From the NCBI GenBank assembly GCA_014804365.1, contig JAAUZX010000024.1, positions 19,470-83,469 on the forward strand: 64,000 nucleotides of DNA, written 5' to 3'. Of this stretch, positions 1-64,000 are shown piece by piece. The DNA comes from Lachnospiraceae bacterium (GTDB taxonomy: Bacteria > Bacillota > Clostridia > Lachnospirales > Lachnospiraceae). The translations under genes were made by a program, and so were the position numbers. How positions within the stretch are numbered: position 1 is the stretch's first letter; each line of letters opens with the position of its first letter. Below the pieces are notes generated by a model that searched no databases, had not been told where the DNA came from, and saw only the letters and a list, made by a program, of their open reading frames with translations.

Positions 1-1263
1 GAGGAAGCGGTAACGTATATGACAGGCACGGTGAAACCTGTATTAACAGAGCTTACTACAGTGGCGGAAGACCTGATGGATCTAAATGTTGAGATGGGTG
101 ATGCAACTTCGAGCAAACTTTCGCGGAATTCATATCTCATGATAGTGCTTATTCTGATTGTTACAGTAATAGCTGTATTTGTATCGATGAAGCTTGCAAA
201 ATTTGCAACGGGTCTGTTTGTAGAGCCTATCAATAATGTGATGAATGCTACGGCGGAGCTGGCTAAAGGAAATCTGAATATTGATATCCATAAAGTGCAT
301 AACGATGAGATCGGTGATATGACGGAGTCCTTTAATGAAGCGATTACCATGCTCAAGCAATGTATCAGTGAACTGGAGATAGCGCTTGATGAAGTGGCAG
401 GCGGAGATTTCAATATCACTGCAAATGTGAGTGGTTTCCGCGGTGACTTTGAGGTTCTGGGCAGCTCCGTTACAACAATTACTGACAGATTGAGCGATAC
501 ACTTCAGAATATCAGTGAATCATCGCAGCAGGTGGCATTAGGGGCAACCCAGCTTGCCGAGAGTTCACAGACATTGGCAGAAGGCGCGACCGATCAGGCT
601 GCTTCCGTAGAGGAGCTGACTGCTACGATCCAGAATATCACAGAGAATGTGGTGGAGACGACAGCGAGAGCAAATCAGTCTTCTAAGGATGCTGCAAGCT
701 TTAGGGAAGAGGCTGAAAAGAGCAATGAGGATATTAAGCAGTTGAATAACGCGATGGAGAAGATTAATGAGACATCCAAGGCAATTGCTAATATCATCGG
801 TGATATTGAAGATATCGCATCCCAGACGAATCTGTTGTCACTGAATGCTTCCATCGAGGCTGCAAGAGCAGGTGAAGCCGGAAGAGGTTTTGCAGTTGTG
901 GCAGATCAGATCGGTAAGCTGGCGACAGACAGTGCTGCTTCAGCAGTGAAGACAAAGGACCTTATCGAAAACTCACTCAAAGAGATTGAGCTTGGTAATG
1001 AGATAACGGGAAAAACAACGGCGGCGATCGAATCTGTTATCAATGGCATTTCGATGCTGGCAAGTTCTACCAAAGAAATCAGCAACTTGTCTGATGCACA
1101 GGCAGATTCCATGAAGCAGTTAGAGCTGGCTGTAGAGCAGATTGCAAACGTAATACAGAACAATTCTGCATCGGCGCAGGAGACTTCGGCAACCAGTCAG
1201 GAGTTATCTGCACAGTCCACCAATTTGGAAGAGTTGGTAGGACAATTCAGGTTAAAATATTAA
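1..1263 (+). CDS. methyl-accepting chemotaxis protein, 5' partial
   Basis: The reading frame is open to the first base of the window, so the ligand-binding N-terminus and first membrane helix lie outside. Visible in order (numbering from the first Met at base 19): a membrane helix at about residues 39-60, a HAMP domain (about 61-116, with NDEIGDM), a second HAMP-like linker, then the long MCP signalling coiled coil to the end. The conserved hairpin tip is clear (about 260-295, [19 protein letters not shown]). Such receptors form arrays with CheW and CheA at the inner membrane and control flagellar rotation. No other chemotaxis gene is next to it, so the ligand cannot be inferred. Confidence 0.95.
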
Positions 1264-1634
1264 TGGTATTATTTAGAACAACTTATTTACAGTACATTTG
1301 TAATTATATACAGCATATATTCGATTTTCAAATTGTGAAGAAATCATTTATTGTTTAAGAAACGATGTAGAAAGAGTTTGCAGGAAGGCATCCGGTTCCA
1401 TAGAATCGGGTGCCTTTTTACGGCTTGTGCGCCATGGAGCACTCTAACGGGTGGGAGTCCCGAATATGACTGGATAAACGATATTCAAAGAGAAATATCT
1501 TTGAATGGACTTTGCTACAGTTGTTGTGCTATACTATTTGAAATGGGCTGATATTAGAAAAATAAGCAGGGAAAAAGACTGATGGATTTTTACGGTAAAA
1601 TGGACGATAAAATGTGATATAGGAGAAACTCTCC
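1264..1634. other. intergenic stretch with a terminator and no convincing gene
   Basis: This 371-bp gap holds the probable terminator of the chemotaxis gene (1386-1419). The 66-codon ORF at 1351-1551 runs through that hairpin, has no ribosome binding site and resembles nothing I recognise, so I do not call it. A short GC-rich piece near 1430-1465 contains the inverted repeat CGGG/CCCG; I cannot assign it. Confidence 0.6.
1386..1419 (+). terminator. rho-independent terminator after the chemotaxis gene
   Basis: AGGCATCCG pairs with CGGGTGCCT (9 bp including one G-T pair) around a 12-base loop and is followed directly by a run of T. It lies about 120 bases after the stop codon. Confidence 0.7.
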
Positions 1635-1943
1635 ATGATAGACAAAGAAACATTTCATCCGCTCAACTACATAAAAAAAGAAGAATACTCCGGCAGTATG
1701 GAGGGTATGCGTTATATGCTTAAGAAAATAAAAAGCGGAGAGGATGACGTGATTAGAGTGACGATTTGGCCGGAACCGCTTAATATGCTGCGTACGCCGG
1801 AACATCTCAGAGAGTCAATCGAAGTGCCCCTCACCGAAGTGGGGGTGGAACAGGCCGCGGACTGGCTTAATGAACAATATGAAAGCCGCAGGGATTATTG
1901 GCTGGAAAAGAGGAACCGTCCTTGGACGGAGCTCGCATATTGA
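1635..1943 (+). CDS. conserved small protein of unknown function (102 aa)
   Basis: A short soluble protein without signal peptide or membrane helix. ATAGGAG lies 8 bases before the ATG and supports the start. The sequence is mixed and charged, with a basic first half (KKIKSGEDD) and an acidic, Trp-rich C-terminal helix (QAADWLNEQYESRRDYW). No catalytic motif is visible. It stands alone between a terminator and the promoter of the next gene. I do not recognise the family; composition and the good ribosome binding site argue that it is real. Confidence 0.65.
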   Translation: MIDKETFHPLNYIKKEEYSGSMEGMRYMLKKIKSGEDDVIRVTIWPEPLNMLRTPEHLRESIEVPLTEVGVEQAADWLNEQYESRRDYWLEKRNRPWTELAY

Positions 1944-2015
1944 CTGAAAAAGTCGAACATAGTACACAAGATTTACATAAAATTTTATGCAATTTGTAGA
2001 AAAAGACAGAAATTC

Positions 2016-2045
2016 TTGATTTTTCCACAATATGTAGAGTATAAT
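2016..2045 (+). promoter_or_regulatory. sigma-A promoter for the 92-aa gene
   Basis: TTGATT and a perfect TATAAT are separated by 18 bases. The predicted transcript starts about 70-75 bases before the GTG start at 2126. Confidence 0.7.
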
Positions 2046-2125
2046 AAACGTACAAGTTGACATAAAGCTAAAAAGAGAAACGGAAGACAGATCAGACGGA
2101 AAATTAGTTTTATGGGGGTGGTATT

Positions 2126-2404
2126 GTGGAACCAATCAATTTTAACGCACTTTTTTTTAATCATGAAATTCCATTCTGCAAGGTATACAGCATGGAAAGT
2201 AAGGATAAATTGGAAAAACTGCTTGTGACGAATCGAATCTCTTTTTTTGTGGAATGGCAGGAAAAGAAATTTTGGCAGCGGTTTTTCGACGAAACGGCTG
2301 AGAAGAATGTGTTTACGATTCGTATTAATGAGGCCGATTGTGTGCTTGCACGGGATCTTGTGGAAGGGATCGAATGCGTGATGCTGGGAGCAGAGGCAGT
2401 GTGA
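2126..2404 (+). CDS. conserved small protein of unknown function (92 aa)
   Basis: Starts at GTG, 6-10 bases after a GGGGGTGG ribosome binding site, about 80 bases downstream of a good promoter. It has no membrane helix and no recognisable motif. It contains an aromatic, basic middle (FFVEWQEKKFWQRFF) and a C-terminal half that looks like an alpha/beta fold. It has its own promoter and probable terminator, so it is probably a single-gene unit. Function unknown. Confidence 0.6.
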   Translation: MEPINFNALFFNHEIPFCKVYSMESKDKLEKLLVTNRISFFVEWQEKKFWQRFFDETAEKNVFTIRINEADCVLARDLVEGIECVMLGAEAV

Positions 2405-2451
2405 TGAGGTGCCGGGATATGGTTCCGCGCGAGAAGAATATATGATAGAAT

Positions 2452-2481
2452 AGCTCTGAGAGAGATCTTGGGGCTTTTTTT
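2452..2481 (+). terminator. possible terminator after the 92-aa gene
   Basis: AGCTC pairs with GGGCT (one G-T pair, further weak pairs inside), followed by seven T. The stem is short, so confidence is moderate. Confidence 0.45.
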
Positions 2482-2505
2482 ACGGGATAAGGATGGTAGA
2501 GATAA

Positions 2506-3762
2506 ATGGAGTACAATGCGAAGAGAAAAAGCGCGGTAGATAAGAAATTGGATAAAGGAACGGGAGTACGGCTCTGCGCTGTGGCCGGAAAATGCGGCGG
2601 GTGTCAGTATATCGACGTGCCCTATAAAGAGCAGCTCAAAAAGAAGCAGAAGCAGGTGGAACTTCTTCTGAATAAATATGGCAAGGTTGGCGAGATCATC
2701 GGTATGGAACGGCCGGAGCACTATCGTAATAAGGTGCATGCCGTTTTTGATTTTCAGAAAGGCAAAGGGATCGTGTCGGGGATCTACCGAGAGGGCACTC
2801 ATGATGTGATACCTGTGGATAGCTGTCTTCTGGAAGACCGCAAAGCGGATGAGATCATCGTGTCCGTCAGGGAGTTGGCGAAATCTTTTAAAATCAAGAC
2901 ATATGATGAGGACACGGGCTATGGGCTGCTGCGGCATGTGCTGGTTCGCGTGGGACATACTACCGGACAGATTATGGTGGTTTTGGTACTGGGTTCGCCC
3001 ATATTACCATCTAAAAAGAATTTTATAAATGCGTTATGTAAACTACATTCCGAAATCACAACCATAGTTCTGAATGTGAACAATAAAAGGACGAGCATGG
3101 TTTTGGGTGACAAAGAACAGGTGCTTTACGGTAAGGGATATATCGAGGATGAACTGTGCGGCAGAACTTTTCGCATTTCTTCCCAGTCATTCTATCAGGT
3201 CAATGCGGTGCAGACGCAGAAATTGTATGACAAGGCGATAGAGTATGCCGCATTGACGGGATGTGAGACTGTGATCGACGCATACTGCGGTATCGGTACG
3301 ATTGGACTAGCCGCAGCTAAGCAGGCTAAGAAGGTGATCGGCGTAGAGATGAATCAGGCGGCGGTGAGGGACGCTGTGACTAATGCAAAGATCAACGGTA
3401 TCAGGAATGTTAATTTCTATCAAAACGATGCGGGGAAATTCATGGTACAGCTTGCGGAGGCGGGAGAAAAAGTGGATGTTGTATTCATGGACCCGCCCAG
3501 AAGCGGGAGTACGGAGGAATTCATGGATGCTATTTGTAAACTCCGTCCGGAGCGGATCGTATATATTTCCTGCAACCCGGAAACTTTGGCGAGAGATCTG
3601 GAATATCTGACCGGTAAGGGTACTGCAGGAAATGCGGGTGGAAGAAAAGGTGAGAGAAGCGGGAAAGGGTATCAGGTGGCGGAGATTACGCCGGTGGATA
3701 TGTTTCCGTATACGGGGCATGTTGAGACTGTCTGCCTGCTATCGCGCAAATCCCCGGTTTAA
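2506..3762 (+). CDS. rlmD: 23S rRNA (uracil-5-)-methyltransferase, TrmA/RlmD family
   Basis: Transfers a methyl group from S-adenosylmethionine to C5 of a uracil in 23S rRNA (U1939-type, possibly also U747 as in RlmCD of Firmicutes). The N-terminal Cys cluster LCAVAGKCGGC fits the [4Fe-4S] site of the family. The C-terminal half carries the SAM motif (DAYCGIGTIGL, about residue 260), the FMDPPRSGS motif and the catalytic ISCNPETLARDL near residue 350. At 418 aa it is short because the usual TRAM domain is missing, which is common in Clostridia. The extension between the catalytic Cys and the end (GNAGGRKGERSGKG) is a low-complexity insert. It is the last core-type gene before the accessory island. 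Confidence 0.9.
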   Translation: MEYNAKRKSAVDKKLDKGTGVRLCAVAGKCGGCQYIDVPYKEQLKKKQKQVELLLNKYGKVGEIIGMERPEHYRNKVHAVFDFQKGKGIVSGIYREGTHDVIPVDSCLLEDRKADEIIVSVRELAKSFKIKTYDEDTGYGLLRHVLVRVGHTTGQIMVVLVLGSPILPSKKNFINALCKLHSEITTIVLNVNNKRTSMVLGDKEQVLYGKGYIEDELCGRTFRISSQSFYQVNAVQTQKLYDKAIEYAALTGCETVIDAYCGIGTIGLAAAKQAKKVIGVEMNQAAVRDAVTNAKINGIRNVNFYQNDAGKFMVQLAEAGEKVDVVFMDPPRSGSTEEFMDAICKLRPERIVYISCNPETLARDLEYLTGKGTAGNAGGRKGERSGKGYQVAEITPVDMFPYTGHVETVCLLSRKSPV

Positions 3763-3828
3763 GCGGACTTCAGGGCTTTTTGAAGAATATAGGTTTTATT
3801 TAAGTTGATTTAAAAGGAGCGTTGTGAT

Positions 3829-4860
3829 ATGAGATTTATAGGTTGTAAAACCTTATTGTTGGAAGATATAAAGCAGGTGATTGACGAGAAAGCACCGGAT
3901 GCAGAAAGTCTATGTGATATCTTCTCCGGAACAGCTACAGTAGCTCGATATTTTAAACAGTGGTATAGAGTGTATTCTAATGACTTGCTCTATTTTTCTT
4001 ACGTTCTTCAGATGGGAACAATTGAAAATGATAGTGTTCCATCATTTGAGAAGTTGAAGGCTGAATTAAAGATTGATGATCCGATAGACTATTTTAATGG
4101 TCTTGAAGCAGGAGATATGGAATCCTTGCCAAAGGAAAACAGATTCTTTCAGAATACATATGCCCCTATGGGTGGGAGAATGTATATGACGGATGAAAAT
4201 GCACTGAGAATAGATTTTGCCAGAAACACAGTAGAAGATTGGAAGAAAAATGAGTTGATAACTGACAACGAATATTATTATCTGGTTGCCTGCATTGTTG
4301 AGGGCATTCCATTTGTTTCAAATATTTCAGGAACATACGGTGCTTTTCATAAAACGTGGGAGAGACGTTCTTACAAAAAATATGAATTGTTCAGATTGGA
4401 TGTTACCTCAAATGGTAAAGAAAATAGATGCTTCAATGGAGATGGAGTTGAGGTAATAAAGGAACTTAGCGGAGATATTCTTTACATCGATCCGCCATAT
4501 AACGGAAGACAGTATTTACCTAATTATCATGTTTTGGAGACAGCGGCAAAATACGACTTTCCGGAGGTGCGTGGATTAACCGCGCAAAGACCTTATGAGG
4601 ATGCAAAGTCAGATTTTTGCCTTAAGACGAAGGTTGTAGCTGCCTTTGATAGATTAATCCAAAATGCTCAATTCAAACATATTATATTGAGCTATAGTAC
4701 GGATGGTCTAATGACAGTTGAAGATATTGAGAAAGTAATGAAGAAGTATGGTAAACCAGAAACTTTCAAGATATATTGGATTCCTTATAGAAGGTATAAG
4801 AGTAGAGCTCAAGGTGAAAAAGAAGAATTAAAAGAGATGTTAGTATACATTGAGAAATAG
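3829..4860 (+). CDS. DNA adenine methyltransferase, D12 class (M1)
   Basis: A DNA N6-adenine methyltransferase of the Dam/D12 (alpha) group. Motif I is DIFSGTATVARYF (about residues 29-41) and motif IV is YIDPPYNGRQY (about 221-231); the stretch PNYHVLET after it is typical of methyltransferases of FokI-type restriction systems. AAAAGGAGCG precedes the ATG. It is first in a three-gene operon, 5 bases before the next methyltransferase and facing two nuclease genes, so its likely task is to protect one strand of the recognition site. The recognition sequence cannot be read from the protein. Base composition is AT-richer than the upstream rRNA methyltransferase gene, as expected of transferred DNA. 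Confidence 0.88.
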   Translation: MRFIGCKTLLLEDIKQVIDEKAPDAESLCDIFSGTATVARYFKQWYRVYSNDLLYFSYVLQMGTIENDSVPSFEKLKAELKIDDPIDYFNGLEAGDMESLPKENRFFQNTYAPMGGRMYMTDENALRIDFARNTVEDWKKNELITDNEYYYLVACIVEGIPFVSNISGTYGAFHKTWERRSYKKYELFRLDVTSNGKENRCFNGDGVEVIKELSGDILYIDPPYNGRQYLPNYHVLETAAKYDFPEVRGLTAQRPYEDAKSDFCLKTKVVAAFDRLIQNAQFKHIILSYSTDGLMTVEDIEKVMKKYGKPETFKIYWIPYRRYKSRAQGEKEELKEMLVYIEK

Positions 4861-4865
4861 GTGAG

Positions 4866-5762
4866 ATGATGAAGTATATAAAAAGCCCATTAAACTATAC
4901 GGGTGGAAAATACAAAATACTTTCTCCGATATTTGAAATATTTCCTGAGAAAATTGGCACTTTTGTTGACTTGTTTGCAGGAGGGTTTAATGTCGGAATA
5001 AATGTGAATGCGGATAAAATAATCTGTAATGATCAGATTACTTATCTGATTGAATTATATGAGTATCTGGCTGAGACAAGTACTGACGCTATAATTTCCG
5101 CAATTAAAGAGAGAATTGATGAATTTAAACTAACACAGCAGAATGTTGATGGTTATAATGCACTTAGAGATAGGTATAATGAGTCCAAAAACATAGTAGA
5201 TTTTTTTGTTCTAACATTTTATGCGTTTAATCATCAGATAAGATTTAATAATAGCCAAATGTTTAATACGCCTTTTGGAAAAGAAAGAAGCAGCTATAAT
5301 TCCTCAATTGAGAAAAATCTCATAAGATTTTGTGAAGCGCTGAAAAGCAAAAAAATAGAGTTTTATAATAAAGATTTTTTGGGACTGGATTTATCAGAGC
5401 TTGGCGCAGGGGACCTTGTATATTGTGATCCGCCGTATCTTATTTCTACGGGCTCTTATAATGATGGAAAACGTGGTTTTAAAGATTGGACACCTATCGA
5501 AGAGCAGCAGTTGTTAGATTTATTAGATAGATTAAGTACCCAGGGTGTCAGATTTGCTCTTTCCAATGTTTTGTACCATAAGGGAATGAGTAATGATTTA
5601 TTGATCGAGTGGAGTAAGAAATATAAAGTTTACTATATTGATAAAACATATTCGAATTGCAGTTATCAATTTAAAGATAGAGGTACAAAAACGGTAGAGG
5701 TTGTAATAACTAATTTTGAGAGTGAGGGATATGTGCAATGGCAGCAAGAAAGTCTGTTTTAA
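4866..5762 (+). CDS. DNA adenine methyltransferase, Dam/D12 class (M2)
   Basis: A second D12-class adenine methyltransferase. The N-terminus has the family hallmark SPLNYTGGKYKIL (motif X) and motif I VDLFAGGFNVGINV; motif IV is VYCDPPYLIS near residue 187. Length (298 aa) is normal for Dam-like enzymes. It follows M1 after 5 bases and overlaps the third methyltransferase by 25 bases, so the three are probably translated together. In type IIS systems with asymmetric sites, two adenine methyltransferases often modify the two strands separately; M1 and M2 fit that pattern. That is inference. Confidence 0.9.
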   Translation: MMKYIKSPLNYTGGKYKILSPIFEIFPEKIGTFVDLFAGGFNVGINVNADKIICNDQITYLIELYEYLAETSTDAIISAIKERIDEFKLTQQNVDGYNALRDRYNESKNIVDFFVLTFYAFNHQIRFNNSQMFNTPFGKERSSYNSSIEKNLIRFCEALKSKKIEFYNKDFLGLDLSELGAGDLVYCDPPYLISTGSYNDGKRGFKDWTPIEEQQLLDLLDRLSTQGVRFALSNVLYHKGMSNDLLIEWSKKYKVYYIDKTYSNCSYQFKDRGTKTVEVVITNFESEGYVQWQQESLF

Positions 5763-6874
5763 ACACAGAGGTTATTGAAAGGAAACTCTCTGAAGCCGGA
5801 ATAAGTGATATTGAGGCAATAATCAAGGAGATTGAGGCACAAGTTAATAAAACAGTTAAACAAAAGATAAAAGAAGCTCAACCATATGTAAATGAGGCTT
5901 ATGATAATGGTGAAAGCTTTCTGGATATCTATCCTGATTATGATTTAAAAAAGCTGCCTAATTGGGTTATTGAGAAGATCGATACCGCCAGGGTGATTGG
6001 TAATTCAAAGCAGACGGTAATTTTACCGGACGGAAGGAAATATCAGCTCGATAATACGTTAAATCATATGGCTGGCGGTGAGTGGACATATTTTATTAAT
6101 TCGGTTATTAATACTGCGTATAAGACTTCCGGAGAAGATTCGTTTGCACACAAAATAAGAAAAATTCACCCAACACCAAAACCGCCTCAATTAATGCGAG
6201 ATATTATTCAGTTTTTTACAAAGGAAAATGAACTGGTCTTTGATTATTTTATGGGGGTAGGCGGAACTCTGCTGGGCGCCGGTGTGTGTGGGCGAAGAGC
6301 TGTGGGGGTTGATTTAAATCCTGTTTATATAGATGCATATAAGCGTGCAGCTAACGAAATAGGAGTTCAGGAGTTTGAGTGTGTTGAAGGAGATTGTCTT
6401 GAGATACTGGCGGACAATGAGAGAATGAGAAATGTACTCGGGAACGATGAAATCAGCTTAGTGCTAATCGATCCGCCGTACGGAAACATGATGAGCCGCG
6501 AAAAAACGGGAGCAGATATTAAGGTGTATGGCAATGTGGCAACGCCATTTACAGATAGCGATAAAGATTTTGGAAATCTGGAATTAGATTGCTTCTTTGA
6601 TAGGTTAAAGGAATCTGTTGAAAGAGTAATGCCATATATGAAGAAGCGTGGCCACGTTGTAATCTTTATTAAAGACTTACAGCCTGATGGCAAAAATACA
6701 AACTTACTTCATGCGGAAATTGTTGATAAGTTAAATGAGATACAAAATTTAAATTATAAGGGAATGAAAATATGGGCGGACCAAACTGCAAAGTTATTTC
6801 CTTATGGTTATCCGTTTTCATTTGTTGCAAATCAAATACATCAATATATTTTGGTATTTAGAAAAGAGAAGTAG
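5738..6874 (+). CDS. DNA methyltransferase, N4/N6 (DNA methylase) family with motif order I-IV
   Basis: A third methyltransferase, of the N6_N4_Mtase type. After a helical N-terminal region of about 130 residues come HPTPKPPQLM and motif I FDYFMGVGGT (near 165-175), then motif IV LIDPPYGNM (near 245). In the commonest (beta) enzymes DPPY precedes the F-GGT motif, so this is the reverse order. It could methylate adenine N6 or cytosine N4. It ends 24 bases before the stop of the convergent nuclease gene. It may be a third modification enzyme of the same system or a methyltransferase with a separate target. Confidence 0.85.
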   Translation: MAARKSVLNTEVIERKLSEAGISDIEAIIKEIEAQVNKTVKQKIKEAQPYVNEAYDNGESFLDIYPDYDLKKLPNWVIEKIDTARVIGNSKQTVILPDGRKYQLDNTLNHMAGGEWTYFINSVINTAYKTSGEDSFAHKIRKIHPTPKPPQLMRDIIQFFTKENELVFDYFMGVGGTLLGAGVCGRRAVGVDLNPVYIDAYKRAANEIGVQEFECVEGDCLEILADNERMRNVLGNDEISLVLIDPPYGNMMSREKTGADIKVYGNVATPFTDSDKDFGNLELDCFFDRLKESVERVMPYMKKRGHVVIFIKDLQPDGKNTNLLHAEIVDKLNEIQNLNYKGMKIWADQTAKLFPYGYPFSFVANQIHQYILVFRKEK

Positions 6875-6897
6875 CACACTGCCACTTCTCTTCTTTG

Positions 6898-8262
6898 TTA
6901 TATAATACCTTCATTATGAAATATATTAATCCAAGGTGTCGGAGCTGTAGGATTAATATAAATATGTCCATGTATATCAATATAGATAAGAACTCTATTG
7001 TGTGGAAGACCTGGATGACGGCCACCAAAAATAGAAACAGCACGATATAAATTGCACCCTGCATACCCTATACAGTTATTGATAAGGTATTCGTTTTCTA
7101 TATGCGCATATGAATCAACTTCTATAATACCTTGATTAAGCGTTTGATACTTCTTACCCTCAATAACTGTAACAAGATTGTTTACCGGATCGTAGAAAAC
7201 AACATCGGGCATGAGCGTTGCTTTTGGAACCGGAATAGCCTGGTTTTGTCTGGAAATGAAATAACACTTTTCACAGCCGGCATGATTGTGGAAAATAGGT
7301 AATAATCCATTATTTTCTGCAATTATATGCAAGAAAATAGAAGTAACTTTTTCTGAGCGGGCTTCATAGTGCCAATATGATGTAGGTAGTGCCAAATTTG
7401 GAATAATAATACCGTCTAGCTGCACGCCTAATAATCTGCATATGTATAGTAATTTATTGCCACGAGCCCTGTTGACCATCGTTTGTGTAATTCCATGCTG
7501 CGTTACAATTATTGGGTTAGTATAGCCCAGCGAACGTAATCCGGAGGCGATTACTGCGACGGTACCGATGCCGGGATCATGAGTCATGCCGCCGTTCTTT
7601 ACAAGTCTAATTGACATTGTAATGTAACCAGGATTAGAATTATCAATTCGTGTAGCGACACCATATCTTGGGGGAGCCATATTATTTTTGAAATTAATCA
7701 GTTCATTTAAATCGGCGAATGGGTGGTAGTTAAACATATATGGTTCTTTGCCAATTATTTTAATACCGAGATTTAAATATATATTTGTTCCGAATATATT
7801 AGTGTCAGTAGGATCACTATGATCTGGGTTATAGTCATTGCAATAAAGCATGTACTGACGTGTTTGCGGATAAAAATAGCGAGCATATACAAATTTTATT
7901 CCGCGTTGAAAAATACCAGAATTTCTGGATTCTTTGTCAGAAGTTTTGGTCTCTTCGATTACCATTAGCGGAATGTCAGTTCCATTCTCAACAGGTTTTT
8001 GGTCCTGATAAAATAATAGATAATCACAAAAACTAGAGCCGCCGGAAGCGCAGCAGAGAATTATGTGTGCGACATTACGGATGCTGACTCCGAAGAGTTC
8101 GTACTCAAATGAAAATGTACCATCCGGATTATATAATGGTCTGATTTGTGGTAGGGTGACATCAATTATTGTCTGGCCAAAATCAACCGAAAATTGTGAG
8201 AGAATTGACATGACAGTGCTTATCTTAGGACATTCTTCAGTTAATAACCATATGTTGGGCAT
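6898..8262 (-). CDS. putative restriction endonuclease, large subunit, with two PD-(D/E)XK-like motifs
   Basis: Start chosen at the ATG 8 bases after GGAGG rather than the in-frame TTG five codons earlier; this gives 454 aa. The C-terminal third has a textbook nuclease motif: MPDVVFY (P352-D353) followed by VIEGKK (E368, K370). A second candidate lies N-terminal: CDYLLF (D80) and VIEETK (E104, K106). I recognise no named family. The gene follows a small nuclease gene by 25 bases and converges on three methyltransferase genes, so restriction endonuclease is the natural call. Two-subunit type IIS enzymes such as BsrDI and BtsI offer a precedent for a large plus a small cutting subunit. Homology to them is not shown here. 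Confidence 0.7.
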   Translation of the reverse strand: MPNIWLLTEECPKISTVMSILSQFSVDFGQTIIDVTLPQIRPLYNPDGTFSFEYELFGVSIRNVAHIILCCASGGSSFCDYLLFYQDQKPVENGTDIPLMVIEETKTSDKESRNSGIFQRGIKFVYARYFYPQTRQYMLYCNDYNPDHSDPTDTNIFGTNIYLNLGIKIIGKEPYMFNYHPFADLNELINFKNNMAPPRYGVATRIDNSNPGYITMSIRLVKNGGMTHDPGIGTVAVIASGLRSLGYTNPIIVTQHGITQTMVNRARGNKLLYICRLLGVQLDGIIIPNLALPTSYWHYEARSEKVTSIFLHIIAENNGLLPIFHNHAGCEKCYFISRQNQAIPVPKATLMPDVVFYDPVNNLVTVIEGKKYQTLNQGIIEVDSYAHIENEYLINNCIGYAGCNLYRAVSIFGGRHPGLPHNRVLIYIDIHGHIYINPTAPTPWINIFHNEGII

Positions 8263-8287
8263 GCTGTTTACCTCCAATCATATTAGT

Positions 8288-8833
8288 TTATATGCAGTTC
8301 ACTAGTAATGAATTGTATAGTTCTTCAATAGGGCGAAGATCAGTATCATACATTACATAGTTGTTTAGATAACCATTATTCTCGATTCTGTTGGCTTTAC
8401 GCATATCTTGATATGAGTACCAGCCTAAGAGCTTGACCGCATTCCGTTCCGCGAACAATCGTGCTGAGATGAAGATGTCTTTGGGGTGAGATCGGGCCTG
8501 CTCAACCATCTCAAGTGTTCGAGTATGAAATGATTTTGTCCGGGTTTTAATGTCAAATAAGTATTGTTTGTTTGCAGTTGATAATAGAAAATCATACTCA
8601 TCACGTTCTTGAGGTGATGAATGATCTTCGACAAATGGAATTTTATTCTCAATAAGGAACATTTTGAATCCTTTTTCGCCCAGTTTTCCCTCTAACATTT
8701 TTTGCTGCTTATTATTTAATCCTCCTGCATGAAAATCGTGTCTGTTTGATGTATAAGCACGAGAGGATTGTGCATAAGTAAGCGCTTCTTGATATAGATC
8801 AGGGGTGATAATGTATTCTTCTCTTAAAATCAT
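8288..8833 (-). CDS. putative restriction endonuclease, small subunit, PD-(D/E)XK type
   Basis: A 181-aa soluble protein. EGKLGEKGF (E49/E53), DEYDFLL (D81) and YLFDIKTRT (D94, K96) together form the E-D-DxK pattern of the PD-(D/E)XK nuclease fold. TAGGAGAG lies 8-9 bases before the ATG. It is the first gene of a two-gene operon with the large putative endonuclease. The sequence up to residue 45 is mostly helical and may contact DNA or the partner. It could instead be an independent nicking or Vsr-like enzyme, but the position inside the restriction locus favours a subunit role. Confidence 0.65.
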   Translation of the reverse strand: MILREEYIITPDLYQEALTYAQSSRAYTSNRHDFHAGGLNNKQQKMLEGKLGEKGFKMFLIENKIPFVEDHSSPQERDEYDFLLSTANKQYLFDIKTRTKSFHTRTLEMVEQARSHPKDIFISARLFAERNAVKLLGWYSYQDMRKANRIENNGYLNNYVMYDTDLRPIEELYNSLLVNCI

Positions 8834-9166
8834 ATCTTTACTCTCCTAAATTGTTTTTCTTTTGAGCTAAGTTAAGTCCCAAGATAAGCCACAAAACAGT
8901 CGCGATGTCCGGGAGTATAATCATCTTCTTCCTCAATAAATCCCATTCCGCATGGGCGTTTAAATAGGTTTTTTCTTAGGTTTCGATTTGGGGAAGAACG
9001 GATATAAGTTTCAAATCCATATATAACCTACAAAAATAAATACATTATGTACATTATAGCAAAAAACGAACGACTTTCATATACCTTCTTGGTAAAAATG
9101 TTGATATATGTTATTATAGCATGTGTGAAAAAAATCACAAAATATTTTTCTTGGGAGGTCAACTAT
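8834..9166. other. divergent intergenic region between nuclease operon and DUF262 gene
   Basis: An AT-rich 333-bp gap that must hold promoters for both directions. The 120 bases from 9047 that the ORF track adds to the DUF262 gene lie here and contain its promoter, so they are not coding. No controller (C) protein gene or clear C-box repeat is visible. Confidence 0.55.
9089..9117 (+). promoter_or_regulatory. sigma-A promoter of the DUF262 gene
   Basis: TTGGTA and TATTAT are separated by 17 bases; the ribosome binding site GGGAGG and ATG follow 35-50 bases downstream. Confidence 0.55.
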
Positions 9167-11203
9167 ATGGAAGCGAGTCCAATGAGCCTATTTGAAAAGT
9201 TCATAAAAGAGGCATATGGTTCCCAGTATGTAATTCCTGTATATCAGCGTAATTACACATGGAGAAAGAATAAGCAGGTTAAGCAACTTCTTGCAGATAT
9301 TGAGAGAATCCTAAAGGGTGAAACAAAGAAGCATTTTATTGGTACAGTTGTTTATAATATTGTAAAAACAGATTTTATGGTAAGAGAGCGAGAAGTTGTA
9401 GATGGCCAACAGAGATTGATTACTATGTTTTTAATAGCCTATGCGTTACGTAATTTGGCAAAGGCACAAGGAGAAAATGATATTGCTTCGGCAATTACAA
9501 GCAGCTATTTGGAGAACAATTCATCAGATATAAAATATAAATATCGTTTACAGCCTTCTGTTTCTGATGATGATGCATATTCATATATAGCAAAGGATAT
9601 TATTGGTGATTACGAGGGAACCTCTCTTGTAATGGAAAATTACAATTATCTGTATTCAAGTTTGGAGATCCTGTCAAAAGAATATCCTCTTATGAAAGTC
9701 ATTAATGCAATAAGGGAAATATACATAGTAAGAATAGAATTGGATTCAGATGATGACGCTCAGCAGATTTTTGAAAGTATTAATTCAACAGGAGAGAAAT
9801 TAACTGCTGCTGATCTTATTCGCAATTATGTCATGATGCGAAGAACAAACGATGAGCAGGAGACAATCTATGAAAACTACTGGTTGAAACTTGAGAGGAT
9901 TTTTCCTGAGTCTAAAAAACTTGCTGAGTTTATAAGATTTTATTTGGCCAGCAAAACTTATACACTGACAACGGAAAAAGATTTATATCCTGTTTTTAAA
10001 GATTATTGGAAAGCACATGATGGTGAAAATAAGTATTTAGATATTTTAGAAGAGGTGCTGCATTATGCGCAGCATTTTGAAAGACTATATTTGAGTGAAA
10101 AAAAGGATCCACTTGGTGAACAGCTTAACGATTTTAGAAAATTACAGAGCTTTATGCCTGCTCCATTTTCTATTAGAATGCTTGAGCATCTAAGGCTAAA
10201 TGAGATTACTCAGGAACAGGCCAAACGGACATTGAAGGCGCTAAATACGTATCTGATAAGGCGTTATATAAATGGTCAGGATACAAGTGCTATTTCGCGT
10301 TTCTTCCCAGGATATTTGAAGAATGTTGAAGCGCAGATAGAAATAAATGATAATTTTGATAAATATGTAGATATTTGTATTTATTATCTTGTAAATGAAA
10401 ACAAAGCTAATTCGAAGTTTATGCCGGATGATACGCAGCTTAGAAGTTATCTTGAAACAGCAAATGCGTATACTCTGTCAAATATTAGATGGGTACTGGA
10501 TAAAATAGAAAGTCATAATAACCCGGCACCGGTTGATTTATCAGCATTAAATATTGAGCATATTATGCCACAAACACAAAATGAATATTGGGCCGACATT
10601 TCGGGACTCGATGAGGATGAGTATACGAAAGTAGTGAATAGACTTGGTAATCTAACATTGGCAGCTTCTTCTGATAATAGCAAAATGGGGAATAAAGATT
10701 TCTCATCTAAAAAGAAGATACTTGAGACTACAAAGCACTTAAATCTTAATGCACCTATACTATCAAAGGACAGTTGGACTGTAGCAGATATTGAAGCGAG
10801 ATGTAAGACTTTAGTTAATAAAATCATTGAGATATTCCCTTACGAGAAAAGTTCTTATGAGGTAGTTGGAAAGGATTCTAAAAGATATATCACACTAGAA
10901 GCAAAAGGCATAGTGGCTATGGGATATTTGAATGAAGATGAATCCCTCACAGTTTATGCTGACAGCCAAGTTTTTTATGATACTGCTCCTAGTGCAGAGT
11001 CATTGAAGGAAATGAGAGATGACTTCCTTGAACAAGAAATAATAATACAAAAAGATGGTGGATATGTATTTGCACAGAGCCATACATTTGGTTCACCAAG
11101 TACAGCTGCTGATTTTATTATTGGTGGTTCTAACAACGGTTGGAATTATTGGAAGGACAGTGCGGGAGTCGTTATAAATGATTCGCTGAGGAAGAAGTCC
11201 TAA
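9167..11203 (+). CDS. DUF262/DUF1524 (GmrSD-like) nuclease with C-terminal DUF4357
   Basis: Start chosen at ATG 9167 behind TTGGGAGG (678 aa); the longer frame starts inside the promoter. Domains in order: DUF262 (ParB-like fold) with IPVYQRNYTW at 23-32 and DGQQRL at 79-84; a helical middle; a DUF1524 HNH-type nuclease near 460-500 (IEHIMPQ, NRLGNLTL); and a C-terminal DUF4357 domain (about 580-678). The family includes GmrSD, a type IV enzyme that cuts modified phage DNA using NTP hydrolysis. With both halves in one chain it may act against DNA with modified bases, next to a restriction system acting on unmodified DNA. The target is unknown. Confidence 0.88.
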   Translation: MEASPMSLFEKFIKEAYGSQYVIPVYQRNYTWRKNKQVKQLLADIERILKGETKKHFIGTVVYNIVKTDFMVREREVVDGQQRLITMFLIAYALRNLAKAQGENDIASAITSSYLENNSSDIKYKYRLQPSVSDDDAYSYIAKDIIGDYEGTSLVMENYNYLYSSLEILSKEYPLMKVINAIREIYIVRIELDSDDDAQQIFESINSTGEKLTAADLIRNYVMMRRTNDEQETIYENYWLKLERIFPESKKLAEFIRFYLASKTYTLTTEKDLYPVFKDYWKAHDGENKYLDILEEVLHYAQHFERLYLSEKKDPLGEQLNDFRKLQSFMPAPFSIRMLEHLRLNEITQEQAKRTLKALNTYLIRRYINGQDTSAISRFFPGYLKNVEAQIEINDNFDKYVDICIYYLVNENKANSKFMPDDTQLRSYLETANAYTLSNIRWVLDKIESHNNPAPVDLSALNIEHIMPQTQNEYWADISGLDEDEYTKVVNRLGNLTLAASSDNSKMGNKDFSSKKKILETTKHLNLNAPILSKDSWTVADIEARCKTLVNKIIEIFPYEKSSYEVVGKDSKRYITLEAKGIVAMGYLNEDESLTVYADSQVFYDTAPSAESLKEMRDDFLEQEIIIQKDGGYVFAQSHTFGSPSTAADFIIGGSNNGWNYWKDSAGVVINDSLRKKS

Positions 11204-11220
11204 TCGACGACGGAACAAGC

Positions 11221-11320
11221 TTTCGGCTGCCTTCGTGAATACCTGATTCTTTTTCCAGACAAGGCTCAACCCGGCTTCCATCTGCGGTGCAAGCGGGTGG
11301 AAGCAGAGGCTGCTTGCACC
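11221..11320 (-). repeat. 100-bp copy of the lysR 3' end (left copy of a direct repeat)
   Basis: About 94% identical to 19742-19841 (six mismatches by eye) in the same orientation. In the minus direction it encodes MEAGLSLVWKKNQVFTKAAE, nearly the C-terminal end of the LysR protein at 19.7-20.6 kb. It starts 17 bases after the stop codon of the DUF262 gene, just as the intact copy starts right after the HipA-like gene. It looks like the scar of an insertion at the end of lysR. Confidence 0.85.
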
Positions 11321-11674
11321 GATGATGGGGGACAGACATTTTCATTTACGGAAGAATTAACGAATACAATTTCGGGGTATCCACAAGGAATTACTGTGAT
11401 CGACAATGAAACAATAAATATAGCTGTGACATACCATGGTGTTGACAGCTATCTATATCAAACAACCGATGGAGCTAAAAACTGTGAAGCTATAGAGATA
11501 TTTCCCAGAACGGAAGATGTGAAATATGTAGATGGGTACATACCTGTGTTTTATAGTGATAATAAACAAAATGGGATAATTATACTAAAAGTGGTAAGAG
11601 AAAATGCTGTCTATGAACTTTTTGTAACAGATAACGCCGGCAATTTATTGCGCCTTGATTACCCGCCAGCATAA
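11321..11674 (+). pseudogene. C-terminal remnant of an unidentified protein
   Basis: The 125-codon ORF starting at 11297 begins inside the antisense of the lysR fragment and then runs for about 117 codons with protein-like composition. It opens with TDDGGQTFSF, resembling an Asp-box/BNR beta-propeller strand, and continues with beta-rich sequence. There is no start codon or ribosome binding site of its own. I read it as the 3' end of a gene cut off by the rearrangement that left the lysR copy. The original protein may have been a secreted beta-propeller; that is a guess from one motif. Confidence 0.5.
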
Positions 11675-11680
11675 CAGCAG

Positions 11681-11929
11681 TTATCCTATTGTTGGTAAAT
11701 TAGGGTTAGTTTGGCTATCAGATTGATCTTTTTGAAATTCTAATATATCTCCCGGTTGACAATCCAATACATCACATATCGCATTTAATGTGGAAAAACG
11801 GATAGCACTTACCTTTCCGGTTTTTATTTTAGATAAGTTTACATTTGCTATTCCTACTTGTTCGGCCAAGTCATTCAATGAAATTTTTCTATCTGCCATA
11901 ACTCTATCTAATCTTAATATAATAGCCAT
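11681..11929 (-). CDS. XRE-family transcriptional regulator (YozG-like)
   Basis: An 82-aa single-domain helix-turn-helix protein. The HTH is clear (KISLNDLAEQVGIANVNLSKIKTGK), followed by the conserved LNAICDVLDCQPGDILEF. The ATG has AGGTGA five bases upstream; the GTG three codons earlier overlaps that site, so I prefer the ATG. It lies about 10 bases after the DUF2975 membrane protein gene, a standard pairing in Firmicutes. It probably regulates the pair. The rest of its regulon is unknown. Confidence 0.88.
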   Translation of the reverse strand: MAIILRLDRVMADRKISLNDLAEQVGIANVNLSKIKTGKVSAIRFSTLNAICDVLDCQPGDILEFQKDQSDSQTNPNLPTIG

Positions 11930-11938
11930 GTTTATCAC

Positions 11939-12448
11939 CTATAAGATTTCATCTACTTCATTTTGTAATTCACACCCATATTCATAAAGTTGTATGATTC
12001 CCCACAATATAAATCCCGAAACAATGCCTAATCCGATACTGTTTCGCAAAATCAGTAACGTGGACAATGCAGAAACAATCTTTAAATCGCTTACAATTTC
12101 TGGTAAAAATGGAGAATCACCATTATAAATTCTATTAAATATTTTGGCAATAAAGTGCATAATTATTGTAATTATTAACGTAAACAATGCTCCAAATATT
12201 AAAATAAGAATACCTGCTTCTACTACTTTACCTTCACTTTCCAATTTTCCAACATATTGCCACATATTACTAAAATCAAAGCTTGCTTGAGATTCAGCAA
12301 TCATGGTGTTGAGTGTAGTTCGCAGTATAGACAGTATGATAATAAAAAACAATGAAAATCCTGTAAGTATTCCCGCAAATATTTGAAATATTTTTCCCAC
12401 TTTACCAATAAGTTTACTTGTTTTTTTAATGTTTTCTAACCTACCCAT
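11939..12448 (-). CDS. DUF2975 family membrane protein
   Basis: 169 aa with four hydrophobic segments (about 22-45, 78-100, 127-140, 142-160). The PFLPEIVSDLK stretch between the second and third helices matches the usual DUF2975 pattern. AGGAG lies 8 bases before the ATG. It is transcribed first and is followed almost directly by the YozG-like XRE regulator. This pairing is widespread, but the biochemical role of DUF2975 is not established. It may be a membrane partner of the regulator. Confidence 0.82.
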   Translation of the reverse strand: MGRLENIKKTSKLIGKVGKIFQIFAGILTGFSLFFIIILSILRTTLNTMIAESQASFDFSNMWQYVGKLESEGKVVEAGILILIFGALFTLIITIIMHFIAKIFNRIYNGDSPFLPEIVSDLKIVSALSTLLILRNSIGLGIVSGFILWGIIQLYEYGCELQNEVDEIL

Positions 12449-12853
12449 AATTAATACTCCTATATAATGTTTTATTTTAATAAATCATGTCATAGAATAT
12501 TATGTTTGTCAACTAATAATTAATGTATAACGTTAAATAATATATGAAATATGTAAAATTATGGTGAAAAGCAAGGCGAGAGTGGTAAATAGCAAGGCAA
12601 GAGTCACGTTTGTAACCCAAGACTCCCTTTTTGTAAATGAGATTCCCGTATTTTCCTCTGTACCTTGACATGTTATACAAGCGACAGAGGCTTTTGAGGC
12701 CCCAACAGCTGACTGCAAAGGACGGGGATATAAAATTTGTACTACTTTAATCGATAATCTCATGGGCGGTTGGGTGCCGCCCATGAGATACAGGGAATTA
12801 CATTCTCCGGCGGAGATCCTCTGCATCCCCAAAATATAAAGGCATTCTATTAT
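12449..12853. other. intergenic stretch with a strong hairpin and short direct repeats
   Basis: This 405-bp gap holds a perfect 13-bp hairpin (12757-12789) and a partly repeated segment near 12573-12610 (AGCAAGGCGAGAGT then AGCAAGGCAAGAGT). The 99-codon ORF on the minus strand (12533-12832) spans the hairpin, has no ribosome binding site that I can see, and is probably not a gene. Confidence 0.5.
12757..12789. repeat. perfect 13-bp inverted repeat
   Basis: ATCTCATGGGCGG pairs perfectly with its complement around a 7-base loop. There is no T-run on either side, so it is not a standard terminator; it may be an RNA hairpin or a protein binding site. Confidence 0.75.
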
Positions 12854-13228
12854 TCACCTTTCTATCCTTTGATTATTTCGTTTTGATTTTTCTTGTAAAT
12901 AATCCGTCAAATCTATGTACGCCCATTCTATAGGGTGCCTTTGCCTGCCGGAATTATCCCTTTTCTTATTGTTTACAGTATCATCCGGATTTGAAGAATG
13001 ATACTCTATATTCCTTTGTGTATCATCTATCACAAAAAAGCTAATGTAAACATCTATATCAATATTCCTTTGAATCTGCACATCAATATGAACGGTTCCT
13101 GAAAGACTAAGGAAAAATCCGGCGACCGTTAAGAAGAAACCTATCCAATCGCGTATTATTGTAATAGTAATTTTACATTCGGTATTTTTTCTGCTTCTGT
13201 TTTCCTGCATTCCTCTAGCTCTTGCCAT
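12854..13228 (-). CDS. small single-helix membrane protein of unknown function
   Basis: 124 aa from the ATG that follows AAAGGTGG; the GTG three codons earlier is in that site. A basic N-terminus (RARGMQENRSRKN) is followed by one hydrophobic segment (DWIGFFLTVAGFFLSLSGTV) and a polar C-terminus rich in Asn, Asp and Arg. It reads away from the large NACHT gene and ends next to the hairpin region. No family recognised. It might be an accessory of the NACHT protein, but nothing in the sequence shows that. Confidence 0.55.
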   Translation of the reverse strand: MARARGMQENRSRKNTECKITITIIRDWIGFFLTVAGFFLSLSGTVHIDVQIQRNIDIDVYISFFVIDDTQRNIEYHSSNPDDTVNNKKRDNSGRQRHPIEWAYIDLTDYLQEKSKRNNQRIER

Positions 13229-13508
13229 AATAACCACCTTTCTGTCTGAAGGCTTCGGATGGAGGCTTCAGTTCTTCAATAAATTGTGCCAGCAAAAGGA
13301 AACCTCTGCCCATCCGTTTTTTTTAAGGTGAAGTGAAGCAGCAGTTATTATACTTTGACTATATTTGTCGAAATATATGTTTTATACCGCGCAAACATGT
13401 GTTATCATAAAACCATCTCCCTTTCTTGTTATATACACAGCATACTGGAATCTGCATTTTATGTCGGTAACAGAAGAGGGGACAAAATGGTAACCAGGGA
13501 GGAATTTT

Positions 13509-16139
13509 ATGGAACTGAGTTCTGTATTGAATACGATTGCGCACTATAGCAATGAGTTGGGACTTATACAGGCGGATTTGTATATGCTCCTCTTTGAAGA
13601 AAATGGAATAGACCGTGCTCTGAATATAACCCAGACTGCAAAGAATGTCTTTAGTAAAGGTAAAAGCAGGCGTCCGCTATCGAAGAATATCACAGCAGGC
13701 ATAATGTTTGGAGGCGAAGATGCAAAGCTGCGCGAACGCATAAGAACAAGATGGCTTCCCAGAGTTGGACGCCATAAGGGAATTTATGATGAATTATGCA
13801 ATCAGATAACGGCAGATGAATATTTACCTGATAATATGAAGGAAGCTTTAATCTCTTGTTGTGATCCGTCTGATGATGACCAGCTTTCACATTTCATTTC
13901 TCTATGTATTATTTGTGGAAATTACAATACAATTCAGCATCAATCCCGTAATCCGAAGGTGGGAGAAGAATATTTTAACGTATATGAATTAATCAAAATA
14001 TCCCCTTCATACCATGAAGAATCCGCGTTGTGGCAGTGTTCAAAAAGAGCGTTTCTTGCATCCCGCAGTAAAGGTGGGCGTTTTTCTTCTCTTGATATCA
14101 TACAGACGATCCTGCCCAAAGGATATGTAGTTGAACCAAATTTCCCTGCCCGTTACCGTGAAGTGGACGGCAGCATAAATTCAGTTATGGACATCTGTAA
14201 ATCAGGCACGGAGAATATTGCCATAACAGGCGAAGGAGGTATTGGTAAAACAACTTTCCTTCATCACCTAATGCGTGAGGAATTCTTAGATGAAAATGAG
14301 GAAGAAAGAAAATTCAGAACCGGGTGCCCGATTCCGTTTTTCATTGAACTAAACCTCTGCCCGGGCCAGATTAAAGATTGGTATAATGAATCCCTTGGGA
14401 AAAGCAATTTCATTACGCGCTACATTGGACAGATTTACGAAAATCATACAACTCTTGATACCGTAAATGACAGTACGCTTGATATGATCGAAAAGGAATT
14501 CCAGCGGACACCGGAAGATCATATTCCACGCTACCTGCTCCTGTTAGATGGATTCAATGAAGTAAAATCCAACGACAAGCTTTCTATCCGTACTATGCTC
14601 AGCAATGAGATTTCTGTACTAAATACCTATCCGAATATCCGTATCATTACTACCAGCCGCGAAACACAGGCGGCCTATTATGCTGCAGAGTTTAAAAATG
14701 TACAGCTGACTGGGTTGGAAGACAGTGATATCAAAACCTATTTTAAACAGAGTAACATCAATGAAACCCTGATCGGGCTTTATATGTCCAACAGGTCTCT
14801 GCTTAATTGCATACGAATCCCACTTTTCCTGTGCATGTTCACCGCAGAAAAGGCTACGAATTTCATTCCCGAAACCCCCGGAGAGATCCTATACCATTTC
14901 TTTCATAAGGATTCCTGTTTTTACAACATTCGCAAGCATGCGGCAGATACCCGTACAAATCCGTTTAATGCCTGTCAGACCTCATTTGTTTTGGACTTTA
15001 TTCTGCCCTATATAGGCTGGCAGTTTGAGCAGAATGATTGCTTTTCCATGAATGATGCTGATTTGGAGATGTTAATTTGTAATTCCGTTGCATGCATTCA
15101 GTCTTTATGTATGGATGTAGCGAAAATACCTTTTAAAGATTTTGAGTACAAGCCGCGGATACTACAGCAGACTGCCGAATCCTTATATAAAAACGGCCGT
15201 GTGAATGTGGAGGATATTATTAACTGCATACATGGTTATCTCGGTATTTTATATCAATATCAGAACATCACCGAAGATTTTGGTGAAAGAAACCGTTATT
15301 CCTTTATACATCATCATTTCCGCGATTACTTTTCTGCCATATGGGATGTACAGATGCTTTTTCTGCTCCAATGTATCAATGTCAGACAATTTTTTCAGAA
15401 TGGCGGAACCAAGGATACTCCAAAAAGTTACCATGATTTTTTAAATTCTTTTTATTGGCAGCACCATAAAAGGGCATTTATATGCCAGATACTGATGGAA
15501 CACCGTAATCGTCCTTTGCTCAATGCAGATACTGGGAACTGGTACCTGCCGGAATCAGAAAACGATGAGCAGAAGGTATTGGAACGCGTCCTTGATTACT
15601 GCCGGAAATTGTGTGCAGACGGATACGATATCCACTATCTGTTACAAAATACCCTTTCAGCTATCCTTCAGGGCAGGGAAGAACTATCTGGTGTGAATTT
15701 AGAAGGGCTTGATTTTAAACACTGCAACTTTTTCAATGTTACATGCAGCAAAAAAGGCAACACGGAAACTCTTGCCGCAAATTTTGACGGCAGTAAGTTA
15801 TATATTAAGAATTTTCAACCGGAAGATCACCAAAATTGTGTTATTGATTTCCTATACCATGATATGCAGTGTTTTACAATAGACATGAATGGGCAAATCA
15901 AATGCTGGGATGTTTTATCCGGGAAATTAGAGTATGAGTTGTCCTCAAAAGATCCGATGGGAATTACGGATTTCTCACCCACAGGTTTTATGAAGATATC
16001 TCCGGATGGAAAATATCTTGCCACAAAGCAACAAGAATCCACTGGAGACGGCATCCAGATCAGCATGGGGTGTATGACCTCTCACTTCCGGATAAAGAAT
16101 ACAAATTGCTGCTACCTCTGGAAAAACATAATAAATTGA
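13509..16139 (+). CDS. NACHT (STAND) ATPase, N-terminal part of a frameshifted gene
   Basis: GGGAGG precedes the ATG by 7 bases. Residues 1-200 form a helical domain I do not recognise and could be the effector. The NACHT ATPase follows: Walker A ITGEGGIGKTT near 240, Walker B LLLLDGFNEV near 345 and the sensor-like TTSRE near 380. After a helical arm, beta-propeller-like repeats begin near 720 (IKCWDVLSGKLEYEL). STAND ATPases of this plan (Avs and other bacterial NACHT families) sense phage proteins through the C-terminal repeats and trigger cell death or growth arrest. The frame is lost at GGGG 16067-16070; its last 23 codons are out of phase with the repeats that continue in the next ORF. 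Confidence 0.82.
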   Translation: MELSSVLNTIAHYSNELGLIQADLYMLLFEENGIDRALNITQTAKNVFSKGKSRRPLSKNITAGIMFGGEDAKLRERIRTRWLPRVGRHKGIYDELCNQITADEYLPDNMKEALISCCDPSDDDQLSHFISLCIICGNYNTIQHQSRNPKVGEEYFNVYELIKISPSYHEESALWQCSKRAFLASRSKGGRFSSLDIIQTILPKGYVVEPNFPARYREVDGSINSVMDICKSGTENIAITGEGGIGKTTFLHHLMREEFLDENEEERKFRTGCPIPFFIELNLCPGQIKDWYNESLGKSNFITRYIGQIYENHTTLDTVNDSTLDMIEKEFQRTPEDHIPRYLLLLDGFNEVKSNDKLSIRTMLSNEISVLNTYPNIRIITTSRETQAAYYAAEFKNVQLTGLEDSDIKTYFKQSNINETLIGLYMSNRSLLNCIRIPLFLCMFTAEKATNFIPETPGEILYHFFHKDSCFYNIRKHAADTRTNPFNACQTSFVLDFILPYIGWQFEQNDCFSMNDADLEMLICNSVACIQSLCMDVAKIPFKDFEYKPRILQQTAESLYKNGRVNVEDIINCIHGYLGILYQYQNITEDFGERNRYSFIHHHFRDYFSAIWDVQMLFLLQCINVRQFFQNGGTKDTPKSYHDFLNSFYWQHHKRAFICQILMEHRNRPLLNADTGNWYLPESENDEQKVLERVLDYCRKLCADGYDIHYLLQNTLSAILQGREELSGVNLEGLDFKHCNFFNVTCSKKGNTETLAANFDGSKLYIKNFQPEDHQNCVIDFLYHDMQCFTIDMNGQIKCWDVLSGKLEYELSSKDPMGITDFSPTGFMKISPDGKYLATKQQESTGDGIQISMGCMTSHFRIKNTNCCYLWKNIIN

Positions 16140-18082
16140 ACAGTTTTTCCTTCACCGGCGATTCCAAGGGACTCCTTATGGTGTGTGACAGTAAAACAAT
16201 CTATGGATTTTCTTTAGAGGACCAGACAGTCCATGCCTGTACCTGCAATGAACTGCTATATGAAACCCAACTGTATGCGGAGCATATTGAATCGGTGATT
16301 TATGGATTCACGGCTGAATATAATTTATACGAAGGGGAGTATGATGATGCAGAATGCAATGATGAAGATGATGAGTTTCCCATTCAATGCATGCTGTTCA
16401 CGATCTCGATAATGAATGGTTACATGGAAGTGTTATATACATATAACGGGATGCCGCAAACCATACCTACTGCAAAGTATATTCCATCAACAAAGAGTTT
16501 TCTGCTGTTCAATTATGACACGATGCAGATAGAACAGTTCTTCTGCGCGAGCGGGAAGACCAGGGCCATTTTTGATAATCTGACAAAAGAAAACAACATG
16601 CCGCCGAATGCCATCCATGCCCATTCGGAGCACCCTGATGAATTCTACTTTATGTATCCCGACAATTGTTATCTTACCAGTATCACGGCAACACGCTTCG
16701 CTGTATTGATGAAATATCCGATATCCGGAATAAATAAATTACTTACCGACTCTGATCATGAACGGGAGCTTACTTTTACGACTTCTGTTGCGCCGAAAAA
16801 TAACCGGTTCATTGTCGGCACGGATACGAATGTCTATGAGTGGGATTCAGAAGAAGATACCATTATTTTAAAGTACAATATTGCCTATCATAATTGTACA
16901 GATATGATTGCTGATTTAGAAAGGTCTCGTTTCTTTTTGGTACACATGTTTAACGGGATATCCGTTTTTGGCGGCTCTCCCTTGCAGCTTATAAACGCCT
17001 ACTGCTTTTCTGACCGGGAATATTTTATCGGATGCTGCTGTTATGAGCCCCGCCTCCAGCTTATGGCGTTGAACTTCACCAGAGAGGATCATGAAAAGAT
17101 CGTCCTGTTAAATACAAGCACCGGTGAACAGTCCGTCTGCTTCTCGACCATGAGCAAAAATGAAAACGTCAGCAACATGTGTATTGACAGTTCCGGTGAA
17201 TGGCTTCTGATTACAACGCAGTATCGGTGTCTGGAATATCAGTTTTCTTCCGGCACTTCCCACCTGATATTGGAGCCGGCAGAAAACGAGCGCATTGCGA
17301 ATGTCAATTATACGGATAACTATATTGAAATAGCTCTTGTGGAGGACTGGGTAAACGGAGCTAATCATGTAGAAAACAGATGTGAATTTTATAAGAGAAA
17401 AAGAGTAAAGGATAGAATATACTATCAGTTTTCATGGGGATATCTATTGCCGAAACTGACAGATGATCTTTTTCCATACTTTATTCCTCATCATGGTGAT
17501 TTGGGAATTACGGGCGCTAAGTATGAAAATGGCGTGCAGGCTTATTGGGTAACACAGGGATTCTTTTTGGAAAGAGAACGCTTAAACATTCCTATTCCAG
17601 AATGTTATAAGCTGGAAAAAAAGAAACGGGTTTTCCTCTCTGCGCCGCCAGTTGCCCTTGAATTCATATTTTACAAGCATGAGCGAGCACTATCAAAGTA
17701 CCAGAATGACGAGAATGGATTTAGCTATGTTTATTTATCAGACGACGCTAAAAAAGCAATTTTCCTTAAAAATTCCTGCTATATATTTGTCCATGATGAT
17801 TATCGTAATTGTACCTACGAGGAGATGAAACAAGGTTTTGAAAAGGAGATAGGCGGTTTTGACGGATATGCCTGCTGGGAATTCGCTATTCCATGGGGAG
17901 AATCAGATATTATAGGCAGCTATGAAAACTATCAGCTTATGCGCTTAAGTGCTGATACCGGGGAGGAATTACAGCAGCTTGAATATACACCTGGACTGGC
18001 AGTCTGTGGATGCAGCTTTTCTAACATTATAGCTGATCCAGAACTAAAAGAGGAGCTGAAACGTAATGGCGGCATTTTATAG
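16070..18082 (+). CDS. C-terminal beta-propeller half of the frameshifted NACHT gene
   Basis: This ORF has no ribosome binding site at its nominal GTG and opens in the middle of a WD40-like repeat (VYDLSLPDKEYKLL). One extra G in the GGGG run at 16067-16070 would join it in frame to the preceding ORF, giving a protein of about 1,524 aa. It contains many degenerate propeller blades (examples: TNVYEWDSEEDTIIL, SSGEWLLITTQYRCLEYQ) that probably bind the trigger molecule. No enzyme motif is visible. Either the gene is off (mutation or phase switch), or the two halves are made by ribosomal slippage, or the base was lost in sequencing. Confidence 0.8.
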   Translation: MYDLSLPDKEYKLLLPLEKHNKLNSFSFTGDSKGLLMVCDSKTIYGFSLEDQTVHACTCNELLYETQLYAEHIESVIYGFTAEYNLYEGEYDDAECNDEDDEFPIQCMLFTISIMNGYMEVLYTYNGMPQTIPTAKYIPSTKSFLLFNYDTMQIEQFFCASGKTRAIFDNLTKENNMPPNAIHAHSEHPDEFYFMYPDNCYLTSITATRFAVLMKYPISGINKLLTDSDHERELTFTTSVAPKNNRFIVGTDTNVYEWDSEEDTIILKYNIAYHNCTDMIADLERSRFFLVHMFNGISVFGGSPLQLINAYCFSDREYFIGCCCYEPRLQLMALNFTREDHEKIVLLNTSTGEQSVCFSTMSKNENVSNMCIDSSGEWLLITTQYRCLEYQFSSGTSHLILEPAENERIANVNYTDNYIEIALVEDWVNGANHVENRCEFYKRKRVKDRIYYQFSWGYLLPKLTDDLFPYFIPHHGDLGITGAKYENGVQAYWVTQGFFLERERLNIPIPECYKLEKKKRVFLSAPPVALEFIFYKHERALSKYQNDENGFSYVYLSDDAKKAIFLKNSCYIFVHDDYRNCTYEEMKQGFEKEIGGFDGYACWEFAIPWGESDIIGSYENYQLMRLSADTGEELQQLEYTPGLAVCGCSFSNIIADPELKEELKRNGGIL

Positions 18083-18213
18083 ATAATAGTTTTCTGCATA
18101 AATTTGTGTTATTGCCGAAAGAACTGTGCTTTATTTCAGTTTCTTTTCCAGTGTATTTGTCTACTTTAGCATGATAGGAAAAGTGACGGTAATCCGCCGA
18201 TAATAGTCTTGAA

Positions 18214-18241
18214 AACAGCTTGCAGGTGCAGGCTGTTTTTA
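18214..18241 (+). terminator. rho-independent terminator after the NACHT gene
   Basis: AACAGC and TGCA pair with TGCA and GCTGTT around a two-base loop, followed by TTTTT. It lies about 130 bases after the stop and just ahead of the next ribosome binding site. Confidence 0.75.
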
Positions 18242-18274
18242 ATATACTTAATAATATACACACGGAGGAATGCT

Positions 18275-18544
18275 ATGCTGATCCAATACACATATGGAAC
18301 GGGACTTTTTTCCATTGATGAATTTGTAATGCTTGGTGGAATATATGAGCCAGTTTCCGTAAATGAAAAAAAGAAAAACGGGCTTCCAAAATACATTCTA
18401 TTGATAATATGTATGCTCATAAGCATAATGACTTTAACTTGTTTTCTGCTTAATATAGAAGTCGGACAAAGGAACTGTTGTTGGAAGCATGAACACGAAA
18501 AAGAGATTGTTACAGCTAAAAATATATGGCATACTATTTGTTAG
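18275..18544 (+). CDS. small membrane protein (89 aa) upstream of the HipA-like kinase
   Basis: Start chosen at ATG 18275, 5 bases after GGAGG; the upstream part of the ORF covers the terminator. A polar N-terminal half is followed by one strongly hydrophobic segment (YILLIICMLISIMTLTCFLL) and a short Cys/His-containing tail (CCWKHEHEK). The stop is 13 bases before the kinase start, so the two are probably co-transcribed. It is not a HipB-type DNA-binding antitoxin. Function unknown. Confidence 0.55.
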   Translation: MLIQYTYGTGLFSIDEFVMLGGIYEPVSVNEKKKNGLPKYILLIICMLISIMTLTCFLLNIEVGQRNCCWKHEHEKEIVTAKNIWHTIC

Positions 18545-18557
18545 AAGAGGTGAACTT

Positions 18558-19733
18558 ATGAAATGTACACTGATGAACAAAAATGTGCCGGTCGTGGATT
18601 TGGAGCTTGATGATGACACGGCAGCAATTATCAGAGTATTAGAGCCGCTGGATCTAAAGTATCTTCCGGTCGGCATTGGTACCGGAACGGGAAGCCCCAA
18701 TAAAAGGGATTTAAATGAATGGTGGTATGGCAGGGCAATTCCGGCAAGTCGTTCCGGAATACGGTCTGCGCTTGAGAAGATGAACGTGAACCGGCCGGAA
18801 CAGCTTTTGATGAAATGCTATGGGTTAAGCCTGTCAGACCAATATTGGATGAAACCGGCGGACAGTGAATTAGCGTGGTCCGCAGTTAATTTTTTTGAGA
18901 ATAAATTTTCGGATGATGTAGGAAATATTCTGTTTGAACAACCGGTGAATGGTCAGGGATTAGATATGATGTCACCGTGTAATACATCGGACGGATGGTT
19001 AAAAAAGAAATGGAAGATCGTAAATGGGAAGAGATGTTTGATCAAGGCTGGAAGCAATCCTTATATGCAGGAGCCGTTAAATGAGGTTGTGGCTACAAAG
19101 CTGCACCGGAGATTAGGATGTCGGAATTACGTGAGTTATACCCTGTTATGGGAAAACGGGGTTCCGTATAGTGTATGTGAAGATTTTATCAATACAGACA
19201 CGGAATTGGTGAGTGCGGTAAGCATAAACCGAAGCCTGAAAAAAAGCAGCCGGAATTCTGCATATGAACATTTTATACAGGCATGCAGTCAGTTAGGCAT
19301 TCCATGCATGAGAGAGTTTCTTGACTATTTGTTGGTGTTCGACTATCTGCTGGCAAATACCGACCGCCATTTCGGTAATTTCGGAGCGGTGCGAAATGTC
19401 AATACATTGGAGTGGATAGGGCCGGCACCCGTATTTGACAGCGGAACAAGTCTATGGCACGATAAGCTGACAAGGAATATTAATGGTTATGATCCTGTGG
19501 AAACAAAACCTTTTTATGCAGATGCCGGCAGGCAGATGAAACTTGTATCAGATTATAGCTGGATACCGTTTGAACAGCTTAAAATGCTGGAGGATGATAT
19601 CCGCGATGTATTTGCTTCTTCCGAATATATGGATGAAGAGCGCATAGAAGCCATAGTAAATGCGGTGAACATACGGATAGAGGAATTACAGGATATGGCT
19701 GTGGAGCGCGGGAAACATCTCTCGGCACGTTAA
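18558..19733 (+). CDS. HipA-like protein kinase
   Basis: 391 aa from the ATG behind GAGGTGA; the 23 extra codons in the ORF track lie before the ribosome binding site. The HipA C-terminal kinase core is visible: DYLLANTDRHFGNFG near 265-280, with catalytic Asp and Asn, then FDSGTSLW as the metal-binding motif. HipA toxins phosphorylate aminoacyl-tRNA synthetases or other targets and halt growth. The usual HipA N-terminal domain and a HipB antitoxin are not seen, so this is an orphan kinase of the CtkA/HipA-like group. It ends 8 bases before the lysR repeat and its 3' end overlaps lysR convergently. Confidence 0.82.
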   Translation: MKCTLMNKNVPVVDLELDDDTAAIIRVLEPLDLKYLPVGIGTGTGSPNKRDLNEWWYGRAIPASRSGIRSALEKMNVNRPEQLLMKCYGLSLSDQYWMKPADSELAWSAVNFFENKFSDDVGNILFEQPVNGQGLDMMSPCNTSDGWLKKKWKIVNGKRCLIKAGSNPYMQEPLNEVVATKLHRRLGCRNYVSYTLLWENGVPYSVCEDFINTDTELVSAVSINRSLKKSSRNSAYEHFIQACSQLGIPCMREFLDYLLVFDYLLANTDRHFGNFGAVRNVNTLEWIGPAPVFDSGTSLWHDKLTRNINGYDPVETKPFYADAGRQMKLVSDYSWIPFEQLKMLEDDIRDVFASSEYMDEERIEAIVNAVNIRIEELQDMAVERGKHLSAR

Positions 19734-20585
19734 CAGGAATTTTTCGGCAGCCTTCGTGAATACCTGATATTTTTTCCAGACAAGGCTCATCCCGGCTTCC
19801 ATCTGCGGTGCAAGCGGGCGGAAGCAGAGGCTGCTTTCACCTGAAACATTTATGATCTTATCGAAACAGACGGCATATCCCATGCCTTCATCCACCATGA
19901 GCGAGCCGTTGTAAAGAAGGTTATACGTTGCCACAATATTCAGTTTTTCCATGTCACAATGAAAGAGCCTGTGAAAATCCGAGTCATGAACCATTTGTCT
20001 GGACAGGATCAGAGGTTGATTCATCAGATCCTGCGGCGTAATTGTTTCTTTGACGGCGAGCGGGGAATCACGCCGCATTAAGACGCCGAAGCTGTCTTTG
20101 TAGGGAATTTTTATAGATTCGTATTTTGATGTATCAATCTCTCCGAGTAAGAGACCGAAGTCGATCAGACCCTTATCCATTTCTTCTGCAACAGTGGTTC
20201 TGTCCCCGCTCACGATATGGAAGTGGACCAGCGGGTATTCACTCTGTACTTTCTGAGCCGCTTTTGTAAGCAGTCTGACACCGTCTGTTTCTCCTGCGCC
20301 GATCGTGATATCACCGGCAACGGTTTCATCCGATAAAGAAATCTCGTCTTCTGCTTTTTTCACAAGCTCCATGATTTCTTCTGCACGTTTACGCAGGATC
20401 ATGCCTTCCTCCGTCAAGGTGACGCGGCGGTTTCCGCGGATAAAAAGCTGTTTGCCCAATTCATCTTCCATTTCCTTAAGCTGTCTGGAAAGCGTAGGCT
20501 GCGAAAGATGTAAGGATTCGGCCGCTCCCGAAATGCTCTGTTCTCTTGTGACTGCGAGAAAATATTGTAAAACTCTGAGTTCCAT
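19686..20585 (-). CDS. LysR-family transcriptional regulator
   Basis: 299 aa from the ATG that follows AAGGAG; the upstream 30 codons lie in the promoter. The N-terminal winged helix is canonical (MELRVLQYFLAVTREQSISGAAESLHLSQPTLSRQL), followed by the LysR substrate-binding domain. The last residues (after TKAAEKFL) are encoded by the antisense of the HipA-like gene's 3' end, so the natural C-terminus was replaced when the island inserted. The inducer is unknown. The divergent neighbour is a small MerR-C-like protein gene with DUF3737 behind it, a possible target operon. Confidence 0.92.
   Translation of the reverse strand: MELRVLQYFLAVTREQSISGAAESLHLSQPTLSRQLKEMEDELGKQLFIRGNRRVTLTEEGMILRKRAEEIMELVKKAEDEISLSDETVAGDITIGAGETDGVRLLTKAAQKVQSEYPLVHFHIVSGDRTTVAEEMDKGLIDFGLLLGEIDTSKYESIKIPYKDSFGVLMRRDSPLAVKETITPQDLMNQPLILSRQMVHDSDFHRLFHCDMEKLNIVATYNLLYNGSLMVDEGMGYAVCFDKIINVSGESSLCFRPLAPQMEAGMSLVWKKYQVFTKAAEKFLLTCREMFPALHSHIL
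19742..19841 (-). repeat. lysR 3' end, right copy of the 100-bp direct repeat
   Basis: The segment of lysR that is duplicated at 11221-11320. The two copies frame about 8.4 kb holding the XRE/DUF2975 pair, the NACHT gene and the HipA-like gene. Confidence 0.85.
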
Positions 20586-20635
20586 GAAAATCTCCTTTTT
20601 AGTACAATAAAACGATTTGCAAAACCGCGTGGTAT

Positions 20636-20675
20636 TTGACAGATACAGCGTACTATGAATAGATATACCTGTCAA
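20636..20675. promoter_or_regulatory. overlapping divergent promoters between lysR and the small downstream gene
   Basis: Plus strand: TTGACA (20636-20641), 18 bases, TAGATA. Minus strand: TTGACA (complement of 20670-20675), 17 bases, TACGCT. The two promoters overlap face to face, the usual setting in which a LysR protein represses itself and activates its neighbour. Confidence 0.5.
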
Positions 20676-20869
20676 GCATAGATGAATATATAATATAAGT
20701 ATTTGCTATTATGCAAGTCTCCTTGTTATAATCAAATAAGTAAAAGTATATGATAACATTTTCTGATGGAAAGACCCCGAAAATAACCTGTATTTGAGAG
20801 GTTGGATGTACAAGAGATTCTGACCGGCAGCACAGGATATTGACAATAGACAAGAAAAGGGATGGGACG

Positions 20870-21166
20870 ATGGGAAGTGGAAGTTTTGGAGGAAAATTAT
20901 ATCCGCATAATGAATGGATGGTCTCCTGTGCGGATAAAGAGAGCAGTTATGATGAGGCCATTATTCAGAATTTAATGGACGCGGGATGCGACAAGACTGT
21001 CATTACAGCGTTTGTAGAGGATATCCATGCAGAAAAGATAGCAGAGGGGCTGAAACTGTTAGCGGTGCACCGGAGATCTTTATTGGATGAACTGCATAAA
21101 GAACAGAAACGGATAGACTGCCTCGATTATCTGGTATACAAAATGGAAAAGTTGCAGAAAAATTGA
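20870..21166 (+). CDS. small conserved protein resembling a MerR-type C-terminal coil
   Basis: 98 aa from ATG 20870; the ORF track begins ten codons earlier at a TTG. The Gly-rich start (GSGSFGG) leads into two helices; the second (LLDELHKEQKRIDCLDYLVYKMEK) looks like the dimerisation helix of MerR regulators, but there is no DNA-binding domain. It precedes the DUF3737 gene by 26 bases, and the two probably form an operon under LysR control. Exact function unknown. Confidence 0.6.
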   Translation: MGSGSFGGKLYPHNEWMVSCADKESSYDEAIIQNLMDAGCDKTVITAFVEDIHAEKIAEGLKLLAVHRRSLLDELHKEQKRIDCLDYLVYKMEKLQKN

Positions 21167-21192
21167 TATAATATAAAAAAGGAGTTGATTTG

Positions 21193-22044
21193 ATGAAAAC
21201 GATAGAAAACCAAACTTTTGATATGGAACGTGCTTTATACGGAAGCAGGGGCATTACACTGAATGGCTGTGCTTTTGACGGGCCGGCGGACGGTGAGAGT
21301 GCTTTGAAAGAAAGTGAGGATATTAGTGTTTCAAACTGTTTTTTCAATCTCAGATATCCGTTCTGGCACGATAACGGACTTAACGTTGCGAATTCGGAAA
21401 TGACAGAGCTTTGCCGCGCGGCGCTGTGGTATTCTCATGACATTGAGATCACGGACACGAAGCTTCACGGGATCAAGGCATTGCGGGAATGCAGCAGGGT
21501 GAAAATGCGTGGATGTGATATCATTTCACCGGAGTTCGGATGGTCGGTGCAGGATATCGCGATGGAAGACTGTACGGTGCAGAGCGAATATTTCATGATG
21601 CGTTCTGATCGGCTTAATTTTACAAATGTGCAGTTAAAAGGAAAATATTCTTTCCAGTATATTCAGGATTCTGTGTTTGAGAATTGCAATTTCGATACGA
21701 AAGATGCCTTTTGGCATGCTAAGAATGTAACTGTCCGTAACAGTGTTGTCAAAGGTGAATACCTTGCATGGTACTGTGAAAACGTTACATTTGAGAATTG
21801 CAGGATCATCGGAACGCAGCCTCTGTGCTACTGCAAGAATTTAAGGCTCATAAACTGTGAAATGATTGATACGGATCTGAGTTTTGAGAAATCGGATGTG
21901 GAGGCAACGATTACTACGCCGGTAGTGAGTATTAAAAATCCGTTATCCGGTCACATTTATGTACCATGCGTGGAGGAAATCATCCGCGATGATCAGGAGG
22001 CTAAGGGTGAGATTGTGGTACAGAAGCGGTGCAATTGTGCATGA
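21193..22044 (+). CDS. DUF3737 family right-handed beta-helix protein
   Basis: 284-residue frame (283 from the preferred ATG) with GGAG about 8 bases upstream. The whole chain consists of short repeating strands with the pattern V-x-N-C/S (examples: VKMRGCDI, VTVRNSVV, VTFENCRI), typical of a right-handed beta-helix. DUF3737 proteins are common in gut Firmicutes and are often next to LysR regulators. They have no proven activity. No signal peptide is seen, so it is cytoplasmic. Confidence 0.85.
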   Translation: MKTIENQTFDMERALYGSRGITLNGCAFDGPADGESALKESEDISVSNCFFNLRYPFWHDNGLNVANSEMTELCRAALWYSHDIEITDTKLHGIKALRECSRVKMRGCDIISPEFGWSVQDIAMEDCTVQSEYFMMRSDRLNFTNVQLKGKYSFQYIQDSVFENCNFDTKDAFWHAKNVTVRNSVVKGEYLAWYCENVTFENCRIIGTQPLCYCKNLRLINCEMIDTDLSFEKSDVEATITTPVVSIKNPLSGHIYVPCVEEIIRDDQEAKGEIVVQKRCNCA

Positions 22045-22089
22045 GGCTTCCGGTTACTGGGATTTTTGACCCGATAGGAGAAAGTGAAA

Positions 22090-22968
22090 ATGTACGAATT
22101 GGTACAGGTCAGTGAAAAGTGCTATTATATAAATTGTCCAGCGAAGATAGGAGTTTATGCAGCGGATCAGGATCATGTGTATCTGATCGACAGCGGTAAT
22201 GATAAGGATGCGGGGAGGAAGGTCAGACAGATTCTGGAGCGGAATGGCTGGCGCCTCGCCGCCATATTGAATACCCATTCCAATGCAGATCATATCGGCG
22301 GAAACCGTTATCTGCAGGGGCAGACGGGATGTAAGATTTATTCCGCAGGTATCGAGGCCGCTTTCACAAAATACCCTATACTGGAGCCGTCCTTTCTTTA
22401 CGGCGGTTATCCGTGTAAGGACTTACGGCATAAGTTTCTGATGGCGCAGGAAAGTGATGTGACGGACTTTACAGATGAAGGATTCCCGAAGGAAATAGAA
22501 GTGATACCGCTGCCGGGACATTTCTTTGATATGGTTGGTTTTCGTATGCCGGACGGAGTAGTGTTCCTTGCGGACTGCATAAGCAGCAGGGAAACGCTGG
22601 AGAAGTATGCTGTTTCTTTTATCTATGACGTAGGCGCTTATTTGGAAACGCTGGATAAGGTGGAGGGAATGGAAGCCGTCATGTTTGTTCCGGCCCATGC
22701 GGAAGCATCTGTGGATCTGAAGGAACTTGTCCGTTACAACAGAGATAAGGTGCATGAGGTAGCGGACAGGATTCTGTCTATCTGTGAAAAGCCGCAGCAT
22801 TTTGAGAAGATTTTGCAGGAAGTGTTTAAAGGATACGGGCTTTCCATGAATTTTGAGCAGTATGTGCTGGTGGGCAGCACGGTGCGCTCCTATCTTTCGT
22901 GGCTGAAGGATACCGGGAAATTAGCGGTTACCATTCAGGACAGTATGCTGTTGTGGCAGAGAGCGTAA
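22090..22968 (+). CDS. MBL-fold metallo-hydrolase
   Basis: 292 aa from the ATG behind AGGAG. The metal motif reads THSNADHIGG, with Asn where most family members have the second His (HxHxDH). The downstream ligands are LPGHFFDM (His), FLADC (Asp) and PAHAE (His). The fold covers glyoxalase II-like and other thioester or phosphoester hydrolases; the substrate cannot be named. The C-terminal 80 residues (after DLKELVRYNRDKVHEVADRIL) form a helical extension resembling a winged helix. It follows DUF3737 after 45 bases and may share its transcript. Confidence 0.85.
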   Translation: MYELVQVSEKCYYINCPAKIGVYAADQDHVYLIDSGNDKDAGRKVRQILERNGWRLAAILNTHSNADHIGGNRYLQGQTGCKIYSAGIEAAFTKYPILEPSFLYGGYPCKDLRHKFLMAQESDVTDFTDEGFPKEIEVIPLPGHFFDMVGFRMPDGVVFLADCISSRETLEKYAVSFIYDVGAYLETLDKVEGMEAVMFVPAHAEASVDLKELVRYNRDKVHEVADRILSICEKPQHFEKILQEVFKGYGLSMNFEQYVLVGSTVRSYLSWLKDTGKLAVTIQDSMLLWQRA

Positions 22969-23004
22969 TTAACGCGAAACTGAAATATGCGGGAGAAGAC
23001 AGTA

Positions 23005-23643
23005 ATGAGTGTATCTGTTACAGAATATATAGATTCGTTTATCGTAGATGTTAATAATACGATAAACTGGAAATATTTGAAAAGCCGCAGGGTGTTGAAA
23101 AAGGAAATAAATGATATTGTTTTTCAAGTTGACTTTTACTCATCTAAATTTAACAGTACCGGTTCGCGGATTGAAATAAAAAGTGAATGTAGGGTTTGGT
23201 GCAGGAAATATGATAAGTCGCTTACTGTAAAAAGCGGAATTGCAGATATTGCATTTATGGAGGATAAAGGCTGCTGGTGGGATATTAGGGACGCGGATAA
23301 CAGAAATACGGTATTACATTCTCTGCTACAAGAAATCAACGCTAAAGTGATTCGGTTTACAATGAAAATGGAAAATGATTTTAAGAGCGGGCTGCTTAAT
23401 CTTATATGTGATTACGGGTTTAGTGCATACTCCAATTCGATGCAATACATTGATGAGACATTTGGGAGGGAAGAAGTATTAGCGGCTGCGAACGAATACA
23501 TGAAAAACATGTCGGTGTCAGAACAGAAGATGATCGGAAGATTTATGAATGGAGAAAATGATTTGGTAAACGAGAGAAATTTGCGTTATATGATTGATTA
23601 CCATCTGATTGACACTAAGGATCAAATTTTAGCTGGAGACTAA
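23005..23643 (+). CDS. hypothetical protein (212 aa)
   Basis: Start chosen at the ATG 9 bases after GGGAG; the ATG six codons earlier has no ribosome binding site. The first half looks like an alpha/beta domain (KKEINDIVFQVDFYSSKF, IEIKSECRVWCRKYDK); the second is helical. No motif, signal or membrane helix is visible and I do not recognise the family. It stands between the MBL hydrolase and the toxin-antitoxin pair and may be accessory DNA. Confidence 0.6.
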   Translation: MSVSVTEYIDSFIVDVNNTINWKYLKSRRVLKKEINDIVFQVDFYSSKFNSTGSRIEIKSECRVWCRKYDKSLTVKSGIADIAFMEDKGCWWDIRDADNRNTVLHSLLQEINAKVIRFTMKMENDFKSGLLNLICDYGFSAYSNSMQYIDETFGREEVLAAANEYMKNMSVSEQKMIGRFMNGENDLVNERNLRYMIDYHLIDTKDQILAGD

Positions 23644-23767
23644 TGTAAAGGCGGTTTATTTCGGAAGATGAATATGAATGTGGTAAATTTTGATGAAGAT
23701 TTTAATGAAAATATTGCATATAATACTAGCATGACATATAATTGGAGTAGAGAAGGAGGCTGATGCC

Positions 23768-24118
23768 ATGCATGCGACTTTATTGGACTTAACAGAAAGA
23801 CTTGTTCCGATCTCAGATTTCAGTCAGGGAAAAGCTGGAAAAATTTTTAACGATGTAGCAGAAAACAATAATGAATATATTATCTTGAAAAATAATCAAC
23901 CGACTGCTGTATTATTATCTATAAAAGAATATAGGGATACACAGGAAAAAGTTTCTAAGCTGGAAAAGCTGTTGGAAAAAATTGAAAATATCAGATTACT
24001 TAAGCTTGCGGAAAGCAGAGCAGATGATAATACCACTTCTTTCGAAACGTTTGTAAATGAGCAAGGTTTTTCGATGGAAGAATTGGAAGAATTGTCTGAA
24101 AGTGTGGAGTTGGATTAA
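23768..24118 (+). CDS. Phd/YefM-family antitoxin
   Basis: 116 aa. The N-terminal 60 residues have the Phd/YefM fold pattern (LVPISDFSQGKAGKIFNDV, YIILKNNQPTAVLLSIKEY), which binds its own promoter. The C-terminal part is a charged helix that would wrap the toxin. AAGGAGG lies 9 bases before the ATG. The stop codon TAA shares its last base with the ATG of the toxin, so the two are translationally coupled. A -10-like TATAAT at 23719-23724 is a possible promoter element. Confidence 0.88.
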   Translation: MHATLLDLTERLVPISDFSQGKAGKIFNDVAENNNEYIILKNNQPTAVLLSIKEYRDTQEKVSKLEKLLEKIENIRLLKLAESRADDNTTSFETFVNEQGFSMEELEELSESVELD

Positions 24119-24474
24119 TGGCATGGGGTATACGAATAACGGATGAAGCCAAGAAAGACTTTAGTAAAATACAAGGAAGTATACGAAAGCAGGTATTATC
24201 AGGTATCATAAAAGTATCAAAAGCACCATTACCAAGTCCAAACGGCTATAGAAAACCTTTAGGAAATAAAAAAGGTAATAATTTAACAGGATTCTTTAAA
24301 ATTAAATATCGTGGAATTGGAATAAGGGTAGTATATACATTAGTAATCGATAAAATGATAATGAATATTATGGTAATTTCACAAAGAGATGATAATTACT
24401 GCTATGATTTAGCAGCAAAGTTATATGATAAGTACGGTGATGAAGTTTTTAAAGATGTATTTGAAGAATTTTAG
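24118..24474 (+). CDS. RelE/ParE-superfamily toxin
   Basis: 118 aa, basic. The ParE/RelE pattern is visible: RITDEAKKDFSKIQGSIRKQV, then GIRVVYTLVIDKMIMNIMVISQRDD, the central strands that form the active face. The length is slightly above the usual 90-100 aa. The toxin would either cut ribosome-bound mRNA (RelE) or poison gyrase (ParE); sequence alone does not decide. It directly follows its antitoxin. Confidence 0.86.
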   Translation: MAWGIRITDEAKKDFSKIQGSIRKQVLSGIIKVSKAPLPSPNGYRKPLGNKKGNNLTGFFKIKYRGIGIRVVYTLVIDKMIMNIMVISQRDDNYCYDLAAKLYDKYGDEVFKDVFEEF

Positions 24475-24497
24475 CTGTAAATGAAATATCGTGAATC

Positions 24498-24526
24498 TTG
24501 ACATTCCCGATCTTTCGTGATACTAT
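24498..24526 (+). promoter_or_regulatory. sigma-A promoter of the nifS-nifU-Rrf2 operon
   Basis: A perfect TTGACA, a 17-base spacer and TACTAT. The palindromic operator begins at the next base. Confidence 0.85.
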
Positions 24527-24553
24527 TTACCTACCTACTTAGTGGGTAGGTAA
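24527..24553. promoter_or_regulatory. palindromic operator, probably for the Rrf2 (IscR-like) regulator
   Basis: TTACCTACC is mirrored perfectly by GGTAGGTAA, and the inner bases extend the symmetry to 12 of 13 positions including a G-T. It covers the expected transcription start immediately after the -10 box, so a bound repressor would block initiation. The Rrf2 gene is the third gene of the same operon, which suggests feedback by Fe-S status. Confidence 0.75.
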
Positions 24554-24578
24554 AACGAAGCTGACAGGGAGGTACATC

Positions 24579-25772
24579 ATGCAAATATATATGGACAACG
24601 CAGCGACAACGAAAATGAGCCGGGCGGCGATCGATGCCATGCTGCCCTATATGGAAGAGATATACGGCAATCCGTCGAGTCTGCATTCTGTGGGACAGCG
24701 GGCCGGAGAAGCGCTTATTGCAGCAAGAGAGCGTATAGCAGGCTGTCTTTCATGTGATCCGGAGGAGATCATCTTTACCTCCGGCGGCAGCGAGGCGGAC
24801 AATCAGGCGATCATATCCGCGGCACGCATCGGAGAGAAGCAGGGGAAGCGGCATATCATTTCCACCGCCTTCGAACATCATGCGGTGCTGCATACGCTGG
24901 ATAGACTGAAGGAACAGGGCTTCGAGATCACGCTTCTTCCCGTACATGAGAATGGACTGGTTACGGCACAGCAGGTAAGTGAAGCGATACGTCCGGATAC
25001 CTGTCTGGTGACGGTTATGTACGCCAACAATGAGATCGGGACGATCCAGCCGATCGCGCAGATCGGTGCGGTATGCCGGGATAAGGGAGTACTGTTCCAC
25101 ACCGATGCGGTACAGGCGGCAGGACATCTGCACATAGATGTCAGGGCGCAGAATATTGATCTGTTGTCTTTATCCGCACACAAGTTCCATGGACCGAAAG
25201 GGATCGGTGCGCTTTATGCGAAGCGGGGTGTCAGGCTTACGAATCTGATCGAGGGCGGTATGCAGGAGAGAGGACGAAGAGCGGGGACGGAAAACATCCC
25301 GGCGATCATGGGCATGGCAGCAGCGCTTACGGAGGCCTGCGGACACATCGATGACAGTGCAGCGAAGATATCCGCGCTGCGGGACCGGTTGATTGCAGGG
25401 CTGTCTGAGATTCCGCATTCCGTTCTGAACGGAGATGGGGAGTACAGGCTGCCCGGTAACGTTAATTTCTGCTTCGAGGGAATAGAGGGAGAATCATTGC
25501 TGCTTCTGTTGGATGATAAAGGGGTATATGCCTCATCAGGCTCCGCATGCACATCCGGTTCGCTGGACCCGAGCCATGTGCTGCTGGCCATCGGCAGACC
25601 CCACGAGATCGCCCACGGCTCCCTGCGGCTGACGCTCTCTGAGGAGACTACCGCAGAAGAAATCGACTATGTGATTCGCGCAGTGAAAGAGACTGTGGAG
25701 TATCTGCGGGGCATATCGCCGGTGTGGCGTGATCTGTTAAACGGTACGAGGCAGTTTGTGACAGCGGAATAG
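24579..25772 (+). CDS. nifS: cysteine desulfurase, NifS/IscS family
   Basis: 397 aa, full length. A PLP enzyme that takes sulfur from cysteine as a persulfide and hands it to the scaffold protein. The PLP lysine lies in SLSAHKFHGPKG near residue 203 and the active Cys in SSGSACTSGSLDPSHVL near 324. The N-terminus MQIYMDNAATTKMS is typical. AGGGAGG lies 8 bases before the ATG. It is followed by the scaffold and an Rrf2 regulator, forming a compact Fe-S cluster assembly operon as in many Clostridia. Confidence 0.96.
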   Translation: MQIYMDNAATTKMSRAAIDAMLPYMEEIYGNPSSLHSVGQRAGEALIAARERIAGCLSCDPEEIIFTSGGSEADNQAIISAARIGEKQGKRHIISTAFEHHAVLHTLDRLKEQGFEITLLPVHENGLVTAQQVSEAIRPDTCLVTVMYANNEIGTIQPIAQIGAVCRDKGVLFHTDAVQAAGHLHIDVRAQNIDLLSLSAHKFHGPKGIGALYAKRGVRLTNLIEGGMQERGRRAGTENIPAIMGMAAALTEACGHIDDSAAKISALRDRLIAGLSEIPHSVLNGDGEYRLPGNVNFCFEGIEGESLLLLLDDKGVYASSGSACTSGSLDPSHVLLAIGRPHEIAHGSLRLTLSEETTAEEIDYVIRAVKETVEYLRGISPVWRDLLNGTRQFVTAE

Positions 25773-25841
25773 TAATGCGTGGCAAATGCAACGCAGGCAT
25801 AATATGTGTAATTATAATATAAGGAAGAAGAGGTATGAAAT

Positions 25842-26276
25842 ATGGCTTTATACAGTGACAAGGTAATGGATCATTTCCGTAATCCCCGCAATGTAGGAGT
25901 GATCGAAGAGGCCGACGGCATCGGAGAGGTGGGGAATGCCAAATGCGGAGATATCATGAAGATTTACCTGAAAATAGACAATGACATCATTACGGATGTG
26001 AAATTTGAGACCTTTGGCTGCGGAAGTGCGATTGCCTCCAGTTCAATGGCGACGGAGTTAATCAAGGGCAAGCCCGTAGCGGAGGCGCTGCAGCTTACCA
26101 ATAAAGCGGTAGCGGAAGCGCTTGACGGGCTGCCGGCGCATAAGCTGCATTGTTCGGTGCTGGCGGAAGAAGCGATCAAATCGGCACTTAAGGACTACTA
26201 TGATAAGAATAATATCGAATATGACCACACGCTGTTTCCTGATTGTGCAAGCTGTGGTCACGGATGCGATATATAA
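25842..26276 (+). CDS. nifU: iron-sulfur cluster scaffold protein, NifU/IscU family
   Basis: 144 aa. The three cluster-binding cysteines are visible in NAKCGDIMKIY, LHCSVLAEEAI and FGCGSAIASSS. The C-terminus carries an extra Cys-rich tail (FPDCASCGHGCDI) found in clostridial members. It receives sulfur from the adjacent desulfurase and passes [2Fe-2S] or [4Fe-4S] clusters on. AAGGAAGAAG precedes the start. The gene is 69 bases after nifS. Confidence 0.95.
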   Translation: MALYSDKVMDHFRNPRNVGVIEEADGIGEVGNAKCGDIMKIYLKIDNDIITDVKFETFGCGSAIASSSMATELIKGKPVAEALQLTNKAVAEALDGLPAHKLHCSVLAEEAIKSALKDYYDKNNIEYDHTLFPDCASCGHGCDI

Positions 26277-26296
26277 GCGGGAAAGGTACGGTTTAT

Positions 26297-26713
26297 ATGA
26301 TGATATCAACGCGAGGAAGATACGCGCTGCGGGTCATGATCGATCTGGCGGAACAGGGTGGGGAGAGTTATATTCCCATGAAGGACGTGGCGGCACGGCA
26401 GGGAATCTCCTTAAAATATCTTGAAAAGATACTGCCTGTTCTGACGAAAAACCATATGATAGAGGGAGTCCAGGGAAAAGGCGGCGGCTGTCGTCTGACA
26501 AGACAACCGTCGGAGTACAGCGTGTGGGAGATCTTAAGGCTTACGGAGGGGGATCTCGCACCGGTGGCGTGTCTGGAGGAGAGCGCGGCGGGGGCCTGCG
26601 GCAGGAGTGCGGAGTGCAGGACGTTTCCGATGTGGCAGAAATTTTATGAAATGATGAATGAATATTTTGACAGTATTACGCTGTCTGATCTTATGCAAAA
26701 GCAGTCACTATGA
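26297..26713 (+). CDS. Rrf2-family (IscR-like) transcriptional regulator
   Basis: 138 aa from ATG 26297; the ORF track frame starts inside nifU. The winged helix is clear (MMISTRGRYALRVMIDLAEQ, then YIPMKDVAARQGISLKYLEKIL). Three cysteines in CLEESAAGACGRSAEC fit the [Fe-S] ligand region of IscR. It probably binds the palindrome at the nifS promoter and represses the operon when clusters are sufficient. Confidence 0.9.
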   Translation: MMISTRGRYALRVMIDLAEQGGESYIPMKDVAARQGISLKYLEKILPVLTKNHMIEGVQGKGGGCRLTRQPSEYSVWEILRLTEGDLAPVACLEESAAGACGRSAECRTFPMWQKFYEMMNEYFDSITLSDLMQKQSL

Positions 26714-26784
26714 TTTGTTTTAATGTTTGTATAATGTAGTTTGTTTGTGTTACGTTTCTCTTACTTTAACGGAAGGAGAGACGA

Positions 26785-27609
26785 ATGGAAAACAATACGA
26801 AAGAATTAGAGAGATTCGGAACGTTTCTGCATGCCGAGGAGTTGTCCGACAGGACACGGGAAATCTATCTTCTGCAAGCGAAACGTTTCCTGACATGGCT
26901 GGACGGACGTAAACTGACAAAGCAGGAGGTCATGAATTACAAGGAGACGGTCATCCGGGACGGAAAGAAGACGGCTACCGTTAATCTGGCGATTATAGCG
27001 CTTAACCGGTATCTGCGCTATGCGGGGTATGAGGAGTGTACGGTGCGTGCGCTCAGAGTACAGAAGCCCCAGTGTCCCGATAATATCTTAAGTCTGTCGG
27101 AATACCGCAAAATGATGGTATACGCAAGGCAGACAGGCCAGGAGAAATATTACTGTATCATGAGAACGCTGGCCTTGACAGGGATTCGTGTCAGCGAATT
27201 GTCCGGCTGTACGGTGGAGGCGGTGGGACAGGGCAGTTTCGAGGTGGAGAATAAGGGAAAGAGGCGAAATGTATATCTGCCGCGCAAACTGACCGGTGAC
27301 CTGAAGCAATATTGTATGGACGAACATATAGACGACGGGGTGATCTTTCGCGGGAGTACGGGGCAGCCCATCAGCAGGATCGCGGTCTATAAGATGCTGG
27401 TAAGGCTGGCACAGCGGGCGGGTGTTCCGTGGGAAAAGGCGCATCCGCACAGCTTCCGGCACCTTTTTGCCATTACTTACATGGAGAAATACTCCAATCT
27501 GACGGAACTGGCGGATATTCTCGGACATTCCAGCATGGAGACTACCAGAATCTATACGACGACTTCCGCGGAGGACAAACGTCGCAGAATGAACGAACTT
27601 GATTTGTAG
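26785..27609 (+). CDS. tyrosine recombinase/integrase (XerC/D-like)
   Basis: 274 aa: an N-terminal SAM-like core-binding domain and a C-terminal catalytic domain. Catalytic residues are visible: Arg in TGIRVSELSG, Lys in VENKGKRRNVYL, His-x-x-Arg in HPHSFRHLFA, His in LGHSSMETT and Tyr in RIYTTTS. A purine-rich GGAAGGAGAG lies before the ATG. It has no excisionase or cargo beside it, and the 3' flank is a core transporter gene. It may be a stand-alone recombinase rather than part of an element. Confidence 0.88.
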   Translation: MENNTKELERFGTFLHAEELSDRTREIYLLQAKRFLTWLDGRKLTKQEVMNYKETVIRDGKKTATVNLAIIALNRYLRYAGYEECTVRALRVQKPQCPDNILSLSEYRKMMVYARQTGQEKYYCIMRTLALTGIRVSELSGCTVEAVGQGSFEVENKGKRRNVYLPRKLTGDLKQYCMDEHIDDGVIFRGSTGQPISRIAVYKMLVRLAQRAGVPWEKAHPHSFRHLFAITYMEKYSNLTELADILGHSSMETTRIYTTTSAEDKRRRMNELDL

Positions 27610-27747
27610 TAAAATATTTTTATGTGTATCTTTGTGGCGGATCGGACAGAATATATTACAAAAGGACAGATGAACATACTTCGTGTGGCGTCCGGCTGCA
27701 TAAGATAAAATAACTGCCGTAAGTACAAGAAAGGGTAAGGTGATCAT

Positions 27748-28524
27748 ATGCAGCTTGCATTGGGACTGCTGATCCCGTTTGTCGGAACGACACTTGGGTC
27801 CGCAATGGTTTTTTGCATGAGAAATAAGATGAACCTGAAAGTGGAGAAAATGCTTCTGGGTTTCGCATCAGGCGTGATGATCGCAGCTTCGGTATGGTCG
27901 CTTCTGATTCCGGCCATCGATATGGCCAAGGAACAGGGTAAAATTGCATGGATTCCCGCAACTGTAGGTTTCCTGGGAGGGGTATTATTCCTGCTGGCGC
28001 TGGACAGTCTGATTCCGCATCTCCATCCGGAAAGCAGTAAGCCGGAGGGGATTGAAGCCAATTTAAAAAAAACAACCATGCTTGTCCTTGCGGTGACACT
28101 GCATAATATTCCGGAGGGGATGTCCGTAGGCGTGACTTTTGCGGGAGCACTCCTGGGCAATACAGGCATCACCATGGCGGGAGCATTTGCGCTTGCGCTT
28201 GGGATCGCCATTCAGAATTTCCCGGAGGGAGCGATCATCTCCATGCCGCTTCGCGGGGAAGGAATCTCGAAGCTTCGGGCTTTTGTCTATGGCTCCCTGT
28301 CAGGAGTTGTGGAACCTGTTGCGGCTGCGTTTACCATACTGCTTGCCGAGCAGATTGTGTCTGCGCTTCCCTATCTGCTTGCTTTTGCGGCAGGCGCCAT
28401 GATCTATGTAGTGGTGGAGGAACTGATACCTGAATCGCAGATGGGAGAACACAGCAATATCGGAACCATTGGAGCTGCCGCCGGGTTTGTGATCATGATG
28501 ATACTGGATGTGGCGCTCGGATAG
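27748..28524 (+). CDS. ZIP-family metal transporter
   Basis: 258 aa with eight predicted membrane helices. The two metal-binding helices have the signatures HNIPEGMSVGV (near residue 120) and NFPEGAIISMPL (near 158). ZIP proteins carry zinc, iron or other divalent metals into the cytoplasm. The loop after helix III (HLHPESSKPEG) is short and histidine-poor. It lies alone between the recombinase and a chemotaxis receptor. Confidence 0.92.
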   Translation: MQLALGLLIPFVGTTLGSAMVFCMRNKMNLKVEKMLLGFASGVMIAASVWSLLIPAIDMAKEQGKIAWIPATVGFLGGVLFLLALDSLIPHLHPESSKPEGIEANLKKTTMLVLAVTLHNIPEGMSVGVTFAGALLGNTGITMAGAFALALGIAIQNFPEGAIISMPLRGEGISKLRAFVYGSLSGVVEPVAAAFTILLAEQIVSALPYLLAFAAGAMIYVVVEELIPESQMGEHSNIGTIGAAAGFVIMMILDVALG

Positions 28525-28533
28525 ATTCCATTA

Positions 28534-28562
28534 TTGAAGTCGGGATAGATATCGTGTATAAT
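28534..28562 (+). promoter_or_regulatory. sigma-A promoter of the second chemotaxis receptor gene
   Basis: TTGAAG, 17 bases, then a perfect TATAAT; the ATG lies 40 bases downstream behind CAGGAGG. No sigma-28 type motility promoter is seen. Confidence 0.75.
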
Positions 28563-28602
28563 ATGGATGCTATGATACTGGCGATTCAGGAGGTTACACA
28601 CA

Positions 28603-29880
28603 ATGAAGACAATTAAAGGAAAGCTGATGATCATTGTTTCGATAACGTCTTTTGCCGTTTTGTTTATCGGTTCTGTCGTAAGCGCTCTGAGTATCGGTAA
28701 GGCGGACACAGGCAGTGCGGTCGTTGCAGGACTTGTGATCGGCGCGATCGGAATGGCAGCGGTCGATTTGATCGTTGGAGCCACGTTCAATAAGGCGCTG
28801 CGTCCGCTGGCGGAGCTTAAGCAATTCGCGACAGGTAATTTCAGCGGACAGGTGAGTGCGGGCAGTAAGGCGAAGGTGGCAGACGGATTTAAGGATGAGA
28901 TGGAAGAAGTTACATATGCTACCAGCAGCATTAAGCAGCACATCAAGGAGATTACTACGGGCACGAATAAGGAAGCGACGAGCATAGCCGAGACTGCTTC
29001 GGCGGCGTATACCGAAATGGCGACCCTGAATAATAATATTGACGAGATGGACCAGATTATGGAGCGGCTCATTGGTCAGGTAGAGGAAGCGGCGGAAGTG
29101 ACACGGTCGATCAGTCAGGCAAGTAATGATATCGGTGAGACGGTGGATGACGTTTCGCACAAAGCTTCCGATTCTGCGGGCGCTTCCAGAGAGATTAATA
29201 CCCGTGCGGAGAAGCTGTATGTGAGTACGTTGGAGTCTAAGAAGCAGGCGAGTCTGATCTATCACAGCACGGAGCATGAATTGGAGCGTGCGCTGAAGGA
29301 AGTGGAGAAGATCGAGATCATCAAGAACCTGTCGCAGGAGATCGGGGGTATTGCCAACCAGACGAATCTGATCGCATTAAATGCGGCAATCGAGGCGGCA
29401 AGAGCCGGCGAGGCGGGCAAAGGATTCGCTGTGGTTGCCGATGAAGTACGGAGTCTGGCGGAGAATTCACAGGATACAGTGGACAAGATACAGAAAGTAA
29501 TAGATGATGTGGTGAGTTCCGTTATGGATTTAAGAGACAGTGCCACGAAGCTGTTAAGCTTCATGACGGATCATGTGATTCAGGATTATCATTCCATGGT
29601 GGACACAGCCGAGCAGTATCAGAAGGATGCGGCATTCTTCGACAATATTGCCAGCGATCTGGGAGCGGCTTCCGAGCAAATGGGTGCTTCCGTGGGGGAG
29701 ATGCTGACATCTCTGCAGACGGTGACAGGGTTAAACAGCGTGATTGTCGACGAAGTCCACAATGTAGCAGAGGCTATGCAGCATACCAATGTCGGTTCTG
29801 AGGAGATCCTGCGTAAAATGGCGATTCTGGACAGAAGCAGCCGATCCCTGCAGGAGATCGCGGCGACATTTAAGATTTGA
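28603..29880 (+). CDS. methyl-accepting chemotaxis protein with no large sensor domain
   Basis: 425 aa. Two membrane helices lie close together at the N-terminus (about 8-30 and 38-60), so there is almost no extracellular domain. A HAMP-like segment ([18 protein letters not shown]) and the MCP signalling domain follow, with the hairpin tip [19 protein letters not shown] near 270-290. Such receptors sense through the membrane or partner proteins. The long insert after the tip ([20 protein letters not shown]) resembles those in other clostridial MCPs. It overlaps the convergent symporter gene by 11 bases. Confidence 0.93.
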
Positions 29881-31165
29881 TATGTTTTTGCAGGCAGTAT
29901 AGTGCCAGCACGTTGGGCAGTACCATAATGGCGTTGATCAGATCCGTGCTCTCCCAGACGAGACGCATCGGGATGATGGCGCCGAGATAGATCATCACAG
30001 TATAGGCGAGTTTATAGAGCGGGATACCTTTTTTACCCATAAGGTATTCCGTTGCTTTTTCTCCGAAGTATGACCAGCCGATCAACGTGGTGACAGCGAA
30101 GGCGGCGAGAGAGATTGTCAGGAAAGCGTCTCCGACATAGGGCAGATGTGCGAAAGCAGCCGCAGTCAGTCCGGTTTCGGCGGCTCCTGTGACGGAGGCG
30201 GGGTCGTAGAGAATGTTGGCGACGATAACCAGTCCGGTGATCAGACACATGACCACGGTGTCCCAGAATACGGCAGTCATGGATACATACGCCTGTATGC
30301 GGGGATCTCTGACATGGGATGCTGCCGCGGCGATGGCGGAAGTACCGATTCCAGCCTCATTGGTGAAGAGTCCTCTGGCGATTCCGTAGCGTACGGCGTG
30401 CTGCAGGGCTGCGCCTGTCATGCCGCCGGCCATGGAGCGGAAGCCGAAGGCGCTTTTCAGGATCAGGACACAAGTATCGAGCAGTACGCTTCGATAGAGG
30501 ATCAGCAGCAGTATGCAGCCTAACAGATAGACGAAGCTGATGGCCGGAACCGTGCGTTCACACAGATTGGCAATACTGTGGACACCGCCCAGAATCACTG
30601 CCGCGGTGAGAAGGGCCAGAATGATGCCGACCAGATGTGGCGACAAACCGAAGGAAGCGGAGGCCGCCTGTGTGACGGAATTCGCCTGTGTGGTGCAGCC
30701 GACACCGAAAGCGGCAAGCAGTGTGCAGAAGGCATACAGGCTGCCAAGTTTAGTGTTATGTAAACCGTTTTTCAGCACATACATGGGACCGCCGACGTAG
30801 GAGCCGTCATCACGGCGGCTGCGAAACAGTACGCTTAAGTAACATTCACTGTATGCGGTAGCCATGCCCAGAATACCGGTGATCCAGCACCAGAAGATGG
30901 CACCCGGGCCGCCCAGGGCTACGGCGGTGGAGACACCGATGATATTGCCGGTGCCCAGCGTAGCTGCCAGAGTGGTGGCGAGAGCGGAGAAGGGTGACAG
31001 GTTCTGCTCCGTATTGTCGGCTTTGCCCAGAGAGAGCTTCAGGGCATAGAGGAGATTGCGCTGCGGGAAATGCAGCTTTACAGTAAAATAGATGTGCGTG
31101 CCTAATAGCAGCGCAAGCAGGGGAAATCCCCAGATCAGGTCGTTGAGTCGCTCCAGTATTGACAT
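29870..31165 (-). CDS. AGCS-family sodium:alanine/glycine symporter
   Basis: 431 aa from the ATG of [13 protein letters not shown]; the 87 extra codons of the ORF track are polar and unlike the family. The hallmark [22 protein letters not shown] and the later [14 protein letters not shown] are both present. About ten membrane helices. It imports alanine, glycine or a related small amino acid with sodium. The gene ends by overlapping the convergent chemotaxis receptor gene, and no metabolic partner is adjacent. Confidence 0.93.
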
Positions 31166-31276
31166 AGACGGTATCGCTTTCCGCTCGATTATATTTTCAG
31201 TATATAAATATGGGGCGGTAAAAAGAACCAAAATGTGGTAAGATGGATAAGAAGCGGGACGATCGGAGATTTCGAA

Positions 31277-31663
31277 ATGGAGATTACTATGGAAGAGAGA
31301 GCATATGAATGGGCACGTGCACTGTGTCATTATGCGGGTGAAGGAGAAACGTTTCTGCAGGAATTCTGGCAGATGTTGACACAGTCGGAAGGGGTCTTTC
31401 GGGAATTTACATATTATCTGGAACATCAGGATTTCTTATGTGAGTATAAGATAGAGGGGTACAGTGTAGTGGACTTGATGGTCTGGCAGATGGATCACTT
31501 CAAGGCACAGATGGATCGGGGCAGAGATGACATGAAGAACAATGGGGATAAGATGTTACTGATGGCGTTTCATACCATGCTTAAGATGGAGCGTGATCCG
31601 GAGCGGTATGTGAATCTGCTGCAGACCGAGACAGGGACGGATTATCCTGAGAAATATAAATAA
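31277..31663 (+). CDS. hypothetical protein (128 aa)
   Basis: Start chosen at the ATG 7 bases after GGAGA; a second ATG four codons on is possible. The protein is soluble, acidic and all-helical (YEWARALCHYAGEGETFLQEFWQML), with a C-terminal helix pair. It is separated by 20 bases from the nucleoid-associated protein gene and probably shares its transcript. I do not recognise the family. Confidence 0.7.
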   Translation: MEITMEERAYEWARALCHYAGEGETFLQEFWQMLTQSEGVFREFTYYLEHQDFLCEYKIEGYSVVDLMVWQMDHFKAQMDRGRDDMKNNGDKMLLMAFHTMLKMERDPERYVNLLQTETGTDYPEKYK

Positions 31664-31683
31664 GAACGGGAGAAGCACATAGG

Positions 31684-32709
31684 ATGAATAAAGAAGAGAT
31701 CAGAATAAAGAATGTGATCGTGCATATTCTGGATTCTACCATCGGTATGCCGGTGTTGTCGGATACGGAACTGGAATACGGCTCTGAGGTGGCGGAGTTT
31801 CTGAAGGAGCATATCGCACGGATCAGTTCGGGAGACGACGCAAAGGAGTGTCGTTTTTATAAAGAAGAATCGGAGGTATACCATCTGCTGAACGCCTATG
31901 CGGACGAAGATTTCGTGTCGGTCAGCAAGGATATTGCCACGCAGCTCTATGAGATCATGAACAGCAACATAGATATTCCGGCGGCGGATCTGATGGTGGT
32001 GCGTTTTAAGGAGGGGGAGGATGAGTATCTGGCTCTTCTTAAGATGAATTATAAGTCCCTCTACACGCATCGCACGATGGCGACAGAGGACGGTGAGGGC
32101 AACAGCAATGAGATCATTCGGCATAAGTCGATTCTTCCTTCGGAGACCCAGCGGCTGACGGAAGCGGCGATCATAAGGCTGCAGGATCTGGCGTTGTGGG
32201 TGATCGAGAAAAAGTATGAGGTGAACGGAGAGAAGACTAACTATTTCTCTTTTCTCTTCTTAAAGTGCAGCGCGCATCTGTCGCATAAATCCAAACTGTC
32301 CATTGTGAGCCGTGCCGTGGAGAGCGTACAGAAGGAAGGATACGACGAGACGGAGCGGTTCGAGAAACAGATGCGTGCCAAGAGCATCATTCAGGAGGAG
32401 ATCGAGGAGAAGGGTGGTTTCGTGGTAGAGGAGCTGGCGGAGAGAATCTTCGAGGAACAGCCGGAATTAAAAGTGGCTTTTCAGGATAAAATGGAAAAGT
32501 ATGATATGGTGAAGGAAGAGATCCAGCCCCAGAGTGAAAATACGGTGCGCAAGTATCAGAGCCAGCACTTGTACACGGATACGGGGATCGAGATTAAGAT
32601 ACCGATGGAACAGTATAAGAATCCGAGAAGCGTGGAGTTCATCACGAATCCCGACGGAACGATCTCGGTACTGATCAAGAATATCGAACATCTGGAAGCG
32701 AAGCTGTAG
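31684..32709 (+). CDS. nucleoid-associated protein (NdpA/YejK-like, 37-kD family)
   Basis: 341 aa matching the plan of the bacterial 37-kD nucleoid-associated family: an N-terminal alpha/beta part (IRIKNVIVHILDSTIGMPVLSD), a middle containing LLKMNYKSLYTH, and a C-terminal half with FVVEELAERIFEEQPEL and IEIKIPMEQYKNPRSVEF. Family members bind DNA; the physiological role is poorly defined. It forms a run with the 128-aa gene before it and the DUF2974 gene after it. Confidence 0.85.
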   Translation: MNKEEIRIKNVIVHILDSTIGMPVLSDTELEYGSEVAEFLKEHIARISSGDDAKECRFYKEESEVYHLLNAYADEDFVSVSKDIATQLYEIMNSNIDIPAADLMVVRFKEGEDEYLALLKMNYKSLYTHRTMATEDGEGNSNEIIRHKSILPSETQRLTEAAIIRLQDLALWVIEKKYEVNGEKTNYFSFLFLKCSAHLSHKSKLSIVSRAVESVQKEGYDETERFEKQMRAKSIIQEEIEEKGGFVVEELAERIFEEQPELKVAFQDKMEKYDMVKEEIQPQSENTVRKYQSQHLYTDTGIEIKIPMEQYKNPRSVEFITNPDGTISVLIKNIEHLEAKL

Positions 32710-32730
32710 AAAGCAGGAGTGGTGAAGCGT

Positions 32731-33894
32731 ATGGGGACGATATTGGATTATCTGAAAGAATACGGTGATTATACCTTGCAGGAGAAGCCTCTTAGCGAAG
32801 TGGATAGTCTGGTGCTCAGTCAGTTTGCTTATCTGAAATTCGACGAGGTGACACCCGATGCCGATGAGGAACAGACCATGGTGAGTTTGCGTGAGATTGC
32901 TGAGCATGAGATGTATGACAGCCTGTACAGCGATGAGCGCTATCGGAAAGAGAACACAGCGCTTTTTCAGGCAATGTATCATGGTAGTCGGTTCGGTGGT
33001 TTGAAGGTTGGGAGTTATGTAAACTATATTGACCTTGAGACGGAGACACAGTTTTCGGCGGTGACATTTCTTCTGCCGAACGGCATAAGCTATGTGGCAT
33101 ACCGTGGAACCGATGAGAACATCGTAGGATGGAAAGAGGATATGAATCTGGCCTTTTCGGAACCGGTGCGCGGACAGTACATGAGCTTGGACTATCTGGA
33201 GCGCGCAGCGCGCAGGATACAAGGGGATTTCTATGTGGGCGGACACTCTAAGGGCGGCAATCTGGCCACTTACGCCTGCATGAACTGCCGGGGAGAGGTG
33301 CGGCAGCGCATCTTTGCGGTCTTCGATCACGACGGACCAGGGTTCCGGCCGGAAGTGAAGGAGCAGAGCGCTTACGGTGAGATCGCAGACAGAATCCATA
33401 AGACGATACCGCATTCTTCTTTAGTGGGAATGCTTCTGTATACGGACGGCGCTTACCGGGTAGTGGAAAGCAAAACCATCGGACTGGCACAGCATAATCC
33501 TTATACATGGCTGGTCGATGGCGATCACTTCCGGATCGTCGAGGAGCTATACGAGGGTCGCAGGTTCATGGACGAGGCGTTAAACCAGTGGATTCTATCA
33601 CTGGATCAGGAGCAGATGCACACCTTTGTAGATACCTTCTATCAGATCATACTTGCTTCCGAGACCGATAATCTGATCGACTTTACAGCCAACTGGTTTC
33701 AAAGCATACATAAAATCAGCGCGGCGCTTAAAGAGATCGATCCGGAAACCGGCAAGATAATGATCCGGATCATGAAGTCTCTCTTTGACATTGTCTCGCT
33801 GAATGCCAAAGAACGGGTAAAGAGCAGGACTGAACTGCAAAGAGAGAGATTCGATGAGGGGATGCTGCAGTTGGAACAGATGTTTACGAAATAG
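32731..33894 (+). CDS. DUF2974 (Mbeg1-like) alpha/beta hydrolase
   Basis: 387 aa from the ATG 11 bases after AGGAG; GTG codons at 32719 and 32722 are alternatives. The alpha/beta-hydrolase nucleophile elbow reads GGHSKGGN near residue 173. YVAYRGTDENIVGWKEDMN before it is typical of lipase-like class 3 hydrolases. The C-terminal 130 residues are helical. The substrate is unknown; lipid or ester hydrolysis is likely. It ends 11 bases inside the convergent C26 gene. Confidence 0.88.
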   Translation: MGTILDYLKEYGDYTLQEKPLSEVDSLVLSQFAYLKFDEVTPDADEEQTMVSLREIAEHEMYDSLYSDERYRKENTALFQAMYHGSRFGGLKVGSYVNYIDLETETQFSAVTFLLPNGISYVAYRGTDENIVGWKEDMNLAFSEPVRGQYMSLDYLERAARRIQGDFYVGGHSKGGNLATYACMNCRGEVRQRIFAVFDHDGPGFRPEVKEQSAYGEIADRIHKTIPHSSLVGMLLYTDGAYRVVESKTIGLAQHNPYTWLVDGDHFRIVEELYEGRRFMDEALNQWILSLDQEQMHTFVDTFYQIILASETDNLIDFTANWFQSIHKISAALKEIDPETGKIMIRIMKSLFDIVSLNAKERVKSRTELQRERFDEGMLQLEQMFTK

Positions 33895-34528
33895 GCTGCT
33901 GTGCGGCGAAGTATCGTAGGAGATGTTCGCCGCCGGCCTCCGTCATGCGTTCGGGATGCCACTGGACGGCCATGACGGGCAGACTTGTGTGCATGATTCC
34001 CTCGATAATATTGTCGCCGGAGCGGCATACGGCAGTAAGCCCGCCGCCCAGCCGGTCCACGGCCTGATGATGGGCGGAATTGACCTGTGTACTTGTGCCG
34101 TATAGCTGATAGAAGAAATCCATGCGGTTCAGTCCGTTGTGATAGACATAATGGTGTTGATCTTTACCGATCCACTTGTGCATATCCGCAGTGTCGATAT
34201 CCTGTATGATCGTTCCGCCAAGCTGTACGTTGATTAACTGCATCCCTTTGCATATGCCCAGGATGGGCTTTTTTTGTTTCATAAAAAAGCTGAGCGCCTG
34301 CAGTTGTATGATATCCAGTTCCGTATCAATATTGTAGGAACCGTGGTTGTTCTGTCCGAAGAAGGCAGGAGTGATGTCTCCGCCGCCGGGCAGCAGCAGA
34401 TGACTGGCAAGGGCCGCTTCCTCCACAGACAGCGTGGTGATATAAGGAATCTCCAGACGATGGAGAGCAGTTTCATAGTTGTGAGTGGCGTCGGCGCGCC
34501 CGACGATTGCGATAGCGGTAGAAGGCAT
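33884..34528 (-). CDS. gamma-glutamyl-gamma-aminobutyrate hydrolase-like (peptidase C26)
   Basis: 214 aa, a class I glutamine amidotransferase-like fold. The nucleophile elbow is ILGICKGMQLINVQLGG (Cys near 96) and the His-Glu pair is VQWHPE near 195. LLLPGGGDITPAFFG is the usual oxyanion region. The family removes gamma-glutamyl groups from compounds such as gamma-Glu-GABA or folate polyglutamate. No polyamine pathway gene is nearby, so the substrate is open. Confidence 0.9.
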   Translation of the reverse strand: MPSTAIAIVGRADATHNYETALHRLEIPYITTLSVEEAALASHLLLPGGGDITPAFFGQNNHGSYNIDTELDIIQLQALSFFMKQKKPILGICKGMQLINVQLGGTIIQDIDTADMHKWIGKDQHHYVYHNGLNRMDFFYQLYGTSTQVNSAHHQAVDRLGGGLTAVCRSGDNIIEGIMHTSLPVMAVQWHPERMTEAGGEHLLRYFAAQQPIS

Positions 34529-34643
34529 AGGATGTTCCTCGTGACGGCAATATTACTATAGTATATGTGGAACCGTGGAAATTGTCAGTGAGGATATTAC
34601 AGCATGCGTGGAACCGCCGGCAGAAAGCCGGGCGCATGGAAAA

Positions 34644-35462
34644 CTAGGAACGGCTGTTTAATAGCCTAACGGGTCCGGATATGATTTCCCGCGCCACATA
34701 CAGTACGCTGTCCATGCGTGCCTGCATGCTCCATTTGACCAGTGTCAGTTCGCCGCGGGCGATCTCAATGCAGGTGATGCACCGGGGATGAACACAACTG
34801 CCGGTGTTATAATAATAGGCGGGCTCGTCGGGCAGTACGGGGCGATGGGTATGCCCTGTGATTAAGATATGCCCGTTTTCTTCGGCCCAGCTGCGTAAGG
34901 TTTCTTCGTATTTTTCTTTTACTTCGTAGTTTTTCGCTGCACTGGTGGGGTCTAAAATGCCGAGATTTTCCAGTGGGTTCCAGAAGTATCTTACTAGGAA
35001 ACGGGCCAGAGGCCAGAGTGTGGAATTAAGCAGACTTGCCTGATGACCGTGGGTCAGATACAGCGATTTTTCGGGTGCAGACTGTGAATAAAGAATGATA
35101 CCTTCATAGTAGCCGGGACATTTTCTCTTGACAATATCGTGATTGCCGTAGATCAGGTACAGACGATTCCTTTGCTCAAACATGGCGAACATGTCGTATA
35201 CATCGCTGTGAATCTCGGTGATGTTTTGTAGTTTCCTGTTTTCCCATAATTCCTCCCCGTCGCCCAATTCAATATAGGTAAAGCCGTTTCGATAATAGTG
35301 ATCCATGGCTGCAAAGTACAGGTGCTGATTCTTCAGAAAGTTATCCGAAGAGGTGCCCACGCCCCTGTGGCAGTCGCTTACAAGGACGTATTTCGAGCAG
35401 TGATTCAGCGGAAGTACAGGGGCCTGTGCAAAGGCGCGGTTCAGACGATCTCCGGCGCTCAT
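34644..35462 (-). CDS. calcineurin-like metallophosphoesterase
   Basis: 272 aa from the ATG behind AAAGGAA; the 63 extra codons of the ORF track are the upstream gene in another frame. Metal ligands are visible in VLVSDCHRG, IELGDGEELW, YGNHDIV, THGHQAS and ITGHTHRPV. Its start overlaps the stop of the DUF4474 gene (ATGA), so the two are translationally coupled. The substrate is unknown; similar enzymes act on UDP-diacylglucosamine or on phosphodiesters. Confidence 0.9.
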   Translation of the reverse strand: MSAGDRLNRAFAQAPVLPLNHCSKYVLVSDCHRGVGTSSDNFLKNQHLYFAAMDHYYRNGFTYIELGDGEELWENRKLQNITEIHSDVYDMFAMFEQRNRLYLIYGNHDIVKRKCPGYYEGIILYSQSAPEKSLYLTHGHQASLLNSTLWPLARFLVRYFWNPLENLGILDPTSAAKNYEVKEKYEETLRSWAEENGHILITGHTHRPVLPDEPAYYYNTGSCVHPRCITCIEIARGELTLVKWSMQARMDSVLYVAREIISGPVRLLNSRS

Positions 35463-36388
35463 GTTTTTTCCTTTCTTTTTGGAGGCCGGCAGCCACATTT
35501 CTTGTGACAACGTCTGTGGAATCTGCGTATGCGGAATAGTCTTCTGAATGCCGCGGGAAGATAGTAGTAAAGGAAAAGAATGCGGTCTTCGGTGCGGATA
35601 AAGGGTCTGGTGACGTAAGCGTACAGTCTGCAGCACATGCGGTTTACGCATTGGGAAAGCCGACGGTGGAAGCGTGTCAACAGATTGAAGTCTTCGGAGT
35701 AGGACGAACGAAAGACGAAAGAGCAGCAGAGACCCTGAATGTCGAGTTGTTTCAATTCATAGCCTGCGCGGCATAACCCCTCATAGAAAGCGTCACACAT
35801 TTCCGAATCGGGAAAACAGATGGAAGCGTGCAGACATAGTTCGGAAGGGTTTGAGAAAAGTCCGGGCTCAAATATCGTGAGCCACCAGTGTCTTTCGGAA
35901 AGTTTGAGACAGTCCGTGCCTTGGCGGCACAGACAAAGCGTGCATGGAAGCATTTCATCGTCTTCGACGGCGGCAAAGAGGGCAGTCTTGTATTCTTCCG
36001 CAGAGAGAATCCGGTCGGCGTGGTAGATCCCGATTTCCGAACCGGTATTGATGCCGTATTGCCCTTTCCAGAGCTCGATCAACCATGTTCTGCCGCGATA
36101 GTTGAAATAGATCGGCAGGGCATCGAAGACCATCTGGAAGCGAGGTGCCATATAGTCATAAAGCCATGTGTAACCGGCCGTTTTCTGCCATGCGCCAAGC
36201 GTGGACGAGAAGAAGCCGCAGCGGCAGTGATAGGCGTAACCGAAAGGTTTGGCAAGTTGTTCTAACAGGGAACATTTCTGACATTTATCCATACATTTGA
36301 TACGGCAGATGATCTTCCGTCTGCGGTACCATGAGAAGATCATACAGAATAGAACGAGTAATAATAAGATAAGCAGTGCATAGTACAT
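35459..36388 (-). CDS. DUF4474 family membrane-anchored protein
   Basis: 309 aa. An N-terminal helix (YYALLILLLLVLFCMIFSWY) anchors the chain. The DUF4474 domain follows: FGYAYHCRCGFFSSTLGAWQKTAGYT and then IYFNYRGRTWLIELWKGQYGINTGSEIGIY near 90-125. The C-terminal half is Cys- and Arg-rich. It is coupled to the metallophosphoesterase by a 4-base overlap. The role of the family is not known; the coupling suggests a shared envelope task. Confidence 0.85.
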   Translation of the reverse strand: MYYALLILLLLVLFCMIFSWYRRRKIICRIKCMDKCQKCSLLEQLAKPFGYAYHCRCGFFSSTLGAWQKTAGYTWLYDYMAPRFQMVFDALPIYFNYRGRTWLIELWKGQYGINTGSEIGIYHADRILSAEEYKTALFAAVEDDEMLPCTLCLCRQGTDCLKLSERHWWLTIFEPGLFSNPSELCLHASICFPDSEMCDAFYEGLCRAGYELKQLDIQGLCCSFVFRSSYSEDFNLLTRFHRRLSQCVNRMCCRLYAYVTRPFIRTEDRILFLYYYLPAAFRRLFRIRRFHRRCHKKCGCRPPKRKEKT

Positions 36389-36549
36389 AATCTGTAACCT
36401 ATAATCCTATGTGGTTTTACTCTATTTTATGCATGGAAATTATAGGGGTGCTAGAGATTAAAATGTGGAGACATTTTAATTGCGTTTTGTGCCGAAGCGA
36501 AGCGTAGACTGATATAGAAATATAGAGGGGTTTGAGTGTATGTAGTAGT

Positions 36550-36792
36550 TTATGCGGTCTTTTTCTCAAGCTCCTCGATGCGCTGGTCATGCTGGTCTAC
36601 TTTCTTAATCAGCAGACTGATGGTTTCATGATCTAATTTACAAGCATTGATCTCATGCTGCATGATTTCCATGCGGGCTTCTATTTTGTCGAAGTGGTCA
36701 TCTACAGAATCAAATCGTTTATTAATTCGATCTTCCATACGCCCCATTTCTTCTAAAATGGTATTAAACATAGCTTTTGTTTCATTATCCAT
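36550..36792 (-). CDS. small coiled-coil protein
   Basis: 80 aa from the ATG 9 bases after AGGAGG. The sequence is one long amphipathic coil with heptad repeats (MEDRINKRFDSVDDHFDKIEARMEIM...). It resembles the 75-aa protein at 58601-58828 in size and layout. Such proteins are often phage- or element-derived or act as oligomeric adaptors. No function can be assigned. Confidence 0.65.
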   Translation of the reverse strand: MDNETKAMFNTILEEMGRMEDRINKRFDSVDDHFDKIEARMEIMQHEINACKLDHETISLLIKKVDQHDQRIEELEKKTA

Positions 36793-36904
36793 AAGTTGAA
36801 TCCTCCTGTGAAATGAGTGTATCACAATTAATAGGTAATGTCTATGGATTTATGAAAGAAAAATATTTTTTTAGAAAATATTGTACACGATATTTTGAAC
36901 ATAC

Positions 36905-36957
36905 TTTACAAATGTCTTTGTAATGCCTATAATTCTTTAATAAAATGTTTTATATAA
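36905..36957 (+). promoter_or_regulatory. promoter and probable operator of the ROK regulator gene
   Basis: TTTACA, 17 bases, perfect TATAAT (36928-36933). The next bases, CTTTAATAAAATGTTTTATA, contain the inverted repeat ATAAAA-TG-TTTTAT (36940-36953). Nearly the same sequence follows the -10 box of the dehydrogenase promoter at 38580-38603. Confidence 0.7.
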
Positions 36958-36976
36958 GCGCGGAGGATCGAATATA

Positions 36977-38071
36977 TTGGAAAAGAAAAATGTTGCCAGA
37001 CATAAGATTCTGGATTTCATGTTAAATCAAGAGAGCACGACGAAGGCGGAGCTGGCAAAGGAATTAAACTTAAGCATGCCGACTGTTTTGTCTTATATCG
37101 GAGAGTTGACCGAAAAGGGAATGGTAATTGAAGTGGGTGAGATGGAGTCTACCGGTGGCAGGAAGGCAAGAAGGATCGCGCTTAACGAAAATTATTGTCT
37201 GTCTGTGGGAGTGGACATTACCGCGCACCATGTTGGGATGGTACTGCTCAATCTGAGTGGTAAGATCGTGGAATGGCAGAGGGTTCGCTTGGATTTTAAG
37301 CCGGACGCAGATTACTGTAGGAAAGTAACCGGAATGGTCAGAGATTTCTATAGCAGTAAAACATCGGAGGACAGAATACTGGGGATCGGCATATCTCTTC
37401 CGGGCATTTTGCATGAACGGGATCATATTCTGGTCAAGTCCCATGCGCTTCATCTGGAAAATTACAGTTTGAAAATGTTAGAGCAGATGTTCACGCTTCC
37501 GGTGTATTTCGAGAATGATGCCAACGCGGCTATGCTGGCGGAGAATCCGGCGCAGATTAAGGATGCGGTATATCTGTCCTTAAGTAATACGCTGGGCGGT
37601 GCGGTCTGCATCGATGGTGAGTTGTTTACGGGGCAGAATCGCAAAGCAGGAGAATTCGGACATATGCTTTTGGTTCCGGAGGGCAGGGAATGTTATTGCG
37701 GTAAACGCGGATGTGCGGATGCATATTGCGCGGCAAGTGTGTTGACGCAGGATGGAAGATATACGTTGGAGGAGTTTATGGGTGCCCTCGGAAAAGATGA
37801 AACGGCGGACAAGATCTGGGAGGAATATCTGGATCATTTGGCTGTCCTGATTTCCAATATCCGGATGATTTTTGACACGGACGTGATTCTGGGAGGTGAT
37901 GTCGGCGGATATGCGGACAGGTTTCTTGTGGAGCTTCGGGAGAGAATGGCGAAGTACGATCTGTTTGATCTGGACGGCAGTTATCTGAAAGGGTGCAGCT
38001 ATCGCAGGGAGGCTTCTGCGGTGGGGGTTGCGAAATACTTTTTCGGGAAGTTTGCAAAGGAGCTTGCTTGA
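36977..38071 (+). CDS. ROK-family transcriptional repressor/sugar kinase-like protein
   Basis: 364 aa, starting at TTG ten bases after GGAGG; no ATG lies near. An N-terminal winged helix (TTKAELAKELNLSMPTVLSYIGEL) precedes the ROK fold: GVDITAHHVGMVLLNLSG, YFENDANAAML, GEFGHMLL, and the zinc motif CYCGKRGCADAYC. This is the plan of XylR/NagC-type repressors that respond to a sugar or sugar phosphate. It stands upstream of a dehydrogenase and symporter operon, and a shared operator suggests it represses both itself and that operon. Confidence 0.9.
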   Translation: MEKKNVARHKILDFMLNQESTTKAELAKELNLSMPTVLSYIGELTEKGMVIEVGEMESTGGRKARRIALNENYCLSVGVDITAHHVGMVLLNLSGKIVEWQRVRLDFKPDADYCRKVTGMVRDFYSSKTSEDRILGIGISLPGILHERDHILVKSHALHLENYSLKMLEQMFTLPVYFENDANAAMLAENPAQIKDAVYLSLSNTLGGAVCIDGELFTGQNRKAGEFGHMLLVPEGRECYCGKRGCADAYCAASVLTQDGRYTLEEFMGALGKDETADKIWEEYLDHLAVLISNIRMIFDTDVILGGDVGGYADRFLVELRERMAKYDLFDLDGSYLKGCSYRREASAVGVAKYFFGKFAKELA

Positions 38072-38131
38072 GGCGGAGAACTTTAGGAGAAGGAGTTGCG
38101 GAGATTGTTGAGCCGTGGCTCTTTTTTTGTT

Positions 38132-38417
38132 GTGGAAATTCGGGAGGCAGATTGCGCAAAATGTTCTCTTGTGTCAGGCTTCGTCATATGGATTTTCTAA
38201 AATATTCCGATTGCGTTGAGAATGCGGACGAAACCGCCCTCTATTCGCCATCCGGGCTCATTTCGGGCTTTTCGGGACATAGGCTTATTGCCCATTAGGG
38301 TAATAAGCACGTCCCTTGAAATTTCTGGCTGATGAACGGAATATTAAGAAAATCTCATATTCCTACGCAGGACGACTGCGAGAACATTGTGCGAAATCTG
38401 CTTTTTGAATTTTGTAG
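38132..38417. repeat. inverted-repeat element (MITE-like or structured RNA)
   Basis: Two imperfect arms of about 85 bases, 38132-38217 and 38331-38417, are reverse complements with clear blocks in common (CGGAATATT, AGAAAATC, AGAACATT, AATCTG, GAATTT). The centre holds a strong hairpin: GCTTATTGCCC with GGGTAATAAGC (38283-38308), flanked by GGGAC and GTCCC. No ORF is supported here. The rest of the 580-bp gap carries only the dehydrogenase promoter. Confidence 0.65.
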
Positions 38418-38543
38418 AGGCGGATTTTGACATCTGTGTCTTTATGGGAAAATGAGTAGGGATATTTTGGTATAAAAAATTAGATATAGTGCACAAAAGC
38501 GGAAGATTGAAACAGTTTAAAATGATGAAAATATCAAAGTTGC

Positions 38544-38603
38544 TTGACAAGGAACAGTGCGTGAGAGATAATGTAGTTACTTTAATAAAACATTTAATAA
38601 AAG
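38544..38603 (+). promoter_or_regulatory. promoter and probable ROK operator of the dehydrogenase-symporter operon
   Basis: TTGACA (38544-38549), 17 bases, GATAAT (38567-38572), then CTTTAATAAAACATTTAATA from 38580. The site overlaps the expected transcription start, consistent with repression by the ROK protein. Confidence 0.75.
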
Positions 38604-38649
38604 AATATAAGTAACTGAATAAAATGATTAGAAGAAGGAGGACTACACT

Positions 38650-39675
38650 ATGTTACAGCAAGTTATGACCGCACCGGGAGAAATTGAATTTCATGAGGTT
38701 CCTATGCCGGAAGCGGGGGAGAATCAAGTACTGATTAAGATCATGAATATCGGGATCTGCGGCTCTGATATTCATGTTTATCACGGGAAGCATCCGTTTA
38801 CTTCTTATCCGGTGACACAGGGACATGAAGTGTCGGGCGAGATTATGGCACTTGGTGCAAAGGTGGAAGGATTTCATGTAGGGCAGAAGGTGACTATCGA
38901 GCCGCAGGTATATTGCGGACATTGCCATCCGTGCAGACATGGTAAATATAATCTCTGCGAGGAATTAAAGGTTATGGGATTCCAGACTACGGGAACGGCT
39001 TCGGAATATTTTGCAGTGGACGCTTCTAAGGCTACGCCGATTCCTGAGGATATGTCTTATGAGGAAGGAGCCATGATCGAGCCTTTGGCGGTAGCTGTGC
39101 ATGGTGTCAAGCAGGTGGGAGACGTACGGGGCATGAATATCGTGGTTATCGGTGCAGGCCCTATCGGTAATCTTGTAGCGCAGACCGCTAAGGGAATGGG
39201 CGCGGCAAAGGTCATGATTACGGATGTGAGCGATCTTCGGCTGGAGAAGGCAAAAGAGTGCGGAATAGATGTCGGTGTCAATACAACGAAAACAGATTTC
39301 GGCGAGGCTATGCTGGCGGCTTTCGGTCCCGACAAGGCGGATGTGATCTATGACTGTGCGGGAAATAACATTACCATGGGTCAGGCAATCAAGTATGCCA
39401 GAAAGGGAAGCACGATCGTTCTGGTAGCTGTTTTTGCGGGGATGGCGGAGATCGATCTTGCAGTAGCCAACGACCATGAGCTGGATATCAAAAGTACCAT
39501 GATGTACCGGCATGACGATTATATTGACGGTATTCGACTTGTTAACGAGAATAAGGTCTTTTTGAAACCGTTGATTTCCAAAACTTTTGCGTTCAAGGAT
39601 TATCTGAAGGCATATCAGTACATAGATGACAATCGGGAAACCACGATGAAAGTGATTATCAATGTGCAGGAATAG
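38650..39675 (+). CDS. zinc-dependent polyol/alcohol dehydrogenase (sorbitol dehydrogenase-like)
   Basis: 341 aa, medium-chain dehydrogenase. The catalytic zinc site is visible (ICGSDIHVYHGKH, GHEVSGEI) and so is the structural zinc cluster (YCGHCHPCRHGKYNLC). The NAD-binding motif is VVIGAGPIGN near residue 170. The family oxidises sorbitol, L-iditol, galactitol or related sugar alcohols; which one cannot be read here. AGAAGGAGG precedes the ATG. It is followed by a GPH symporter and is preceded by a ROK-type regulator, so a sugar or polyol catabolic unit is likely. Confidence 0.92.
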   Translation: MLQQVMTAPGEIEFHEVPMPEAGENQVLIKIMNIGICGSDIHVYHGKHPFTSYPVTQGHEVSGEIMALGAKVEGFHVGQKVTIEPQVYCGHCHPCRHGKYNLCEELKVMGFQTTGTASEYFAVDASKATPIPEDMSYEEGAMIEPLAVAVHGVKQVGDVRGMNIVVIGAGPIGNLVAQTAKGMGAAKVMITDVSDLRLEKAKECGIDVGVNTTKTDFGEAMLAAFGPDKADVIYDCAGNNITMGQAIKYARKGSTIVLVAVFAGMAEIDLAVANDHELDIKSTMMYRHDDYIDGIRLVNENKVFLKPLISKTFAFKDYLKAYQYIDDNRETTMKVIINVQE

Positions 39676-39718
39676 ATTGAAAAATCAGAGATTTTTCAAT
39701 CGCAAGTTTGTGCTTGCG
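39676..39718 (+). repeat. two intercistronic hairpins between dehydrogenase and symporter
   Basis: ATTGAAAAATC pairs perfectly with its complement around a 3-base loop right after the stop codon. CGCAAG/CTTGCG follows. With no T-run, they are more likely mRNA-stabilising or processing hairpins than terminators, allowing different levels of enzyme and transporter. Confidence 0.6.
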
Positions 39719-39787
39719 CCCAAACTCGCAGGTTGAGCAAGAATGAGGGATTAATATGAATGATATGCAGTTATAATAGGAGGGCTT

Positions 39788-41155
39788 ATGGGAAGCAAAG
39801 ACGAAAGCGGGAGAGTGCCGCTGATCAGTAAAATAGCATATGGATTCGGTGATGTGGGATGTAATTTCAGTTGGATGTTTGTAAGTAATTTTTTAATGAT
39901 TTTCTATACGGACGTGTTCGGGATCAGTATGGCAGCAGTATCGGGACTCATGTTGTTCTCCAGATTCTGGGATGCCATTAATGACCCGATCATAGGTGGG
40001 CTTACGGATAAGACGAAGTCCAGATGGGGACGTTACAGACCTTGGCTCCTCATTGCGGCACCGATTACGGCGATTATTCTGGCAATGACGTTCTGGGCGC
40101 ATCCGGATTGGCCGAATACTGCGAAAATCGTGTATATGACGATTACATACTGCCTGCTGGTGTTAGGGTATACCTGTGTCAATATTCCGTACGGAACCTT
40201 GTGCGGTGCCATGACGCAGAATATCGATGAGCGCGCGGCAATCAATACCTCCCGCTCTGTGGCGGCGATGATAGCGATCGGCATCATCAATATTATTACG
40301 GTTCCTCTGGTTACGAAGTTCGGAAGCAGTAATGCGGGACACGGTTATCTAACCGTGGCAGTTTTATACGGATGTATTTTCGCGGCATGTCATTTCTTCT
40401 GTTTTGCGAAGACTAAAGAAGTAGTGGAAGTTCCCGAGAAGGAGAAGACACCGATCAAGGTACAGTTAAAAGCAGTCTCGCAGAATAAGCCCTATCTGTT
40501 GGCGTTGGTGGGACAGATTCTTTTTGGATTTACTCTTTACGGGAGAAATGCGGATATTTTATATTACTTTACTTATGTGGAAGGCAATGCGGCGTACTAT
40601 ACCACATATTCCATGTGCATTATCATTCCTTCCGTGATTGGAGCGGCTTGTTTCCAGCCCGTCTTCCATAAGACAAATAATAAAGGAAGAACGGCTTCTA
40701 TCTTCGCACTCCTGACGGGAGTCTGTATGCTGGCGCTCTATATGTTTAATGTAAATGAAAGCCCGATTTGGTTTTATGCATTTTCGGCGTTGACACAGCT
40801 CTTTTTCTCCGGATTCAATACGGCAATCTATGCGATCATTCCGGATTGCGCGGAGTATGGACAGTGGAAGACAGGGCTTCGTAATGACGGTTTTCAGTAC
40901 GCCTTCATTTCTTTGGGAAATAAGGTGGGAATGGCGCTTGGAACTTCCTTGCTTGCAGGACTGCTCGGAAAATACGGCTATGTGGCGAATCAGGAGCAGA
41001 ATGCGGCAGTGGTCGGCATCATGAAACATGCGTTCACGACGGTTCCGGGTGCGTTGTGGATCGTGACGGCGGTAGTGCTTTATTTCTATCGGTTGAATAA
41101 GACACGGTATAATGAGATCGTGAAAGAATTGGCAGACAGGAAGAATGAAGGATAA
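39788..41155 (+). CDS. GPH-family sugar:cation symporter (MFS)
   Basis: 455 aa with twelve membrane helices. The glycoside-pentoside-hexuronide family signature is present (YGFGDVGCNFSW, SRFWDAINDPIIGGLTDKTKSRWGRYRPWLL). These carriers bring oligosaccharides, pentosides or hexuronides in with sodium or protons. TAGGAGGGCTT precedes the ATG. It is the second gene of the ROK-controlled unit; together they suggest uptake and oxidation of a sugar or polyol. Confidence 0.93.
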   Translation: MGSKDESGRVPLISKIAYGFGDVGCNFSWMFVSNFLMIFYTDVFGISMAAVSGLMLFSRFWDAINDPIIGGLTDKTKSRWGRYRPWLLIAAPITAIILAMTFWAHPDWPNTAKIVYMTITYCLLVLGYTCVNIPYGTLCGAMTQNIDERAAINTSRSVAAMIAIGIINIITVPLVTKFGSSNAGHGYLTVAVLYGCIFAACHFFCFAKTKEVVEVPEKEKTPIKVQLKAVSQNKPYLLALVGQILFGFTLYGRNADILYYFTYVEGNAAYYTTYSMCIIIPSVIGAACFQPVFHKTNNKGRTASIFALLTGVCMLALYMFNVNESPIWFYAFSALTQLFFSGFNTAIYAIIPDCAEYGQWKTGLRNDGFQYAFISLGNKVGMALGTSLLAGLLGKYGYVANQEQNAAVVGIMKHAFTTVPGALWIVTAVVLYFYRLNKTRYNEIVKELADRKNEG

Positions 41156-41165
41156 TTTTATGGCA

Positions 41166-41202
41166 GCAGTCTCGCTTGATGATCTAGTGTGAGCGAGACT
41201 GC
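41166..41202. terminator. hairpin between convergent symporter and M56 peptidase genes
   Basis: GCAGTCTCGCT pairs perfectly with AGCGAGACTGC (11 bp, 15-base loop). The T-run is poor, but the position between convergent genes suggests a bidirectional terminator. Confidence 0.6.
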
Positions 41203-41228
41203 ATGCTTTGTAAGGCAAAGTGAGTGGG

Positions 41229-44200
41229 CTATGAAGCCTGTGGCGTGTCGGGGTATAGATCTGCGATAGATCGAGCTGTTCCCGAAGCTACGGATATCGT
41301 GTCATAGGTTACGGGTGCCTTGTTGTATGTGATCGCCACATTATGGTTCTTTCCTTCAGCACCCGGAGCGTATAAGAGCAGCAGCAATACATAATCGCTG
41401 ACCGATTCCCTGTGGCGCAGAAGTGGAGAATCCACGTTGATATCCGTGATCGCAATGGTTATCAGATCGCCGGTTTCACTGCCGTCGATATGGGGCTCAT
41501 AAGCGTATGTGTGTGGTAATCCGTTGTAATAGATATATTGGCAGTCATTTTCCGTAATTACATACCATTTGCCCGAGTCGCAGGAATCCAGTAGATCCCG
41601 GAGAGCAGTTGATACGTCCTGCTTAGAGATTCGAGTTAAATCCAGAATGCTCGGGGCAGAGGAGGAACGGAAATAGTCGTCATCAGGGATAGAGTCGTCG
41701 TTAATGTCTTGGATTATTTCGGCGGCCTCCTCTGTACTCAGATATTCCACACGGACAATATCATTATTTTTATCACGAACCAGCCGCAGATCAACAGTCC
41801 CGCGTTCGTTATAGTTAAAATTCTCGAAAGAACCGTCTGATCTTATATCCACCAGGAGGCGGATGCGGGCATTATGGTAATAGTAAGCATCTTTGATAGT
41901 GATAATGTCATTTTGGTTGTACTCGTCCAGCAGTCCTTTATTTTCCAAATAATCACTTAAATATTCGTAGGAAGAATCAGTATTTTGAAACTCATCCCAC
42001 TCGTTAAAGTAATCATCATTATCCATAAAGTCGGTATCATCGAATATATCCTCATCTTCATCAGACAAAATGTAGAAATAGTTGGGTTTGCCGTCATTTT
42101 TACATCTTTCAAGCCATCTTTTCCTTGATTCTTCATCCAGTTCTCCGGATAAAACGGCGAAGAAGTTAACTTTGTCTTCCTCATATGCTTTGAGGGTATA
42201 ATGGTCTACGATATTCTTTTCTCTCTGCGTATCCGACATATCTGTACGTTCGAACATACCTATGCAACATGCAAAGAATGAGATGTTTTCCTCCTCAAAC
42301 ATCCGATCGAGATATTCCTGCTGTGTCTTTTCATCTAACTCTAAGAAAACAGCTCCGAAGTAGGTCAGCATTTCTTCATCATAGTATTTTCCTGCTAAAG
42401 AATCCATATTGGTCTCACCTACATATTCCATGCTGACAATGAAGGGATATTCTAACGGGCGAGAAGCAGATTTCGCTGCGTTTGGTGCCATGCGTTCGAT
42501 CAGTGCGGTGACTGCTGACATTGCCATTGCATCTGATATATATTTTTCTGATTTTGCACTGAAGAAGACAGGCATTGTGCTCTGGTCAGACAGGGTGATC
42601 AGTGTACCGTTGTATTTGCTCTGCGCTTCTGCGGTCAGGTTATAACCGATCTCAATGATATAGGGAGCTTGGTAGTATGCTGCCTGTGTGTAGTTGTACA
42701 GAGTTACGGAGCCACCGGTTGTGGAATCATCGGTTACAAAACCAATGTTTCCGGAGCTGTAGATTTCCTGAATATCGTCACCGGATCGGTAAGCTTCCTG
42801 AATTTCCGTGGAGGCAGCAATTACGATATCCATATCTTCCTGCGTCATCCTACCGTTTTCCAGTGCTGTTCGACACTGGGTCGTGATATGGCGGACAAGG
42901 TTCTTCATCTCATAAGCGGTCCATGAACCAAATGAGTGGTACTCATCTTTACGGACGAGAACAAGATTGCTGTAGCCATTCGTAACAGTGGAAAGCGGTT
43001 TGTCCATTTCGGTAGCGCCGCCTGTAAGAATATAGAAGATTCCGTCTTCATATTCGATGCTGTAATCCGGTGTCTGACTGATGGCATTGGAATTCTGTGC
43101 CGCAGTATTTCCGGTATTAGCCGCAGTTTGGCTGTCTGAGGAATCGATAGTACTGTTCGTTGTTTCGCCATCGGATGAGCTCGTAGTGTCGGTTAGCGTT
43201 ATGCGGTCAGTCGATGATTTCGTGGTAGGCGCTGCATATGCGCCGAGAACCGCTGCACCGCCGACTAATATGCCCGTAATAAATACGGCGGCAGTTTGTA
43301 CTGCTTTGGGAATTTTCTTGTATTTCATGATTGCATCCAACCGTCCTTTCAATAATTCCTTGCTTTCGTTTAAGGTAACGGAAGCCAGCGTGTCCTGATA
43401 GGAACCGCCTGTGCCAATGGCATTTAGCAGCGTGTCACCGTAAGATCTGCGCGATTTGTCGGAAAGTGTCGCAATAACTCTCTCATCACAGGAGAGTTCG
43501 CAAGTCCGATTGATCTCGCGACCCATCAGGTAAGCGAAGGGATTAAACCAGTGCAGACAGATGGTAAACTGCACCAGCCATTTATAGAACATGTCCCGCC
43601 TTTTATAATGAATCAGTTCGTGCAGTACCGTGTAATAGAAATCATCTTCCGAAAGATCGATTGTCGGAAGCACAACACGGGCGTGTGTGAATCCGATTAA
43701 CAAGGGTGATGATACGAGATCGTTTACGCATAATTCGACAGTGCCCTTAATATGATTTTCGGCCATGATCTGTCCGAAACGTTCCAACAGGATGATATCA
43801 TCTACAGGTTTGCTTCCGGCGATGACATATTTCACAAAACTCTGATAGACGGTGATCTTGCGCACAAACAAAAGTAGCGCAGCGACCAGCCAGAGTATGC
43901 AGAGTGCTTGAACGGTATTTTCCGGTACGCGGTGTGTCGGTTTGCTTTCTGATATATCATCGACAGATTGCGGAAAATTATCGTTGCCGATTCTGGAGTA
44001 TGTTATGTCAACTTTGGCTGCCGGATTGTCCATACTGTCTGTTGCAGTATCTTTTTTAGTGGAAGAGTCTTCTGTATTCGATTCGATATCGGCATTGTCG
44101 TTGCTGTCTGTATAGGCGGCAAAGTCCTCAGCATTCGGTTCGATATCTGCATTATTGTGGCTGTCTATATGGGTAGGAGAGTAAGCTCCTGATTGTTCCA

Positions 44201-44411
44201 TCAGCTGTTCCGCATGCCTGAAAAGGTTTCCTATCAAGCTTGTTTCAGATGTTATAGGAAGGAGAAGGCGGGCAATTACCAGAAGCCAGATATAGTACTG
44301 CCAGCGTTTGCTCAGCCGGTTTCGGTATAACGGACGGCAGACGAAAAGAATCATGATCAATATAGTTCCCGAAAGCGACAGGGATAAAAATGTTTTAAAT
44401 AATTCAAGCAT
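41229..44411 (-). CDS. BlaR1/MecR1-like M56 peptidase with a very long extracellular region
   Basis: 1,060 aa. The N-terminal half has helices at about 5-25 and 36-55, a cytoplasmic linker, the zinc-peptidase motif LHELIHYKRRD near 262 and CELSCDERV near 300 (BlaR1 fold), and a last helix near 380. About 660 residues follow outside the cell: a Ser/Thr-rich linker and acidic repeats including EEMLTYFGAVFLELDEKTQQ and related units. No penicillin-binding SxxK sensor domain is evident. The matching BlaI-type repressor gene is just upstream. It probably senses an envelope signal and cuts the repressor. Confidence 0.88.
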   Translation of the reverse strand: MLELFKTFLSLSLSGTILIMILFVCRPLYRNRLSKRWQYYIWLLVIARLLLPITSETSLIGNLFRHAEQLMEQSGAYSPTHIDSHNNADIEPNAEDFAAYTDSNDNADIESNTEDSSTKKDTATDSMDNPAAKVDITYSRIGNDNFPQSVDDISESKPTHRVPENTVQALCILWLVAALLLFVRKITVYQSFVKYVIAGSKPVDDIILLERFGQIMAENHIKGTVELCVNDLVSSPLLIGFTHARVVLPTIDLSEDDFYYTVLHELIHYKRRDMFYKWLVQFTICLHWFNPFAYLMGREINRTCELSCDERVIATLSDKSRRSYGDTLLNAIGTGGSYQDTLASVTLNESKELLKGRLDAIMKYKKIPKAVQTAAVFITGILVGGAAVLGAYAAPTTKSSTDRITLTDTTSSSDGETTNSTIDSSDSQTAANTGNTAAQNSNAISQTPDYSIEYEDGIFYILTGGATEMDKPLSTVTNGYSNLVLVRKDEYHSFGSWTAYEMKNLVRHITTQCRTALENGRMTQEDMDIVIAASTEIQEAYRSGDDIQEIYSSGNIGFVTDDSTTGGSVTLYNYTQAAYYQAPYIIEIGYNLTAEAQSKYNGTLITLSDQSTMPVFFSAKSEKYISDAMAMSAVTALIERMAPNAAKSASRPLEYPFIVSMEYVGETNMDSLAGKYYDEEMLTYFGAVFLELDEKTQQEYLDRMFEEENISFFACCIGMFERTDMSDTQREKNIVDHYTLKAYEEDKVNFFAVLSGELDEESRKRWLERCKNDGKPNYFYILSDEDEDIFDDTDFMDNDDYFNEWDEFQNTDSSYEYLSDYLENKGLLDEYNQNDIITIKDAYYYHNARIRLLVDIRSDGSFENFNYNERGTVDLRLVRDKNNDIVRVEYLSTEEAAEIIQDINDDSIPDDDYFRSSSAPSILDLTRISKQDVSTALRDLLDSCDSGKWYVITENDCQYIYYNGLPHTYAYEPHIDGSETGDLITIAITDINVDSPLLRHRESVSDYVLLLLLYAPGAEGKNHNVAITYNKAPVTYDTISVASGTARSIADLYPDTPQAS

Positions 44412-44500
44412 GTTTAGCAGTCCTCCATACAGATGTAGTGCTTGGTGCTGTCAGTGCAATGGTTTGCTTATGTAATCAGAAATTCCATGTATATGACGAC

Positions 44501-44902
44501 TTAGGATTCGTGTTTAGTATCATGTGAGATTTCGGCGTTTAATTCGTCCCAGTATTTCTTCAAATCTTCGTAATCCGCGGCGGACAGCAGTTCCTTCTGT
44601 ATCAATGCGGAGACAAGACCCTTAGCATTGCCTTCATAGACTTTGTGGAGAAATGTTTCTGTCTGGGAAGACTGGTATTCGTCTGCGGATACGATCGCCG
44701 TGTATTTGTTCCGGTGTCCGATCTTATTGGTTTTCAGAAGTCCCTTGTCGATCAGACGTGAAAGCAGGGTGATGATGGTATTCTTCGTCCAATCCATTCC
44801 CTTCCTTGACAGTGCTGTGACGATCTCAGCATAAAGCGCCGTCCCGCCGTTTGCCCAGATCACTTTCATCAGTTCCAGTTCATAGTCCGATATCTGCTGC
44901 AT
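44501..44902 (-). CDS. BlaI/MecI-family transcriptional repressor
   Basis: 133 aa from the ATG behind GGGAGG; the 28 extra codons of the ORF track lie in the promoter. The winged helix is typical (DYELELMKVIWANGGTALYAEIV, TKNTIITLLSRLIDKGLLKTNKIGHRNKYTAIVS). It ends about 90 bases before its cognate M56 peptidase gene. The expected cycle is: peptidase activated outside, repressor cut, operon switched on. Confidence 0.92.
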   Translation of the reverse strand: MQQISDYELELMKVIWANGGTALYAEIVTALSRKGMDWTKNTIITLLSRLIDKGLLKTNKIGHRNKYTAIVSADEYQSSQTETFLHKVYEGNAKGLVSALIQKELLSAADYEDLKKYWDELNAEISHDTKHES

Positions 44903-44936
44903 GGTATAGCCTCCCTTTATATGTTTAATATAAGCG

Positions 44937-44986
44937 TACAAGATGTAATCTAAACAAAAGATAACACTTTGAACGCTTAGTGTCAA
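44937..44986 (-). promoter_or_regulatory. promoter and operator-like repeats of the first BlaI/M56 operon
   Basis: On the minus strand: TTGACA, a 17-base spacer, TATCTT (44958-44986). ACACT and AGTGT form an inverted repeat inside the spacer, and TACA-AGA-TGTA (44937-44947) lies just downstream; the second resembles the TACA/TGTA core of BlaI operators. Confidence 0.65.
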
Positions 44987-45068
44987 TACTTATTTTGATG
45001 TATTGAAGAACACATTAAAGAACGAAAGAAGTTGATTGTATTTAAAAATATGGTATTGTACTATTAGA

Positions 45069-45126
45069 GGTGAGTCCTACCGTAAAGTGGACTGCTAAAA
45101 GAGTTAGTGACTCTGATGGAGTTACT
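45069..45126 (+). other. possible leader hairpins before the metallophosphoesterase gene
   Basis: AGTCC/GGACT and TAGTGACTC/GAGTTACTA (one mismatch) lie 60-110 bases before the ATG. They could form two hairpins in the mRNA leader. No known riboswitch is recognised. Confidence 0.3.
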
Positions 45127-45187
45127 ACACAAATAGTTATGTGAAAACGACTAAATTTGACAAAATGGCACAATATGGAGGCAGCAT

Positions 45188-46057
45188 ATGGAATTAGCGG
45201 TTTTATCTGATATACATGGCAATTACGAGGCGTTTCAGAGATGTGTGGAGTATGTTTTGGAGAGAGATATCGACACGTTTCTCTTTCTAGGCGACTATCT
45301 GGGCGAATTTCCGTATCCGCAGAAAACGATGGAGATACTATATTCTCTCAATGAGAAATACAAATGCTTTTTTATTAGAGGAAATAAAGAAGATTACTGG
45401 CTCAGCCGGAGATATGACGACGATTGTGTATGGAAAAACGGCAATTCAACCGTGGGAGCCATGAAATACTGTTATGCAAATCAGACCGAGAAGGATATTG
45501 AATTTTTTAAGAATCTTCCGATCTGTCAGGAGATCATACTTGAGGGTGCCGCGCCGATCATGGCCTGCCATGGTTCGCCCGATAGAAATAATGAGAAATT
45601 ACTTCCCAACCATGTAAAGACTAAAAGTATTATTGATCAATGCCCGGATCGGTATATTATCTGCGGGCACACACATGTACAGAACGCGACGGAGTATGGT
45701 GATAAAATTGTCCTGAACCCAGGAGCGGTAGGTGTATCCTTACATAGCGGCGGCAAAGCGCAGTTTATGATTCTGCGGCAGAATATGTATGAGTGGGAAT
45801 ATGAATTTATCAGTCTGGATTATGACAAAGCGAAAGTCATAAAAGAGTTGCATGAATCAGGACTTCATGATATAGCGCCATATTGGAGTATGGTGACAAG
45901 ACATTTGATGCTTACCGGAGAGGTATCGCATGGAACCGTTTTGTTCAAAACAATGGAACTATGCAGGGAGGAAAACGGTGCGTGCGATTGGTATGATGTT
46001 CCCGAGAAATATTGGGAAAAGGCTGTTGAGGAACTGCTGGGTCAGGAGTCAGTCTAA
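45188..46057 (+). CDS. YfcE/MJ0936-type metallophosphoesterase
   Basis: 289 aa. Metal ligands are visible in LSDIHGNYEAF, FLGDYLGEF, IRGNKEDY (Asn), MACHGSPDR and ICGHTHVQN. The first 200 residues form the phosphodiesterase core; the C-terminal 80 residues are a helical extension. ATATGGAGGCAGC precedes the ATG. The substrate is unknown. Its last bases overlap the convergent second M56 gene. Confidence 0.9.
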   Translation: MELAVLSDIHGNYEAFQRCVEYVLERDIDTFLFLGDYLGEFPYPQKTMEILYSLNEKYKCFFIRGNKEDYWLSRRYDDDCVWKNGNSTVGAMKYCYANQTEKDIEFFKNLPICQEIILEGAAPIMACHGSPDRNNEKLLPNHVKTKSIIDQCPDRYIICGHTHVQNATEYGDKIVLNPGAVGVSLHSGGKAQFMILRQNMYEWEYEFISLDYDKAKVIKELHESGLHDIAPYWSMVTRHLMLTGEVSHGTVLFKTMELCREENGACDWYDVPEKYWEKAVEELLGQESV

Positions 46058-47605
46058 TTCTACCCTATATTCATGCGGATAATAATTTTGCAACTCGTCC
46101 ACGTCAGTTTCTTTTCCGCCATATGTCTTCAACCAATTTTCATAGTTTGGGTTATTCCAAACCGTACCATCTTCGAAAACAACTTGTTTTAAACAAAGTA
46201 ACGAGTATGCGACTTGATTAGCTTCACCATTTCCGATTTTCGGAAGATTCTTCATTATTTCACCATCATACAGAGACCAGCCGCCGCGATAGTCCTCTGT
46301 TTGATTGGATAAAATATTCTCCTTTGTCCGAACAATATTTTCAAAGCTGCTTTCCGCACTGCTATCAAGAAAATTCCAATACAACTTTAACGGCGCGCCG
46401 TTCTCGCTATAAGCTAACATACAATACTGCGCTTCTATAATGGTTCGATCTGTATTGTTTGTAAGTATATCGTGAATATAAGGAGCTCCGTCCTCGTAAT
46501 GGAGAATATCTGCGCTTTCATGGGTAATTGTCATAGCGCTTTTTCTCTCTGCAATAACTGCTCCTTTTTTATCTGTAACGATATCCTTCGCATTTGTTTG
46601 CGGATCACTGATAGCAAACGCATCATCAGAGTTTCTATCAGTTGAAGCCTTTGCAGAAGTGGCGAACAAACCGGTGGTGGCGACAACGATTATGCAGGCA
46701 GACAGAAGGGTAACAAGGGTAGTTCGTTTTGTGTTCATAATAGCGGTAATCCTTTCTTCAATAGCATTTTTACTAAAGTTGCTGTAAAACGGTAATAGTC
46801 CGCTTTTCTTTGCTTCCATATTGATCAGCATTAGCGAATAGGCGGATTTCGATTTTTCCCCTAATTGTCTTATAACACTTTCATCACATGCCAACTCAAT
46901 ATCACGGTTGAAAAGAATATACATTACCCAAACAAAAGGATTGAACCAATGAATACATAGGGCGAGTGTTGCAATCAGCTTTGTAAAGGTATCAAAACGA
47001 CAGATATGCACGTATTCATGTGAGAATATATATTGTAACTGATTTACATTCTCCCAGTCTGTTTTTTTCGGCAACAAAATAACGGGGCGGAAAATGCCAT
47101 AGGCCAAAGGTGTAGAAATTCTATCCGATTGTTTTATTGAAATCTTACGTTTCAATGGATGTTCTTTTAACCATTGCACTGCATAAACATTGTTGACCGG
47201 TAAAGCTGTTTGAAATTCCATCCTGCAACGAAAATAAGATATGACGAAAAATACAGCAAAAAGTATCGTTCCGGCACACCAGACAATAAACCAAACAGAA
47301 ACAGATGAGCTATTTGTCGGCAACAGTTCCCTGTCTTGTACTATAACAAAATTTCCTTGTGATATGGCGGGGGTAATGTTGTCTGTTTCTACTTCCCAAA
47401 ATGAGGGCGTGGATATCATGCGGTTCATAAGCGTATATACGCTAAAAACGGACGGAATAGCAAACGGGATAAGCAGTCTTAAAAGTACCACTTTCCACAA
47501 TATAAGAAATGTTTTCTTAGGTAGCTTATTGATTGTTACTGTCCGAATTATCACAATTGCAATAATAAAGGCAGCCCCTGAAAAGCTCACTTCCGGTAAA
47601 GTCAT
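46049..47605 (-). CDS. BlaR1-like M56 peptidase (second copy)
   Basis: 518 aa from the ATG behind GAGGTGG. Four membrane helices surround the peptidase core; the zinc motif is FSHEYVHICRFD near 215 and the second ligand is ELACDESVIRQL near 255. After the last helix near 310 there is a 190-residue extracellular domain (from STDRNSDDAF) without an SxxK penicillin-binding motif. It follows its BlaI-type repressor gene after 10 bases. The inducing signal is unknown. Confidence 0.9.
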   Translation of the reverse strand: MTLPEVSFSGAAFIIAIVIIRTVTINKLPKKTFLILWKVVLLRLLIPFAIPSVFSVYTLMNRMISTPSFWEVETDNITPAISQGNFVIVQDRELLPTNSSSVSVWFIVWCAGTILFAVFFVISYFRCRMEFQTALPVNNVYAVQWLKEHPLKRKISIKQSDRISTPLAYGIFRPVILLPKKTDWENVNQLQYIFSHEYVHICRFDTFTKLIATLALCIHWFNPFVWVMYILFNRDIELACDESVIRQLGEKSKSAYSLMLINMEAKKSGLLPFYSNFSKNAIEERITAIMNTKRTTLVTLLSACIIVVATTGLFATSAKASTDRNSDDAFAISDPQTNAKDIVTDKKGAVIAERKSAMTITHESADILHYEDGAPYIHDILTNNTDRTIIEAQYCMLAYSENGAPLKLYWNFLDSSAESSFENIVRTKENILSNQTEDYRGGWSLYDGEIMKNLPKIGNGEANQVAYSLLCLKQVVFEDGTVWNNPNYENWLKTYGGKETDVDELQNYYPHEYRVELD

Positions 47606-47615
47606 GCTTACCACC

Positions 47616-47975
47616 TCATTCCAAATCTGTGACAATCTGCTTTAACTTTTCAATCTGTTCGGCAGAAAGTTTTTTCCTGCTGAGCAGAGCAGCAAACAGC
47701 TTATCCGCTGAACCGTCATAAATCTTGTTGATCAGTTCGTTTGTTTCGGCTTCCTGTACTTCTTCTTTTGGAATCAGTGCATGGCACATGAAATTAGGTT
47801 CAGAGCGCTCGATAGCTCCTTTTTTGATACACCGCTTTATCAATGTATATGTAGTGTTCATGTTCCAGCCGGTTTCTTCTTTCAGAACATCAGATATGTG
47901 TTTTGCGGTTGTATCTCCTTCTCTCCAGAGCACACTCATTACTTTTAATTCGGAATCGAAAAGTTTAATTTCCAT
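47616..47975 (-). CDS. BlaI/MecI-family transcriptional repressor (second copy)
   Basis: 119 aa from the ATG behind AAAGGAGAG. The winged helix is typical (DSELKVMSVLWREGDTTAKHISDVL, NTTYTLIKRCIKKGAIERSEPNFM). It is the first gene of the operon with the M56 peptidase. A perfect 22-bp palindrome overlaps its promoter and is the likely binding site. Confidence 0.93.
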   Translation of the reverse strand: MEIKLFDSELKVMSVLWREGDTTAKHISDVLKEETGWNMNTTYTLIKRCIKKGAIERSEPNFMCHALIPKEEVQEAETNELINKIYDGSADKLFAALLSRKKLSAEQIEKLKQIVTDLE

Positions 47976-48017
47976 GTTGCTCTCCTTTTCACAAGACGGT
48001 AGTAGTTTGTAATATAT

Positions 48018-48065
48018 AGAATACATTGTTCGTGGAAGATTGTCAACACTACTGCAGTAGTGTTG
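48018..48065 (-). promoter_or_regulatory. promoter and perfect palindromic operator of the second BlaI/M56 operon
   Basis: Minus strand: TTGACA (48041-48046), 17 bases, TATTCT (48018-48023). A perfect 11+11 palindrome (half-site CAACACTACTG, 48044-48065) overlaps the -35 box. Its core ACTAC-N4-GTAGT resembles known BlaI/MecI operators. Confidence 0.85.
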
Positions 48066-48203
48066 AGAGAGAAAGTCATAACTGATCTGATAGAAAGATT
48101 TTTGGGCTCTTTAGGAATTGTGTTCCGGACGAAAGTAGCTTATACTTATATTATTTTATAATTGGTATTGATTACGAAATCGATAGGAAGGAGACAGCGG
48201 CAT

Positions 48204-48821
48204 ATGAGTAAAGATTTAGTTCCGTTTTGGGAGAAATCATATTAGGAATATGATACGATTGCATTTTCCAATGAGCCTAATGTAACCATTACTGAATTTG
48301 AGCATTTGTTGAACGATCAATCAAAAGTGTTGGACGTAGGGTGCGGAGAAGGTCAAAACGCCATATATTTAGCCGGAAAAGGGCATCATGTGGACGCTTT
48401 TGATTTGTCCGAATATGGGATTGCAAAGCTAAAACATAGATGTGAATTATCTAACGTGCAGGTAAACGCATTTACAGCAGATTTAACGACATATCAGTTC
48501 GAACAATGCTATGATATGATTACTTGTTTTGGCACATTACATTTTGTAGATAAGAATGAGTGGAAAAAGTTTATAAAAAACGCAAAAGAATATACGAATA
48601 TGGGCGGTATTCATATCATTCAAATATTTACGGATGTTGTGCCGGCATCTGAGGATATTGCACCATTTGCGATTGGTTTGGCAAAAGATGAGGAAATCAA
48701 AGAACTGTATACTGATTGGGAAATATTACAGTTTAAATCTTATGTGTTCGAAGATGAACATCCGAATGTGCCGAAACATATGCACGCTTCAAATAAAATC
48801 GTTGCCAGAAGAGTAAAGTGA
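48204..48821 (+). pseudogene. SAM-dependent methyltransferase gene interrupted by an amber codon
   Basis: The true start is ATG 48204, well placed behind AAGGAG, and the chain reads MSKDLVPFWEKSY, then TAG at 48243-48245, then EYDTIAFSNEPN into the methyltransferase fold. A single C-to-T change (CAG to TAG) explains the break. The rest is a class I methyltransferase: motif I VLDVGCGEGQNAIYLAGKG, DAFDLSE, CFGTLHFV. It resembles TehB-like enzymes. The ORF track's TTG start at 48306 is unlikely. Function is probably lost unless the stop is read through. Confidence 0.8.
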
Positions 48822-48970
48822 TAAATTCGGTGGATTGAGAGTTGAATAAAACCCGAAATCGAAGTTTGGTGGAGAGAAAAACAAGATTGCTTTAATCGTA
48901 GCTTTTGCTAAAATCATCTGGCAGGAAACAAAGACTTATAAATAAAATTGGATATTGAAGGGAGAAAAAT

Positions 48971-49435
48971 ATGAGTAAACCGAGATATATGGAAGAATTG
49001 CTAAAAATAATTTTTTCATGGTTAAGTGCTACATTTATTGTTATGGGAGTGATATGTTTTATTAGCATATTAAAATCTAAGGTTGGTTCGATGACTCAGG
49101 AACTAACAATATTGGGAATAGTTTTTTCTTTACTTGGCATTGCTTTTTTCATTGTGCAAATTATCTTAATAATTATTACTTCTTTAAAGAATAAGTTACA
49201 CAATGAATTACTTTTAAGTGGAACTAAGATTGAAGGGACAGTAGAAAAAGTGTATTTGCAAAAGTATACGCAGTATGGGAACAAATCTCCCTATAGAATT
49301 CTTTATACTTATACTTGGCAAGGCAAAGTTTATCATCAAAAAAGTTATTTACTATGGGATAAGCCTAATTTTATGGAACGTGATTCGATTGCGGTATATG
49401 CAAATGATTTAGGTAAGTCAACTATTCGATTATAA
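48971..49435 (+). CDS. small membrane protein, DUF3592-like
   Basis: 154 aa with two helices (about 10-33 and 43-70) and a C-terminal beta-rich domain (IEGTVEKVYLQKYTQYGNKSPYRILYTYTWQGKVYHQKSYLLW). The second half matches the general pattern of DUF3592 proteins. AGGGAG lies 7 bases before the ATG. Function unknown. It sits between a damaged methyltransferase gene and a 38-bp scrap of the same kind of gene. Confidence 0.65.
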   Translation: MSKPRYMEELLKIIFSWLSATFIVMGVICFISILKSKVGSMTQELTILGIVFSLLGIAFFIVQIILIIITSLKNKLHNELLLSGTKIEGTVEKVYLQKYTQYGNKSPYRILYTYTWQGKVYHQKSYLLWDKPNFMERDSIAVYANDLGKSTIRL

Positions 49436-49456
49436 TTTAGGGGTGAATGTAGGCAG

Positions 49457-49494
49457 CATGTTGACGCTTTTGATTTGTCTGAATATGGGATTGC
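49457..49494 (+). repeat. 38-bp remnant copy of the methyltransferase gene
   Basis: 36 of 38 bases match 48387-48424 in the same orientation (both encode the VDAFDLSEYGIA region). It is an isolated piece without the rest of the gene, so it looks like a deletion scar of a second, related methyltransferase gene. Confidence 0.75.
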
Positions 49495-49500
49495 GTGGTA

Positions 49501-49752
49501 TTACCCATGCAATCCCCTGGACTGCCTGTCCATATCCTCAATTACGATATCATAGATCTCACCCAGAGTGGCGCAGTATTCCAACACCTTCCACGGTTCG
49601 TTTGTGTGGAAGTGAATCTTGATCATTTCCTCATCGCCTACTGCCAGAAGACAGTCGCCTTTGAAATTCTCGGTAAAATAATCGCTGATCACATCCTCGT
49701 CTAAGTCTTCACCCTCAATCAGAAGCTGTGTGTCGTATTTGTATTCTAACAT
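49501..49752 (-). CDS. stand-alone middle domain of FakA/YloV (DAK2-type kinase) family
   Basis: 83 aa, behind GGAGGAT. The sequence (KYDTQLLIEGEDLDEDVI, GDCLLAVGDEEMIKIHFHTNEPWKVLEYC) matches the segment after the DAK2 domain of fatty acid kinase FakA, but the kinase domain and the DegV-like end are absent. Either a small conserved protein derived from that domain or the remains of a truncated gene. It has a normal start and good codon use, so I call it a gene. Confidence 0.65.
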   Translation of the reverse strand: MLEYKYDTQLLIEGEDLDEDVISDYFTENFKGDCLLAVGDEEMIKIHFHTNEPWKVLEYCATLGEIYDIVIEDMDRQSRGLHG

Positions 49753-49869
49753 AGGATCCTCCTTTATATTATCGAAAACTTTCCTATTTATATTTTAAGC
49801 AATGGATTGTCAGAAATCAATAAGCAGATTAAAATAGGGTTTGAAAGAATGAAAAGGAGATGCAAGCTA

Positions 49870-50505
49870 ATGAATATAAAAAACAGATGGATTAAGTTAA
49901 GCAGTGTTCTTCTAATTGCAGTCATGCTTATGGCAGGATGCGGGAAAGTTTCTAATGATACGGCGCTTGAAAATCGTTCGGAAACAGATTCGAAGTCTTC
50001 CGGTATCGAGAACAGTATGGAAGAAACCAACAGCATGGAAGAAAGCGCCACGCCAGAGCAGGACAGCGGCAGCGCGATGCCCGCTTTTACGGCGAAGGAT
50101 CTGGACGGCAACACGGTCACCGAAAGTATTTTCAGTGACAAAGACCTGACGGTGGTGAATATCTGGGGAACCTTCTGCGGTCCCTGCATAAGAGAAATGC
50201 CGGAACTGGGGACATGGGCTAAAGATATGCCGGACAATGTGCAGTTGATCGGTCTGGTAATAGATATAGCAGGCGATGAAGATACTGAACACCATGACCT
50301 GGCGGTAAGTATCATGCAAAACGCCGATGCGGATTTTACCCAGATCGTTGCAAATCAGGATTTTGCCGATATTTTAAAAGATGTTTATGGCGTACCTACA
50401 ACAATGTTTGTTGATAAAGACGGAAATATTGTAGGCGATCCGATCATCGGCGCAAATGTGGACGGATATAAGGAGTTTGTGGAGGATTATCTGGATGGGC
50501 AATAA
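49870..50505 (+). CDS. TlpA/ResA-type thioredoxin-like lipoprotein
   Basis: 211 aa from the ATG behind AAAGGAG; start codons further upstream are possible. A lipoprotein signal ends in LMAGC (Cys near residue 24). An acidic Ser-rich linker follows, then a thioredoxin fold with the active site WGTFCGPCIREMP near residue 98 and the cis-proline in YGVPTTMFVDKDG. It would act outside the membrane as a thiol reductant or carrier. It is translationally coupled (11-base overlap) to the CXXC microprotein and linked to a polyferredoxin, an electron-transfer set found in gut Clostridia. Confidence 0.92.
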   Translation: MNIKNRWIKLSSVLLIAVMLMAGCGKVSNDTALENRSETDSKSSGIENSMEETNSMEESATPEQDSGSAMPAFTAKDLDGNTVTESIFSDKDLTVVNIWGTFCGPCIREMPELGTWAKDMPDNVQLIGLVIDIAGDEDTEHHDLAVSIMQNADADFTQIVANQDFADILKDVYGVPTTMFVDKDGNIVGDPIIGANVDGYKEFVEDYLDGQ

Positions 50506-50641
50506 GAGGAGAAAGATTGTACAGATCGCTGGTCTGATAATTGCCGGCATTTTCATCGGGTACGGAAAATACAGGGGAGAGATAGGTATCGTACTGAATA
50601 AGGCGGTTAATATCTGTTTTGAATGTATCGGATTAGGATAG
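50495..50641 (+). CDS. CD1871A-type CXXC motif microprotein
   Basis: 48 aa from ATG 50495 inside the 3' end of the TlpA gene. One membrane helix (VQIAGLIIAGIFIGYG) is followed by KYRGEIGIVLNKAVNICFECIGLG, with the CxxC motif near the end. This matches the small CD1871A family described beside thioredoxin-like and ferredoxin proteins. It probably passes electrons or holds a metal in the membrane; no activity is proven. Confidence 0.85.
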   Translation: MGNKRRKIVQIAGLIIAGIFIGYGKYRGEIGIVLNKAVNICFECIGLG

Positions 50642-50681
50642 CAGATTGGTTTATATCCGGGCAGGAAGGAACAAGTTATAT

Positions 50682-51554
50682 ATGAAACATTCGATCAAAA
50701 GAAAAATCGTACAGTTGGCCGCATTCGGTTATTCCAATCCCTATCTCATGAATTTTAAGGGTGGAAAGCTGTATCAGGGCAAGTGGAAACAATTCTGTAA
50801 TCCGGGACTGAACTGCTATTCCTGTCCGGCGGCAAGCCTTGCCTGCCCGATCGGAGCGCTTCAGTCAGTAAGCGGTTCCATGGATTTTAAATTCAGTTTC
50901 TATGCAGTCGGGATTCTCTTAGCCGTTGGTGTGCTCTTAGGCAGGGCGGTCTGCGGGTGGCTGTGTCCTTTCGGCTTATTTCAGGAACTGCTTCATAAGT
51001 TTCCGTCCCCGAAACTGAAATTGAAAAAAGCCTTTCTCTACGTGAAGTATATTGCTCTGGTAGTCTTTGTGATTGTGCTCCCGATTGCCGTTACGGACTA
51101 TATGGGTATGGGGAAGCCGGCTTTCTGCCAGTATATCTGTCCGGCAGGGACGCTGGAAGGCGGAATTCCCTTGCTTCTTTCCCATAAGGCGCTCCGACAG
51201 ACAATCGGGTCGCTTTTTACATTGAAGATGACGGTTCTAATCGTGACGATAATCGGCTGTGTGCTGATCTATCGGTTTTTCTGCAGGGTGCTTTGTCCTC
51301 TCGGCGCTATATACGGACTGCTGAATAAGATCAGTATTTACAGACTGGAAATAGACGCGCACAAGTGTGTAAGCTGCGGAAAATGTAAGCGGATATGCAA
51401 GATGGAAGTTGATCCGGTGAAGACGCCGGACAGCGCGGAATGCATTCGATGCGGCGCGTGTGCGGATACGTGTCCGGAAGGGGCGATTTGCTTGCAGTTT
51501 CGGTTGAAAAGCACTATAATGACCGATAGAACTGAAATGACGAATGAGAGATGA
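50682..51554 (+). CDS. membrane polyferredoxin (NapH/CcoG-like 4Fe-4S protein)
   Basis: 290 aa from the ATG behind AAGGAA. Four to five membrane helices and several Cys motifs: CYSCPAASLACPIGA, VCGWLCPFGLF and FCRVLCPLGAI within the membrane part, and two classical 4Fe-4S motifs (CVSCGKCKRICKMEVDP, CIRCGACADTCPEGA) at the C-terminus. It is the third gene of the TlpA operon and may deliver electrons from cytoplasmic ferredoxin across the membrane to the TlpA lipoprotein. Confidence 0.92.
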   Translation: MKHSIKRKIVQLAAFGYSNPYLMNFKGGKLYQGKWKQFCNPGLNCYSCPAASLACPIGALQSVSGSMDFKFSFYAVGILLAVGVLLGRAVCGWLCPFGLFQELLHKFPSPKLKLKKAFLYVKYIALVVFVIVLPIAVTDYMGMGKPAFCQYICPAGTLEGGIPLLLSHKALRQTIGSLFTLKMTVLIVTIIGCVLIYRFFCRVLCPLGAIYGLLNKISIYRLEIDAHKCVSCGKCKRICKMEVDPVKTPDSAECIRCGACADTCPEGAICLQFRLKSTIMTDRTEMTNER

Positions 51555-51561
51555 TTAATTT

Positions 51562-52896
51562 ATGGAAAAAAATCTGACCACAGGCAGCGTGTTTAAGACA
51601 CTTTTATACTTTTCGCTGCCTTATCTTTTGGCGTATTTTCTGCAGACGTTGTATGGGATGGCTGACTTGTTTATCATCGGACAGTACAATGGAGTGGAGA
51701 GTACAACGGCAGTTTCCATCGGCAGTCAGGTCATGCATATGCTGACCGTCATGATCGTCGGGCTGGCAATGGGTGCCACGGTGATGATCGGACAGGCCGT
51801 AGGTGCGGGGAAAAAGGAACAGGCCTCTCTGGCGATCGGTAATACAATCACGTTATTCATGATATTGTCCGTTATCGTGACGGCAGTGCTGCTACTCGCC
51901 GTAAGACCGATTGTTACGGTCATGTCCACACCTGCGGAGGCGGTGCCGGGGACAGTTGCTTATCTTACGGTATGCTTTATCGGAGTTCCGTTTATTACGG
52001 CCTATAATATTATCAGCTCCATTTTCCGGGGCATGGGTGACTCTAAGAGCCCGATGTATTTTATCGCGGTTGCCTGTGTCGCGAATATTGCGCTGGACTA
52101 TTTGCTGATCGGCGGTCTGGGGCTCGGACCGGTGGGAGCGGCACTGGGAACGACACTGTCCCAGACGATCAGCGTGATTGTTTCCCTTGTTGTGATTCTG
52201 AAAAAGAAAACGGGTATAACGCTCACGATGGCGGCCTTTAAACCACGCAGAGACACGATGGGAGGATTGTTAAAGATCGGGATTCCGATTGCCATGCAGG
52301 ACGGGTTCATACAGATCGCATTTATTGTCATTACGATTATTGCAAACAGAAGAGGACTTAACGATGCAGCTGCGGTGGGGATCGTGGAGAAAATCATAGG
52401 GATACTGTTTCTCGTGCCTTCCTCTATGTTACAGTCAGTGTCCGCGCTTTCTGCGCAGAATGTGGGAGCCGGAAAGCATGACCGTGCCCGCCGGACACTT
52501 TTCTATGCCTCAGCAATGTCTCTGCTGTGGGGGCTTGCAGCGGTAATCCTTATGCAGATTGACGCGGAAACATTTATCGAACTCTTTGCAGATAACGCGG
52601 AGGTGATACGGCTCGGCGGACAGTATATGCGGGGATATGTGTGGGATTCGGCGCTTGCGGGGATTCATTTCTGCTTCAGCGGCTATTTCTGCGCTTACGG
52701 ATTGTCGGGGATCTCGTTTATCCATAATTCGCTGTCCATTGTCTGCGTCAGGATTCCGGTAGCCTACTTCGCATCCAAGTATTTTACGGACACACTTTTC
52801 CCGATGGGGCTGGCGTCCACTGCGGGTTCGGCGCTTTCGGTCGTTATTTGTGTGGGAGTGTTTGTGTGGTTGGAGCGACGGCGGCGGAAGCATTGA
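51562..52896 (+). CDS. MATE-family efflux transporter
   Basis: 444 aa with twelve membrane helices. Typical sites are the N-terminal GSVFKTLLYFSLPYLLAYFLQTLYGMADLFIIGQY, the conserved VGAGKKEQ, and the mirrored second half with NVGAGKHDRARR. MATE proteins export drugs or metabolites with sodium or protons; the substrate is unknown. The start is 8 bases after the polyferredoxin stop, so it is likely co-transcribed. Confidence 0.93.
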   Translation: MEKNLTTGSVFKTLLYFSLPYLLAYFLQTLYGMADLFIIGQYNGVESTTAVSIGSQVMHMLTVMIVGLAMGATVMIGQAVGAGKKEQASLAIGNTITLFMILSVIVTAVLLLAVRPIVTVMSTPAEAVPGTVAYLTVCFIGVPFITAYNIISSIFRGMGDSKSPMYFIAVACVANIALDYLLIGGLGLGPVGAALGTTLSQTISVIVSLVVILKKKTGITLTMAAFKPRRDTMGGLLKIGIPIAMQDGFIQIAFIVITIIANRRGLNDAAAVGIVEKIIGILFLVPSSMLQSVSALSAQNVGAGKHDRARRTLFYASAMSLLWGLAAVILMQIDAETFIELFADNAEVIRLGGQYMRGYVWDSALAGIHFCFSGYFCAYGLSGISFIHNSLSIVCVRIPVAYFASKYFTDTLFPMGLASTAGSALSVVICVGVFVWLERRRRKH

Positions 52897-52939
52897 CAAA
52901 ATGAAGAATTCATTATATGATCTACAAAAGCATTACCAA

Positions 52940-53226
52940 AGGCTGTGAAGAGAAGAGTAAGTAGTTAGATATGATACAGAGAGTCTGATTAGGTGAGAAC
53001 AGACACAGAAGGAGCTGCTGAAAATGGTCTCGGAGCTGCGTACCGAAGCTGTTATGCCAAGGCTACGACGGGTGCACCCGTTACAGTGATAGACTATCGA
53101 TGAATCATTTCTCATCCGTAGTCGATAAGGCTTATATCGTGAGATATAGGTGAATTTAGGGTGGTAACACGAAGCATTTGCTCTCGTCCCTGAAAAAGAA
53201 ATTTTTCAGAGAGGAGGGCTTTTTTG
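52940..53226 (+). ncRNA. T-box riboswitch (methionine specifier) upstream of metG
   Basis: The leader has the parts of a T-box. The conserved T-box sequence AGGGTGGTAACACG lies at 53158-53171. The terminator that competes with it covers CTCTCGTCCCTGAAAAAG to AGAGAGGAGGGC, ending in TTTTTT. In stem I a GAAAATGGTC context places AUG (53024-53026) as the specifier codon, matching the downstream synthetase. Uncharged tRNA-Met would bind, stabilise the antiterminator and allow transcription of metG. The 5' boundary is approximate. Confidence 0.9.
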
Positions 53227-53302
53227 TTGAAGAAAACGGAATGACCCATAAGGTCACAAAGAACTAAGTTATCACTATAAATCAGGAAATGAGGTATGTA
53301 AG

Positions 53303-54931
53303 ATGAGAAATATTTTAATTGGCGGAGCATGGCCGTATGCAAACGGTTCCTTGCATATAGGTCACATAGCGGGATTATTGCCCGGAGACGTATTGGCCAG
53401 ATATCACAGGGCTGTTGGAGATCATGTATATTTTGTGTCAGGAAGCGACTGCCACGGAACCCCGGTAGCGATTCGGGCAAAGCAGGAGAAGAGAACGCCG
53501 CGGGAAGTCAGTGATTTCTACCATGAAGAATTCGTAGAATGCTTTGAAAAGCTGGGTTTTAGTTACGATGTATATGCCAAAACATCTTCGGAGGAGCATA
53601 AGAAATTTGTAAGGGAATTTCATAAAAAATTATATGAAAGCAGCTATGTTTATGAAAAAGAAGTTCCGCAGGCATATTGTGAAAGCTGTGGCACCTTTCT
53701 GGCTGACCGCTTTGTGTTGGGAAAATGCCCGAAATGCGGAAAGGACACCAGAGGAGATCAATGCGATGCCTGCGGTACGGTACTTGAACCGGAGAATCTT
53801 GCAGAGCCGGTTTGCGCAGTATGCGGGAAACCTATAAGCTTTAAGAATTCAAAGCATTTATATATAGCAATCACTAAGCTCCAGACTGAACTAAAGGCGC
53901 TGGTCGATAATCATCCCAAATGGAGAAAAAACGCGATTGCATTTACAAATAAGTATATAGATGACGGCTTAAGAGACCGTGCCCTGACAAGAGATTTGGA
54001 ATGGGGAATCAATGTCCCTAAGGATGGGTACGAAAATAAAACGATTTATATATGGGCAGAAAATGTGTTGGGATATTTATCTGCAAGTAAAGCAGCAGCT
54101 GAAGCAAGAGGTGCTGATTTTCACGAGCTCTGGGGCAAAGAAGCGAAACATTATTATGTGCACGGAAAAGATAATATTCCGTTCCACACAATTATTTTGC
54201 CGTCTCTTTTATTGGCAAATGGTGAAAATTTGCATTTGCCGGATCAGATTGTGTCAAGTGAATATCTGACTTTGGAAGGAAGAAAAATATCTACCAGTCA
54301 AAATTATGCAATCTGGGTCAAGGAACTACTGGATAATTATGAAGCAGATTCGATTCGCTATTTTTTCCTGGCAAATGGTCCGGAAAAGAAGGATGCGGAT
54401 TTCTCGTGGAGAGAATATGTTCATAGCCACAATGGTGAGCTGCTCGGAGCATACGGAAATTTTGTGAACCGCGTGCTGACGTTTATTATTAAATATTTTG
54501 AGGGGATCATACCGAAAGGTACAGATGATCCGTCTATCAACAATCAAATAGATGAATTGTTTGTTTCCGTCGGTAAGCAGATTGAGAATGGCGCTTTCAA
54601 AGACGCAATTACTGAAATATTTGACTTTGTAAGAAGCGCAAATAAATATTTTGATACGCAGCGGCCATGGATTACCAGGACCGACGATCAGAAAGCCTGT
54701 GAAAATACACTTTATCAATGTGTCCAGATTATTGCTAATCTGGCAGTCCTGCTATCACCGTTTTTACCGTTTTCCTCAGAGAAAGTGTGCAAATGGCTGG
54801 GGATAGATAATAAATGGGAAAAGAAATCAGTTCCGGCGGGCTATTTACTTCCCGAGGTGGAAATTTTATTTCAAAGAATTGATAAAAAGGTGATAGAAAC
54901 TGAGACGGAAAAATTGAAGGCCATTTTATAA
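53303..54931 (+). CDS. metG: methionyl-tRNA synthetase
   Basis: 542 aa. Charges tRNA-Met. The class I signatures are HIGH in SLHIGHIAG and KISTS near residue 329, a variant of KMSKS. Four CxxC knuckles (CESCGT, CPKCGK, CDACGT, CAVCGK) near 125-175 indicate the two-zinc form. The chain lacks the C-terminal tRNA-binding domain found in many bacterial enzymes. The unusual KISTS motif and archaeal-like N-terminus raise the possibility of a second, alternative MetRS like those linked to resistance against MetRS inhibitors. The T-box leader ties expression to methionine charging. Confidence 0.93.
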   Translation: MRNILIGGAWPYANGSLHIGHIAGLLPGDVLARYHRAVGDHVYFVSGSDCHGTPVAIRAKQEKRTPREVSDFYHEEFVECFEKLGFSYDVYAKTSSEEHKKFVREFHKKLYESSYVYEKEVPQAYCESCGTFLADRFVLGKCPKCGKDTRGDQCDACGTVLEPENLAEPVCAVCGKPISFKNSKHLYIAITKLQTELKALVDNHPKWRKNAIAFTNKYIDDGLRDRALTRDLEWGINVPKDGYENKTIYIWAENVLGYLSASKAAAEARGADFHELWGKEAKHYYVHGKDNIPFHTIILPSLLLANGENLHLPDQIVSSEYLTLEGRKISTSQNYAIWVKELLDNYEADSIRYFFLANGPEKKDADFSWREYVHSHNGELLGAYGNFVNRVLTFIIKYFEGIIPKGTDDPSINNQIDELFVSVGKQIENGAFKDAITEIFDFVRSANKYFDTQRPWITRTDDQKACENTLYQCVQIIANLAVLLSPFLPFSSEKVCKWLGIDNKWEKKSVPAGYLLPEVEILFQRIDKKVIETETEKLKAIL

Positions 54932-55252
54932 AAAGGTGAAATAGGGTGAAAATAGAGGGGTGCCGCACTATTTCTTTTGGTGCGGCGGGCCTTTAATGCC
55001 TTTCTATGAGAACAGATTCCTTTTAGCGGAAGCAGTTGCTTAACAAGCTCATCTATGCAGTAATCATCTTCAATTATCTTGTTTAATAGCAAACATTGTT
55101 CTGCATATTTTTTCCTGCTTCCGCCTTAAAGATTATTTGGTATGTATTACATACATGTGTAATCAACCAATAGTGGAACTTAGGAAAATCAACCGTCAGT
55201 TCCTTGAATAAAGACGCATTTTTAAGTAAGATGGTCACATGGGGGTAACGAA
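54932..55252. other. intergenic stretch with a hairpin and a possible gene scrap
   Basis: Just after metG, GCCGCAC pairs with GTGCGGC (54962-54986), perhaps a weak terminator. On the minus strand 54990-55120 reads as protein-like (LLNKIIEDDYCIDELVKQLLPLKGI) but lacks a proper start and overlaps the end of metG, so it may be a gene remnant. Confidence 0.45.
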
Positions 55253-55726
55253 ATGAATCAAGAGAAAATTGGAAAATTCATAGCTGACTGTCGAAAAGAA
55301 AAAGGATTTACACAATTACAGTTAGCAGAAAAGCTTAACATCACCAATAGGGCAGTTTCAAAATGGGAAACAGGAAAAAGTTGTCCGGATGTGTCGCTTA
55401 TGCTGGAGCTTTGTAGTGTTCTTGGAATCACCGTAAATGAGTTGTTGTCTGGAGAAAGGATACTTATGGAAGATTATCAAAAAAAGGCGGAAGAAAATCT
55501 TGTGGAATTGCAGGATAAAAAAATGAAAGCACAGAAAATGTTTAAAAAAATGGAATTAGTATGGTTGGCAATCACCATTTTATTAGTTCCTGTTCATTTT
55601 GCAATTAATTATTTTAATCCAAATAATGGGGGTACAGGGATTGGAGATATTATCTTGCTAATAGGGTTAATAATGTTTATCGGATATTTCTTGATGTACT
55701 ATAAAATTGAAATAAAACTGAAATAA
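55253..55726 (+). CDS. XRE-family regulator with C-terminal membrane helices
   Basis: 157 aa. The N-terminal HTH is strong (IGKFIADCRKEKGFTQLQLAEKLNITNRAVSKWETGKSCPDVSLM). After a charged linker come two membrane helices (LVWLAITILLVPVHFAI and IGDIILLIGLIMFIGYFLMYY). Such membrane-tied XRE proteins are common in Clostridia near transporters or resistance genes. The target is not evident; both flanks have terminators or gaps. Confidence 0.88.
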   Translation: MNQEKIGKFIADCRKEKGFTQLQLAEKLNITNRAVSKWETGKSCPDVSLMLELCSVLGITVNELLSGERILMEDYQKKAEENLVELQDKKMKAQKMFKKMELVWLAITILLVPVHFAINYFNPNNGGTGIGDIILLIGLIMFIGYFLMYYKIEIKLK

Positions 55727-55805
55727 TAATCAGTATGCGTTAGATTAAAAAAATAATTTTTTCTCTATACAAAGAACACAGTAGCTTGTCTAGGGAAATA
55801 GCCTA

Positions 55806-55835
55806 AACACTTAGGAGAAATCTTAGGTGTTTTTC
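55806..55835 (+). terminator. rho-independent terminator after the XRE gene
   Basis: AACACTTAGGA pairs with TCTTAGGTGTT (11 bp with two G-T pairs) around a GAAA loop, followed by TTTTT. Confidence 0.8.
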
Positions 55836-55954
55836 TATTGCAAAGATTTCAGTATAAACAGCTTATGTCACGGTTGCACGTTCACGGGGATTGGCGTTAT
55901 AATGGAACATAAAATATAGAAGTAAGTCATAATTACAAAAAGGTGGATTTACAA

Positions 55955-57682
55955 ATGATAGTTGTATTAATAAATTGGATTTACATAATGATAACAACCT
56001 ATTTGACAGGAAATGCCTGTCTGCGTCTGCTGGAGCATATGTTTCGAAAGGAACAGGGAAGCTGGCGCAGAACGCCCTTCTATGACCTCTTTGCAGGAAT
56101 TATGTGCACTACTTGTTATGCGCAAGTGTACAGTCTTTTTGGCGGTGTAGGACTTGGAGCCAATATCGGATTACTGGCTTTTTGCCTGATTTATGCAGCA
56201 GTGTTTGGGAAAAAGGTCGCAAGTGAGTTTGGAGGCTGGTTTAGAAAGAGAAAGGAAGAACTGCCTTCTTTTGTAAAAAAGGGTCTTATCTGCGTACTGC
56301 TTCTGGGAACGGCTGTTTATGCGCTTGCAACATCGGGAGCGCCGAAACTGATAGATACCGACTGGTATCATGCCCAAACTATTCGTTGGATTGAAGAATA
56401 TGGCTGTGTGACCGGTGTTGCGAACCTTTTTTATTCGCTGGGCTTTAACAGTGCCCAACATTATTTTGACGCACTCTACAGTATGAAAGCAGTGTTTGGA
56501 GTTTCCCTTCATGCTACGGGCGGATACTTTGGAATTTTGCTTTTCTTTCATGGATTAATCCGTTTGGCTGAATGGAAAACGCATAAACGTCATATCGGAG
56601 ATGGTCTGGCATTTGCGGAGGTGGTCTATACTATCATTGTGACCGCATTTTTTGCAGACCCTTATACCGATACTCTCCCAAACTGCCTTGTTTTCTTTAT
56701 ACTGACTGAGTGGATCACGCTGCTTGAGACAGAGGAAGAAGAGGACTTTCCCTATGCTTTTTTATGCATCTTCGGCGTTTTTGCAACGGTGGTAAAAACT
56801 TCTGTAGTTATGGTGGTACTACTTGTAATCAAACCGGCCATTAAACTTATTAAGAATAAGAGCTGGGGGAAAATTGTGGGTTATATTTGTACGGGGATCA
56901 TAATTGTGGTTCCGTTTTTTATAACCAACGTAAGGGTTACGGGCTATCTGGTCTATCTGGCAAGTGCAGTGGATTTGTTTGACGTGCCTTGGAAGATAGA
57001 CATTGAGATTGTCAGGTATTCTGTAGCAAGTATGATACATGATGCCAGAGCAGTTAACTTGACGATGGACGAGGCTCTAAACAGTGGGCTTGCGTGGGTG
57101 CCCACTTGGTTTAGAAACGATTCTGCCAGTCACAAGATTCTATATTTGGCTGTCGGCTTTTTACTGGTGTTTGATATAGCCGGAACAATTTTTTCGATTG
57201 TAAAAAAAAAGGCGGTGGAGGTTTCCATGCTCCTGCCAAGACTGGTAGTAATGGTTGGCCTCGTTTACTGGTTCTTTACGATTCCACAGGTAAAATACTG
57301 CTGGGTATTCCTTCTGTTCCCATTGGCAGTTGTGCCTATGATTTATCTTGAAAAGTTAAGAGAATGCGGCAAAATAGGAAAATGCGCGCTTGTGACGGCA
57401 GGAGTGGCAGGAGGAGCGGTTCTTCTTATGTATGCCGGCTTTTACAGTATACGAACTCTTGGGTATGTCCGGGAGGCATTGCCGAATACTTTGGTCAGGC
57501 AGGCGGATTATTCGAGACAGGAAATGAAACCGGTGGAAAAAGACGGACACACCTTTTATGTCAGGGAAGAGGGCGGCGCTATTGTATGCGGTTATTATGT
57601 CTTTCCTTATTTAAATGAAGAGGAACTTTTGGACAGGCTGGTTACGGGAGAAAAGCTGTCAGACGGATTTTCACTTAAATAA
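55955..57682 (+). CDS. large polytopic membrane protein, LIC_10190-like
   Basis: 575 aa from the ATG behind AAAGGTGG. About eleven membrane helices. An acidic loop motif after the third helix (LIDTDWYHAQTIRWIEEYG) resembles the active loop of GT-C glycosyltransferases, and a C-terminal soluble tail (MKPVEKDGHTFYVREEGG) follows. This matches the family annotated as LIC_10190. A glycosyltransferase role using lipid-linked sugar is plausible but unproven. Confidence 0.75.
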   Translation: MIVVLINWIYIMITTYLTGNACLRLLEHMFRKEQGSWRRTPFYDLFAGIMCTTCYAQVYSLFGGVGLGANIGLLAFCLIYAAVFGKKVASEFGGWFRKRKEELPSFVKKGLICVLLLGTAVYALATSGAPKLIDTDWYHAQTIRWIEEYGCVTGVANLFYSLGFNSAQHYFDALYSMKAVFGVSLHATGGYFGILLFFHGLIRLAEWKTHKRHIGDGLAFAEVVYTIIVTAFFADPYTDTLPNCLVFFILTEWITLLETEEEEDFPYAFLCIFGVFATVVKTSVVMVVLLVIKPAIKLIKNKSWGKIVGYICTGIIIVVPFFITNVRVTGYLVYLASAVDLFDVPWKIDIEIVRYSVASMIHDARAVNLTMDEALNSGLAWVPTWFRNDSASHKILYLAVGFLLVFDIAGTIFSIVKKKAVEVSMLLPRLVVMVGLVYWFFTIPQVKYCWVFLLFPLAVVPMIYLEKLRECGKIGKCALVTAGVAGGAVLLMYAGFYSIRTLGYVREALPNTLVRQADYSRQEMKPVEKDGHTFYVREEGGAIVCGYYVFPYLNEEELLDRLVTGEKLSDGFSLK

Positions 57683-57695
57683 TTATGAATAATTG

Positions 57696-57776
57696 TATCC
57701 AAATCGTCCGATTCCGGAAGCTGTTTTAGCTAAAATAATATTCCTCAAAAATCTATTTACATTCCTTAATAGATTT
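57696..57776. repeat. 81-bp repeat, left copy
   Basis: About 85% identical (12 mismatches by eye) to 59952-60032 in the same orientation. On the minus strand it holds the last codons of a gene like the 62-aa gene at 59982-60170 (KIFEEYYFS then stop) plus downstream sequence. The rest of that gene is missing, so it is a remnant of a related mobile element. Confidence 0.75.
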
Positions 57777-57854
57777 CAAGGAATAATGTCCGTGATTTCA
57801 ACTTTATTTTGGGATGAATCAAATATAAATACATACTTGATTCATCCCAAAGTT

Positions 57855-58319
57855 TTAATTCAATATATAGATCATAAAATTCAGATATGCAGCGAATAAA
57901 CACCATAGCAGATATGGAATCTGTAGATATGAAGATAACCGATTTATTCGATAAAATTGGTAAATCATAACCAATATTAGGAAAATCAATGCCAATAACC
58001 ACAGGAAAGCAAATAAAAATAGAGAAAATCTAAAAAAGATTATACTCCACCAAAAGTTGAAAAATAATTGAAGAGCATAAGTGTTTAATGCTTCTATTTT
58101 TTCAGGACTATCGGATTCATAAATTATGTAAGATGAAATTCCCATTAAAATATAAAGAATAATCCATACAATAGGAAAGATAAAGCCGGGAGGACTGAGT
58201 GGAGGTTTGTTTATTGTGGAATATAACGACGTTCTTCCGCTGAAAAGAGCTGATAATGTTCCGACAGCGATAGGAATAAGAATGGCGATGATTAATGCGC
58301 TTTTATTCTTTATTTTCAT
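57855..58319 (-). CDS. tspO: TspO/MBR family protein
   Basis: 154 aa with five membrane helices. Family motifs are visible: SALFSGRTSLYSTINKPPLSPPGFIFPIVWIILYILMGISSYIIY, then NTYALQLFFNFWWSIIFF. The WxPYE-type loop is replaced by NKPPLSPPGFIF. TspO binds porphyrins and affects stress or tetrapyrrole handling in bacteria. It lies between two copies of an 81-bp repeat, together with a small coiled-coil gene. Confidence 0.9.
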   Translation of the reverse strand: MKIKNKSALIIAILIPIAVGTLSALFSGRTSLYSTINKPPLSPPGFIFPIVWIILYILMGISSYIIYESDSPEKIEALNTYALQLFFNFWWSIIFFRFSLFLFAFLWLLALIFLILVMIYQFYRINRLSSYLQIPYLLWCLFAAYLNFMIYILN

Positions 58320-58515
58320 GAATATGGCACCATAAAAGTGAGTTTGATTTATTATATGAAATTTAGATGAAAAATATGAAAGTACTTTGTAACCGCTGAA
58401 TAACAGGGCTAAGAAACGGTGGAATATGTTGAAGTGATACTGATAGAGTTTGATGGTTTCTTCGGACAGATTTTTTCACCCAACACCCCACCAACACAGC
58501 ATCTTGATAATGGAA

Positions 58516-58544
58516 TAGACTTTATACTTCAATTGTGATATACT
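58516..58544 (+). promoter_or_regulatory. promoter of the 75-aa coiled-coil gene
   Basis: TAGACT, 17 bases, TATACT, about 57 bases before the ATG at 58601. Confidence 0.5.
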
Positions 58545-58600
58545 GTATTTACTTAATCAATACCAACAGCGCAGCAGTTACAATAAAGGGCGGTGATTAT

Positions 58601-58828
58601 ATGACAGATAGTGAAAAAATTGATTTACTATTATCTGAAATGCAAGGTATGAAATCAGATATACAAACCTTAAATCAAAAAGTAACAGGGCTTGAAAAAG
58701 ATATGGTTGATGTTAAGTCAAATTTAAGGCGGTTACATCGAGATGCTGATTTTATTCTTGATGAAGTCGAAAAAGTACACGAGACCTTAGATAAACATAA
58801 AGAAGATAAGTCGGTACATACAGCATAA
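58601..58828 (+). CDS. small coiled-coil protein (75 aa)
   Basis: Start at the ATG shortly after GGGCGGTGA; the ORF track adds 22 codons of leader. It is a single heptad-rich coil (LLLSEMQGMKSDIQTLNQKVTGLEKDMVDVKSNL) with a His-containing tail (HKEDKSVHTA). It is like the protein at 36550-36792 in design. It has its own promoter and terminator. Function unknown. Confidence 0.7.
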   Translation: MTDSEKIDLLLSEMQGMKSDIQTLNQKVTGLEKDMVDVKSNLRRLHRDADFILDEVEKVHETLDKHKEDKSVHTA

Positions 58829-58852
58829 TCATTACATATATCATATAAGATC

Positions 58853-58900
58853 AGGTGTAAAGTCTATTGAATATTTAAGGGCTTTACACCTTTTAATTTT
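58853..58900 (+). terminator. rho-independent terminator of the 75-aa gene
   Basis: AGGTGTAAAG pairs perfectly with CTTTACACCT (10 bp) and is followed by TTTTAATTTT. Confidence 0.85.
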
Positions 58901-59010
58901 GGGTTGAATGCTTTTTTGATACAAAAGGTGTCCAGAGTGACCAAAGCATCATTTCATTCATAAAAAGAGCCGAAAACCTTGTTAATCAACGCTTTCAGCC
59001 CTATAACAAA

Positions 59011-59032
59011 ACTGCGGAAGATGGGACTTGAA
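59011..59032. repeat. distal attachment site (attL) of the tRNA-Leu element
   Basis: 22 bases (beginning ACTGCGGAAGATGGG) are identical to the 3' end of tRNA-Leu(AAG) at 63605-63626 and in the same orientation. It marks the displaced end of the tRNA gene after integration of the 4.6-kb element. Confidence 0.85.
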
Positions 59033-59285
59033 ATTTTATCCTGTTGTGAAACCCGCATAGAAAAGGGATTTCAGCACATCAGTCAACGAGTGTAACCTAA
59101 AGTGTAACTAAATTCTGTTTTTTGGGTAGAAATAAGGTAGCCTGACCGAGTTTTATGTATTTCTATGACAAGAGCCTTTGTAAATAGATAAAAAGGTTTA
59201 CATAATATATATGCTATCAGAAAAAAGAGATAAAATCATAATAAAAAGACCCCTCGGATGAGGGGCAAAAAAGTATAAATATTTG

Positions 59286-59705
59286 TTATTCCTCTTTCAT
59301 TAAAGCAATAAAATCATCGGGAAGTATCGCTTTTACTATCCCGTGTTGGTAATCTTTCACATTTCGCGTAATGATGTAATCAATATTTGCCTTTACAGCA
59401 GCTCTTTCAACCACAGCATCTTCATAGTCACTGACTGCCGATGCGAGGGCGTCTACACATTCAGCACCCGAAACAGCAAGTATTCCAACAAGGGAATACA
59501 GTTTTCCCATAACTTGTTTAGCCTGATCTGCACTGTGGAGGTATTTTCTTACCAAATAATAAATATCCGTAGCAGAACTTGCCGTAATATACATGTCTAT
59601 TATATGGTTTGCGGACATAATGAAAATAGTTTCTGCACTTTTGTTCCATGGCGCTCTGGATGTCAGTGCATCAATGATCACATTAGTATCAATCAGCACT
59701 TTCAT
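59286..59705 (-). CDS. PIN-domain toxin (VapC-like)
   Basis: 139 aa. The PIN acidic residues are visible: MKVLIDTNVIIDAL (Asp5-type), SAETIF (Glu), DYEDAVVERAA (Asp) and DYIITRNVKDY (Asp), typical of ribonucleases that cut tRNA or rRNA. The start directly follows the antitoxin stop. Lies in the tRNA-Leu element, where it may help keep the element in the population. Confidence 0.9.
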   Translation of the reverse strand: MKVLIDTNVIIDALTSRAPWNKSAETIFIMSANHIIDMYITASSATDIYYLVRKYLHSADQAKQVMGKLYSLVGILAVSGAECVDALASAVSDYEDAVVERAAVKANIDYIITRNVKDYQHGIVKAILPDDFIALMKEE

Positions 59706-59921
59706 TTATTTTGCACCAAGCCTCTCTTTTTTGGATTTATCTATATCTGCATCTTTGGGCAGGATACCAAATAAGGATTTTGCAGTTTCTACTCTGTCCT
59801 GATATGGATTGGTCAGTTTTGCTACTACTTTTCCGTTTTTTGTTATAAAAACATCTTCCGTAGCAGATAATATCAGATATTTTCCAAGATTATTTTTGAG
59901 TTCCGTTGCTGTAACTGACAT
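59706..59921 (-). CDS. Phd/YefM-type antitoxin of the PIN toxin
   Basis: 71 aa. The fold pattern is clear (SVTATELKNNLGKYLILSATEDVFITKNGKVVAKLTNP), followed by a short helix that would bind the toxin. AAAGGAGTG precedes the ATG. It is the first gene of the pair and likely represses its own promoter. Confidence 0.88.
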   Translation of the reverse strand: MSVTATELKNNLGKYLILSATEDVFITKNGKVVAKLTNPYQDRVETAKSLFGILPKDADIDKSKKERLGAK

Positions 59922-59951
59922 ACAAACACTCCTTTCTTTGTACTGTTATTA

Positions 59952-60032
59952 TATCCAAATCGTCCGATTTCAGCAACTATTTTAGCTAAAATAATATTCC
60001 TCAAAAATTTTTTCACATTTCTCAGTGGATTT
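59952..60032. repeat. 81-bp repeat, right copy
   Basis: The copy of 57696-57776. It covers the 3' end of the 62-aa gene and the sequence up to the antitoxin promoter. Confidence 0.75.
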
Positions 60033-60170
60033 CTTTGCTGAAGCCATCCGGAGGTGTTTGTCATCTGGATGGCTGGATTTTCTTCTGATCGCCAATACAG
60101 TGTATTGAGGTAGGTGTTCTTTGAAATATAGTTCTATATGTTCTTTGATTTCAGTTATATCTTTACTCAT
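59982..60170 (-). CDS. small mobile-element protein (62 aa), probably truncated
   Basis: Its ATG overlaps the stop codon of the J-domain gene (ATGA), the usual coupling in such elements. The chain (EIKEHIELYFKEHLPQYTVLAIRRKSSHPDDKHLRMA) looks like the N-terminus of a larger element-borne protein that ends early after an unrelated tail (KKSTEKCEKIFEEYYFS). Function unknown. Confidence 0.5.
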   Translation of the reverse strand: MSKDITEIKEHIELYFKEHLPQYTVLAIRRKSSHPDDKHLRMASAKKSTEKCEKIFEEYYFS

Positions 60171-60679
60171 AAAGCTTTAATCCGCCTAGCAACTTCATCC
60201 TGTTGATTGGTTTTAAATTTTACTTCAACGGAACCATACTTTACCCGTATATAAGACATAGATGCAGGGCGTGAAGAGAACTTGTGGTAATCGTCAAAAT
60301 GTATGTACCACATCTGCTTTTGGCTTGCTCAGCGGAAACTAAGCGCCTTAAATTCCTTCCTGCATTCATAACAGTTTGATACCCATATCCACATACCGAT
60401 GATCCCGACGGTAATGTCCTTGAATCTGGATAGCTATATGATGATGTCCCTGATCTGTGCATCTTTCTGCCAGTCATACTGCTGTTTCTGCTTGTCAGTA
60501 GCATTGTTGTATGTATCCGCATGTTCATAGTCCGTTTTCATTCCTTTAAACAGAATGTCGTATTCAGCATTGATCTCCTTAATGGAGTCTTCCGAGCCGA
60601 CGTTGTCGGAGTGGTATTTTATAACATGCCGCCTGTATTCTTTCCGAAGATCTTTCAGTGTTTTATATTCTGGAACCAT
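60167..60679 (-). pseudogene. J-domain protein of a mobile element, with two in-frame stop codons
   Basis: One frame runs through the whole stretch. The N-terminal part is a J-domain-like segment (LKDLRKEYRRHVIKYHSDN...IKEINAEYD), with HSDN instead of HPD. After RDIII comes TAG, then a Trp-rich part (GMWIWVSNCYECRKEFKAL), TGA, and the tail MSYIRVKYGSVEVKF. Proteins with this plan occur in integrative elements of gut Firmicutes. Two nonsense codons show that the element is decaying. Confidence 0.75.
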
Positions 60680-60811
60680 TTCGTAAGTGTGACTCCCTTC
60701 TTAAAAAGGGATACCGCCGAAGCAGTATTCCTGAAATAAAATTATTCTGTGTTTTGATCAACTTCTTCGGGAGGTTTTTCTTCCCCATTTGTTTCATTGG
60801 TTTCTGCTTGT

Positions 60812-61440
60812 TCAGGTGCAGTATAGGGGGTCAGCATCCGCTAAAGATGTGCCGTCATCTGTCCTGTCAGGTTCAGCAGGAGGGAAATTCTCTTCCGATA
60901 AAGGAACATCCTGTTCATTCTGCGTTGCATCGTTCAACTCAAAATATTCCGCAAGGGAAGATTCCATAACTTCAATCCTTTTCAGTGTCTTTTCCTTCTT
61001 GATACTGCCAGAAGAACAGTACTGCTTATAGTCTTCGTAGCATTCATCAAAGAAATCGGAGAACCACTGCCTGAAATACATGGGACCTACACGGTAAAGA
61101 TTCTTGAGTGAATCATAACCGCTTCCTATTGCCGTACAGCGGCAAGCATGGCGATCGGGATATTGATTTTCTTGAGCAGTTTTTCCTTTTCAGGAAAAAC
61201 TTTTCAAGATAGTCAATGATGTCATACAGTCTTTCTTTCAGCTTCTCTGAATAATTATTCTTGATAGAGGAGGCATACCGCGTGATCTCGTCGCGGAAAT
61301 AGAAGTAAACTTATATCCCTCATATCTGTTATCCAGAAGCACCATACCCTGCAGGAGCGTGTACATGTCATCAGATTTCCTTCTCTGCAGAGTGGAGAAC
61401 TGGCAGATTTCCGAAAAGAACCTGTCAGACAGGTGCTACT
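60812..61440 (-). pseudogene. multiply frameshifted mobile-element gene
   Basis: Protein-like segments continue across three frames: HLSDRFFSEICQFSTL...DDMYTLLQGMVLLDNRYEGYKFTS, then RDEITRYASSIKNNYSEKLKERLYDIIDYLE, then KKINIPIAMLAAVR and GYDSLKNLYRVGPMYFRQWFSDFFDECYEDYKQY to the stop. At least two frameshifts separate them. I do not recognise the family with certainty; a replication or partition function in a mobile element would fit its place. Confidence 0.6.
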
Positions 61441-61615
61441 TAATGGATATGTAAATAAAATTAGTAAAAGCATCTTTTGAAAAATACTATATAATGTGGT
61501 TTGCAACTAAATCAACTACATTATGCAGTGCTTTTTGTTGACAAAAATAGTTTTACTTGATATAGTGATAATGAAGATTTACATTATATTACAGAATTTG
61601 ACAGAGGAAAATTTT

Positions 61616-62191
61616 ATGGTTAAGTATAAAACAAATCAAAAATTTATACATAAAATTGTCAAGTCTGTTAAACAACTTTTTGTAGTAAAATTTAAAAGTA
61701 AGCAGAAACGAATAGATGAAATTGCCGAAGTTGTTAAACAGCTTGAAAAAGTTGTAGGTGATGATTGTAAGAAAATGAATAAAGAAATAGAGATATTAGA
61801 AAATCAAGGTCTAGAAAGCATAGATTATATGCCAACGCCCTTTGAAATAGCAGAATACTATGGAATTAGATGTGTATTTAAACAAATAAAAAATAGAAAC
61901 GAATTGTCTTATTTTAGCAGAGAGTCACTGACAATTTTTATCTCGGATAGATATTGTGAAGATGATTATAAAGCGAGGCATTTATGTGCACATGAGTTAG
62001 GACATTTTTTTTTACATCATAATCGGATATCGGCAATGAATAATTATTTAAGTAAAACAAACGAAGAATATGAGGCAAATGTTTTTTCGATTCTATTAAT
62101 GCCACAAATTATGGCAGGGAGTCAATGGGAAGCTATGAGCCCTAAAAAATTAAATAGTATCATATATAGGAAGGTATTTAAAAATGAATAA
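61616..62191 (+). CDS. ImmA/IrrE-like metallopeptidase (first of two)
   Basis: 191 aa from the ATG behind GAGGAAA; the upstream 31 codons lack a good site. A basic coiled N-terminus (about 1-70) precedes the peptidase core. The zinc motif is LCAHELGHFFLHH and the third ligand region is EEYEANVFSILLMP. Family members cut a repressor to switch genes on, or act as toxins. No XRE repressor gene is next to it. Strongly AT-rich compared with the core chromosome. Confidence 0.85.
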   Translation: MVKYKTNQKFIHKIVKSVKQLFVVKFKSKQKRIDEIAEVVKQLEKVVGDDCKKMNKEIEILENQGLESIDYMPTPFEIAEYYGIRCVFKQIKNRNELSYFSRESLTIFISDRYCEDDYKARHLCAHELGHFFLHHNRISAMNNYLSKTNEEYEANVFSILLMPQIMAGSQWEAMSPKKLNSIIYRKVFKNE

Positions 62192-62279
62192 TACTCCCTT
62201 TTTTGATAAAATAATTTTTTCTTTTTTAATATAATAGGGAGAAGAGCTTTTTGATAATAGAATTGGGAAAGGTGATAAC

Positions 62280-62861
62280 ATGTGTAAAGATTTTTTGAGA
62301 AGTATACGGGATAAATCGAAAGAAATAGATGATATGCCTGAAAGAGCACAGGATGTTTTAGATTTTTTTAAAATTGACAATTTCTCTTCAGGAGTGCCTA
62401 TAGTTGAAATATTAAACAAAATGGGGTTTAAAATTTTTCAAAGTGACTTGGAACCTGATGATTTATCTGCTTATATTGCGGTCGATCCTAAATTTAAAGA
62501 TACTTTTGGCTCTAACAAGATTACATGTGTTCACATTAAAGATAGCGTTGGACATAAATCTTTTGCTTTAGCACATGAATTAGGGCATTATCTTTTTGAT
62601 TTTAATGAAAGTAAAACTTTATATTACTACGATACTTATTTCCCTAGGGAAAATGAGGAGAAATTAGAAGAAAAACGTGCAAATAAGTTTGCAGCAAATC
62701 TTTTAATGCCCGAAAAAATTTTTCGGCAGGAGTTTGCAAAGCTTGAAGAATTGCAAAGTAAAGCGGATATAGTTAATGAATTGGGGCATCGTTTTCGAGT
62801 TTCCCCTACTGCGGTATTAAAAAGATTCCAAGAACTAGGAATCACTGGGTTTAATGATTAA
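62280..62861 (+). CDS. ImmA/IrrE-like metallopeptidase (second of two)
   Basis: 193 aa. The core is canonical: FALAHELGHYLFDFNE near residue 100, EKRANKFAANLLMP near 140, and the C-terminal HTH-like RFRVSPTAVLKRFQELG. GGAAAGG lies 8 bases before the ATG. It follows the first peptidase after 88 bases and precedes the two-helix protein by 20 bases. The two peptidases are clearly different from each other (different N-termini), so this is not a recent duplication. Confidence 0.9.
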   Translation: MCKDFLRSIRDKSKEIDDMPERAQDVLDFFKIDNFSSGVPIVEILNKMGFKIFQSDLEPDDLSAYIAVDPKFKDTFGSNKITCVHIKDSVGHKSFALAHELGHYLFDFNESKTLYYYDTYFPRENEEKLEEKRANKFAANLLMPEKIFRQEFAKLEELQSKADIVNELGHRFRVSPTAVLKRFQELGITGFND

Positions 62862-62881
62862 ATGGAGTGTTAACATGAAAT

Positions 62882-63451
62882 ATGAAAAAGAAAGTTTCTG
62901 AGAGCAAGAAGATAGCTGATGAGAATTTAAAGAAGATATGTAATGCAAAATGTGTAGAGTCAGAAGAAATGTTATTGCATCATGTTGATTCTGAAAAGTT
63001 AGTTAAAGATAATTTAAAAAAATTTGATAAAGCACAGATTGTTAAGTCGGATAAGGCATTATATAAAAGCGATACTTCAAGTTTATCTAAACACAATAAG
63101 CAGTACACTGTATTGTTAAAGGCTTATGTAAAGGATTATAAATATAATTCTGAAAATAAAAAGAAACATAAAGAAGATTTATTTAAAGTTGCCAAAGCAT
63201 TACTTATATTAATGCCAATCCTTACAATTATTTATATGTTTTCCACATTATATTGCTTAATGTATAATAAAATAGATGTTTTGGATTCTTTGCCAGGTTT
63301 ATTTGCAGCTTTGGCAGCTTTGATAGGGACTTTTATAGTAATTCCTCAAATGATTACTGAATATTTATTTAATAAATCAGAGGAGGAGCATTTGACAAAT
63401 ATTATTGGTAAAATTCAAGATTATGATAGGAATATTAGAGATGGTTTATAA
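62882..63451 (+). CDS. two-helix membrane protein with a long coiled N-terminus
   Basis: 189 aa. Residues 1-110 are highly charged and predicted helical (Lys-rich, with near-repeats such as ADENLKKICNAKCVES and VKDNLKKFDKAQIVKS). Two membrane helices follow (KALLILMPILTIIYMFSTLYCLM and LPGLFAALAALIGTFIVIPQMI), then a short acidic tail. It is the last gene before the element end and forms one unit with the two peptidases. It may be the membrane effector; this is a guess from layout. Confidence 0.7.
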   Translation: MKKKVSESKKIADENLKKICNAKCVESEEMLLHHVDSEKLVKDNLKKFDKAQIVKSDKALYKSDTSSLSKHNKQYTVLLKAYVKDYKYNSENKKKHKEDLFKVAKALLILMPILTIIYMFSTLYCLMYNKIDVLDSLPGLFAALAALIGTFIVIPQMITEYLFNKSEEEHLTNIIGKIQDYDRNIRDGL

Positions 63452-63563
63452 AAATATAATTAGTGAAGCAATAGAATTACAACAAGATAATATATTTCCA
63501 CTGCGTTATTGAAAGTATTCATCAAATAAGGGTACAAGAACAAATACAAAATGGTATAAAAAC

Positions 63564-63594
63564 GAGGAAACCCTAATAAAACCATGGTTTCCTC
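63564..63594. terminator. terminator between the ImmA cassette and tRNA-Leu
   Basis: GAGGAAACC pairs perfectly with GGTTTCCTC (13-base loop). It lies between convergent units, the cassette on the plus strand and the tRNA on the minus strand. Confidence 0.65.
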
Positions 63595-63604
63595 ACATTT
63601 AAAT

Positions 63605-63626
63605 ACTGCGGAAGATGGGACTTGAA
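63605..63626. repeat. tRNA-proximal attachment site (attR)
   Basis: The 3' end of tRNA-Leu(AAG), identical over 22 bases to 59011-59032. Integration here leaves the tRNA gene whole. Confidence 0.85.
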
Positions 63627-63690
63627 CCCACACGTCGTTTCCAACACTAGATCCTTAGTCTAGCCTGTCTGCCAATTCCAGCACTTCCGC
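63607..63690 (-). tRNA. tRNA-Leu (anticodon AAG)
   Basis: Acceptor GCGGAAG pairs with CTTCCGC. The anticodon stem CTAGA/TCTAG encloses the loop CTAAGGA, giving AAG (leucine CUU). A long variable arm and GGTTCAAGTCC T-arm mark it as a leucine tRNA. CCA is not encoded. It is the integration site of the 59-63.6 kb element. Confidence 0.93.
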
Positions 63691-63842
63691 ATGCGTCTAC
63701 AACGCAAGTAATATCTTACTATCACCATATCAAAAAGTCAAGAGATTTCCACCTGATTTTTTACATTTATTTCATTTTTTATGATCGTTGAGAATTTTTG
63801 CACTTTTTTTACAAATAGATTCAGAAAGATTCACAAATGGGC

Positions 63843-63871
63843 TTGACATGCAACGAAAAAAAAGATAGAAT
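63843..63871 (+). promoter_or_regulatory. promoter of tRNA-Leu(CAG)
   Basis: A perfect TTGACA, 17 bases, TAGAAT, ending 11 bases before the mature tRNA start. Confidence 0.85.
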
Positions 63872-63882
63872 AACATTTGTTC

Positions 63883-63966
63883 GCAGGAATGGCGGAATTG
63901 GCAGACGCGCACGGTTCAGGTCCGTGTGGTAGCAATACCATGAGAGTTCAAGTCTCTTTTCCTGCA
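63883..63966 (+). tRNA. tRNA-Leu (anticodon CAG)
   Basis: Acceptor GCAGGAA pairs with TTCCTGC. The anticodon stem CACGG/CCGTG encloses TTCAGGT, giving CAG (leucine CUG). The D-arm TGGCGGAATTGGCAGACGC, a long variable arm and GAGTTCAAGTCTC T-arm fit tRNA-Leu. Confidence 0.95.
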
Positions 63967-64000
63967 CTACATGCAAAGTGAGGAACCTTGATAAATAATA

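What the first reader, a model, noticed from the sequence alone, without database searches (positions are those of the whole stretch)
6898..8262. Two separate nuclease motifs in one putative endonuclease
The 454-aa protein carries PD...EGK (352-370) and a second D...ETK set (80-106). If both are active, one chain could cut both strands; if only one, it would need the small partner.
Basis: partly seen in the sequence, partly recalled or inferred. Interest (0 to 1): 0.55.

Follow-up and report, generated by a model that had tools for sequence, protein, structure and literature searches.

The report
Restriction enzyme with two cutting sites
The gene most likely encodes an ordinary kind of bacterial DNA-cutting defence enzyme that carries two different cutting centres on one chain, one for each DNA strand, so that it does not need the small neighbouring nuclease to break DNA.

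Summary
The 454-aa protein lies on the MINUS strand (8262..6898), start ATG 8262 behind GGAGGT. As text patterns they are near chance level. In homologues they are not: across 95 full-length relatives from many phyla, D80, K106, P352, D353, E368 and K370 are invariant and E104 is 94/95. They are the only conserved [DE]xK triads in the chain. An AlphaFold2 model (pLDDT 91.9, pTM 0.92) puts each motif on the central strand pair of its own helix-strands-helix-strand unit, one N-terminal and one C-terminal, as in a PD-(D/E)XK core. The gene sits with two D12 adenine methyltransferases and a third, N6/N4-type one. The small 181-aa neighbour is a separate PD-(D/E)XK-like protein. It is absent from 57 of 65 R loci with over 2 kb on both sides, swaps place and partner, and occurs in phages without this enzyme. 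Best reading: a single-chain Type II (IIS/IIT-like) restriction enzyme that uses one site per strand, as reported for BtsCI and Mva1269I. Not shown: activity, strand assignment, recognition sequence, role of the small protein. New member of a known kind.

The parts
6898..8262 (-). R: 454-aa restriction endonuclease (P0001), ATG at 8262, stop 6898-6900; RBS-like GGAGGT at 8275-8270
   Evidence: PADLOC REase_II PDLC03445 E=2.4e-57; 148 relatives in genome contigs
7738..8262 (-). N-terminal nuclease unit (residues about 1-175): helix 14-27, strands 67-74, 81-86, 100-105, helix 116-130, strand 135-140
   Evidence: AlphaFold2 model
7945..8025 (-). Motif 1: D80 ... E104-T-K106, followed by invariant Q119 and near-invariant R120
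7396..7737 (-). Middle region (residues 176-289), presumed target-recognition part (inference)
   Evidence: position between the two nuclease units; conserved R219, D229, P230, H256
6901..7395 (-). C-terminal nuclease unit (residues 290-454): helix 305-317, strands 321-325, 354-358, 363-371, helix 372-383, strand 404-412
   Evidence: AlphaFold2 model; faint BsuBI/PstI_RE similarity
7153..7209 (-). Motif 2: P352-D353 ... E368-G-K370
   Evidence: invariant in 95 of 95 homologues
8288..8833 (-). S: 181-aa small PD-(D/E)XK-like nuclease (P0002), upstream of R in the same direction; D81, D94, K96 at 8593-8546
3829..4860 (+). M1: D12-class N6-adenine DNA methyltransferase (343 aa)
   Evidence: Pfam PF02086 E=2.3e-39; PADLOC MTase_II PDLC03287 N-half E=1.9e-129
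4866..5762 (+). M2: D12-class N6-adenine DNA methyltransferase (298 aa)
   Evidence: Pfam PF02086 E=3.3e-39; PADLOC PDLC03287 C-half E=3.5e-110
5738..6874 (+). M3: N6_N4-type DNA methyltransferase (378 aa), convergent with R
   Evidence: Pfam PF01555 E=5e-24; PADLOC PDLC03391 E=2.5e-135; accompanies M1 in place of M2 in some homologous loci

Best explanation
The protein is the restriction endonuclease of a horizontally acquired Type II restriction-modification system. It is a single chain with two different PD-(D/E)XK active sites. The N-terminal site (D80, E104, K106) hydrolyses one strand and the C-terminal site (D353, E368, K370) the other, at or close to an asymmetric target that two or three methyltransferases protect, one strand each. 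The middle part probably reads the target. The small neighbour S is an optional extra nuclease, not a required subunit. Shown by computation: gene, family, conservation of both sites, fold context of both sites, methyltransferase linkage, dispensability of S in the family. Inferred: activity of each site, one strand per site, asymmetric target, Mg2+ catalysis.
For: PADLOC Type II REase model matches P0001 at 2.4e-57 and matches all 74 aligned homologues. Both motif sets are invariant or nearly so in 95 homologues; the residues of motif 2 were not part of any search pattern, so selection bias cannot explain them. AF2 model pLDDT 91.9, pTM 0.92: D80 starts strand 81-86, E104/K106 close strand 100-105, then helix 116-130 and strand 135-140; D353 starts strand 354-358, E368/K370 lie on strand 363-371, then helix 372-383 and strand 404-412. 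M1 homologues flank 64 of 65 R loci with over 2 kb on both sides; 62 of 65 have M1 together with M2 and/or M3. S is absent from 57 of those 65. R is under strong purifying selection: against L092, pN 0.14 with pS saturated at 0.79. Published precedent: monomeric BtsCI and Mva1269I carry two independent cutting domains (PMC6097692; PMC4081073).
Against: No full-length structural match in the PDB (Foldseek best E 6.6e-3 to unrelated folds; nucleases such as MUS81-EME2, SdaI and N.BspD6I appear only at E>=0.1), so the PD-(D/E)XK assignment of each half rests on the order of secondary-structure elements and on residue positions, not on a superposition. Profile searches of each half against the PDB gave nothing significant. 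A conserved site could bind metal without cutting. The window and its closest relatives do keep S next to R.
Confidence: 0.8

Rival explanations
1. BtsI/BsrDI-like two-subunit enzyme: the large chain cuts one strand only, and the small 181-aa protein supplies or completes the site for the other strand.
For: S lies directly next to R in the window and in 14 other loci; S has a conserved PD-(D/E)XK-like motif and fold; in BtsI the large subunit alone is a bottom-strand nickase and the small one is needed for the top strand (PMC2909958).
Against: 57 of 65 R loci with over 2 kb on both sides have no S, yet R keeps both sites there. R loci with S do not show loss of either site. S and R do not share a history: window versus L092, R 78% but S 56%; window versus L006, R 47% but S 85%. 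Order and orientation vary: S-R in window, L092 and L098; R-S in L006, L012, L016, L093 and L096; opposite strands in L097 and L099. S occurs in phage contigs without R.
Confidence: 0.1
2. One of the two motifs is structural or vestigial; R is a nickase, or a dimer that uses one kind of site only.
For: Conservation shows constraint, not catalysis; no biochemical data. One homologue (L054) has E104V while keeping E103.
Against: Complete Asp...Glu-x-Lys sets are invariant at both sites across about 35% identity, and both sit in canonical core positions.
Confidence: 0.08
3. Not a restriction enzyme of this methyltransferase cluster but an unrelated nuclease that happens to be adjacent.
For: No Pfam or NCBIfam family covers it.
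Against: R is linked to M1 in 64 of 65 loci from many phyla, and a Type II REase model matches it.
Confidence: 0.02

Closest known systems
BtsCI (GGATG 2/0; isoschizomer BseGI), single-chain Type IIS/IIT endonuclease
   Same: Monomer with two independent catalytic sites, one reported as PD-Xn-EXK and one as SD-X6-E-X14-QR (PMC6097692). Here the C-terminal site is PD-x14-E-x-K. At the N-terminal site E104-x14-Q119-R120 fits the second formula and D96-x6-E103 resembles it.
   Different: S-D at positions 95-96 occurs in only 11 of 95 members and D96 in 75 of 95, while D80 is invariant; the spacing is off by one.
Mva1269I / BsmI
   Same: Single chain, two different catalytic domains (EcoRI- and FokI-like; PMC4081073, and the title of the reference cited there).
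   Different: Sequence relation not tested.
BtsI / BsrDI / BspD6I (large plus small subunit)
   Same: A large chain with a nuclease site, with a small nuclease gene next to it here; two methyltransferases.
   Different: Here the large chain has two conserved sites and most homologues lack a small partner. BtsIB has its PD-EXK at P57, D58, E72, different positions and spacing.
BsuBI/PstI restriction endonuclease domain (PF06616), SdaI
   Same: Faint similarity around motif 2: E=0.29 for the whole protein, best 0.013 in 4 of 24 C-terminal segments; SdaI appears in the Foldseek list at E=0.27.
   Different: Below the curated cut-off; only about 27 residues; no N-terminal counterpart.

Membership tests
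Type II restriction-modification system | Endonuclease gene linked to cognate DNA methyltransferase genes | tested here: met
   M1 in 64 of 65 loci, M1 with M2 and/or M3 in 62
Type II restriction-modification system | Sequence-specific cleavage blocked by cognate methylation | not testable with these tools
   needs enzyme assays
Type IIT in the broad sense (two different catalytic sites, PMC4081073) | Two different catalytic sites in the enzyme | tested here: met
   two invariant D...ExK sets in two separate folded units; halves not detectably homologous by profile; catalysis itself not assayed
Type IIT in the broad sense (two different catalytic sites, PMC4081073) | Asymmetric recognition sequence with cleavage in or just beside it | not testable with these tools
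   only indirect: separate methyltransferases for the two strands are usual for such enzymes
BtsI/BsrDI two-subunit enzymes | Small subunit required for second-strand cleavage, hence always encoded | tested here: not met
   S absent in 57 of 65 loci
BtsCI family | SD-X6-E-X14-QR at the second site | tested here: inconclusive
   E104-x14-QR fits, but SD in only 11 of 95 and spacing off by one
BtsCI family | Sequence homology and GGATG specificity | not tested
   BtsCI sequence not identifiable in the searched collections; papers not held
PD-(D/E)XK nuclease fold, each half | Core helix-strands-helix-strand with D and (D/E)xK on neighbouring strands | tested here: met
   DSSP order and residue positions in the AF2 model
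PD-(D/E)XK nuclease fold, each half | Structural superposition on a known member | tested here: inconclusive
   whole-chain Foldseek hits to nucleases only at E>=0.1; halves could not be searched apart

The most novel reading that the evidence does not exclude
The locus is a three-site system: a self-sufficient two-site restriction enzyme plus a free-standing phage-type small nuclease (S) that has been captured repeatedly by this restriction-modification family and acts as a separate auxiliary restriction or nicking enzyme, perhaps governed by the same methylation (S lies beside a fused M1-M2 methyltransferase without R in L129).
Probability: 0.15. Interest if true: 0.45.

Novelty: new member of a known kind. 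Interest (0 to 1): 0.28.

Why it matters
It gives an uncharacterised, widespread family (148 relatives among one-genome-per-species contigs, from Clostridia to Bacteroidota, Campylobacterota, Spirochaetes, Patescibacteria and archaea) a clear testable architecture: two sites on one chain, each of which should give a strand-specific nickase when the other is mutated. The variable presence of S is a natural experiment on how one-chain and two-chain asymmetric cutters relate.

Tried and rejected
Sequence searches against the PDB, with single proteins, full profiles and each half: nothing significant. NCBIfam: nothing. Internal duplication of the two nuclease halves: no support. Relation of either half to S: none by profile. 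Idea that M3 plus S form a separate, interleaved restriction-modification system: rejected, because M3 replaces M2 in R loci that have no S (L049, L065, L071, L074) and S occurs with R in loci without M3 (L020, L097, L098). Idea that the window's R is decaying because it is only 47% identical to the Javan105 R while its neighbours are 76-87% identical: rejected, since it is 78% identical to L092 with pN 0.14 and saturated pS. First genome-contig scan with the single sequence found nothing; the alignment query found 148. Papers on BsrDI/BtsI and BtsCI nicking enzymes are not held.

Full report
What is there. The finding's coordinates hold a 454-aa open reading frame on the minus strand (8262 to 6898). 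The plus strand there is closed by stops. An ATG at 8262 follows GGAGGT at 8275-8270. The two motifs are at the stated residues: D80...E104-T-K106 and P352-D353...E368-G-K370.

Is it more than chance? The text pattern alone is not: 14 of 25 ORFs of 300 aa or more in this window have two or more non-overlapping D-x(8-30)-[DE]xK strings. The family answers the question. P0001 matches the PADLOC Type II restriction enzyme model PDLC03445 at 2.4e-57, and so do all 74 aligned relatives. Relatives were found in plasmids (Psychrobacter, Bartonella), Streptococcus prophages, 148 places in genome contigs (80 kept) and 8 viral contigs. In an alignment of 95 full-length members, D80, E103, T105, K106, Q119, P352, D353, E368, G369 and K370 are invariant and E104 and R120 are 94/95. 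The two motifs are the only conserved [DE]xK triads in the chain. One search pattern contained EETKT, which could favour motif 1, but no pattern touched motif 2.

Fold. The AlphaFold2 model from 74 sequences is confident (pLDDT 91.9, pTM 0.92). The N-terminal unit reads helix 14-27, strands 67-74, 81-86, 100-105, helix 116-130, strand 135-140; D80 opens one core strand and E104/K106 close the next. The C-terminal unit reads helix 305-317, strands 321-325, 354-358, 363-371, helix 372-383, strand 404-412; D353 opens one strand and E368/K370 lie on the next. This is the canonical placement in PD-(D/E)XK nucleases (established knowledge of the fold). The two halves are not detectably homologous to each other. 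Whole-chain Foldseek against the PDB gave no significant match; MUS81-EME2, SdaI and N.BspD6I appear at E>=0.1. The fold assignment of the halves therefore rests on topology and residue placement.

Neighbourhood. M1 and M2 are D12 adenine methyltransferases and match the two halves of a fused 646-residue Type II methyltransferase model. M3 is an N6_N4-type methyltransferase. Among 65 R loci with more than 2 kb on both sides, M1+M2 occur in 37, M1+M2+M3 in 20, M1+M3 in 5, M1 alone in 2 and M2 alone in 1. M2 and M3 therefore look like alternatives, which suggests (inference) that they methylate the same strand and M1 the other.

The small partner. S (181 aa) has invariant D81, D94 and T97-R98-T99 in the 12-member alignment; in a wider set of 38 rows K96 is present in 36, with one T and one gap. 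Its model is well predicted and nuclease-like (pLDDT 87.6). Its best structural relatives are small phage proteins, mostly unnamed, one called restriction endonuclease, with weaker resemblance to D212, I-Ssp6803I, Holliday junction resolvases and HincII. S is missing from 57 of the 65 well-flanked R loci. Gene order and orientation relative to R vary. R and S have different histories: window versus L092, R 78% and S 56%; window versus Javan105 (L006), R 47% and S 85%. In IMG/VR, most S loci have no R or M1/M2 within the fetched flanks; the three read in detail (L108, L112, L126) sit among phage early genes. S is thus an optional companion, and R must be able to work without it in most hosts.

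Mechanism. The best-supported mechanism is a single-chain enzyme with two different active sites, one per strand, on an asymmetric target. This is a known kind: BtsCI and Mva1269I are monomers with two cutting domains (PMC6097692), and the broad Type IIT class of the 2014 review includes one-chain and two-chain versions (PMC4081073). In BtsI, by contrast, the large chain alone only nicks the bottom strand and needs the small chain for the top strand (PMC2909958). The reported BtsCI motifs, PD-Xn-EXK and SD-X6-E-X14-QR, resemble the two sites here: PD-x14-EGK, and E104-x14-QR preceded in 75 of 95 by D96-x6-E103. The match is one residue off and the Ser is rare. Membership in a BtsCI family is therefore a lead, not a result, and the GGATG specificity that would follow is a guess.

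State of the gene. R is under strong purifying selection (pN 0.14, pS 0.79 against L092). The island has 32-38% G+C against 48% for the neighbouring rlmD-like gene. In three relatives of the genus the homology to the window ends at about 3734-3747, just before M1 (one of these contigs ends soon after), and none of the other 144 related genomes searched has R, so the island is probably a recent acquisition.

Verdict. Observation confirmed; the two-active-site reading is supported; the small-partner reading is disfavoured. It is a new member of a known kind.

Noticed in passing
window 9047-11203 (+): GmrSD-family protein with a C-terminal DUF4357 domain next to S. Close homologues (about 63% identity) sit upstream of R in L029, L093, L094 and L096 (broken in L021), and a distant one lies between R and M in L010 and L022, so the association with this restriction-modification family recurs.
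   Followed up: partly
L107-L126 (viral contigs): Homologues of the small nuclease S lie in phage contigs without the restriction enzyme; L108, L112 and L126 show early genes (ERF-like recombination, RusA-like, methyltransferase) around it. In L129 S lies beside a fused M1-M2 methyltransferase with no R in the fetched contig.
   Followed up: partly
L007:5433-8307, L097:730-3501: Two tandem, intact but diverged copies of R in one system (Psychrobacter plasmid pPspP11G5c and a viral contig); a partial extra copy lies in L050.
   Followed up: no
window 3829-11203: Low-G+C defence island inserted after an rlmD-like gene; homology to congeneric genomes stops just before M1.
   Followed up: partly
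window 6898-8262 versus L006 and L092: Mosaic operon: R is closest to L092 (78%) while S and M3 are closest to Javan105 (85%, 81%), which implies replacement of the R gene between related systems while the methyltransferases stay.
   Followed up: yes
L068:7950-9374: R broken into two reading frames beside M1 and M3 genes: a likely pseudogene of the endonuclease.
   Followed up: no
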